Of a DNA stretch of 35,356 nucleotides, positions 1 through 35,356 are shown piece after piece. Under the pieces are notes generated by a model. That model was not told where the DNA came from. It ran no database searches and saw only the letters and a program-made list of their open reading frames with translations. How positions within the stretch are numbered: the stretch's first letter is position 1; each line of letters begins with the position of its first letter. The position numbers were made by a program, and so were the translations under genes. Source of the DNA: Geobacteraceae bacterium (GTDB lineage Bacteria > Desulfobacterota > Desulfuromonadia > Geobacterales > Geobacteraceae); the NCBI GenBank assembly GCA_009773645.1, contig WSYB01000057.1, positions 1,760-37,115 of the forward strand, given 5' to 3'.

Positions 1-1545
1 ATGAACACAAAAAAACGAATCTTCATAAGCTCCGTGCAAAAGGAACTGGAACTGGAGCGGGCCGCTGTGGCTGGTCTCATCTCCACGGATCCTTTCCTTC
101 ATCAACATTGCACCGCGGTGCTGTTCGAGAAGGAACCCCCTCCTCCGCATCCGGCCTCTCGTCCCTACCTCGAATCCCTTCGGGGCTGTGCCGTGTATGT
201 CCTGCTCATAGCCAACGAATACGGCCACCCGGATGGCGACATCTCAGCCACGCACCATGAGTATCGCCTCGCCCAGGAATTGCAGCTCCCGACCATTGTT
301 TTTATCAAGGGGGCCACTGACGCTGGCCGGTCAGAAGAAACCCACGAGTTGATCAAAGAGATCAAACGGGCCGGACACACCTACAAGCGCTTTCACGACC
401 GAGAGGATTTAAAGCCTGAAATGCTCCGAGCTCTCATGCGCACACTGGCGGATGAGTTCGGGCTTCAAGCTACCGGCGCCGAGGTGGACGAGGGTGAGCA
501 CCAGATCGAGGCTGCCTCTGCGTTCGAGACTGCCGTGCTGAGCGATGTTACGGTGGCATCACTCGATCAGGACCTTATCGCGGCATTTAATCAGCGGGTC
601 AACGCGGGCGAGACGGATCATGCCGGGCTCTCCGCTGCCGAGGCGCTCCACGCACGCGGTCTCGCCATCAGAGGCGACGCGCCCGACATCTTCCTGACCA
701 CCGCCGCTGCATTCGTGCTGTTCGGCACCCACCCGGCCCATCGTTACCCGCAGTGCGAAATCCTTGTTGATGCCTATGACGAAATCCGCATCACCGGCCG
801 CCCCAAGGGGCAGTTCAATATCAACGCCCCTCTCCCCCATGCACTGGAACAGGTGCTAAAGTTCATCGATGACCATACCTTCCATCCCCGCCGTGTCGTG
901 GGCCTCAACAACATCCGCCTTGACGAATACCCCGTGGCTGCCCTCCGCGAAGCCCTGCTCAACGCAGTTGCCCACCGCAGCTATGACGATGCTGCGCGCA
1001 AGGTATTCGCGCACATCTTCAGAGACCGCATCGAGATCGCCAGCCCCGGCTACCCGCTCAAGCCCCTCACCCTGGCCAAGCTCCGGAAGGGCGGGTACCG
1101 TCCCTGTTCGCGCAATCCGCTCATCGCCCAGACCCTCGCCACCCTCGACAAAATGGAGCAGCGCGGCAGCGGCATCGCCCGCATGCGCGACGCCATGCTT
1201 GACCACGGGCTCAACGAACCAAAGCTTGACCAGCAGGACGGTTTCTTTGTCGTCACGCTCCCTGGCCCGGATGGCAATTATGATCGGATAAAGACACCGA
1301 CCACTGTGGCAGGCTCCATTACCCCGGCCATTGAGGCGCGACTGAACGAGCGGCAACAGAAAATGGTAACGCTGCTTGTGACAGGAGAAGCGTTGACCAG
1401 TCGGCGTTGTGAAAGTGAGTTTGGTATTACTCGCGACACAGCAGCCCGTGACTTTGCGCTGCTACTGGAACTGGGCATTGCGGAAAAACAAGGTAAAGGT
1501 CGTTCCATTCGTTACGTCCTTGCCCAGCCGTTAATCGTCAGATAA
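1..1545 (+). CDS. DUF4062 - ATP-binding (RecG-type HATPase) - winged-helix protein
   Basis: A 514-residue three-part protein. Residues about 5-95 match DUF4062 (opening KRIFISSVQKELELER), a Rossmann-like domain usually seen at the N-terminus of signalling or defence-type NTPases. Residues about 230-420 look like the ATP-binding module of AlbA_2/RecG-related putative transcriptional regulators: the N-box is EALLNAVAHRSY (E317, N321) and a glycine motif RGSGIARMRD lies near residue 390. Residues about 447-510 form a winged-helix with the helix-turn-helix FGITRDTAARDFALL. In the common architecture the first domain is AlbA_2 (Schlafen-like); here DUF4062 takes that place. The ATG is the first base of the window, so a further upstream start cannot be excluded. 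Role inferred as a nucleotide-responsive regulator or defence-type sensor; no partner gene is visible. Confidence 0.8.
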   Translation: MNTKKRIFISSVQKELELERAAVAGLISTDPFLHQHCTAVLFEKEPPPPHPASRPYLESLRGCAVYVLLIANEYGHPDGDISATHHEYRLAQELQLPTIVFIKGATDAGRSEETHELIKEIKRAGHTYKRFHDREDLKPEMLRALMRTLADEFGLQATGAEVDEGEHQIEAASAFETAVLSDVTVASLDQDLIAAFNQRVNAGETDHAGLSAAEALHARGLAIRGDAPDIFLTTAAAFVLFGTHPAHRYPQCEILVDAYDEIRITGRPKGQFNINAPLPHALEQVLKFIDDHTFHPRRVVGLNNIRLDEYPVAALREALLNAVAHRSYDDAARKVFAHIFRDRIEIASPGYPLKPLTLAKLRKGGYRPCSRNPLIAQTLATLDKMEQRGSGIARMRDAMLDHGLNEPKLDQQDGFFVVTLPGPDGNYDRIKTPTTVAGSITPAIEARLNERQQKMVTLLVTGEALTSRRCESEFGITRDTAARDFALLLELGIAEKQGKGRSIRYVLAQPLIVR

Positions 1546-1575
1546 TCGTCAGATGAAATTGTGTAATCGTCAGAT
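1532..1575. repeat. Three direct copies of TAATCGTCAGAT
   Basis: Copies lie at 1532-1543, 1543-1554 and 1564-1575, the first two sharing one base. The first copy contains the end of the upstream coding region, and its last bases form part of the stop codon. They could be binding sites for the upstream winged-helix protein or a product of slippage; nothing in the sequence decides this. Confidence 0.7.
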
Positions 1576-1613
1576 AATTAACCGATGCTTCGCCATAATC
1601 ATCCGATTTGGGG

Positions 1614-1805
1614 GTAATTGGCAATCTGCCGAGTGACGTGAACGAGTTCGCTAAAAGGGTCATCGCGGAATATCTTGGTAAGCACCCGGCACCGAAGGGT
1701 AACGCGTGACACCGGCTTGAACGCCGGGAAAGTAGGCTACTCAAGGGGGATTTCGACCTGATGCAGCCGGGTATGGTGCGGGTCAAGAAGGAAAAGAAGA
1801 ACTAA
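1614..1805 (+). pseudogene. Possible decayed coding remnant
   Basis: One frame reads 31 protein-like codons (including SDVNEFAKRVIAEYLG) to a TGA at 1707-1709 and continues after it, in the same frame, for another 31 codons ending PGMVRVKKEKKN before TAA at 1803-1805. No start codon or ribosome-binding site precedes it. The family was not recognised. It may be the tail of a gene lost at the junction with the upstream gene, or chance. Confidence 0.3.
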
Positions 1806-1890
1806 CAACGCGGCAGGGGGCGTTATAGCTTCTTTCCCATGCCAAATTTCTAGACATTCCCCCCGTGATTCCCTATAATCCCTGCCTGTC

Positions 1891-3165
1891 ATGACTTACC
1901 AGGAGACCCTCGCATATATTTACAGCCTCGGGCGTTTCGGCATGAAGCCGGGGCTGGAGAGGATAACCGTTCTTCTGCAGGCCCTTGGGAACCCGCAAGA
2001 CAGACTGCAGACGGTTCATGTGGCCGGCACCAACGGCAAAGGCTCCACTGCCGCCTTTCTCTCCTCCATTCTTGCCGCCGGGGGCCATCAAGTCGGCTTG
2101 TTCACGTCACCGCATTTGACAAACTTCACCGAGCGGATACGCATAAACGGCGCCGAGATTTCGGAGGGAGAGGTTACCGCACTGGCTGAACGGGTTATGG
2201 CAGCCGCTCCCACAGGAACCACGTTTTTCGAGATGGTCACCGCCATGGCCTTTCTCCATTTTGCCGAGAAGGGAGTTGCTCTGGCAATCATGGAAGCGGG
2301 GATGGGGGGAAGGCTCGACGCCACCAACGCCGCTTCAGGGATACTGTCGGTGATTACGCCGGTGAGCCTGGATCACTGTGACTACCTTGGTAAAAGCCTT
2401 GCCGAAATAGCCTTTGAGAAGGCCGGCGTGGTGAAGCAGGGGCGACCGGTGGTGGTCTCGGCGCAGAGCCCCGAGGCTCTTGCGGTTATTGAACGGCAAT
2501 GCGCTCAGAGGGGGAGCCCGATCTTCCGTTATGGGGAAAATTTTTCCGCTTCTTGGGATGCTGACGGACTTGCCTACCGGGGGATACGTACCGCTTTAGC
2601 CGGGCTTAAACCGGGTATAGCCGGTCGTTATCAGGCGGCCAATGCGGCAACCGCCCTGTGTGCGGCGGAACTCCTCACTGCACCGGGGTTTGATCCGGAT
2701 GCAGCGGCGCTTAAACGGGGCATAGAGAACGCCAAATGGCCCGGCCGGATGGAGGTCATGGGGGGTGCGCCCGGAATTTTACTGGATGGCGCCCATAACC
2801 CGGCGGGAGGCTTGGCGCTGGCGGAGTCACTGGAAGATATCCCACGTGAGCGGCTCCTCCTGGTAGCGGGTGTGATGGAGGATAAGGACGTGGACGGGAT
2901 TCTCGGTCCGTTGTTGCCTCTCATCGACCATGCTTTTGCGGTTTCCCCGACACTGGCGCGGGCCCTTTCTTCCGAGCGGCTTGCCGCGTTTTTATGCAGC
3001 AGTGGGGTGAAATGTGTTGATGCCGGATCTGTAAAGGCCGGGCTTGACCTGGCGAAAAAGATGGCGAGGCCTGCCGATCTCATCCTGGTCTGCGGTTCCC
3101 TGTTTACGGTCGGCGAGGCCAGGGCTTATCTGCTGGCCAAAAGGTACGAACCCTTTCGCGGATGA
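1891..3165 (+). CDS. folC: Bifunctional dihydrofolate synthase / folylpolyglutamate synthase
   Basis: A 424-residue Mur-ligase-family enzyme that adds glutamate to dihydropteroate or to tetrahydrofolates in the cytoplasm, using ATP. The P-loop GTNGKGSTAAF is at residues 46-56, followed by the family motif FTSPHLTNFTERIRING and the central-domain motif EAGMGGRLDATN. The C-terminal domain includes LLDGAHNPAGG, where FolC proteins bind the amino-acid substrate. Length is normal for FolC. The ATG at 1891 has only a weak upstream ribosome-binding site, but the N-terminus TYQETLAYIYSLGRFGMKPG is typical. It is followed by a palindromic repeat and then lptD on the same strand. Confidence 0.95.
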   Translation: MTYQETLAYIYSLGRFGMKPGLERITVLLQALGNPQDRLQTVHVAGTNGKGSTAAFLSSILAAGGHQVGLFTSPHLTNFTERIRINGAEISEGEVTALAERVMAAAPTGTTFFEMVTAMAFLHFAEKGVALAIMEAGMGGRLDATNAASGILSVITPVSLDHCDYLGKSLAEIAFEKAGVVKQGRPVVVSAQSPEALAVIERQCAQRGSPIFRYGENFSASWDADGLAYRGIRTALAGLKPGIAGRYQAANAATALCAAELLTAPGFDPDAAALKRGIENAKWPGRMEVMGGAPGILLDGAHNPAGGLALAESLEDIPRERLLLVAGVMEDKDVDGILGPLLPLIDHAFAVSPTLARALSSERLAAFLCSSGVKCVDAGSVKAGLDLAKKMARPADLILVCGSLFTVGEARAYLLAKRYEPFRG

Positions 3166-3173
3166 TGTGGTTA

Positions 3174-3263
3174 AAGTCCCCCTTTTGTAAAGGGGGATTC
3201 AGGGGGATTCAGCCCGGGTTGTTAAATCCCCCCCAGCCCCCCTTTACGAAAGGGGGGAACTTT
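3174..3263. repeat. Palindromic repeat with two C5-6/G5-6 hairpins
   Basis: Two small hairpins, CCCCCTTTtgtAAAGGGGG (3178-3196) and a six-C/six-G version with loop ACG (3237-3257), flank GGGGGATT copies and their complement AAATCCCCCC. The whole 90-bp unit forms a larger imperfect inverted repeat filling the folC-lptD gap. It resembles dispersed intergenic palindromes. The right arm AAAGGGGGGAAC sits about 10 bases before the lptD start. Confidence 0.85.
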
Positions 3264-3267
3264 TTAT

Positions 3268-5346
3268 ATGAGATATGTATTGATGAAGCACCCAATAACC
3301 GTGATTATCTTCATTTTCCTTTTGGCGGGCTTGTTTCCCCCGATCGCGTGCGGCGAAGGGCCGTCCGCAACGGGCCCGGTGCGCATCAAGGCCGACACCC
3401 TTTCCCATGACAAAGAGAGCGACACCTATCGGGCTTCCGGAAATGTGGAAATAGTATGGGACACCATTACCCTTTTCTCCGATATGGCCTCTTTGAATCA
3501 AGCGAGTAACGAGGCCGAGGCCTCCGGGAATGTCAGGCTCCTGAAAGACGGGGACCTTTTGACGGGAGACCGGCTGAGGATCAACGTCGGTACGGAGCAG
3601 GGGGAGGTGATCAACGGCGACCTCTTCGTCAAGCAGACGAATTTTCGTGTGCGGGGAAAAAGGATGGCCAAGGTGGGAAAGGATGATTACCTCCTGGAGC
3701 AGGGCACTTTCACCACCTGTGACGGTGATTCGCCGAGCTGGAAGTTCACCGCCGGCGACCTCTCCGTGACCCTTGAGGAGTACGCAAGCGGCCATAATGC
3801 CGTATTTTACGTCAAGGACATTCCCCTTTTCTACACCCCCTATATCATCTTCCCGGTCAAGCGTGAGCGCCAGTCCGGCTTTCTCTTACCCCGCATCGGC
3901 AGTTCCACCAAAAAGGGGTTCTTCCTTGACATCCCCTATTACTGGGCGATCTCACCCAGTCAGGACGTCACCTTTGATCTGGAGCTGGAGAGCAAAAGGG
4001 GAGTGGGGGTGGGTGTAGACTACCGCTACATACGGAAGCGGGGGAGTGAGGGGAGTTTCCGCGGATTCGGGATTTACGACACTCAGCAGGAGAGATTCCG
4101 GGGGGACGTGGCCGAAAAACACATGGAGGAGCTTTCCTCCTCCCTCACGTTCAAGTCGGATATCAATATGACCCTGGAGCGGGATTTCTACCGGGATTTT
4201 ACCGTAACAAGCGGCATTTACAACCAGCAGATCCTCGAATCCTCGGCGTCGCTGACCAAGAACTGGGCGAGCTCATCCCTTGCCGGCGAATTCAAGTATA
4301 TTGACAATCTGGATGCGCTCAACAACAGGGAGACCCAGCAGCGGTTACCGACCCTCACCTTTACCGCCATCAGACGGAGAGCGGGGAGTGTGCCGCTATA
4401 TTTTGCCCTCGACTCGGATTTCACCAATTTTTACCGGGCAGAGGGGCAAAGGGGGGAGCGGCTCGATTTCCGTCCTTCCTTGACCCTTTATGAGGCATTG
4501 CCAGCCGGTCTGGGGCTCTCCGTCTGGGGTGGTTACCGCCAGAGACTCTACAACGCCTTCGGCGCGGAGTCCGGCAAGGGTTACCACGGTGACGGCCTTG
4601 CCGATGCCGGCGCTCTCATCTCCACGACCCTTGCCAGGGTCTACGATACGGAGTGGGGAGGGGTAAAGAAGGTAAAGCACACGCTGATTCCTGAGGCCGG
4701 CTATAGATACGTCCAGGAGAAAGGCCAGGATACCCTTCCCTTTTTCGATTTCAACGACCGGGTGGTGGGGGAGAGCATGACGACCTGGTCCCTGACCAGT
4801 TACCTGACGGGAAAGATCCTTCAGAACGATGAATTCCCTGCCTATCGCGATCTCCTCTCCATGAGGCTCAGCCAGGGTTACCAACTGAGCGGGTCCCGGC
4901 GCGACCTTCTTACCCTGGTCGATGAAGGACGTCCCTTTACCGATATCCGGCTGGAGGCCAGGTTCAATCCGATGAAGCGACTTTCCGTTTCCACCGACAG
5001 TCGTTTTAATCCCTACCGGTTAGATTTCTCCACTGCCGCCATTGATGCGGACGTTACCGATGACAGAGGAAACCTCGCGGGGGTGGGATACCACTTTTCC
5101 CGAGGGCAGGTGGAGTATCTGGCGGGGAAGGTGGGGGTAGCTCTTGTCAAACCGTTCATTTTCAATTACACTGGCCGTTACTCGTTCGACAGGGGGGCTT
5201 TCCTTGAGGCGTACTATGCCGTTGAGTATAAGGCGCAGTGCTGGAGCATAATCTTTTCATTCCGCGACCGCCCGGACAACCGGGAATTCCTGGTAAGCTT
5301 CGCCCTGGCCGGGGTCGGCGCAGTGGGGCCGATGAAGGCTTTTTAG
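3268..5346 (+). CDS. lptD: LPS-assembly protein LptD (outer-membrane LPS translocon)
   Basis: A 692-residue outer-membrane beta-barrel that inserts lipopolysaccharide into the outer leaflet together with LptE. Residues 1-31 are a signal peptide (hydrophobic PITVIIFIFLLAGLFPP). Residues about 35-150 are the OstA/LptA-like beta-jellyroll, opening VRIKADTLSHDKESDTYRAS. The rest is the barrel, with the family segment FTTCDGDSPSWKF and the conserved stretch PLFYTPYIIFPVKRERQSG. The C-terminus has the YKAQCWSIIFSF strand typical of LptD. Two ATGs (3268, 3283) are in frame. I chose 3268 because the purine-rich GAAAGGGGGGAAC is correctly spaced before it, although starting at 3283 would give a more typical signal peptide MKHPITVIIF. 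lptE is not in the window. Confidence 0.93.
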   Translation: MRYVLMKHPITVIIFIFLLAGLFPPIACGEGPSATGPVRIKADTLSHDKESDTYRASGNVEIVWDTITLFSDMASLNQASNEAEASGNVRLLKDGDLLTGDRLRINVGTEQGEVINGDLFVKQTNFRVRGKRMAKVGKDDYLLEQGTFTTCDGDSPSWKFTAGDLSVTLEEYASGHNAVFYVKDIPLFYTPYIIFPVKRERQSGFLLPRIGSSTKKGFFLDIPYYWAISPSQDVTFDLELESKRGVGVGVDYRYIRKRGSEGSFRGFGIYDTQQERFRGDVAEKHMEELSSSLTFKSDINMTLERDFYRDFTVTSGIYNQQILESSASLTKNWASSSLAGEFKYIDNLDALNNRETQQRLPTLTFTAIRRRAGSVPLYFALDSDFTNFYRAEGQRGERLDFRPSLTLYEALPAGLGLSVWGGYRQRLYNAFGAESGKGYHGDGLADAGALISTTLARVYDTEWGGVKKVKHTLIPEAGYRYVQEKGQDTLPFFDFNDRVVGESMTTWSLTSYLTGKILQNDEFPAYRDLLSMRLSQGYQLSGSRRDLLTLVDEGRPFTDIRLEARFNPMKRLSVSTDSRFNPYRLDFSTAAIDADVTDDRGNLAGVGYHFSRGQVEYLAGKVGVALVKPFIFNYTGRYSFDRGAFLEAYYAVEYKAQCWSIIFSFRDRPDNREFLVSFALAGVGAVGPMKAF

Positions 5347-5381
5347 ATTAATCCTGAAAAAACGATTTAGAGGAGTAATGG

Positions 5382-6455
5382 ATGCCCGATACATTCATCC
5401 CCCGCGCTGTCCTGGTGACCGGAGGCGCCGGGTTCATCGGTTCGAACTTCATAAACCACTTCATGGCGGGCAATCCCGGTTGCCGGGTGGTCAACCTGGA
5501 TTGCCTCACCTATGCAGGGAACCTGGAGAACCTGAAAGGTGTCGAGAACAACCCCGCTTACCGTTTTGTCAGGGGGGACATCTGCGACGCGGCACTGGTG
5601 GCCAAGCTTCTGGCAGAGGAGAAGATCGACACGGTGGTCCACTTCGCCGCTGAGTCCCACGTGGACCGTTCCATAACGGGACCGGAGATATTCGTTCGCA
5701 CCAATGTGCTGGGCACCCAGGTGCTTCTGGAGGAAAGCCGCAGGCATCGGGAGGCCGGGGCGGTTCCCGCGTTCCGGTACCTTCAGGTTTCCACCGATGA
5801 GGTCTACGGGAGCCTCGGTTCGACCGGTTATTTTACCGAAGAAACGCCGCTCGCCCCCAATTCCCCCTATTCGGCCAGCAAGGCGGGGGGGGACCTGCTG
5901 GTCAGGGCCTACCACGAGACCTATGGGTTTCCGACCCTCAACACCCGCTGTTCCAACAACTACGGTCCGTATCACTTTCCGGAAAAACTGATCCCCCTGA
6001 TGATCCACAACATCATTGCCCGAAAGCCCCTTCCGGTTTACGGCGACGGCCTCAATGTCCGCGACTGGCTCCATGTAAAGGACCATTCTGCGGCCATCGA
6101 GACGGTTCTCAAACAGGGCCGGCCGGGTGCGACCTACAATATTGGCGGCAACAACGAGTGGAAAAACATCGATATCGTCAACCTGGTCTGCGACCTCCTC
6201 GACATGAAACTGGAACGTGCGCCGGGGGAAAACCGCCGGCTCATCACCTTTGTGAAAGACCGGCCCGGCCACGACCGCCGCTACGCCATTGACGCCTCCA
6301 AGATCAAGGGGGAACTGGGGTGGGAGCCGTCCTATACCTTCGAGCGGGGTATCGCCGAAACCATCGACTGGTACCTGGCCAACCAGGAATGGGTGAGAGA
6401 GGTGACCTCAGGCGCCTACCGGGACTACTATGAGAAACAGTACGGAGAGCGTTAG
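5382..6455 (+). CDS. rfbB: dTDP-glucose 4,6-dehydratase
   Basis: A 357-residue extended short-chain dehydrogenase (RmlB/RfbB) that converts dTDP-glucose to dTDP-4-keto-6-deoxyglucose, the second step of dTDP-rhamnose synthesis. The NAD motif TGGAGFIGSNF is at residues 13-23. The family signatures HFAAESHVDRSI, STDEVYGSL and the catalytic YSASK are all present, followed by TRCSNNYGPYHFPEKLIPL. An AGAGGAGT ribosome-binding site precedes the ATG at 5382. rfbD follows after a 150-bp spacer made largely of a 14-bp tandem repeat. The other two rhamnose genes, rfbA and rfbC, are not in this window. Confidence 0.95.
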   Translation: MPDTFIPRAVLVTGGAGFIGSNFINHFMAGNPGCRVVNLDCLTYAGNLENLKGVENNPAYRFVRGDICDAALVAKLLAEEKIDTVVHFAAESHVDRSITGPEIFVRTNVLGTQVLLEESRRHREAGAVPAFRYLQVSTDEVYGSLGSTGYFTEETPLAPNSPYSASKAGGDLLVRAYHETYGFPTLNTRCSNNYGPYHFPEKLIPLMIHNIIARKPLPVYGDGLNVRDWLHVKDHSAAIETVLKQGRPGATYNIGGNNEWKNIDIVNLVCDLLDMKLERAPGENRRLITFVKDRPGHDRRYAIDASKIKGELGWEPSYTFERGIAETIDWYLANQEWVREVTSGAYRDYYEKQYGER

Positions 6456-6465
6456 AAAGAGGAAC

Positions 6466-6549
6466 GAGGAGCGAGGAATGAGGAGCGAGGAATGAGGAGC
6501 GAGGAATGAGGAGCGAGGAATGAGGAGCGAGGAATGAGGAGCGAGGAAT
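6466..6549. repeat. 14-bp tandem repeat, six copies (GAGGAGCGAGGAAT)
   Basis: Six perfect back-to-back copies of GAGGAGCGAGGAAT lie between rfbB and rfbD, followed by a broken copy. The unit length is not a multiple of three and no reading frame uses it. Each copy contains GGAG, so the array is rich in Shine-Dalgarno-like sequence, but none is close to the rfbD start. Confidence 0.95.
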
Positions 6550-6605
6550 GAGCGGCTGGAGCTTTCTGCTGTGACGTCCTTGTCAGGAAAAAGGAGAACG
6601 TAGGT

Positions 6606-7436
6606 ATGATATTGATAGTCGGCGCAAAAGGGATGCTGGGGCGGGACCTGATGGAGGTCCTATCCAATGACGTGCGGGGAGTGGACATTGAAGAAATCGA
6701 TATAACTTCTCTCGAATCCGTGCGCAGGGTGCTGCTGACCCTGAAACCGGCGGTAGTGATAAACGCCGCTGCCTATACCGATGTGGACGGCTGTGAAACC
6801 AAGCCGGAGCTCGCCATGCAGGTAAACGGCGAAGGGGTCGCCTACCTTGCCATGACCGCCCGGGAGATCGGCGCAAAACTGGTGCATATCAGTACCGATT
6901 ACGTTTTTGACGGCAGCAAGGGGAGCCCCTGCCTGGAAGACGATTCCCCCAATCCCCTCAGTGTCTACGGCCAATCCAAGCTGGCAGGCGAACTCAACGC
7001 CCGCCTTGCTTCCGACCACCTGATTGTGCGCACCCAGTGGCTCTATGGTCTGCACGGCAAGAACTTCGTGGAGACCATGCTCCGTCTGGCCGGGGAGAAG
7101 AAGGAGCTGGCGGTCGTTATCGACCAGATCGGCTCACCCACCTGGACGGTCGATCTGAGTTCGGCCATCAAGGCCTTGCTCTCGAGCGATTGCCGCGGCA
7201 TCTACCATGCGGCCAATTCCGGTTCCTGTTCCTGGAACGAGTTCAGCAAGGCCATCTTTGCAGAGGCTGGCGTCGATGTGCTGGTGAAACCGATGACCAC
7301 GGATGAACTGGGACGTCCTGCGCCGAGGCCGCTCTATTCGGTCCTGGACTGCGGCAAGCTGGTGCAGGATACCGGATTTCAGATGCAGCCGTGGCGTGAG
7401 GCGCTGAAGAAGTATATGGGCAAAAGGGCTGAATAA
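6606..7436 (+). CDS. rfbD: dTDP-4-dehydrorhamnose reductase
   Basis: A 276-residue NADPH-dependent reductase (RmlD/RfbD) that makes dTDP-L-rhamnose from dTDP-4-keto-rhamnose. It begins MILIVGAKGMLGRDLMEVL with the Rossmann GxxGxxG motif at residues 6-12. Family landmarks INAAAYTDVDGCE, HISTDYVFDGSKG and the active-site VYGQSKLAGE follow, then VRTQWLYG and the C-terminal RPLYSVLDCGKL. AAAAAGGAGAACGTAGGT precedes the ATG. It lies downstream of rfbB on the same strand. The epimerase RfbC that should supply its substrate is not visible here. Confidence 0.95.
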   Translation: MILIVGAKGMLGRDLMEVLSNDVRGVDIEEIDITSLESVRRVLLTLKPAVVINAAAYTDVDGCETKPELAMQVNGEGVAYLAMTAREIGAKLVHISTDYVFDGSKGSPCLEDDSPNPLSVYGQSKLAGELNARLASDHLIVRTQWLYGLHGKNFVETMLRLAGEKKELAVVIDQIGSPTWTVDLSSAIKALLSSDCRGIYHAANSGSCSWNEFSKAIFAEAGVDVLVKPMTTDELGRPAPRPLYSVLDCGKLVQDTGFQMQPWREALKKYMGKRAE

Positions 7437-7470
7437 GGCGCACCCTCCCCCCGCCCCTCCCGCCCCCCTC

Positions 7471-7640
7471 CTTCCTCCCCCCATGAAGGGGGGAGAACAG
7501 AATGCTCTCTCCCTCCCTTCCTCCCCCCATGAAGGGGGGAGAACAGAATGCTCTCTCCCTCTGGGAGAGAGATAGAGAGAGGGTGGAAGGGAGGGGAGCT
7601 TATAATTCCCTCTCCCCTGGTGGGAGAGGGAGAGGGGGAA
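7471..7640. repeat. 46-bp direct duplication plus C/G-rich hairpins
   Basis: Two near-identical 46-bp copies (7471-7516 and 7517-7562) each hold the hairpin CCCCCCATGAAGGGGGG. They are followed by CTCTCTCCCTCTGGGAGAGAG and by CCCTCTCCCctggtGGGAGAGGG (7608-7630). The block fills the gap between rfbD and the cupin gene. The hairpins may end or pause rfbD transcription, but no T-tract follows, so this is not called a terminator. Confidence 0.85.
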
Positions 7641-7659
7641 TACAATAAGGGAGACGGTT

Positions 7660-8025
7660 ATGGAACGTGGCGAACGCCCATGGGGGACCTACACGGTTCT
7701 TGAAGAGAACAAGAATTACAAGATAAAAAGGATCGAGGTCAATCCGGGTCAGCGGTTGTCACTGCAGATGCACCATCACCGGAGCGAGCACTGGATTGTG
7801 GTCTCCGGTACCGCCAAGGTGAGTTGCAATGGTAAAGTATCAATTTTCAATATCAACGAATCGACCTTCATCCCGATGGGTGTCACCCATCGTCTGGAAA
7901 ACCCCGGTTTGATCCCATTGACCATTATCGAGGTACAGAGCGGCGAGTATCTGGGGGAAGACGATATCATCCGCTTCGAGGATGATTACCGGCGCTGCGA
8001 GGATGAGGAAGAGATTCTGGCATGA
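7660..8025 (+). CDS. Stand-alone type II phosphomannose isomerase cupin (ManC/AlgA C-terminal domain)
   Basis: A 121-residue cupin matching the C-terminal isomerase domain of bifunctional AlgA/ManC proteins along its whole length: RPWGTY at the start, QMHHHRSEHWIVVSG holding the His/His/Glu metal ligands, then the STFIPMGVTHRLENP strand with the last metal His, and ending EVQSGEYLGEDDIIRFEDDY. In that family it interconverts fructose-6-phosphate and mannose-6-phosphate. The guanylyltransferase half is a separate gene at 11558-12634; 358 + 121 residues add up to a normal fused AlgA. AAGGGAGACGGTT precedes the ATG. It lies downstream of rfbD. Confidence 0.9.
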   Translation: MERGERPWGTYTVLEENKNYKIKRIEVNPGQRLSLQMHHHRSEHWIVVSGTAKVSCNGKVSIFNINESTFIPMGVTHRLENPGLIPLTIIEVQSGEYLGEDDIIRFEDDYRRCEDEEEILA

Positions 8026-8202
8026 TATCCAAACGGCAGAGCTGAAGAAATAAGAAAGTGTGTTAATTAATTTAAGGTATTGATTCATCAACCCGAATGT
8101 ATTAAAAGATACCATCACCGAAATAATCGAGTGGCGCGCTAAACACCGGGTCCGAACGTGGTAAGGGGAGCCGGGAAATTTCATGGAAGAGGGAAAAACT
8201 CA

Positions 8203-8646
8203 ATGGCGAATCCGGAAGCCGAACAACTCTTTGCCAAAGGCTTGAGATCGATTGCGGAAGGAAGCACGCTTGCCGCCCTTGTTAATTTTGAACGGGCGCT
8301 ACAATTGGAAATCAGCCCCGTCTATTGTTCCCATCTTGCCTTCTGCATTGCGAAGGAACGGGGGCAGGTGAAGAAGGGGATCACCCTCTGCCTGGAAGCG
8401 ATAGAGAAAGAACCTGAAAATTCATTGCACTATCTCAACCTCGGAAAAATCCAGCTCATTGCCGGCTGCAAGGCCGATGCGATCGAGACCTTCAGGCAAG
8501 GGTTGAGCCATGAGCCGAACCAACAGATTTTAGACGAATTGTTTAAGCTCGAACCGCGGAACCCTCCGGTCATATCCTTCTTGCACCGGGACAACCCCCT
8601 CAACAAGTACCTGGGCAAAATACTGAAGCGTCTGGGTCTGAGATAA
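8203..8646 (+). CDS. TPR-repeat protein
   Basis: A 147-residue, mostly helical protein with tetratricopeptide-type repeats, seen as EQLFAKGLRSIAEGSTLAAL..., the LCLEAIEKEPENSLHYLNLG repeat, and KADAIETFRQGLSHEPNQQI. There is no signal peptide or membrane segment, so it is likely a cytoplasmic scaffold; its partner is unknown. I chose ATG 8203 (MANPEAEQLF) because GAAGAGGG lies about 8 bases before it. A longer reading from GTG 8158 adds a basic, non-repeat sequence without a good ribosome-binding site. The 177 bases before it hold a short protein-like open stretch ending TEIIEWRAKHRVRTW, perhaps a gene remnant. Confidence 0.8.
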   Translation: MANPEAEQLFAKGLRSIAEGSTLAALVNFERALQLEISPVYCSHLAFCIAKERGQVKKGITLCLEAIEKEPENSLHYLNLGKIQLIAGCKADAIETFRQGLSHEPNQQILDELFKLEPRNPPVISFLHRDNPLNKYLGKILKRLGLR

Positions 8647-8758
8647 CAGGTCACCCTTTCCCTTCCTCTCTCCCCTCCATTAATTTTTCATCCACGCTTA
8701 GACATCCCGCATCCGCATGTTAAAATCTATCCTGAAACCGTCATAAAAGGAGAAAGCC

Positions 8759-9535
8759 ATGAAGCTTAAGGGGAAAGTGGCGCTCGTAACCGGAGCCGGG
8801 CGCGGTCTCGGGCGGGCATCCGCTATTGCGATGGCGCATGAGGGGGCGGATCTGGTCATCGTGAGCAGGACCCCTGCGGAACTTGAAGAGACCGCTCGGG
8901 TCATCATGGATGGGGGCGGCACGGTCGTAATTCTGGAGGCGGATGTGGGGCGGTCCGCGGAAGTGAGGCAGATGGTCGATACTGCCGTGGAAACATTCGG
9001 CAGTATTGATATCCTGATGAACAATGCGGCCATTATAGGTCCGCTCAAGCATCTTTACGAGGTGGAAGAAGGGGAGTGGGACAGGGCCTTCGCCATCAAT
9101 CTCAAGGCCGCCTTTCTCCTTTCAAAAGAGGTCATTCCCCACATGATCCGGCAGGGAAGCGGCAAGATCATCAATGTCACAACGGGAATGGGTGAAATAG
9201 TCATGCCTCCGTTCGGTACTTACTCGGTCACCAAGGCAGGACTTATTCATCTGACCAGGATCATGGCTGAAGAACTCAAGGTGTACAATATCCGGGTAAA
9301 CGGCCTTGATCCGGCAGTCATGGACACCGGCATGCAGGAGGAGATCCGCGGTTTCGGCCCGGCGGTGCTGGGGGAAGAGGTGTTTGAACGTTTTCTGGCC
9401 ATGAAGGAGCGGGGGGAGCTTCTCTCTCCGGATCGTGTGGCGCGGCTGGCGGTATTTCTTGCAACCACGGACAGGGTGACCGGTGAGAACGGCACGGAGA
9501 ACCATTACAGGAAATTCGGCTATACCGGTGGATAG
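8759..9535 (+). CDS. Short-chain dehydrogenase/reductase
   Basis: A 258-residue classical SDR. The cofactor motif TGAGRGLGRA is at residues 11-20, NNAA near residue 90, and the catalytic YSVTK near residue 156. Asp in the ILEADVG segment is in the usual adenine-contact position. At the usual catalytic-serine position the sequence reads NVTTGMG, so a threonine may replace serine. Substrate not assignable. AAAGGAGAAAGCC gives a strong ribosome-binding site before ATG 8759. It is followed on the same strand by the BON and DUF1499 genes. Confidence 0.88.
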   Translation: MKLKGKVALVTGAGRGLGRASAIAMAHEGADLVIVSRTPAELEETARVIMDGGGTVVILEADVGRSAEVRQMVDTAVETFGSIDILMNNAAIIGPLKHLYEVEEGEWDRAFAINLKAAFLLSKEVIPHMIRQGSGKIINVTTGMGEIVMPPFGTYSVTKAGLIHLTRIMAEELKVYNIRVNGLDPAVMDTGMQEEIRGFGPAVLGEEVFERFLAMKERGELLSPDRVARLAVFLATTDRVTGENGTENHYRKFGYTGG

Positions 9536-9623
9536 GAGGGAAGCCGGGATACTGCCGGCCGGGAAACTGACGCACTGCAGGAATCAGGAACATGTGCCGG
9601 CGCTGGGGCAGCCGCGGGGAGGG

Positions 9624-9686
9624 ATGGCAATTGGGGAAGTGATCGGGATGCTGAAAGGGTATCTTAAAGGAGAGGAGGGGCCATGA
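9624..9686 (+). CDS. Possible 20-residue leader ORF overlapping the BON gene
   Basis: An ATG at 9624 opens MAIGEVIGMLKGYLKGEEGP and stops with the TGA inside the ATGA overlap that starts the BON-domain gene at 9683. CGGGGAGGG precedes it. Overlapping start/stop spacing suits translational coupling, but the peptide is short and unrecognised, so this is tentative. Confidence 0.25.
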   Translation: MAIGEVIGMLKGYLKGEEGP

Positions 9687-10408
9687 TCAGTGAAGACAGG
9701 GTTGTAAAAGAGGTGAGGGCCGCCCTGGAACGGGAGCCGCGGGTAAACCTGCACCATTGCCCGGTGGGGATCGATTATGTCGAGGGGGTTGTAATACTGG
9801 AAGGGGAGACGGAGAGTATCGCGGGGAAGAAGCTGGCCCTTGAGCTGGCTGCGGCTGTGCCCGGCGTTACGGGCATCGTGGACCGGCTGCGGGTAGCTCC
9901 CGCTGAACAGATGGAAGACGGAGCCATCCGCGACCATGTCTGTGACGCCCTCATAGTGGAACCGGTGTACAACGATTACACTATCCGGGTTTTAGTCAAG
10001 GAGGCGTGGGAAACGGCCAGGGAAGTGCAGTTGGAACCCGCCGGTGCCATCGAAGTGGAGGTGACGGATGGGGTGGTGACCCTGAACGGACGGGTGGGAA
10101 GTCTCTCCCATAAGCGGCTGGCCGGGGTGCTGGCATGGTGGGTGCCGGGGAGCAGGGACGTGGTCAACGGCCTGGAGGTAGTTCCCCCCATGGGGGACAA
10201 CGACGATGAAGTGCGGGATGCGGTGCGCCTCGTACTGGAAAAGGACCCTTTTGTCAACGCGTCCCAGATCCGGATCACCTGCCGCGACTGCGTGGTCACC
10301 CTCGATGGGGTTGTAACGAAGCCGAAGGAACGGGATATGGCGGAAGCCGACGCCTGGTATGTCTTCGGGGTGGACAGGGTCATCAACAACCTCGAAGTTG
10401 TGGAGTAG
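9683..10408 (+). CDS. Triple BON-domain protein
   Basis: A 241-residue protein of three BON domains in a row (about 1-75, 80-165 and 170-241). Each has the pattern of a charged helix (RVVKEVRAALE, AIRDHVCDALI, EVRDAVRLVLEKDP), then a beta hairpin of the type VEGVVILEGETES or DCVVTLDGVVTKPKERD, and a final VxxVxNxLxV strand (VDRVINNLEVVE). BON domains bind phospholipid or other ligands in OsmY-type stress proteins, but this one has no signal peptide and is probably cytoplasmic. AAAGGAGAGGAGGGGCC gives a strong ribosome-binding site. Confidence 0.9.
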   Translation: MISEDRVVKEVRAALEREPRVNLHHCPVGIDYVEGVVILEGETESIAGKKLALELAAAVPGVTGIVDRLRVAPAEQMEDGAIRDHVCDALIVEPVYNDYTIRVLVKEAWETAREVQLEPAGAIEVEVTDGVVTLNGRVGSLSHKRLAGVLAWWVPGSRDVVNGLEVVPPMGDNDDEVRDAVRLVLEKDPFVNASQIRITCRDCVVTLDGVVTKPKERDMAEADAWYVFGVDRVINNLEVVE

Positions 10409-10450
10409 GAGCGGCGGCTCCTGCGTTATTTACGCATGTCGGGAGGAAGC

Positions 10451-11230
10451 ATGACTGAGAATCAGGCAAGTGTTCACGGCAAGAAGGTGGAGCGGGGCCG
10501 AAGCGGCTGGCGCCTGGCCCTGACGGGCATAAACCTTGCCCTGCTTGCCGCCGTCGTCGCCCTGGCGGCCGGGTTCGGCAGCCGGTTCGGGCTCTGGCAT
10601 TTCAGGACCGGCTTTGAAATCCTGAAATGGTCCGCTTACGGCGGCTTGGCCGCCGCCCTGGTTTCGCTGGCAGCCGCCGTTCTGTCCGGGAAAGGGCGAT
10701 ATTGGAAAGGGGTTCTCGTCTCCCTTATCGGGGTTCTGGGGGGTGTTCTGATCTTTGCCGTGCCTCTCTCTTGGCGGCTTACCGCCCAGCGCGTCCCTCC
10801 GATCCACGACATTACCACCGACATCGTGAATCCCCCGCAGTTTGTGTCCATACTGCCGCTGCGCAAGGATGCCCCCAATCCGGCCGAGTACGGCGGACCC
10901 GAGATCGCTGTAAAGCAGCGCGCCGCCTATCCTAATCTGAAAACCGTGGTGCTGAACGCCCCGCCGGCGCAGGCTTTTGAACGGTCTCTCGACGCCGTGC
11001 GCCGGATGGGATGGCAGATCGTTGCCGCTGAACCGAAGGATGGGCGCATCGAGGCGACGGACACTACCTTCTGGTTCGGCTTCAAGGACGACATCGTGAT
11101 CCGGGTTGCCCCAGCGGGTCACCGTTCCCTCGTGGATGTCCGGTCGGTCTCGCGGGTGGGGAGGAGTGATGTCGGCACCAACGCCAAACGTATTCGTAAC
11201 TACCTCCGCATGCTGACCGCCGGCGGCTAG
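10451..11230 (+). CDS. DUF1499 membrane protein
   Basis: About 259 residues. Three hydrophobic segments lie in the first 115 residues (LALTGINLALLAAVVALAAG, AYGGLAAALVSLAAAVL, GVLVSLIGVLGGVLIFAVPL). A soluble DUF1499 domain follows from about residue 120, with the family features PPIHDITTDIVNPPQF, EATDTTFWFGFKDDIVIRV, then VDVRSVSRVGRSDVGTNAKR. Function of the family is unknown. ATG 10451 is preferred over ATG 10436 because GGGAGGA sits 6 bases before 10451 and nothing comparable precedes 10436. It follows the BON gene by 42 bases on the same strand, so the SDR, BON and DUF1499 genes may form one unit. Confidence 0.88.
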   Translation: MTENQASVHGKKVERGRSGWRLALTGINLALLAAVVALAAGFGSRFGLWHFRTGFEILKWSAYGGLAAALVSLAAAVLSGKGRYWKGVLVSLIGVLGGVLIFAVPLSWRLTAQRVPPIHDITTDIVNPPQFVSILPLRKDAPNPAEYGGPEIAVKQRAAYPNLKTVVLNAPPAQAFERSLDAVRRMGWQIVAAEPKDGRIEATDTTFWFGFKDDIVIRVAPAGHRSLVDVRSVSRVGRSDVGTNAKRIRNYLRMLTAGG

Positions 11231-11290
11231 AGACGCCCCCCCGCCCCATAATCTCCCCCTTGGAGCAAATAAACCTAGATAAAGCATTTG

Positions 11291-11422
11291 AACACGGATC
11301 AAATCTGATTTATACGGATTTTCACGGATTTATACGATTAAGAGCATTAACCCAATAGGTTGAGGCATTAAGCCGGTATATGTCTTTGGTTTATCTGTGT
11401 TAATCCGTGTAAATCCGTGTCC
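11291..11422. repeat. ACGGATTT-type inverted-repeat element
   Basis: The left side carries several ACGGAT/ACGGATTT copies (11293-11334) and the right side their complement, ATCTGTGTTAATCCGTGT followed by AAATCCGTGTCC (11391-11422). It fills most of the 327-bp gap between the DUF1499 gene and manC; no coding frame was seen there. A similar repeat built on CACGAAT lies at 23642-23700. Confidence 0.75.
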
Positions 11423-11557
11423 TATTGCCGTTTTTAGAATAAAACCTCTGAAAAGCGTAATCCTTGCCGTTGACCGGGTTACTGTGGTATAAAAATACAT
11501 GGAAGGAGACCTGTCAGGTCTTCTCCTTCTCATCGTATGTACCGGGAGGATCTATAC

Positions 11558-12634
11558 ATGTATGTCGTCATTCTCGCCGGGGGGGCCGGCACCCGTTTCT
11601 GGCCTCTTTCCCGGAAGAAACACCCAAAACAGCTGATGTCCGTTTTTGGCGGCAAGTCCATGCTGCAAAGGACCGTGGAGAGGGTTTTACCCCTCCATCC
11701 CAAGCGGATCCTGATAATAACCAACACCGTTCAGGCGAAAGAGACCGCCGAGCAGCTGGAATACCTGAAACATGTTCCGATCGACATTATCGAAGAACCG
11801 GTCGGGCGCAATACCGCCCCGGCCATCGGGCTTGCCGCGGCCATAATCGCCCGGCACGACCCGGATGCGATCATGGCGGTCCTTCCCGCCGATCATTATA
11901 TTGTGAATGAAGAGGAATTCAGGGCGACTATCCTCCGGGCGAAGGGGGCGGCGTTGAACGGCTATCTGATCACACTGGGGATCACGCCGGACAGGCCCGA
12001 AACCGGGTACGGCTATATCGAGGCGGAAATGGCCCTGCGCGGCGACGGACCCTATCCGGTGACCCGCTTTGTGGAAAAGCCTTTTTTCGAAAAGGCGCTG
12101 GAGTTCCTGACCGCCGGCAATTTTTTCTGGAACAGCGGCATGTTTGTCTGGCAGGTCCCGGTCATCCTCAATGGAATAAAAGCCCACATGCCTGAACTCC
12201 ACGGGAGCCTCATGAAGCTCGATTTTTCCGCCGACGTATGGGAATTGGCCGACCTGAAGCCGCAGATAGCGGCTATTTACGGCGAAATCAAAGGTGAATC
12301 CATCGACTACGGGGTCATGGAGAAGGCGAAGAATGTAGAGGTCATCCCCGCGGACTTCGGCTGGAGCGATGTGGGGAGCTGGCGTGCGCTCCCCGAGGTC
12401 ATCGCGCCGGATGGCGCCGGAAACGTCCTTATTGATGCCGGTGAAGCGGTAAATATCGATTCCCGAGGATGCCTGGCCTATGGTGGCGGCAAACTGGTCG
12501 CCCTGGTGGGAGTGGAGAACCTGATCATCGTGAATACCGGCGATGCACTGATGGTCTGCGCGGAAGAACGCGCGCAGGAGGTGAAGAAGGTGGTGGAGGA
12601 GCTGGAACGGAAGGGACTTCAGGAATACTTGTAA
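11558..12634 (+). CDS. manC: Mannose-1-phosphate guanylyltransferase (no isomerase domain)
   Basis: About 358 residues. It makes GDP-mannose from mannose-1-phosphate and GTP. The nucleotidyl-transferase signature AGGAGTRFWPLSRKKHPKQL is at residues 7-26. GRNTAPAIGLAA, LPADHYI, ETGYGYIEA, FVEKP, NSGMFVW and the metal-site DFGWSDVGSW follow in the usual order, then a C-terminal beta-helix. ATG 11558 is chosen because GGGAGGA precedes it by 8 bases and it gives the standard MYVVILAGG start; ATG 11537 lies upstream of that ribosome-binding site. The protein ends where AlgA-type enzymes would continue into the cupin isomerase, and that domain is the gene at 7660-8025. Confidence 0.95.
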   Translation: MYVVILAGGAGTRFWPLSRKKHPKQLMSVFGGKSMLQRTVERVLPLHPKRILIITNTVQAKETAEQLEYLKHVPIDIIEEPVGRNTAPAIGLAAAIIARHDPDAIMAVLPADHYIVNEEEFRATILRAKGAALNGYLITLGITPDRPETGYGYIEAEMALRGDGPYPVTRFVEKPFFEKALEFLTAGNFFWNSGMFVWQVPVILNGIKAHMPELHGSLMKLDFSADVWELADLKPQIAAIYGEIKGESIDYGVMEKAKNVEVIPADFGWSDVGSWRALPEVIAPDGAGNVLIDAGEAVNIDSRGCLAYGGGKLVALVGVENLIIVNTGDALMVCAEERAQEVKKVVEELERKGLQEYL

Positions 12635-12645
12635 AACGTTTAGTA

Positions 12646-12701
12646 GTGAAGGGTGAAGGGTGAGGGGTGAGGGGTGAGGGGCGAGGGGCGAGGGGCGAGG
12701 G
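12646..12701. repeat. Heptamer tandem repeat GTGAAGG/GTGAGGG/GCGAGGG
   Basis: Eight consecutive 7-bp units drift from GTGAAGG (two) to GTGAGGG (three) to GCGAGGG (three), ending 4 bases before the AOR start codon. The last units provide the only Shine-Dalgarno-like GAGG for that gene. A start at 12667 would place the repeat inside the protein as RGEGRGARGEGR; the conserved N-terminus begins after it. Confidence 0.92.
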
Positions 12702-12705
12702 GCGA

Positions 12706-14445
12706 ATGTGCGGATGGACTGGGAACATACTGAAGGTTGACCTGACGGGGGGTAAAATCTGGCGGGAGGAGATCCCGGCGGAGCTGCTCCATGCCTACCT
12801 GGGAGGGCGCGGGCTAGGGGTGCGGCTTTTGCGTGACCGGTTCCGGTGCGACCCGTTTGAGCCGGCGATGCCGCTCATCTTTGCCGTTGGGCCCCTGTGT
12901 GGCACTGCTGCTCCCACTGCCGCCCGTCTGACCGTGGTGTCCCGCTCCCCCCTGACCGGGACCGTTTACGACTGTTCCGCCGGGGGGCGGTTTGCCTGGC
13001 GCTTGAAGGCCGCCGGGCTGGACGCCCTCTTTATCTTTGGGGAAAGCGCGACTCCCGTGGCGCTGGCCATCAACGGCGAGAGCGCCGAACTGATTCCTGC
13101 CGGAAACCTGTGGGGAGAGACCGTGCATAATACCGTCAGCGCCCTGGCCTGCCGAGGGAGCGTGGCGGCCATCGGTCCGGCCGGGGAGAACGGGGTCCTG
13201 TTCGCCAACATCATGATGGGTGAGGGGAATTCGGTGGGGCGCGGCGGCTTGGGCACGGTGATGGGGAGAAAACGGCTCAAGGCCATCGCGGTGGATGGCG
13301 ACCTGAAAACGGGCATTGCCGACCGGGAGCGGTTCGAGCATGCCCGTCAGGACGTGATGCGCCTCTTCCGGGCCTCGCCGGTCATCTATGGCGAACTGGG
13401 GATAGCCGAGTACGGGACCCCGGCGCTCGTTGACCTGATGCGCCAGCGGCGCATGGCCCCCACCGAAAATTTCAGGAAGACCGTGTTTGCAGAGTCGGAC
13501 AACTATTCCGGGCCGGCAATCCGGAGAGAATGCGGCGCAAAAAAGGACGGCTGCTACGGCTGTCCCATCCAGTGCAAGAAGAGCACGCCAGCAGGGGAGC
13601 ACCTTCCCGAGTACGAGACCGTTTCCCACTTCGGCGCCCTGAACGGGATCGCCGACCTTTCGGCCATCGTCAGGTCCAATACCCTCTGCAACGAGCTGGG
13701 ACTGGATACCATCTCCGCCGCCGCCACGCTTTCGGCCTGGGGGGAGGCAAGGGGACGGTTCCCCGACGGGGCGGAAGTTACCTCACTCCTTGCCGATATC
13801 GCCCATCTCCGCGGGGAAGGAGAGCTGCTCTCCCTCGGATCGCGAAGGGTGGCGGAGGCCCTCGGTAAACCGGGTCTTTCCATGAGCGTCAAGTCCCAGG
13901 AACTTCCCGCCTACGACCCCCGCGGTGCTTACGGTATGGCCCTTGCCTACTGCACCAGCAACCGGGGCGGGTGCCACCTGCGCGCCTACCCCATCTCCCA
14001 CGAGATACTGAGGAAGCCGGTGGCCACCGACCGCTTTTCCTTTTCCGGCAAGGCCCGCATCATCAAGATCGCCGAAGACACCAACGCCGCGGTAGATTCC
14101 CTGGTGGCCTGCAAGTTCTCCTTCTTCGGCGCGACCCTGGAGGAGTATGGCGAGCTCCTCTCTGCCACGACCGGGATGGAGTATTCGCCTCAGTGGCTGA
14201 AGGAGATCGGCGAGCGCATCTACCTCACCGAGCGGTTCTACAACTGCGCCAACGGCTTTACCGCGAAAGACGACTTCCTGCCGGAGCGGTTTTACACGGA
14301 GCCGGGCTCCAGCGGCGAGGGAATAGAAATTTCCCCTATCGACAAGGCGCGTTTCACGGAAGAGCTGGACAAGTACTACCGGATCCGCGGCCTCACCCCG
14401 GAGGGGACCTTTGCCGATCCTGATTTCCTGGAGCGGCAGCCGTGA
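12706..14445 (+). CDS. Tungsten-dependent aldehyde:ferredoxin oxidoreductase
   Basis: A 579-residue AOR-family enzyme that in this family oxidises aldehydes to acids (or the reverse) with ferredoxin and tungsten-bis-pyranopterin. The N-terminus MCGWTGNILKVDLTGGKI and GGRGLGVRLLRDR are typical. The cofactor-binding segment SRSPLTGTVYDCSAGGRF follows. The [4Fe-4S] ligands are Cys283, Cys286 and Cys290 (DGCYGCPIQCKK) plus Cys469 (VACKFSFFG). ATG 12706 is chosen over ATG 12667 because the family N-terminus begins there. It lies 71 bases after manC on the same strand and converges on the tyrosine phenol-lyase gene. Substrate unknown; the aldehyde partner pathway is not visible. Confidence 0.93.
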   Translation: MCGWTGNILKVDLTGGKIWREEIPAELLHAYLGGRGLGVRLLRDRFRCDPFEPAMPLIFAVGPLCGTAAPTAARLTVVSRSPLTGTVYDCSAGGRFAWRLKAAGLDALFIFGESATPVALAINGESAELIPAGNLWGETVHNTVSALACRGSVAAIGPAGENGVLFANIMMGEGNSVGRGGLGTVMGRKRLKAIAVDGDLKTGIADRERFEHARQDVMRLFRASPVIYGELGIAEYGTPALVDLMRQRRMAPTENFRKTVFAESDNYSGPAIRRECGAKKDGCYGCPIQCKKSTPAGEHLPEYETVSHFGALNGIADLSAIVRSNTLCNELGLDTISAAATLSAWGEARGRFPDGAEVTSLLADIAHLRGEGELLSLGSRRVAEALGKPGLSMSVKSQELPAYDPRGAYGMALAYCTSNRGGCHLRAYPISHEILRKPVATDRFSFSGKARIIKIAEDTNAAVDSLVACKFSFFGATLEEYGELLSATTGMEYSPQWLKEIGERIYLTERFYNCANGFTAKDDFLPERFYTEPGSSGEGIEISPIDKARFTEELDKYYRIRGLTPEGTFADPDFLERQP

Positions 14446-14534
14446 CGGCACATTGCCCCTCCACGGGTTAGTCAGTCCCGTCCGGTACGCTCCCGTTAGT
14501 GGTCCGACCCCAGAGAGCCTGTTTCCAAGCAGGG

Positions 14535-16193
14535 CTATCTGATAAGCCGGCCCCCGATGGGGGTAAATCTCATCAGAAAAAAACGTAACGAACCGGCGGG
14601 CGGCTCCCAGGCAATTTCCAGACCGTTGATCCTCTCTCTCATCCGGTACAGTTCGATGATTTTTTCCGCCACGTAATCCATGTGCGATTGGGTATAAACC
14701 CGGCGCGGGATGGTGAGCCTGACCAGCTCCAGTTCGGGGAAATGCTGTGAGCCGCTATCCTTGTCGCGTCCGGCGGAAACGATCCCCCGTTCCATGGTCC
14801 GAACGCCGCTGTGGAGGTAGACGGCACTGGCCAGGGCCTGGGCCGGGAACTGCTCCTGGGGGAGATGGGGCAGGAACTTCTTGGCATCGATGAAAACCGC
14901 GTGTCCCCCTACCGGAAGGACGATAGGCACGCCGCCATCCTGCAGGAGCTCCCCCAGATAGCGGGTCTGCCCGATACGATAGGCGATCCAGTTGTCATCG
15001 ATACATTCACGGATCCCCTGCGTCAGCGCTTCCATGCTGTAGCCCGCCATGCCGCCATAGGTAGGAAACCCTTCGAAGTCCACCAGCATTTCGCGCGCCT
15101 TGGCGGCCTTGTCCCGGTCGTTGAGCGCCAGGAAGCCGCCGATATTGACCAGATGATCCTTCTTGGAGCTCATGGTGCAGCCGTCGGTCAAGCTCCCCAT
15201 TTCGCGGACAATGGCGGCGACGCTCATTTCCCGGTAACCCTCCTCGCGTTGCTGGATGAAATAGGCGTTTTCCACCAGGCGAGTGGCGTCCAGCAGGAGC
15301 GGGATACCATGCCTTTGGGTCACTGCCCGCAGCGCCTTCAGGTTTTCCATGGAAAAGGGCTGTCCACCGGCCATGTTCACGCATCCTTCGAGATGCAGAT
15401 AGGCGATGTGCCGCGGTCCGTGAACTTTGCCCCAGCGGGCGATACAGTCGTCGATCAGTTTCTGGAGCTTGTCGAGATCGATATTTCCCTTGAACGGATG
15501 CCAAGCCGTTGAATCGTGGGCCTGATCGATGATGATATCCCTGAAAACTCCGCCGGCCCGCAGGATATGGACCTTGGTGGTGGTAAAGTACATGTTTTTC
15601 GGCACATAGATCGGATCGCCCGGGTACTGCTCCAGCAGCGGCTTGATGAAGATCGTCGAGACGATATGCTCCGCTCCCCTCCCTTGGTGAGTGGGGACGA
15701 CTTCCTGCCAGCCGTACACTTCCTGAATCGCCTTTTCCAGAGGATAATAGCTGCGGGAACCGGCATAATCCTCGTTCCCTTTCAGCATCGCCGACCACTG
15801 CAGGTCGCTCATGGCGGAAGTGCCGCTGTCGGTGAGAAGGTCGATGTGGATGACAACCCTTTTGTCCTCTTTCAGCAGGAACGTGTTGTAGCCGGCCTCT
15901 TCGATCGCCTCCAGGCGTACGTCGCCGGGAGGGCAGCCATGGCCGCGCAGTTCAACGCTCTTGACGCGGTACGGCTCAGGAGGATGAACCGGCCAGGGTG
16001 CAAGGAGCCCTTCCGGCGTGCCACCGCCGCGCAGTGCCAGGATTTTTTCCAGATCCCCCAGGGGGTCGCCCGGCCGCAGCACCCGCTGACAGCCGGCAAT
16101 CCGTCCGGCCGCAATCTCCATCTGCCGAGCAGCGGAAAGGTTGCCGTCCCCTTGTCTGAAGCTGATTTTTTCGACATCCAGTTTTACTTTCAT
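14535..16193 (-). CDS. Tyrosine phenol-lyase with an N-terminal extension
   Basis: A 552-residue PLP-dependent beta-eliminating lyase, closer to tyrosine phenol-lyase (about 456 residues) than to tryptophanase. The PLP lysine is Lys345 in CTMSSKKDHLVNIGGFL. Other landmarks are LLTDSGTSAMSD, PTHQGRGAEH, NMYFTTTK, LDATRLVENAYF, GGHAVFIDAKKF, HSGVRTMERGIVSAGR (the Arg here is the TPL phenol-site residue), VRLTIPRRVYT and LRFFLMRF. TPL would split L-tyrosine into phenol, pyruvate and ammonia. Family similarity starts only near residue 72 (PEPYRVKSV); residues 1-71 have no counterpart in the characterised enzyme. GGAGG 7 bases upstream supports ATG 16193; a TTG at 16199 is less likely. Confidence 0.9.
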   Translation of the reverse strand: MKVKLDVEKISFRQGDGNLSAARQMEIAAGRIAGCQRVLRPGDPLGDLEKILALRGGGTPEGLLAPWPVHPPEPYRVKSVELRGHGCPPGDVRLEAIEEAGYNTFLLKEDKRVVIHIDLLTDSGTSAMSDLQWSAMLKGNEDYAGSRSYYPLEKAIQEVYGWQEVVPTHQGRGAEHIVSTIFIKPLLEQYPGDPIYVPKNMYFTTTKVHILRAGGVFRDIIIDQAHDSTAWHPFKGNIDLDKLQKLIDDCIARWGKVHGPRHIAYLHLEGCVNMAGGQPFSMENLKALRAVTQRHGIPLLLDATRLVENAYFIQQREEGYREMSVAAIVREMGSLTDGCTMSSKKDHLVNIGGFLALNDRDKAAKAREMLVDFEGFPTYGGMAGYSMEALTQGIRECIDDNWIAYRIGQTRYLGELLQDGGVPIVLPVGGHAVFIDAKKFLPHLPQEQFPAQALASAVYLHSGVRTMERGIVSAGRDKDSGSQHFPELELVRLTIPRRVYTQSHMDYVAEKIIELYRMRERINGLEIAWEPPAGSLRFFLMRFTPIGGRLIR

Positions 16194-16396
16194 GGGCAAT
16201 CCTCCCGCTTGTTTTTACAACTCATAAATTAATCCCTTTTGGGGAACCGTTGCTGCGCTTTGACCGGGGCCTTATAAGGGTTGGACATTTAAGTTGTTTT
16301 CAGTGGGTACTTTGATATTTGGAGACGCGAGCCTGTTATTTTCCTTCGGCACGGTAACGGTGCGGACCCGCATGCCGGGTGGTTATCCCAAGTCAC

Positions 16397-16738
16397 TCAA
16401 GCCGCTTTCAGCATAAAATCCACATGCACGGCATCATAGGGAAAGACGATCTGCCCTTTGGCGGTTTTTTCCAATATCCCGGCATTCAGAAGAGCTTTTA
16501 CGTCGCCATGTACGGCTTTCACATCCCTCTGCATTCGACGTGCTGCCTCTCGAATCGTCATTGGTCCTGCGCCGGTCATGACCTTGAGCAATTCCCAGCG
16601 CTTGCCGGAAATAACCTTGAAAAGGAGTTCCGGAGATTCGAAGCTGATAAATGCTCCTTGTGGTTCTCCCTCGAACGCACGCAGGAACCGTCGGTTGATT
16701 TTTTCGCGGGAAGAAACTTCCAATGTTACGGTATGCAT
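16397..16738 (-). CDS. HTH protein, probable antitoxin (HVO_A0114-like)
   Basis: A 113-residue protein. Residues about 45-113 form a winged-helix of the HVO_A0114/MarR-like type (the segment ELLKVMTGAGPMTIREAARR, then DVKAVHGDVKALLNAGILEK and a beta wing GQIVFPYDAV). GGAGG 7 bases before ATG 16738 is a strong ribosome-binding site, formed partly by the last codons of the upstream gene. It begins one base after the stop of the DUF6516-like gene, so the two are co-transcribed. In such pairs this member binds DNA and represses its own operon. The toxin gene comes first, the reverse of the commonest order. Confidence 0.8.
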   Translation of the reverse strand: MHTVTLEVSSREKINRRFLRAFEGEPQGAFISFESPELLFKVISGKRWELLKVMTGAGPMTIREAARRMQRDVKAVHGDVKALLNAGILEKTAKGQIVFPYDAVHVDFMLKAA

Positions 16739-16739
16739 A

Positions 16740-17021
16740 TTAGGGCCTCCAATTGTCTACTTCGTCCCAGAAATCGTTGAGCAGGACTTGGGGGGAGATG
16801 AAATGGTATGGTATTTCTTCTTCGCCTTTATTCTTGTGATCGCCTTTGCCTGCCTCGTTGTCATAGCGAAGGACACAATTGCCATTCACCACAAGTGCAA
16901 GTCGATACTTGAAACCGTGACTGCTTCCAGGAAGGGGCGTTGGTAAGCGCCATACCACCATTTCTACGAAAGTGCCCTCGGAAAGTGTGTGACGCTCGCT
17001 AAGCATTAGCTTGGCATTCAT
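16740..17021 (-). CDS. DUF6516-like protein, probable toxin
   Basis: About 93 residues from ATG 17021. The core FKYRLALVVNGNCVLRYDN followed by KGDHKN and EEIPYHFIS resembles DUF6516, a family annotated as a toxin-antitoxin component and usually paired with an HVO_A0114-type regulator as seen here. Biochemical activity of the family is not established as far as I know. A longer reading from 17057 adds residues that lie across the promoter, so 17021 is preferred. No ribosome-binding site precedes this ATG, and the predicted transcription start is at or next to it, suggesting a leaderless message. Confidence 0.72.
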   Translation of the reverse strand: MNAKLMLSERHTLSEGTFVEMVVWRLPTPLPGSSHGFKYRLALVVNGNCVLRYDNEAGKGDHKNKGEEEIPYHFISPQVLLNDFWDEVDNWRP

Positions 17022-17028
17022 GTTGGAA

Positions 17029-17057
17029 AGAATAACAACAGCGGCACATGTTGTCAA
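17029..17057 (-). promoter_or_regulatory. Sigma70-type promoter of the toxin-antitoxin pair
   Basis: On the minus strand TTGACA (17057-17052) and TATTCT (17034-17029) are separated by exactly 17 bases. The -10 element ends 7 bases before the ATG at 17021, so transcription would start about at the start codon. Confidence 0.75.
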
Positions 17058-17068
17058 GTACTACAACA
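17035..17068. promoter_or_regulatory. Three-half-site operator ACAACA-8-TGTTGT-8-ACAACA
   Basis: Half-sites lie at 17035-17040 (ACAACA), 17049-17054 (TGTTGT) and 17063-17068 (ACAACA), alternating in orientation with 8-bp gaps each time. The array covers the promoter spacer and the -35 element, where binding would block RNA polymerase. The flanks extend the similarity: the outer copies continue as GCGGCA and GTTGCCGC. The likely ligand is the adjacent HTH protein. Confidence 0.65.
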
Positions 17069-17223
17069 GTTGCCGCTTTTTTGTTTTTTGGTGGGAGGGG
17101 AATGTGGGGTCATGGGAATGGGGACCTGTCCTCTTTTCACTTCCCTGTTGTTTACAATTCATGGGGGACAGATAAGAGACATGGCAGTTGGAAGCACGTT
17201 CTAAGCAGTTGTTACAGTTATAT

Positions 17224-17409
17224 CTATTCCAGCACAACAGGCAGACGCCGGGTAAGGCGAATCTCCTCCGGCGTGACGTGCGCCTGGTAGGCTAGGGCTT
17301 CGACGCCGCTTGCTGCCGCCCTCTCGCTGCTATCCAGCTCCACATCGACGAGGAACCGCTGGTAGCGCCGGATGAGCCGGCCAGGGGAGAGGGGATGGTG
17401 AATGCGCAT
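17224..17409 (-). pseudogene. sfsA: sfsA remnant with a large internal deletion
   Basis: The 61-residue reading joins the two ends of SfsA, a protein normally about 230 residues long. Residues 1-30 (including LSPGRLIRRYQRFLVDVEL) match the SfsA N-terminus. Residues 31-61 (ASGVEALAYQAHVTPEEIRL, then a LPVVL end) match its C-terminus. The middle, roughly 170 residues with the nuclease-like core, is missing, and the frame is kept across the junction. It is therefore not expected to work as SfsA. Confidence 0.82.
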
Positions 17410-17481
17410 CGTTATTTTGTAGCAAAAAGAGAGGATGGATGAAAGGAGAAAATGTTTCGTTCTCCAACCAGCGGATTCATA

Positions 17482-17511
17482 TTGACATTCCGCAGCCCGA
17501 TGGGATATTTT
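17482..17511 (+). promoter_or_regulatory. Putative promoter of the MalT/BTAD regulator
   Basis: TTGACA (17482-17487) and TATTTT (17506-17511) are separated by 18 bases and lie about 60 bases before the regulator's TTG start. This is based on consensus only. Confidence 0.45.
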
Positions 17512-17573
17512 CCGATTGAACCTGTTGCATTAATATACCTTTACCCTCCCAAAGACACGTTAGGAACGGTTCA

Positions 17574-20500
17574 TTGCCCACATCCCCCGCCAAAATTGCA
17601 CCTCCGCGACTGTCGGAAGTATTTCCCCGCGAGAGACTCTTCCATCTGTTGGATCAAGCCTCTGCAAGGCCGCTCATATGGATTGCCGCGCCACCCGGTG
17701 CCGGCAAGACCACCCTGGTATCCAGTTACCTCCGTGTCCGCAACCTCCCCAGTCTCTGGTACCAAGTGGATGAGGGCGACGGAGATATCGCCACCTTTTT
17801 CTATTACCTGGGGATGGCGGCAATTAAGGCCGCCCCCCGGTACCGTCAGCCGCTCCCCCTGTTCACTCCCGAATATCTCCACGGTGCCTCCACCTTTGCC
17901 AGCCGGTTTTTTGAAAAGCTTTTCAGCCGCTTGAAGCCCCCCTGCGCGATTGTTTTCGACAACTACCAGGAGGCGCCTGTTGATTCGCCGTTTCAAGAGG
18001 TGATCTGCCAGGGATTACGGGTAATCCCGCCGGGGGTAAGCGTCATCATCATCAGCCGCGGCGCACCGCCCGCAAGCCTGGCCCGCCTGAAAGCGAGCCG
18101 CCAGATGGCGATCCTGGGGTGGCGGGAACTCAGGCTGACCATGGAGGAGACGGCGGGAATCGTGGCCCTTCAGAGCCGATGTGATGTTCCGGCGGGAACC
18201 GTGCAACGCATGCAGGAGATGACACAGGGATGGGCCACCGGCGTGGTGCTTATGGTGGAAAGCGGGAATTCGGGAGAAGCACGGCTGAACCTGGCGGAAA
18301 AGACCGATCCGGCGGAGGTCTTCGACTACTTCGCCGGAGAAATACTGGCCAAGACCGATCGGGAAACGCGAGACTTCCTTCTCAAAACATCGTTGCTCCA
18401 CGATATCGTCCCGCGGGCAGCCGCAGAACTGACCGGCAGTGGGGCGGTGGAGCGGATACTCGACCGCCTTGACCGGAACAACTATTTCACTCACCGCCTT
18501 GCGGGTCCTGAGCCGGTCTACCGGTACCACCCCCTGTTTCGCGCATTTCTCCTTTCACGGGCAAACGACGCATTCGGGAAAGCGGAGATTGCCGCGCTTA
18601 AGCGGAAGGCCGCGGCCCTACTGGAAGAATCGGGACGGATCGAGGACGCCGCGGTTCTTCTGCGCGACACGGGGGATTGGAAGGCGCTGGCTGGGTTGGT
18701 CCTGGGTAACGCACAGATCCTCATGGCCCAGGGAAGGAGCAAAACCCTCCTGGAATGGCTAGAGAGCATTCCAATGGAAATCGTGGAGCATACCCCCTGG
18801 CTCCTTTTATGGCTGGCTGTCTCGCAGCTCCCCTTTGCGCCGGCCGAGAGCCGTGAGCTTTCCGAGCGGGCGTTTTCATTGTTCGACTCTTCGGATGACG
18901 CCGCCGGCCTCTTTCTCTCATGGTCGGCGGTCGTAGACACCTTCCTCTTCGAGTGGAACGACTTCAGCCGGCTGGATCGCTGGATAGACTGGCTGGACGA
19001 ACGCCTGCGCGAGAACCCCTCATTCCCGTCACCGGAAATCGCTGCGCGCGTCGCTTCCGGCATGGCGGGCGCCCTGGTCCTGAGCAGGCCCCATCATTCG
19101 GACATCGGCACGTGGGCGGAGCGGGCGGTGTCCCTGACCCGGCAAAGCCCGGACATGCAACTCCGCATGCAGGCCTTGGTCAACTGCTTCAACTACCATC
19201 TCTGGAAGGGGGATATCGCCCGGAGCGGAACGGTGCTCCGGGAAATGGGAGTGGTTGCCCGTTTTCCGGACGCCTCACCATTAGCGGTTATCACCTGGAA
19301 GTTGACGGAAGCGTTGATGTGCAACTGGTCGGAGGCCGATTCCGACACGTCCCGGCGGCTGACGGCTGAGGCGCTGGAAATTGCCGGATCAAGCGGCGTG
19401 CACGTCTGGGACCACTTTCTTTTCGCCCAGGGAGTTTACGCTGCGCTGACCAGTGGGGATACGGCGGCTGCCAATGAGTTCCTTCAGATGATGGGGGCCA
19501 CCCGGCAGAGTTCCCGGGGCTTTGGCTTTTGTCTTCATAACCTTCTCCTTGCCTGGTATGATCTCCAGACGGGGAATGTCCTCCGTGCCGTCGTCCATGG
19601 GGAAACAGCCTTATCGTCTGCCGTGTCGGCGGGGGGGCCTTCTTCTGAAATGCTCTGCCGCTACGTGATGGCGCAGGTGCTCCATGGAGCCGGGGAGTTC
19701 AACAGGGCGGAGGAGGAGCTTGCACTTGCGGCTAAGGCTGCCGGCCGCATGAACAGCTTAAGTATCCAGTTCATGTGCCTTCTGGCGTCAGCACAGTTCG
19801 CCCTGGATCGGGGGGATGAAGCTGCCGGCCTGGAGTTCCTGGGAAGAGGCATGGCGCTGGGGCGACGGCAAAGGTATGTGAACATGTTCTGGTGGTGGCA
19901 GGCGGGCGTCATGACGCGTCTCTGCCTGAAGGCACTGGAAGTCGGAATAGAGGTCGATTATGTGTGCGAGCTTGTCCGGAAGCGCAATCTGACGCCCGAT
20001 GCGCCGCCGGTGCATGTTGAAGGCTGGCCATGGCCGTTGAAGATTTACACCCTGGGCCGGTTTGAGATAGTAAAGGATGGAAAGCCGGTGGAATTCTCAG
20101 GTAAGGTGCAGCAGAAACCCCTTGCCATGCTGAAGGCGCTCATCGCCCTTGGGGGGCGGAAGGTGAGCGAAGAACGGCTGTCCGATCTCCTCTGGCCCAA
20201 CGCCGATGGCACCACGGCGTGCACTGCTTTCAATACCACCCTGCACCGCCTGCGCCGCCTGCTGGGAAACGACAGGGTCGTTCAGATGAGTGACGGGAAA
20301 ATTACGCTCAATCCCCGTTATTGCTGGGTGGATGCGTGGGCGTTCCAGAGGGTGTGCAGAGAGGTTGAAGCGCTTCGAAAAGAAGGGGCGACGGGCAAGA
20401 ATCCATCAGACCTCATTCGGCTTGCCGAAAAGGCGCTGGCCCTCTATCTCGCTCATTTCCTGGCAGGAGATGCCGAATGCCATTGGGCTATCTCTCTGCG

Positions 20501-20789
20501 GGAACGTTTGCGAAGCAGGTTCATCCACCTCGTCGGCAGGGTGGGGCATTACTGGGAAGGAACCGGCAAGTGGCTCAAGGCCGCGGAGTGTTATCAAAAG
20601 GGACTGGAGACGGACGACCTTACTGAAGAATTCTACCAGCGCCTCATGGTCTGCTATCAACACATGGGGAAGCGCGCCGAGGCGCTGGCGGTCTACAATC
20701 GCTGCTGTACCACCCTTTCCGCCGCGTGCGGCATTCCCCCCTCCCCCAAAACCAGGGCCATCCATAAATCGATAACAGCCTCTCAATAA
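17574..20789 (+). CDS. MalT-like STAND ATPase with C-terminal SARP/BTAD DNA-binding module
   Basis: A 1071-residue cytoplasmic regulator. The N-terminus PPRLSEVFPRERLFHLLD and the P-loop APPGAGKTTL (39-48) are MalT-like. A Walker-B-like IVFDNYQEAP follows, and the signature YRYHPLFRAFLLSRA closes the NTPase part near residue 325. Residues about 340-800 are helical repeats. From about residue 822 an OmpR-type winged helix (PLKIYTLGRFEIVKDGKPVE, RLSDLLWP, FNTTLHRLRRLLG) and a bacterial transcriptional-activation domain end the protein. True MalT instead ends in a LuxR-type helix. The start is TTG 17574 with TAGGAACGG 5 bases before it; no in-frame ATG lies close by. Ligand and targets are unknown; both flanking gene sets are on the other strand. 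Confidence 0.88.
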   Translation: MPTSPAKIAPPRLSEVFPRERLFHLLDQASARPLIWIAAPPGAGKTTLVSSYLRVRNLPSLWYQVDEGDGDIATFFYYLGMAAIKAAPRYRQPLPLFTPEYLHGASTFASRFFEKLFSRLKPPCAIVFDNYQEAPVDSPFQEVICQGLRVIPPGVSVIIISRGAPPASLARLKASRQMAILGWRELRLTMEETAGIVALQSRCDVPAGTVQRMQEMTQGWATGVVLMVESGNSGEARLNLAEKTDPAEVFDYFAGEILAKTDRETRDFLLKTSLLHDIVPRAAAELTGSGAVERILDRLDRNNYFTHRLAGPEPVYRYHPLFRAFLLSRANDAFGKAEIAALKRKAAALLEESGRIEDAAVLLRDTGDWKALAGLVLGNAQILMAQGRSKTLLEWLESIPMEIVEHTPWLLLWLAVSQLPFAPAESRELSERAFSLFDSSDDAAGLFLSWSAVVDTFLFEWNDFSRLDRWIDWLDERLRENPSFPSPEIAARVASGMAGALVLSRPHHSDIGTWAERAVSLTRQSPDMQLRMQALVNCFNYHLWKGDIARSGTVLREMGVVARFPDASPLAVITWKLTEALMCNWSEADSDTSRRLTAEALEIAGSSGVHVWDHFLFAQGVYAALTSGDTAAANEFLQMMGATRQSSRGFGFCLHNLLLAWYDLQTGNVLRAVVHGETALSSAVSAGGPSSEMLCRYVMAQVLHGAGEFNRAEEELALAAKAAGRMNSLSIQFMCLLASAQFALDRGDEAAGLEFLGRGMALGRRQRYVNMFWWWQAGVMTRLCLKALEVGIEVDYVCELVRKRNLTPDAPPVHVEGWPWPLKIYTLGRFEIVKDGKPVEFSGKVQQKPLAMLKALIALGGRKVSEERLSDLLWPNADGTTACTAFNTTLHRLRRLLGNDRVVQMSDGKITLNPRYCWVDAWAFQRVCREVEALRKEGATGKNPSDLIRLAEKALALYLAHFLAGDAECHWAISLRERLRSRFIHLVGRVGHYWEGTGKWLKAAECYQKGLETDDLTEEFYQRLMVCYQHMGKRAEALAVYNRCCTTLSAACGIPPSPKTRAIHKSITASQ

Positions 20790-20818
20790 CCTTTTGTCAT
20801 AACGGGAAGGGTGGTGCG

Positions 20819-22049
20819 TCACCGCCTTACCACGTGCACGGCGCAGGAAATACACGGGTCGCAGGCGCGAACGAGGATCTCCAGCTCCCGTTTCATTTCC
20901 CACTCATCCGCTCCTTCCAGCGACCGGGCGAGGTCCAGAAGGTTGCGCTCCATGGGGAGATGATTGATGGCGGTGGGGGTAATGACGTCGGCGGCAGTGC
21001 AGAGGCCGCGACCATCGAAGCTGTAGCTGTGGATGAGGACAGATTTTTTCAGGCTTTTCCCGCTCGAAACCCCTGTCGAGGAGGATATCGATGATCTCCA
21101 GGGAACGTTCCACTGCGTGGATGAGCTCCACCGACTGGGCGAGGTTGTTGGCGCGGATATCGGCGCCGACGATCCTGTCGCGGCATCTTTCGAAGGCCGC
21201 CGCTGCCCTGGGGGCGAGCTCCATGCCGAGGTTGAGCCTTGCCAGCGCCCCTACGGTCACCGACTTCCCGTTGACGAGGCTCTTCTTGGCATGGGTGTCC
21301 GGTGACACCTCTTCCCGGAACGCACTCCGGTAATCGTCAACGGAGAAACCTTCCCCGTCACCGGTTATCAGTCGCTCTCCGAAGAGGGGAGGGGCGGAAC
21401 CGGGCTCGACAGCCATGAAAGAGGAGGGCGAGAGGGCAGAACAGGGTGAGGTAAAGGTGGAGAAGAGTTCAAGAGCATTTGCCGCATCGGGGAGGATCGC
21501 CTCAAGAGCCTCCTTGAGTTTCAGAAGCCCTTCACGGCCGACCGGCTTACCCATGCCGCCGGGGATTAAGGTGACCGGGTGGATGAGTCGCCCGCCGACG
21601 GTCTCCTGGATCAGGTTCCCCGCCGCCTTGATCCGGAGCCCCCGCTTCAGCTCTTCCGGAGCCTTTTCCGCCAGGTCTGTGAAGCCGCAGACGCCGAAGA
21701 GATCGGGGAGGACGAGGCAGAAGAGGTGGAGGGCGTGGCTCTGGATGTGGCCGCCGTTGAGGATGAGTTCCCGATGGAGCTGCGCCTGTTCGGTTACCCC
21801 AATGCCGAGGGCCTTCTCGACGGCCATGAGCGATGTAATCCGGTGGACCGAAGAGCAGAGGGAGCAGATGCGGCAGATGATGGCAGGAACTTCCTCAAAG
21901 CCTTTTCCCACAAGGAGGGCCTCGAAAAGCCGGGGCGATTCCGTGAGAGTGAGCCGCACCCCCTCGACCCTCTTCCCGTCCAGGAAAACGGAGACCCGAC
22001 CGTGCCCCTCGACACGGGTCAGCGGCCGTATGTCAATGACGCTGCTCAT
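20819..22049 (-). CDS. hydA: [NiFe] hydrogenase large (alpha) subunit, frameshifted near the C-terminus
   Basis: The frame from ATG 22049 encodes a group 3-type hydrogenase large subunit with the first nickel motif RICSLCSSVH (residues 60-69) and the N-terminus RPLTRVEGHGRVSVF. This frame leaves the family near 21044-21075 and stops at 20904 after unrelated basic sequence. One frame over, the protein resumes (SVLIHSYSFDGRG, DVITPTAINHLPMERNLL) and ends RACDPCISCAVHVVRR at TGA 20821-20819, the required second nickel motif. One extra base is needed, and a run of six A (coding strand, 21049-21044) is a candidate site. Sequencing error, a true mutation or transcript slippage are all possible. The usual EAPRG motif before this point is not recognisable. 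Last gene of hydBGDA. Confidence 0.85.
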
Positions 22050-22788
22050 AATTCCACTCCGGGCAGAAACGACGCATCCGGCTGATAATCTCCTCGCGCG
22101 GGAACCCCTTCTGCATGAGGAGCTCCATTTCAGAAGCGACGTTGGCCTCTGCCACCGGGCCGCGGCACCCCTCGCAGACAATGCCGGCCGCAGGACATCG
22201 TGCGCCGCACCCGGCCTGGATGAGGGGCCCGAGGCAGAGTTCGTTGTCCTCGACGAGGAGACAGCGGTTTTCCCGGTTCCGGCACTCGGTGCAGACCGGA
22301 TAGATGGGGAATACCGGGAAGGATCCCCTCAGAAGGGAGGAGAGGAGAGCCAGGAGCTCATCTTTCTCCGGCGGACAGCCGGGGATGGCAAAGTCGACCG
22401 TAACGAAGAAATGAAACGGTTCCGGGTTGAAGGTCAGCACCTCTCCGGCGACGTCGTGGTAGACGATCTTCGTGAGTTCAGTCCGTGATTCATGGTTCTT
22501 CATGGCGGCGACACCACCCCAGAGGGCGCAGGTGCCGAAAGCGACTAGGAAGCGGCTCCTGCTCCTCAAATGGAGCAGCGTCTCCAGGTCATCGGGGGTA
22601 GAGACGGCCCCCTCCACGATTGCCACATCGACCGACGCGCACTCATCACCCCCGGAGATCCCCATGGGGAAGAAGATGAGATCAAAGCAACCGGCCACTT
22701 CCGGCAGTTCCGCCTCGCAGTTGAGGAGGGTGAGCTGGCACCCGGAGCAGGCGGTGAGCCCCGCTATGGCCATGGTCGGCTTCTTCAT
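22033..22788 (-). CDS. hydD: [NiFe] hydrogenase small (delta) subunit
   Basis: A 251-residue iron-sulfur subunit that carries electrons from the NiFe site. The proximal-cluster motif GLTACSGCQLTLLNCE is at residues 9-24, with FGTCALWGGVAAM and IPGCPPEKDE further on. Cysteines for the other clusters are in YPVCTECRNRENRC, CLGPLIQAGCGARCP and VCEGCRGP. No twin-arginine signal peptide, as expected for a cytoplasmic group 3 enzyme. ATG 22788 overlaps the stop of the gamma gene as ATGA, and the gene runs 17 bases into the alpha gene, so the operon is tightly coupled. Confidence 0.92.
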   Translation of the reverse strand: MKKPTMAIAGLTACSGCQLTLLNCEAELPEVAGCFDLIFFPMGISGGDECASVDVAIVEGAVSTPDDLETLLHLRSRSRFLVAFGTCALWGGVAAMKNHESRTELTKIVYHDVAGEVLTFNPEPFHFFVTVDFAIPGCPPEKDELLALLSSLLRGSFPVFPIYPVCTECRNRENRCLLVEDNELCLGPLIQAGCGARCPAAGIVCEGCRGPVAEANVASEMELLMQKGFPREEIISRMRRFCPEWNYEQRH

Positions 22789-23624
22789 ATCACCCCCGGT
22801 ATCTCCTTGATCCTGTCGTAGCTGAAGACCGGGCCGTCGGTGCAGCAGAAAAAGTCGCCGACTGCGCAGTGGCAACAGAGCCCGATGCCGCACTTCATGC
22901 GCCGCTCCAGGGAGAGGAATATCCGGTTTTCCGGGAAATCCAGCCCGAGAAGTTCGGTGATCAGGCAGCGGTAAAGTGCCGGGGGGCCGCAGACGGCGGC
23001 GTAGGTTTGATCGAGACGGAGCTTGATCCCCATGAGCAGGCCGGGGAGGAGTCCGACCCTGCAGACGGGTCCTCCGGCCGGCTCTTCGGTGAGGAAGTCG
23101 ACGGTCAGCATAAGGCGGATGTCCCTGCGGCAGGCAAGCTCCGCCAGTTCGTCGCGGAAGAGGATCGCCGACGGTTCCCGGGCGCCGTACATGAGGGTGA
23201 TGGCGCCGTACTCCTCCCGATGTTCCAGGAAATAGTGGAAGAGAGAGCGAAGCGGAGCGATGCCGAGCCCGCCGGCGAGGAGAATGACGTCGTTCCCCCT
23301 CATCCTCTCCACGGGGAAGCCTGTGCCGAAGGGACCGCGGACCGCGACCGGGTCCCCCGGCCGCAGATTGTGGAGGACGGCGGTCACATGCCCCGCCTTC
23401 CTGACACAGAGTTCCAACTCCCTTCCATGCCCAGGGGAACCCGCCAGGGAAATCGGGAATTCCCCCGCGGCGGGGACGGAGAGCTGGACGAACTGGCCGG
23501 GGGTGAAGGTGAACCCCTGCGCTTCCCCTTCTTTCAGGCCGAGCCGAAAGAAGGATGTGTCACCGGAGAGGGGGTGAACCTCGGTGATGGTTGCCATGGC
23601 AGGTATTGTTGTCATGTCGGTCAT
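22785..23624 (-). CDS. hydG: Hydrogenase gamma subunit (FAD/NAD(P)-binding, [2Fe-2S])
   Basis: About 279 residues of the ferredoxin-NADP reductase superfamily, the diaphorase part of sulfhydrogenase-type group 3b hydrogenases. FAD contact FTPGQFVQLSVP and FPISLAGSP, the nucleotide motif LAGGLGIAPLRSL, then AVCGPPALY, and a C-terminal [2Fe-2S] site MKCGIGLCCHCAVGDFFCC. It passes electrons between the beta subunit clusters and NAD(P)H. ATG 23624 (MTDMTTIPAMATITE) is chosen; the ribosome-binding site AAAGG is weak, and ATG 23597 (MATITEVHP) is an alternative. Confidence 0.9.
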   Translation of the reverse strand: MTDMTTIPAMATITEVHPLSGDTSFFRLGLKEGEAQGFTFTPGQFVQLSVPAAGEFPISLAGSPGHGRELELCVRKAGHVTAVLHNLRPGDPVAVRGPFGTGFPVERMRGNDVILLAGGLGIAPLRSLFHYFLEHREEYGAITLMYGAREPSAILFRDELAELACRRDIRLMLTVDFLTEEPAGGPVCRVGLLPGLLMGIKLRLDQTYAAVCGPPALYRCLITELLGLDFPENRIFLSLERRMKCGIGLCCHCAVGDFFCCTDGPVFSYDRIKEIPGVI

Positions 23625-23641
23625 TTTAAAACCTTTTTGGG

Positions 23642-23700
23642 GCCACGAATAGACACGAATGTTCACGAATAATATCAAAGCTCATTCGTGCAATTCGTGG
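23642..23700. repeat. CACGAAT-type inverted repeat in the hydB-hydG gap
   Basis: CCACGAAT, ACACGAAT and TTCACGAAT on the left face CATTCGTG and AATTCGTGG on the right, forming an imperfect inverted repeat that fills almost the entire gap between two hydrogenase genes. Similar in style to the ACGGATTT element at 11291-11422. Confidence 0.75.
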
Positions 23701-23717
23701 CTAAGCGGTTTTTAAGG

Positions 23718-24707
23718 TTAGAGAATATTCGCTTTCTCCCGAAATAGTTCCATAAGGTCTATCTTCACCGGGCACACGTCACGGCAGCGGCCGCAGCCGA
23801 CGCACGAAACGATGCCGCGCATGGGGCCGAACCCTAGGTATTTGTGCTGAAAACGGTAACGGAATCGCTCTTCCCGTGTTTTACGGAAGTTGTGTCCCCC
23901 GGCCACCTCGCCATGGGACTTGAAAAGACAGTTGTCCCATTCGCGGAGGCGTTCGGCGGTTTCCCCGTCGAGTCTGCCACGTTCCTGCACGTCGAAGCAG
24001 TAGCAGGTGGGGCAACAGAGGGAACATGCGCCGCAGGAAAGGCAGCGGCCGGCAAAATCTTCCCAGAGGCGGCTTTCGGAAAATGTTTCACCGCGGGTTG
24101 CGGCCTGTAAGATGGTTTCTTCGATTTTGCATTCGCAGGGGACCGGGGAGGGGGGCTCCCGCGCCTCAAGGAGCACGGAAAGGCGGCGGATAATCTTTTT
24201 TCCCCGGGAACTGCCGGCTGAGAGGTAAAACCCCGCCTCTGTCCGGTGCATGAATATATCGAAGTTTTGCGGTTCAGCGGTGCCCATAGTGCCGCAGAAG
24301 CAGTATTCGTCGGGTTCGCAGGAAAGCCCTATCAGGGTAACGGCTTTGCGTCTTTTGACGAAAAGGGGGTCAGGCTGAGATTCCAGGAAAACCCTGTCCA
24401 GATAGGCAATCCCTGCCAGGTCGCAGGGATGAAGGCCGAAAAGAATGACCTTTTTGCCCGCTGCCTTGGTAAGCTGGTACCCCTTGACGGGCGAGTAGGT
24501 GAGGATTGCCTCTTTCGGGGGGAAGAAGTATTTTTTGGGGGGAATGAGGGTGCGGATACAGTCAAGCTGGATATCTGCCGGAGAGCAGATCGGCCGGAAG
24601 GCCATGACTCCGTCGTCGGTCAATACGGGGCCGTGAAGGTCGCCTGATGCGGCGAGCCCTTGCAGGAAGAGGGGGAAGGACTCATTTGACAGGAAGTTCT
24701 TTTGCAC
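23718..24707 (-). CDS. hydB: Hydrogenase beta subunit (2[4Fe-4S] electron-transfer protein)
   Basis: A 329-residue iron-sulfur subunit of group 3b hydrogenases. The N-terminal part has the family motifs PPKEAILTY and FGLHPCDLAGIAYLDRVF, then LSCEPDEYCFCGTMG. Two cluster-binding regions follow: GRCLSCGACSLCCPTCYCFD near residue 220 and VSCVGCGRCRDVCPVKIDLM near residue 300. The start is GTG 24707 with CGGGAAGAA upstream; no in-frame ATG lies near. It is the first gene of the order B-G-D-A, the same order as the Pyrococcus sulfhydrogenase I operon. A long hairpin element lies between it and the predicted promoter. Confidence 0.9.
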   Translation of the reverse strand: MQKNFLSNESFPLFLQGLAASGDLHGPVLTDDGVMAFRPICSPADIQLDCIRTLIPPKKYFFPPKEAILTYSPVKGYQLTKAAGKKVILFGLHPCDLAGIAYLDRVFLESQPDPLFVKRRKAVTLIGLSCEPDEYCFCGTMGTAEPQNFDIFMHRTEAGFYLSAGSSRGKKIIRRLSVLLEAREPPSPVPCECKIEETILQAATRGETFSESRLWEDFAGRCLSCGACSLCCPTCYCFDVQERGRLDGETAERLREWDNCLFKSHGEVAGGHNFRKTREERFRYRFQHKYLGFGPMRGIVSCVGCGRCRDVCPVKIDLMELFREKANIL

Positions 24708-24734
24708 GGCTTCTTCCCGGTGAACATGCCTTAA

Positions 24735-24897
24735 TTAGTTTTCATCCGGAAACGGTCTTTTTCCGCCCTGGCGGTGTCAATCTGCGGGATTGCTTGTGCG
24801 GCGTACCGATGTACGCCTCCGCGCAATCCCTTGATTTCCTTGCCAGGACAGAAAAATCCTCGTTTCCTATCTGGAAACCAATAGTTTCTCATCCGGA
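24735..24897. repeat. MITE-like long hairpin element with direct flanking repeats
   Basis: The ends carry near-identical direct copies TTAGTTTTCATCCGGA (24735-24750) and TAGTTTCTCATCCGGA (24882-24897). Inside, GAAACGGTCTTTTTCCGCC and CCTGGC pair with the matching arm ending at 24866, and the tip is a hairpin GGGATTG...GCGTACcgatGTACGC...CAATCCC (24786-24830). It lies in the predicted untranslated leader of the hydrogenase operon. The GTAC-apex core resembles the element at 32445-32550. No coding capacity was seen. Confidence 0.85.
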
Positions 24898-24915
24898 CTT
24901 TCCGGGTAGGTACTA

Positions 24916-24943
24916 ATTATAGCACGGACCGGCTTGACGGCAA
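24916..24943 (-). promoter_or_regulatory. Putative hydB operon promoter
   Basis: On the minus strand a consensus -10 TATAAT (24921-24916) lies 16 bases after TTGCCG (24943-24938). The resulting leader of about 200 bases would contain the hairpin element at 24735-24897. Confidence 0.5.
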
Positions 24944-25009
24944 GGGGGGAAGGAAGGCTGAAATCTTCAGCAGGGCTCGTGAATGGGTCGGCTTCATCAT
25001 AAAATTACA

Positions 25010-25039
25010 TTGACACATCCGTTGTTTGTTTTCTATTAT
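25010..25039 (+). promoter_or_regulatory. Putative promoter of the PEP-CTERM gene
   Basis: TTGACA (25010-25015) and TATTAT (25034-25039), 18-base spacer, about 50 bases before the start codon of the downstream gene. Confidence 0.6.
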
Positions 25040-25090
25040 GGAAATTTTAAATGAATGATAATTAAGCTTACAGGGTTGCGGGGTTAAGAG

Positions 25091-25894
25091 ATGAGGCGGC
25101 GCAGACGGACAAATAAAAATCGGTATAAAGAATTAATAATCTCCACGCTCGCTCTGTTCCTCACGGTTCTAATTTTGCTGCTGGTCAGCAAAAAGGCATC
25201 AACCGTAATAGTCAAGAATGAAAAACGGGTTCCGGTTGTTAGTGAGGAGCCTTATGATGCCAGCAGCGAGGTTTCCGGGAAGTGGTACGGGCTCTGCGGG
25301 AAGAAAAGCATACATACCGTGGATGATTTTTACCGGACGGTTCAGAGCGATGCGCGTCTTGCACTGCATTACTCCGAATTTGATTGGGCAAACGCGAGGA
25401 CGGGTAATCTGGAAAAACCGCTGGCGGCGTTCGTCTCTTTCAGGAAAGATGGAGACGGAGCGATCCTGAACCCCACAAAAAAGATTATATTACCCATGGG
25501 GGACAGATATATTACGGACGGGAAGAAATGGGTACGGACCTATTGCTGTAATGATTTTGTAGCTGACCCCCCTTCTCCCCCTACCGATCTTGAGGACAAT
25601 TCCCTGCGGGAAAGAGTTGATCCACCTGCCCGCCGGGAAGAAATTGTAGCCGGTCCCGCGCTTCAACTTTCGGCAGTCCCTGCGATCCAGGATTCGGAAA
25701 GCTCTCTGCCTAGCTCATTGGAAGCTTACCCGATCCCTCACGAAGTTCCTTCCTTGCCCAATTATTCCAACTATTCGAGCGGCCACCCCCACGATCGTAA
25801 TATCCCCACCCCCGAACCAGGCACTCTGGTTCTTTTGGGAACCGGCCTTGCCGGTCTGGGTTTGGTGCAATGGCTTCGCCGCAAGCGGAAATGA
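25091..25894 (+). CDS. PEP-CTERM sorting-domain protein
   Basis: A 267-residue exported protein. A very basic start (MRRRRRTNKNRYK) is followed by a hydrophobic segment (LIISTLALFLTVLILLLVSK). The middle has FRKDGDGAILNPTKKIILPM and WVRTYCCNDF, a pattern I associate with PEP-CTERM proteins of this lineage. The C-terminus PEPGTLVLLGTGLAGLGLVQ plus WLRRKRK is a full PEP-CTERM tripartite signal: PEP motif, transmembrane helix, basic tail. In characterised systems exosortase cuts or processes such signals and the protein goes to the extracellular matrix. No exosortase gene is in the window. The stretch before the PEP motif is rich in Pro, Ser, Tyr and His. Confidence 0.88.
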   Translation: MRRRRRTNKNRYKELIISTLALFLTVLILLLVSKKASTVIVKNEKRVPVVSEEPYDASSEVSGKWYGLCGKKSIHTVDDFYRTVQSDARLALHYSEFDWANARTGNLEKPLAAFVSFRKDGDGAILNPTKKIILPMGDRYITDGKKWVRTYCCNDFVADPPSPPTDLEDNSLRERVDPPARREEIVAGPALQLSAVPAIQDSESSLPSSLEAYPIPHEVPSLPNYSNYSSGHPHDRNIPTPEPGTLVLLGTGLAGLGLVQWLRRKRK

Positions 25895-25938
25895 TATTTC
25901 CCGTCCAGTAAAGACCGGCATGGGACAGAGGAGAGGGT

Positions 25939-26613
25939 ATGATGAATCGATTGGTTTTCACCCGGTCAGTTGTTTTGGCGTGTATTCTGCTTTTATCCGT
26001 TACCGTCGAGAGGGCGCTTTCCGCCCCGGAAAAGCCGGTAAAAGAGGTTAGCAAGCCTGAGCAGGAAGAGCCGGTGCCCGGCGACTGTCTTACCGACGAC
26101 GAAGCCGAACTTGCCCGGCTGGTCAACAAGTTGCGAAATGACAACGGGCTTCCCGCTATCCGGGTCACCGGGTCGCTCTACAAGGTAGCAAAGTGGCATG
26201 TCATAGACCTTGTGACTGCTCCCCATAAGGATAAGACTGACGGCAGAGGCCTACCCTGCGATCTCCACAGATGGTCGGAAAAGGGTGAAGGGCGGGGGGG
26301 GTGGAAACCGGTCTGTTATACGGCCGACCATAAATATGCCAAAGCCATGTGGGATAAACCGAGGGAAATTACCGATTACATGGGAGACGGCTACGAAATC
26401 GTATACTGGACTTCTGCCCCGCTTTCCCCTTCAATGGTCATAAGTTTCTGGGAAAATCGAAAATTTGAGAAGGATTTGATTCTCGAGCATAATGCCTGGA
26501 AGAACAGCAAGTGGAACGTTATGGGAGTCGGCATATATGGAAACTATGCCGCCGTATGGTTTGGCGGCAAGCCTGATCATGAAGGTGTAGTCGGCAGATG
26601 TGAAAAACATTGA
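25939..26613 (+). CDS. Secreted CAP (SCP/PR1)-like protein
   Basis: A 224-residue protein with a signal peptide (residues 1-30, VVLACILLLSVTVERALSA). The rest resembles the CAP fold: LARLVNKLRNDNGLPAIRV, then VAKWHVIDLV, and the C-terminal NSKWNVMGVGIYGNYAAVWF. Four cysteines after the signal peptide could form disulfides. CAP proteins are secreted, and their enzymatic activity is mostly unknown. GAGGAGAGGGT precedes ATG 25939. It lies 44 bases after the PEP-CTERM gene and is followed by a strong terminator, so the pair is likely one unit. Confidence 0.75.
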   Translation: MMNRLVFTRSVVLACILLLSVTVERALSAPEKPVKEVSKPEQEEPVPGDCLTDDEAELARLVNKLRNDNGLPAIRVTGSLYKVAKWHVIDLVTAPHKDKTDGRGLPCDLHRWSEKGEGRGGWKPVCYTADHKYAKAMWDKPREITDYMGDGYEIVYWTSAPLSPSMVISFWENRKFEKDLILEHNAWKNSKWNVMGVGIYGNYAAVWFGGKPDHEGVVGRCEKH

Positions 26614-26704
26614 TTGACCATCGGCCCCACGGCCTTTAAAAACGCTTCCACAATTCACGGACACGTTGCCGGAAGCCACGTCACTTCTGTGAGCAGAAAA
26701 ACAT

Positions 26705-26737
26705 AAAGGCCACATCTAGTTTGAGATGCGGCCTTTT
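26705..26737 (+). terminator. Rho-independent terminator after the CAP gene
   Basis: AAAGGCCaCATCT, loop AGTTTG, AGATGcGGCCTTTT, ending in a short T run. It follows the CAP-domain gene by about 90 bases and would separate it from the opposing tRNA gene. Confidence 0.85.
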
Positions 26738-26797
26738 CCTATAAGAAAACCGGATACTTTTATTTCAGGTGATGAATGCTCCCGTTTCAGTTGGATT

Positions 26798-26874
26798 TGG
26801 CGGGCGGCATGGGATTCGAACCCACGACCCCAGGCTTCGGAGGCCTGTACTCTATCCATCTGAGCTAACCGCCC
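26798..26874 (-). tRNA. tRNA-Arg (anticodon CCG)
   Basis: A complete 77-base cloverleaf on the minus strand: acceptor GGGCGGT/GCCGCCC, D-arm GCTC...GAGT, anticodon stem CAGGC/GCCTG around the loop CTCCGAA (anticodon CCG), T-arm GTGGG TTCGAAT CCCAT, discriminator G and an encoded CCA. It reads arginine CGG codons. No integrase or attachment site is seen beside it. Confidence 0.97.
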
Positions 26875-26883
26875 GCGCCTTTA

Positions 26884-26912
26884 TATCTACTATATTTTTG
26901 TTATTTACTCAA
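26884..26912 (-). promoter_or_regulatory. Putative tRNA-Arg promoter
   Basis: On the minus strand TTGAGT (26912-26907) and TAGATA (26889-26884) are 17 bases apart, about 10 bases before the mature tRNA 5' end. Consensus match only. Confidence 0.5.
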
Positions 26913-27027
26913 GGTCTAATATTTAACTGACGATTATCATAATCTGGTGAAGTGCAACAGATGGCGGAATACTGTTATTTCCCGGCCGATTCTGCTAATA
27001 TAAATCAACATTCAACGGAGATCGCAT

Positions 27028-27876
27028 ATGAAGAGACTGTTACCCCTTGTTTTCCTGCTGACATTCTGCATTTCCCCCGTAACACGGGCTTTTGCCGCCA
27101 ATTATGAGATAAAGAAGGTTGCCGATTCAGTCTATGCCGCCATCGCCCTTCCCGCCGGGAAGGTCGCCAGTAACGCCATGATCATCGTTGCCAGCGACCA
27201 CGTTATTCTTGCCGGCGCCCATTTTGTGCCTGATGGGATTCTTGAGCTGATTGCGGGGATAGCTAAAATTACCCCTCATCCGTTACGGCACGTGATTCTC
27301 ACCCATCACCACCGGGGATACAATTACATTGATTTCGATTTCCCGACCGATGTGGATATCATCGCCTCCTGGCAGACCTGGCAGGCCTTGAAGAGCGAAT
27401 ACCGGGAGTTTAAAAATCCTGTTACTTTTTTCGACCGGGGACTCACCATACAGAGGGGGAAGCAGACGATTGTCTTAAGCAACACCGGACCGGGGCATAG
27501 TGACGGGGATGTTATTGTTTACCTGCCAGATGAGGAGGTGCTCTTTACCTCCGACCTTGTTTTCAATAACGAGGTCGGTTTTATGGGTGACGGTCATATG
27601 TGGGAGTGGGTGATGAATCTGGAGATGCTGGAGAACATCGGCGCCATTACCGTCATCCCGGGAGTGGGGCAGGTAACCGACATAGATGGAATAATGCGGT
27701 TTCACATCTTTATCAAAGATTTTCTTACTGAAGTGTTGCAGCATCAGGAGAGGGGTGCAAGCATCGCCCAGACCAAAAAGGAATTCAAGCTTCCCCAGTA
27801 CCAGCACCTGCCCGGATACAAAAATTATATCGATGGCAACATTGAGCGTGCCTATGGTGAGTTAAAGGGAAGGTAG
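27028..27876 (+). CDS. Secreted metallo-beta-lactamase-fold protein with degenerate metal site
   Basis: A 282-residue protein with a signal peptide (residues 1-24). The MBL fold is clear from SNAMIIVASDHVILAGAHF, the segment LRHVILTHHHRGYN, GPGHSDGDVIVYLPDEEVLFTSDLVF and VIPGVGQV. The HxHxDH motif reads HHHRGY, so the first two histidines remain but Asp and the last His are lost. The His in GHSDGD and the Asp in TSDLVF are kept, but the last ligand His, normally in VIPGHG, is Val. With three ligands missing, normal two-zinc hydrolysis is unlikely; a structural, binding or single-metal role is possible. ACGGAGATCGC precedes the ATG. Confidence 0.85.
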   Translation: MKRLLPLVFLLTFCISPVTRAFAANYEIKKVADSVYAAIALPAGKVASNAMIIVASDHVILAGAHFVPDGILELIAGIAKITPHPLRHVILTHHHRGYNYIDFDFPTDVDIIASWQTWQALKSEYREFKNPVTFFDRGLTIQRGKQTIVLSNTGPGHSDGDVIVYLPDEEVLFTSDLVFNNEVGFMGDGHMWEWVMNLEMLENIGAITVIPGVGQVTDIDGIMRFHIFIKDFLTEVLQHQERGASIAQTKKEFKLPQYQHLPGYKNYIDGNIERAYGELKGR

Positions 27877-27920
27877 AGTCCCTCTTAAAGCGGATGCTTC
27901 TTTGGGATGGCCGTGCACGC

Positions 27921-28607
27921 CTACCTTGTCAGAGAACCGTAAATGGGGACCGTGATCTCAGGTTTAGTTGGGTTGTCGGTCGTCAAGGAGAGATAGCCGC
28001 TCAGGAAACGGTCCTCGGCACGGGGTGTGACGGAAACGAGGATTGTGGCCGATTCCCCCTGCTTTATGAGGCTTTTGTCCGTTTTAACGACAACCTGAGG
28101 CATGGGCGATTTAATCGAGGTCAGCTTCAGCGGCTTGATTCCCCTGTTTTCCACCGTCAGTGTCACCGTTTTGCCGGTCTCGACCTTGATCTGCCCGAGA
28201 TTCAGCTGTTTCGGGGTTATTTGAATCTCGCTGGCGACCGTCCCCTTCAGGGTAAGTGTATATGTGGGGGCTTTGGGGTCATTGGTATCCAGGGAGATGG
28301 TTTTGGTGATGCTGCCGGTGAAATTGGCGGAATTGAACGAGGTTTTTATTTCCCCCGTTTTCCCCGGCTGGATAATGGGCGATGATGCGTTTGCCGCGGT
28401 ACAGCCGCATGAGGGCCTGACGCGCAGGATTTGGAGCGGCGCGTCGCCGTTATTTTTTATGTTGAACGTATGGTCAACCTTTGTCCCTTCCGTTATGGAG
28501 CCGAAGTTGAAGGTTGACTGTTCAACGACTATTTCCGGGGCCGCAATGGCAAGCGTTGCCCCGAAAACGGAAAATGCAAGGGTTAATAGGACAGGAATGC
28601 GTTTCAT
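27921..28607 (-). CDS. DUF1573 protein, exported, immunoglobulin-like repeats
   Basis: A 228-residue protein with a signal peptide (residues 1-22, LLTLAFSVFGATLAIA). Two beta-sandwich repeats follow. The first is typical of DUF1573: FNFGSITEGTKVDHTFNIKN, then VRPSCGCTAA and LDTNDPKAPTYTLTLKG. The second starts near residue 128 with ITPKQLNLGQIKVETG and has VPIYGS at its end. The function is unknown; such domains are thought to bind partner proteins. A CGGAGCGCACC ribosome-binding site precedes ATG 28607. It converges on the MBL gene. Confidence 0.88.
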   Translation of the reverse strand: MKRIPVLLTLAFSVFGATLAIAAPEIVVEQSTFNFGSITEGTKVDHTFNIKNNGDAPLQILRVRPSCGCTAANASSPIIQPGKTGEIKTSFNSANFTGSITKTISLDTNDPKAPTYTLTLKGTVASEIQITPKQLNLGQIKVETGKTVTLTVENRGIKPLKLTSIKSPMPQVVVKTDKSLIKQGESATILVSVTPRAEDRFLSGYLSLTTDNPTKPEITVPIYGSLTR

Positions 28608-28741
28608 GGTGCGCTCCGTATATGAAGACTGTCGGGTGCCAATAGATATGTGGCCGAGTATAACATAAAGACAGGTTTTGAGCTATAATGATTTGACACT
28701 CTTCCCCCTTTCTGTTATAGAAAAAACGGGGAAACACAAGC

Positions 28742-29317
28742 TTGAAGCGGATTTACGAAAAAAACAGAAGTGTAGAACTGCGTCTGTTGTACACGGGGAA
28801 GCGGATCGCTGCCGAGGTGGGGAGACTGGCCCATGAAATTTCCTCTGATTATGCGGGCCGGGAACTGCTGCTGGTCGTTGTTTTGAAGGGAGCGTTCATT
28901 TTTGCCGCCGACCTCGCCCGGCGGATAAGACTTCCTCTGACGGTGGATTTTGTAAAACTTGCCAGCTACAACGGCATGGAGAGCACCGGTAAGGTAGTGA
29001 TAACGAAAGATATAGAAACAGCAGCCGCGGGAAAACATGTACTCGTTGTTGAAGACATTGTTGATACCGGGCTTTCTCTTGCTTTTTTACTGGAGAGTCT
29101 GCGGAGCAGGGGACCCAAGAGCCTGAAAGTGTGCACGCTGATCGACAAGCGAGAGCGGCGTCGGGTGGATGTGTCGGCGGATTATGTGGGGATTGTCTGT
29201 GACCGCGGTTTTCTTGTTGGCTACGGCCTGGATTTGGACGAAAGCAGGAGAGAGCTGCCGGCAATATATGAAGTTGTAAATTCCCCAAGCGGAGGTCTGA
29301 ATGATAGTCCGATGTGA
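28742..29317 (+). CDS. hpt: Hypoxanthine phosphoribosyltransferase
   Basis: A 191-residue purine-salvage enzyme that makes IMP or GMP from base and PRPP. The PRPP-binding motif VLVVEDIVDTGLSLAFLL is near residue 101, VVVLKGAFIFAADLARRI near residue 43 and the loop residues VKLASYNGMESTG near residue 70. The C-terminal YVGIVCDRGFLVGYGLDLDE is typical. The start is TTG 28742 with GGGGAAAC upstream; no nearby ATG exists in this frame. It overlaps the next gene by 17 bases, so the two are co-translated. Confidence 0.93.
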   Translation: MKRIYEKNRSVELRLLYTGKRIAAEVGRLAHEISSDYAGRELLLVVVLKGAFIFAADLARRIRLPLTVDFVKLASYNGMESTGKVVITKDIETAAAGKHVLVVEDIVDTGLSLAFLLESLRSRGPKSLKVCTLIDKRERRRVDVSADYVGIVCDRGFLVGYGLDLDESRRELPAIYEVVNSPSGGLNDSPM

Positions 29318-30584
29318 CCAGTGCAGCACCAAATTCAGGCTTGATGATTCAAAGGTCAGGGATAACGGGGTTAAGGTCCGTTGTTCCAAGTGCCGGCATA
29401 TTTTTATCGTGTATAAAGAGGTTCCCCATGAGGAATCCGAGTTCGATGCGATTTTGGGCGGGCTAGGTTCTTCCCTGTCCGAAAAGCGTGATGATCAGGG
29501 TGGAGAAATGCCTTTTCCCCTAAGTAAAGAAGGGGATGAGGGGCCATCTTCGGAGGATGTCTCAGGAGAAGCACAGAAAGAGAACGATATATCTGCAGCG
29601 ACTGGAGAAGAGCCTTCAGTAGAAAGGGAATTTGCTGAGGATACCTTTGCCGGCAAGGAACAACCGGCGGCTTTCGAAGCGGGCTTTGATTCGGGGGGTG
29701 AGACTTTCCGGGAGGGGTCTTCTCCTGCGCCGTTTTTCTCTGATCTGCAGACGGAGACCGAAACAGAAAGGGAGGAAGCCCCGCTCTTTACTAACGGCGC
29801 CGTTTCAGAGCAAAGGGAAGAAGATATCCCCGATGCCGGACCGGCGTTCTCTTCCGCAGGCCCCTTTGAGATTCCTTCAACACCGGAAGCTGACGCAATA
29901 AATGGAGCCTCAACCGTATCTACGGAAGAGCCGGGGGGTGGCGTTGCGGCAACCTTCACCGATGCCCAGGCTGCCGGGACGGAAACCGTTGACGAGGAAT
30001 TGCCCCCCCTTTCAATTTCAGCACGGCGCAAAGGCAGTTCTCTCTTCCCTGTAGTAGTAACTGCAATTTCCGTTCTGTTTATCATTGCCCTTGCTGGAAC
30101 CGGCTTCTATTTTCTTAACGAAGGGCCTGCGGCCATCAACAAGATCGGTCTGGGTTTTCTGGCCAGGTGGGTTGGGCTGGAGGCGGCTTCAGAGGCTGGG
30201 GGTATCGGGGTAAGGAACCTTGTCGGTACGTTTTTGACAAATAAAGAGGCAGGGGAAATCTTTATCATAAATGGTGAGGCGGTCAATAATTTCAGGAAGC
30301 CGCGAGCTTCGATCCAGATAAAAGCCACCTTGTTCGGTGCAAAGGGGGAGTCCGTCCTGCAAAAAACCGCCTACTGCGGCAATGCATTATCTAAAGAACA
30401 GTTGGCTACTCTGCCTATGGTAAAAATAGAGGCGGCCATGAATAACCAGTTTGGAGATTCCCTTTCCAACCTTGGAGTGCAGCCCGACAAGGGGATTCCA
30501 TTCGTGATTGTTTTCGCCAAGGTGCCGAAGGATGCGGTAGAGTTCGGGGTGGAGGTTGCTGGATCAACTGTTGCCGGCCCGTAG
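29301..30584 (+). CDS. MJ0042-type zinc-ribbon and DUF3426 membrane protein
   Basis: A 427-residue protein in three parts. Residues 1-40 form a zinc ribbon with two CxxC pairs (MIVRCDQCSTKF and VRCSKCRHIF). Residues about 45-245 are long, acidic and low in complexity, rich in Glu, Ser, Gly and Pro, and probably disordered. A single membrane helix (FPVVVTAISVLFIIALAGTG) follows, and residues about 285-427 are a DUF3426 domain likely outside the membrane (FIINGEAVNNFRKPRASIQI, PFVIVFAKVPKDAVEFGVEV). GCGGAGGTCTG precedes the ATG inside hpt. The function is unknown. A strong terminator follows. Confidence 0.9.
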   Translation: MIVRCDQCSTKFRLDDSKVRDNGVKVRCSKCRHIFIVYKEVPHEESEFDAILGGLGSSLSEKRDDQGGEMPFPLSKEGDEGPSSEDVSGEAQKENDISAATGEEPSVEREFAEDTFAGKEQPAAFEAGFDSGGETFREGSSPAPFFSDLQTETETEREEAPLFTNGAVSEQREEDIPDAGPAFSSAGPFEIPSTPEADAINGASTVSTEEPGGGVAATFTDAQAAGTETVDEELPPLSISARRKGSSLFPVVVTAISVLFIIALAGTGFYFLNEGPAAINKIGLGFLARWVGLEAASEAGGIGVRNLVGTFLTNKEAGEIFIINGEAVNNFRKPRASIQIKATLFGAKGESVLQKTAYCGNALSKEQLATLPMVKIEAAMNNQFGDSLSNLGVQPDKGIPFVIVFAKVPKDAVEFGVEVAGSTVAGP

Positions 30585-30607
30585 AGAGGATCGCTTTCCC
30601 GCCAGCA

Positions 30608-30648
30608 AAAAAGAAAGGCCGGCATTATTATGCCGGCCTTTCTTTTTT
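30608..30648. terminator. Bidirectional rho-independent terminator
   Basis: AAAGAAAGGCCGGCAT, a short loop, then ATGCCGGCCTTTCTTTTTT, with an A run on one side and a T run on the other. It sits between the DUF3426 gene (plus) and the ferredoxin gene (minus) and can serve both. Confidence 0.93.
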
Positions 30649-30662
30649 CCCTTTTAACAGGA

Positions 30663-30833
30663 CTAGGCTGCTGCAATAGCGTTCACGGGGCAGGTATCTA
30701 CACATGCGCCGCAATCAATGCAGGTATCAGTGTCGATTTTTCTTTTTTCCCCTACTTCACTGATGGCATTCACGGGACAGGAATCGTCACATGCGCCGCA
30801 GTTGATGCACTCATCGGAAATAACGTGGGCCAA
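30663..30833 (-). CDS. 2[4Fe-4S] ferredoxin
   Basis: A 56-residue clostridial-type ferredoxin with two cluster motifs, ECINCGACDDSCPVNAIS and TCIDCGACVDTCPVNAI, typical for low-potential electron transfer. The start is TTG 30833 (giving MAHVISDEC), placed 8 bases after a perfect AAAGGAGGTG ribosome-binding site. An upstream GTG lies too close to that site, and any longer start would have to read through it. A plausible electron partner for the AOR and other ferredoxin-dependent enzymes, though it is not in their operons. Confidence 0.94.
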   Translation of the reverse strand: MAHVISDECINCGACDDSCPVNAISEVGEKRKIDTDTCIDCGACVDTCPVNAIAAA

Positions 30834-30955
30834 GGTTTTCACCTCCTTTTTTTGAGTTAGATAAGGTGTTTGATTCTTGGACGTTAGCATACGCAACTGA
30901 AAAAGTCCAGCATAAAGGTTCAACTGCACAAATGTTAACAAATGCACAAAACATC

Positions 30956-30984
30956 TTGAATTGATACCAACTCTGCTGTAATAT
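30956..30984 (+). promoter_or_regulatory. Putative ackA promoter
   Basis: TTGAAT (30956-30961) and TAATAT (30979-30984), 17-base spacer, leaving a leader of about 110 AT-rich bases before the ackA ribosome-binding site. Confidence 0.45.
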
Positions 30985-31101
30985 AAAAAACAGTTTTATT
31001 TGTGATAAAGTTTCGATGAACATTTTTAACATGACGGAAAAAATAGTCGTTTAATCCGGTTCTTTTGCTCGACAAGCTTTTTATTAATCAGGAGGAAATT
31101 A

Positions 31102-32367
31102 ATGGATATTCTAGCCCTCAACTGCGGCAGCTCATCGGTCAAATATCAGTTGTTCGATTGGGATAAAAAAGAGGTTATTGCAAAGGGGATGGTGGAGAGG
31201 GTCATCATCGGCGATTCCTTCATTATCCACGAGGTGCCGGGACGCGAAACCTACCGGGAAGAGTCGGATTGCCCGGACCATCAGGTGGCGATCAATCTCA
31301 TCACCAAGACCCTGACCGACCCGGTCCACGGTGTGCTCAAGGACATCAATCAGATCTCTGCCGTTGGCCACAGGGTTGTGCACGGCGGAGAAAAGTTTAC
31401 CCGTTCGGTCCTGATCGACGAGCAGGTGTTGGACGCCGTAAAGGAAGTGCAACATCTGGCGCCACTTCACAACCCGCCGAACATCGCAGGTATTGAGGCT
31501 GCCCAGGCGTTGCTCCCCAATGTTCCGCAGGTGGCCATCTTCGATACCGCCTTCCACCAGACCATGCCCGAACATGCGTATCTTTATCCTCTGCCGTACG
31601 ATTGGTATGAAAAATACGGAGTGCGCCGCTATGGTTTTCACGGCACTTCCCACCTCTATGTTTCGAAAAGGGCGGCGGCCTTGCTCGGAAAGCCTCCCAG
31701 GGAGTGCAGTATAATCACCATGCATATCGGCAACGGCGTGTCGCATTGTGCTATCAAAAACGGTGTTTCGGTAGATACCAGCATGGGGCTTACCCCGCTG
31801 GAAGGTGCAGTGATGGGGACCCGGTGCGGAGACATAGACCCTGCAATCCCCGCTTTCATGATGCAGAAAGAGAACCTTTCAGCCAAGGAGATTGACAGCA
31901 TCCTCAACAAAAAGAGCGGGGTGTTGGGGCTCACCGGCCGTTTCACCGATCGTCGTGACGTGATAGAACATGCCGCCAACGGCGACAAGCTGTGCAAGCT
32001 CGCCCTTGATATCGAGGCATACCGCTTGAGAAAGTATATCGGCTCCTATATGGCCGCCGTGGGCAGACTTGATGCTGTAGTCTTTACCGCAGGAGTAGGG
32101 GAGATGGGGTGGCCGATCCGGGAGAAGACCGTCGAGGGGCTGGAGCATCTGGGGATCATCCTGGACCGGGATAGGAACAAGGGGGCCATGACCAGGAAAC
32201 GGGAAAGCCTCATCACTACGGACGATTCGCCGGTAAAGGTCTATGTTATCCCCACCGACGAGGAACTGGTCTTTACTGAGGATGTGGCGGCTATCCTGGC
32301 GGGGACCTATACCGATCACATGCAGTTCGAGTATTCGTTCGCACGCCCTGAGTTTGAACGCAAGTGA
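31102..32367 (+). CDS. ackA: Acetate kinase
   Basis: A 421-residue enzyme that interconverts acetate + ATP and acetyl phosphate + ADP. The N-terminal signature LALNCGSSSVKYQLFDW is at residues 4-20, and VGHRVVHGGEKF, FHGTSHLYVS, HIGNGVSHCAIKNG, DTSMGLTPLEGAVMGTRCGD and FTAGVGEMGWPIRE follow as expected. AGGAGGAAATTA precedes the ATG. Its partner pta lies downstream on the other strand, converging on it. In Geobacter-type metabolism this pair links acetate to acetyl-CoA. The stop codon is inside the first of three GTGAAAA copies (32364-32384). Confidence 0.97.
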   Translation: MDILALNCGSSSVKYQLFDWDKKEVIAKGMVERVIIGDSFIIHEVPGRETYREESDCPDHQVAINLITKTLTDPVHGVLKDINQISAVGHRVVHGGEKFTRSVLIDEQVLDAVKEVQHLAPLHNPPNIAGIEAAQALLPNVPQVAIFDTAFHQTMPEHAYLYPLPYDWYEKYGVRRYGFHGTSHLYVSKRAAALLGKPPRECSIITMHIGNGVSHCAIKNGVSVDTSMGLTPLEGAVMGTRCGDIDPAIPAFMMQKENLSAKEIDSILNKKSGVLGLTGRFTDRRDVIEHAANGDKLCKLALDIEAYRLRKYIGSYMAAVGRLDAVVFTAGVGEMGWPIREKTVEGLEHLGIILDRDRNKGAMTRKRESLITTDDSPVKVYVIPTDEELVFTEDVAAILAGTYTDHMQFEYSFARPEFERK

Positions 32368-32379
32368 AAAGTGAAAAGT

Positions 32380-32416
32380 GAAAAGGCCGGCGGGAATTTC
32401 CCGTCGGCCTTTTTGT
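32380..32416 (+). terminator. Rho-independent terminator of ackA
   Basis: AAAAGGCCGGCGGG, loop AATT, TCCCGTCGGCCTTTTT with one G-T pair in the stem. It is 13 bases after the ackA stop and overlaps the GTGAAAA triplet. Confidence 0.9.
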
Positions 32417-32444
32417 TTATCAGGGATGCATTATCAACGGCACA

Positions 32445-32550
32445 GTAAAAAGCTCCAGCTGCAAGGCGCGCAAATCCTGAGGAGTGAGGCGTACATCAGT
32501 ACGCCGCAATGACGAAGGATGCAGCGCAACGCCGCAGATGGACTTTTTAC
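32445..32550. repeat. 106-bp imperfect palindrome with GGCGTACatcaGTACGCC tip
   Basis: The outer arms GTAAAAAG and CTTTTTAC, inner matches GCAAGGCG/CGCAACGCC and ATCCT/AGGAT, and a perfect tip GGCGTACatcaGTACGCC (32488-32505) make one long hairpin between the ackA terminator and the end of pta. It shares the GTAC tip with the element at 24735-24897. Confidence 0.88.
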
Positions 32551-32558
32551 GAAGCCGT

Positions 32559-33560
32559 TTATCGTTGGGCCTGGACGGCGGTGATGGCCGCGACATTTAC
32601 TATATCATCCACCGAACACCCCCGGGAGAGGTCGTTTACCGGCTTGGCAAGCCCTTGAATGATCGGTCCGACCGCTTCTGCTCCTGCCACACGTTCCACC
32701 AGCTTGTAGGCGATGTTGCCTGCATCCAGATCGGGGAAGATCAGCACGTTGGCCTTTCCTGCCACCGGGCTTCCCGGAGCCTTCTTTTCCCCCACCTTGG
32801 GGAGGAGCGCCGCATCCGCCTGCAGTTCGCCATCGATCTGAAGGTTTGGGTCGATTCCCTTCGCAATCTCCATCGCCTTGAGTACCTTGTCCACGTCGTC
32901 ATGGGAAGCGCTTCCCTTGGTGGAGAAGGAAAGCATGGCGACACGAGCCGGAACATCCAGGAATGATGTGCAGTTGCGTGCGGTTGCGACGGCAATCTCT
33001 GCCAGGGCCTGGGCGTCGGGGTTGGGATTGACCGCGCAATCGGCAAAGAGGATGATGCCGTTTTCACCGAACTCCGGGGTCTTGGTGATCATCAGGAAAA
33101 AAGAGGAAACCGTCTTGATTCCCGGTGCGGTGCCGACGGTCTGAAAGGCAGCCTTGAGCACGTTGCCGGTTGTGCCGGTGGCGCCGGCTACCTCTCCGCC
33201 GGCGTCTCCCATGCGAACCATCATCCCGGCAAAGTAGAGGTTGTCCTTGGCGGTCAGGAGCTTTTCCGCGTCTTCCCTGGTGAGGCCTTTGCTCTTGCGC
33301 AGCTCCACCAGTGCGTCCACATAGGCGCCCAGTTTTGGAGAATTTGCCGGCTCAATAATCTCGACCCCGGCAAGATTTGCCCCCTTGGCGGCTGCAGCTC
33401 CTTTAACCTCATCGGGATTTCCCAGGATAACGATTTTTGCCAAACCCTGTTCCACGATTTTCTGGGCCGCAAAGAGCATTCGCTCGTCATAGCTCTCAGG
33501 CAGAACAACAGTTTGTAAATTTCTCTTTGCCTTAGCCTTGATTTGTTCAACCAGGTGCAT
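32559..33560 (-). CDS. pta: Phosphate acetyltransferase
   Basis: A 333-residue short-form Pta that interconverts acetyl-CoA + phosphate and acetyl phosphate + CoA. Family landmarks: [16 protein letters not shown] near the start, [19 protein letters not shown], then [14 protein letters not shown], the [19 protein letters not shown] segment, [20 protein letters not shown] and a [20 protein letters not shown] segment near the C-terminus. The regulatory N-terminal domain of long Pta proteins is absent. AAAGGAGGAGTGAT precedes ATG 33560. It converges on ackA, so the pair is not a simple operon. Confidence 0.96.
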
Positions 33561-33668
33561 ATCACTCCTCCTTTTTTAAAATTAGAACAAGATTATATTT
33601 TTATAGCGCAAGAGGAGAATCGGGTCAATAAAAAAACCGTATCCCCCGTTCTTTCCTTTCAGGAAAAG

Positions 33669-33959
33669 CTACAGGCCGGTCTCGCTGGGCTCCATTCCGT
33701 GCTCCAGCATATAGAACCATGCCAGAAGCTCCGCCACTGCCCGGTAGAGTTCCGGCGGGATATGCCGGTCCAGATCGACCTGCATCAGCAGGTTTACCAG
33801 TTCCGAGGATTCGTGCACGTAGACCCCCGCCTCTTTGGCGTGGGCAATGATCGCTTCGGCGATTTGCCCATGCCCTTTGGCTATTACCCGTGGTGCGTAG
33901 TCCCCCTCTTTATAGGCCAGTGCCGCAGCTTTCCTGGTCTTTCCGTTCCGGTTTTTCAT
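33669..33959 (-). CDS. FlhB C-terminal-domain-like protein
   Basis: A 96-residue protein matching the cytoplasmic C-terminal domain of FlhB/YscU, the switch of flagellar and type III export. AAALAYKEGDYAPRVIAKGH, then IIAHAKEAGVYVHES and the conserved IPPELYRAVAELLAWFY are typical. The NPTH cleavage motif and the membrane part are absent, as in stand-alone FlhB-like proteins. It overlaps the upstream FliK-like gene by 50 bases. Likely acts with it in flagellar export. Confidence 0.88.
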   Translation of the reverse strand: MKNRNGKTRKAAALAYKEGDYAPRVIAKGHGQIAEAIIAHAKEAGVYVHESSELVNLLMQVDLDRHIPPELYRAVAELLAWFYMLEHGMEPSETGL

Positions 33960-35010
33960 GCTTTATCACCATGCCCGCCAGGGTCACTCCTGTTCCGCTC
34001 AACCCTTTTACCAACTTGTGCTCCGTCTGCCGCATAAAGGTTGCAGCATTCTCCTTGTCCGTTTCAAGCATCACCGAAAGCTCGTGATTTTTCATGTGCA
34101 ACGTTGCGCATACACTCCCCAGGCGAGGCAGGTCCAGCCGCAGAGTGGTCTGCCAGCTTTTCCCCTCCGCTTCGTCGGGGTTTGCCTCCCGTTCTTCAAC
34201 ACTCCACTCCATTTGTTGCTGAGGCCATACCTCTCCCTCCCAAATGAACCTGCCGGTGTTCAGTATTGCCAGTTGCTGCTTTATGATGGGAACAGTTTGC
34301 GTATCGGCGAAATCGGCGGCAAGGGGTGAAGGGGGGGAGGCAGAAGGTTTGTCGGCGCCGGTATTTCCGATATTTTGGCTTGAAGCGTGGGGAGAGGGCT
34401 CTCCCGGCTTTTCCGGAGCCGTTCCATGGGCCGACGCATACTTGAAAGAGAGCCGCCCCTGCGGTTCGCGTAAAAGGCCGTCCAGTCCACCCTTGCCGTT
34501 CACCCATTCCGCAAGATGGGATTCGTAGAACACGCCGCTTCGGGTCACTGCTTCGCGCAGCCTTTCTGCCAGGGCCGGTGTGTCGGTTGGCCCAGCTTCA
34601 AGGAGTGGGGGAGAGCCGGGAAGAGGGGATGACGGCAGTCGGCTTTCTCCCGCAATGCTGCGAGCCAGCAGCCCCAGCCAGCGCCCGGCCTCGCTCAGTT
34701 TGGCCGGAACGGCCTGGTTTCCCGATTGAGTCAGTGCAAAGGTTGGACGGGGCTGGTTGGTGACGAAGGTCATCTGGAGGGTTTCACCGGGGCGGGCGCC
34801 GCCGGGGAGGTTCATGTTCAGCAGCTCACCGGCAATCCGCACCAGAAACCGGCCATTGGGGAGATTGGTCAGCACTTCCCCGCGGACTTCCTGGCCGGGG
34901 CTCAGTCGCAAGGAGGCGGGTGTCGTCGTGCTGTCCGCCTCGATAAGGGAAAAGGTTGCGTCTTTCATGGACGCCAGCACTACCTTTATGATATCGCTCT
35001 CAACAGTCAT
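33910..35010 (-). CDS. FliK-like flagellar hook-length control protein
   Basis: A 366-residue protein. The N-terminal part has a beta-rich segment (LSPGQEVRGEVLTNLPNGRF, VRIAGELLNMNLPG), the middle (about 130-225) is rich in Pro, Ser, Gly and Ala, and the C-terminal domain (about 255-350) resembles FliK: WQTTLRLDLPRLGSVCATLH then ELSVMLETDKENAATFMRQ. FliK measures hook length and triggers the export switch in FlhB; an FlhB-like gene follows directly and overlaps it, which supports the call. ATG 35010 lacks a strong ribosome-binding site. The remaining flagellar genes are not seen. Confidence 0.72.
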   Translation of the reverse strand: MTVESDIIKVVLASMKDATFSLIEADSTTTPASLRLSPGQEVRGEVLTNLPNGRFLVRIAGELLNMNLPGGARPGETLQMTFVTNQPRPTFALTQSGNQAVPAKLSEAGRWLGLLARSIAGESRLPSSPLPGSPPLLEAGPTDTPALAERLREAVTRSGVFYESHLAEWVNGKGGLDGLLREPQGRLSFKYASAHGTAPEKPGEPSPHASSQNIGNTGADKPSASPPSPLAADFADTQTVPIIKQQLAILNTGRFIWEGEVWPQQQMEWSVEEREANPDEAEGKSWQTTLRLDLPRLGSVCATLHMKNHELSVMLETDKENAATFMRQTEHKLVKGLSGTGVTLAGMVIKHEKPERKDQESCGTGL

Positions 35011-35031
35011 GGTGTTTCCGGTTTCTCCTGT

Positions 35032-35155
35032 TTAATCACCGGAGCTATAACGCGTTGCGTCTGCAACCCCCTGCTGGGCCAATGGGATAATCACGCGGAA
35101 CAATGCTCCCTTGCTGGGTTCGCTCTCCACCTCGATCCGTCCGCCAGAAGAGGAA
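35032..35155 (-). pseudogene. Histidine-kinase C-terminal remnant
   Basis: On the minus strand the frame ending at TAA 35034-35032 reads GGRIEVESEPSKGALFRVII followed by PLAQQG, the last strands of a HATPase domain. Upstream the frame runs into the tandem repeat at 35156-35185 with no ATP-binding boxes, so only about 35 residues of a kinase remain. Confidence 0.75.
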
Positions 35156-35185
35156 GAGAGTAGAGGGACGGAGAGTAGAGGGACG
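35156..35185. repeat. 15-bp tandem duplication GAGAGTAGAGGGACG
   Basis: Two perfect copies (35156-35170 and 35171-35185) mark the junction between the kinase remnant and the transposase end. Confidence 0.9.
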
Positions 35186-35192
35186 CTGTTAT

Positions 35193-35356
35193 TTATTTTT
35201 CTATTGAGCCTATAATTTCATTCTTCTTCACCGGATCGGCCTTCAACACCTTCTCGCCACGCCTTGAAGCCAGACTGACTCCAGTCGGCCCCAGATGTAG
35301 AAACTTTCCAACCTCACTGCCGGTATAACCAAGTTCAAATATCGCTAGATGGCAGA
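35193..35356 (-). CDS. C-terminus of a REP-associated (Y1-type) transposase, cut by the window edge
   Basis: The last 53 residues of a minus-strand gene whose 5' part lies beyond 35356. IFELGYTGSEVGKFLHLGPT followed by GVSLASRRGEK is the DnaA-like helix-turn-helix that ends many Y1-family (REP-associated tyrosine) transposases. Stop TAA at 35195-35193. The catalytic HUH region is not in the window. The short duplicated repeat beside it may be part of its target palindrome. Confidence 0.65.
   Translation of the reverse strand, partial: CHLAIFELGYTGSEVGKFLHLGPTGVSLASRRGEKVLKADPVKKNEIIGSIEK

Follow-up and report, generated by a model that had tools for sequence, protein, structure and literature searches.

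An apparent 47-nucleotide out-of-frame deletion interrupts the large-subunit gene of a group 3b-like NiFe hydrogenase operon in a Geobacteraceae draft genome, probably yielding a recent pseudogene

The closest described counterparts of the operon analysed here are the soluble hydrogenases I of Pyrococcus and Thermococcus (sulfhydrogenase HydBGDA; PDB 9nez and 5yxy, which we take to come from these genera and to belong to group 3b), with which it shares all four subunit types, beta, gamma, delta and alpha. In Escherichia coli Hyd-2, an arginine described as strictly conserved (R479) is located over the metals, and when it is replaced by lysine, H2 oxidation drops to 2-10% and proton reduction to 0.4-2% (PMC10430524). 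The Ehr (Ech-related) complex of Geobacter is described as having no NiFe-binding centre, and its authors expect drift under relaxed selection (PMC13194489). The product of the gene described below would likewise belong to a hydrogenase-type complex without a catalytic NiFe site, but Ehr is another complex and serves as an analogy only; here, a catalytic-type subunit has been broken by a deletion. A frame-shifting lesion from the same genus is a single-base deletion in a catalase gene region of Geobacter sulfurreducens KN400 (PMC3495685). In the sections consulted of three papers (PMC13194489, PMC3495685, PMC2996986), no mention of the present large-subunit break was found, which is no proof of its absence from print.

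The window (the whole stretch of DNA that was analysed, 35,356 nt, G000:C25:1760-37115) belongs to a draft assembly of 4.74 Mb in 78 contigs. Its minus strand carries a four-gene operon in the order beta-gamma-delta-alpha, in which the last gene, encoding the NiFe hydrogenase large subunit, is interrupted and runs from 22049 to 20819. The features are as follows, with the evidence in brackets:

23718..24707, minus strand: intact 4Fe-4S (beta) subunit, encoded by the first gene of the operon (profile and relative matches)
22785..23678, minus strand: diaphorase (gamma) subunit with FAD and NAD binding, intact (profile and relative matches)
22033..22893, minus strand: hydrogenase small (delta) subunit, intact; open reading frame from GTG, probable ATG inside (PF01058; ShyD/HydD models below cut-off)
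20819..22049, minus strand: NiFe hydrogenase large (alpha) subunit, group 3b-like, interrupted (translations, relatives, NCBIfam ShyA/HydA below cut-off, PDB matches)
21042..22049, minus strand: in-frame 5' part of alpha; 336 codons that include RVEG and RICSLCSSVH and end in ...EREKPEKI (translation)
21044..21049, minus strand: A6 run in the sense strand, T6 on the plus strand, at the junction (sequence)
21041..21042, minus strand: junction of the inferred 47-nt deletion, EAPRG loop removed, placed to within a few nucleotides (shortfall against 16 of 20 relatives; HMM frame change at 21040)
20904..21041, minus strand: out-of-frame tail past the junction, 45 codons, then a stop (translation)
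20819..21040, minus strand: 3' part of alpha in the shifted frame, VLIHSYSFDGRGLC...RACDPCISCAVHVVRR, then a stop (translation)

The beta (4Fe-4S), gamma (FAD/NAD), delta (small) and alpha (large) gene types occur together, which is the mark of a group 3b operon, and by predicted subunit types the operon is closest to the soluble sulfhydrogenase I kind. The best NCBIfam models for the alpha subunit are ShyA and HydA; all four subunits score below the Shy/Hyd equivalog cut-offs, and the operon is therefore a relative of soluble hydrogenase I and not that equivalog. The large subunits of the relatives L052 and L050 also fall below these cut-offs. The 5' part of the window's alpha gene matches residues 6-324 of the sulfhydrogenase 1 alpha chain (9nez), and the intact ortholog in genome G020 aligns to the end of 9nez, including EAPRG and DPCISC. 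In contrast to soluble hydrogenase I, the large subunit of the window has no EAPRG loop and terminates in a wrong frame.

Judged from their predicted sequences, the partner subunits beta, gamma and delta are intact. Seven other loci were used to define invariant positions, of which 2 of 95 in delta, 4 of 95 in gamma and 7 of 97 in beta differ in the window; the corresponding counts for the seven loci themselves are 3-12, 0-8 and 1-8. The decayed locus L053 was omitted from this test. The delta subunit is 60-74% identical to the seven loci that have a full-length match. Convergent with the operon, on the plus strand (17574-20789), lies a gene whose 1071-residue product has a BTAD domain and, below cut-off, weak AAA matches; it is possibly a regulator.

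The alpha gene starts with an ATG whose first base is 22049 and where the sequence reads MSSVIDIRPLTRVEGHG, and the stop of its shifted 3' part occupies 20819-20821. It was aligned with 20 of 29 loci of relatives from 37 other genomes (L009-L028, with L029-L037 left out); identity over the matched stretch reaches 50% or more in 14 of the 20 and falls to 33-34% in the most distant. From the helix AVERSLEI, which precedes the break, to LIHSY the distance is 79 nt in the window. Of the 20 aligned relatives, 16 (one of which, L018, is itself broken elsewhere) have 126 nt there, and the remaining four have 129, 123, 120 and 117 nt. By the usual comparison, the window gene is thus 47 nt short at 21041/21042. 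The flanks align without gaps (KPEKI against KPPAI in G011, and VLIHSYSFDGRGLC against TLIHSYSFDGRGLC), and the alignment identifies the missing stretch as 15 codons and 2 nt, namely the codons for APRKGxGTxxxEAPR and two bases of the glycine codon that follows. EAPRG is present in all 20 aligned relatives, in one of them as EVPRG, and the loop falls inside the gap of the window. A gene-grammar HMM that had been trained without the window placed a single in-gene frame change in the whole window, at 21040, at each of the costs 18, 14 and 11. Between 20980 and 21120 no direct repeats of at least 8 nt were found; two inverted pairs are present, a 9-nt pair and an imperfect palindrome of 13 nt, and the DNA at the junction folds no better than shuffled sequences (z 0.95). 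No deletion mechanism follows from these features.

The initial annotation had described a large subunit broken by a +1 frameshift ahead of its second nickel motif and hence unable, as encoded, to hold the NiFe centre. The break itself is borne out. The N-terminal RxCxxC nickel motif, RICSLCSSVH, is in frame; the C-terminal DPCxxCxxH motif, DPCISCAVH, is encoded on the same minus strand (the initial annotation had named no strand) but only in another frame, together with the whole C-terminal part VLIHSYSF...DPCISCAVHVVRR; and the EAPRG loop with its conserved arginine (presumably the counterpart of R479 in Hyd-2) is absent from both frames, as had been noticed. The PF00374 match to the large subunit (54.5 bits) covers the N-terminal stretch only, and the predicted protein is not a member of the functional PF00374 family, since the second nickel motif is out of frame and the EAPRG loop is absent. 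The proposed cause, on the other hand, does not stand. The A6 run at 21044-21049 exists, and owing to its position at the junction the removal of one base would align the frames of the two motifs by arithmetic, but about 16 residues would still be missing. One base fewer would therefore not turn the gene into an ordinary intact hydA, as the initial annotation had expected, because the stretch APRKGxGTxxxEAPRG would remain absent. Its hint at more change than one base has proved apt, in the form of a net loss of 47 nt, and the comparison with orthologous genes that it had proposed confirmed the break and assigned it another cause, the shortfall against 16 of 20 relatives. A single-base indel or slippage at the A6 run is thereby ruled out as the lesion, given that neither slippage nor a corrected homopolymer returns the missing stretch.

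The best explanation, to which we assign a probability of about 0.72, is that the locus is the recently inactivated alpha gene of a cytoplasmic, group 3b-like, NAD(P)-linked NiFe hydrogenase and that it was inactivated by one out-of-frame 47-nt deletion. It is probably an ordinary and recent hydrogenase pseudogene: compared with its orthologs an essential part has been lost, including the EAPRG codons, and the frame is broken. The deletion would have removed the codons for APRKGxGTxxxEAPR together with two further bases, and translation would then run through 45 wrong residues, the last ones of the 381 codons that are open from the ATG, to a stop ahead of the second CxxC nickel motif. A product that retains only two of the four nickel-binding cysteines and has neither the arginine loop nor the C-terminal part should, from established hydrogenase chemistry, not assemble an active NiFe site. 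The hydrogenase would be dead, and beta, gamma and delta would be relics that have not had time to decay; as these three genes are still intact, the loss is probably recent. The tempting reading of the locus as a homopolymer frameshift with possible recoding is thus corrected to a loss of active-site codons, and the locus should neither be labelled a functional group 3b hydrogenase in annotations nor serve as evidence of H2 metabolism.

The age of the break was also addressed by substitutions at positions that are invariant in 13 intact relatives (the broken L018 and the more distant L023-L028 were left out). The alpha gene of the window has changed at 0 of 77 such positions before the junction and at 3 of 27 after it (A29P, D33N and Y60C, numbered within the 3' part; one-sided Fisher test 0.016, with small numbers). 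When each of the 13 relatives was left out in turn, no changes after the junction were found in nine and one change in three, and the intact L019 has changed at 4 of 31 positions in the same 3' part, so that 3 of 27 alone proves nothing. The substitutions after the junction are suggestive of some age of the break, and no more than that.

An assembly or consensus fault, by which the organism would possess an intact gene and only the draft would have lost 47 nt, is unlikely but deserves serious consideration. The assembly is a draft in 78 contigs, and it contains a second hydrogenase large-subunit gene with a shortfall of similar size (C43:9137-10614; L002 and L055). This gene is split between frames, between ENYQ and KGVLGPYEAS, and lacks 43 nt in all but one of 13 comparisons, the exception giving 55 nt; the missing residues are AVVPSTWNASPRDE in its nearer relatives, and by eye its 3' part is well conserved and undecayed. 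The comparison comprised 20 fetched genes and the genome's own copy on C37, and a distance was obtained for 13 of these 21, whereas in the other eight the longest open frame was the wrong one or the motif was unmatched. At least 65 PF00374 matches span positions 1-508 in one open frame (at least 64 in relatives and one, C37, in the genome itself), and among the matches listed the C43 gene is the only large subunit of its length class, which we take to be group 1, that is split between two frames. Other long partial matches are G032:C245 and four that start at the very beginning of their contigs, namely G013:C110, G002:C78, G002:C3 and G013:C109.

A fault of the assembly is further favoured by two additional frame breaks that look real in a 515-kb sample of the genome. 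One is located near 54935 of C43 (L073), in a gene that by eye resembles multicopper oxidases, near LWFN / LGDMMTVNWQYKPY; an attempt to size it gave only weak partial matches among the 37 relatives. The other lies near 97502 of C62 (L068), by eye within tandem acyl-carrier-protein-like repeats of a large gene, and could be an assembly fault in these repeats. Against a fault, a loss of 47 nt is in our judgement not the usual homopolymer error, and substitutions at invariant sites of the 3' part are not expected from one, although the intact L019 has as many. Control families in the same genome are not visibly broken: the RND family has 11 matches, all complete except two at contig ends; of the ABC family's 69, none contains a stop, 63 span 127 or more of the 137 positions, and the remaining six are weaker and partial. 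That these families are not riddled with breaks favours a true gene loss. With a frame-change penalty and coding runs of at least 90 nt required on both sides, the HMM called 3, 8 and 10 frame breaks in the 515 kb at costs 18, 14 and 11, against 1, 4 and 5 in 400 kb of the single-contig genome G020. Two of the three breaks at cost 18 are the hydrogenases that had led to the choice of those stretches, and these rates are low estimates, since only 30 of 80 simulated 47-nt deletions were found at cost 18. When the run-length filter was omitted, the 515 kb yielded 7 calls at cost 18 and 13 at cost 14, several of which look false by eye. Neither the RND and ABC families nor the frame-break rate relative to G020 supports an error-ridden assembly.

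If the assembly is right, the organism would have lost two H2 enzymes and would keep at least one intact large subunit. Contig C75 encodes a 506-residue homologue with RICGVC, EAPRG and DPCFSC. A hidden intact copy of the window's hydrogenase was searched for in the genome and not found: no further group 3b large subunit turned up, and the remaining matches show 31-32% identity. The pair of deletions is of modest interest: if both are real, the genome would capture hydrogenase loss under way in a single lineage, at a stage when the partner subunits have yet to decay.

Two further readings give the truncated protein a role of its own. It is very improbable that the truncated large subunit has been kept for a non-catalytic function together with the intact beta, gamma and delta subunits. 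The absence of changes at invariant positions before the junction, compared with three after it, would fit such a function, but the numbers are small, a recent break explains the same pattern, and the same truncation occurs in none of the 20 aligned relatives. Equally far-fetched is a composite reading, in which one lineage shut down two separate NiFe hydrogenases by independent out-of-frame deletions of nearly equal length (47 and 43 nt), both affecting the conserved region ahead of the C-terminal nickel motif, and the 5' part of the truncated group 3b alpha gene remained under selection in a non-hydrogenase role beside beta, gamma and delta. That programmed or transcriptional slippage at the A6 run yields a full-length protein can practically be dismissed. 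The position of the run and the alignment of both frames by the loss of one base would fit such slippage, but the product would still lack about 16 residues, including the EAPRG loop that every aligned relative encodes.

Recent inactivation of the alpha gene is also consistent with the distribution of the operon. Among 22 relatives of the same family, the large subunit is matched at 50% identity or higher in 13 and at 33% in G007, with weaker matches or none in the remaining eight; a scan of the contigs of named genomes gave one distant match, 28% identical. All four subunits are matched, at 46-74% identity, in L050, L051, L052, L054, L061, L062 and L063, group 3b-like operons of the same family or order whose large subunits, unlike that of the window, are intact. 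In G002 (L053, G002:C45) the orthologous operon is more decayed than that of the window: alpha has two stops and a piece in another frame, delta is in two pieces, only a fragment of gamma remains and beta has no match. Because several family members have no close match and one has a decayed copy, the group 3b operon looks dispensable in the family, as far as gene content can tell. Relaxed selection on a dispensable H2 enzyme would fit the loss, given that the operon has no close match in several family members, is decayed in one, and that the second large subunit of the genome is broken as well.

An acetate-kinase-like gene of the window (31102-32367, recognised by eye) is also matched in L051, L054 and the decayed L053. 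G011 (L049:8506-9969, G011:C10) carries an intact orphan group 3b large subunit, its partner subunits being unmatched in the 18 kb fetched; by eye, this orphan gene adjoins genes for a PIN-like protein and a ClpA/B-type AAA protein as well as an AbrB-like open reading frame.
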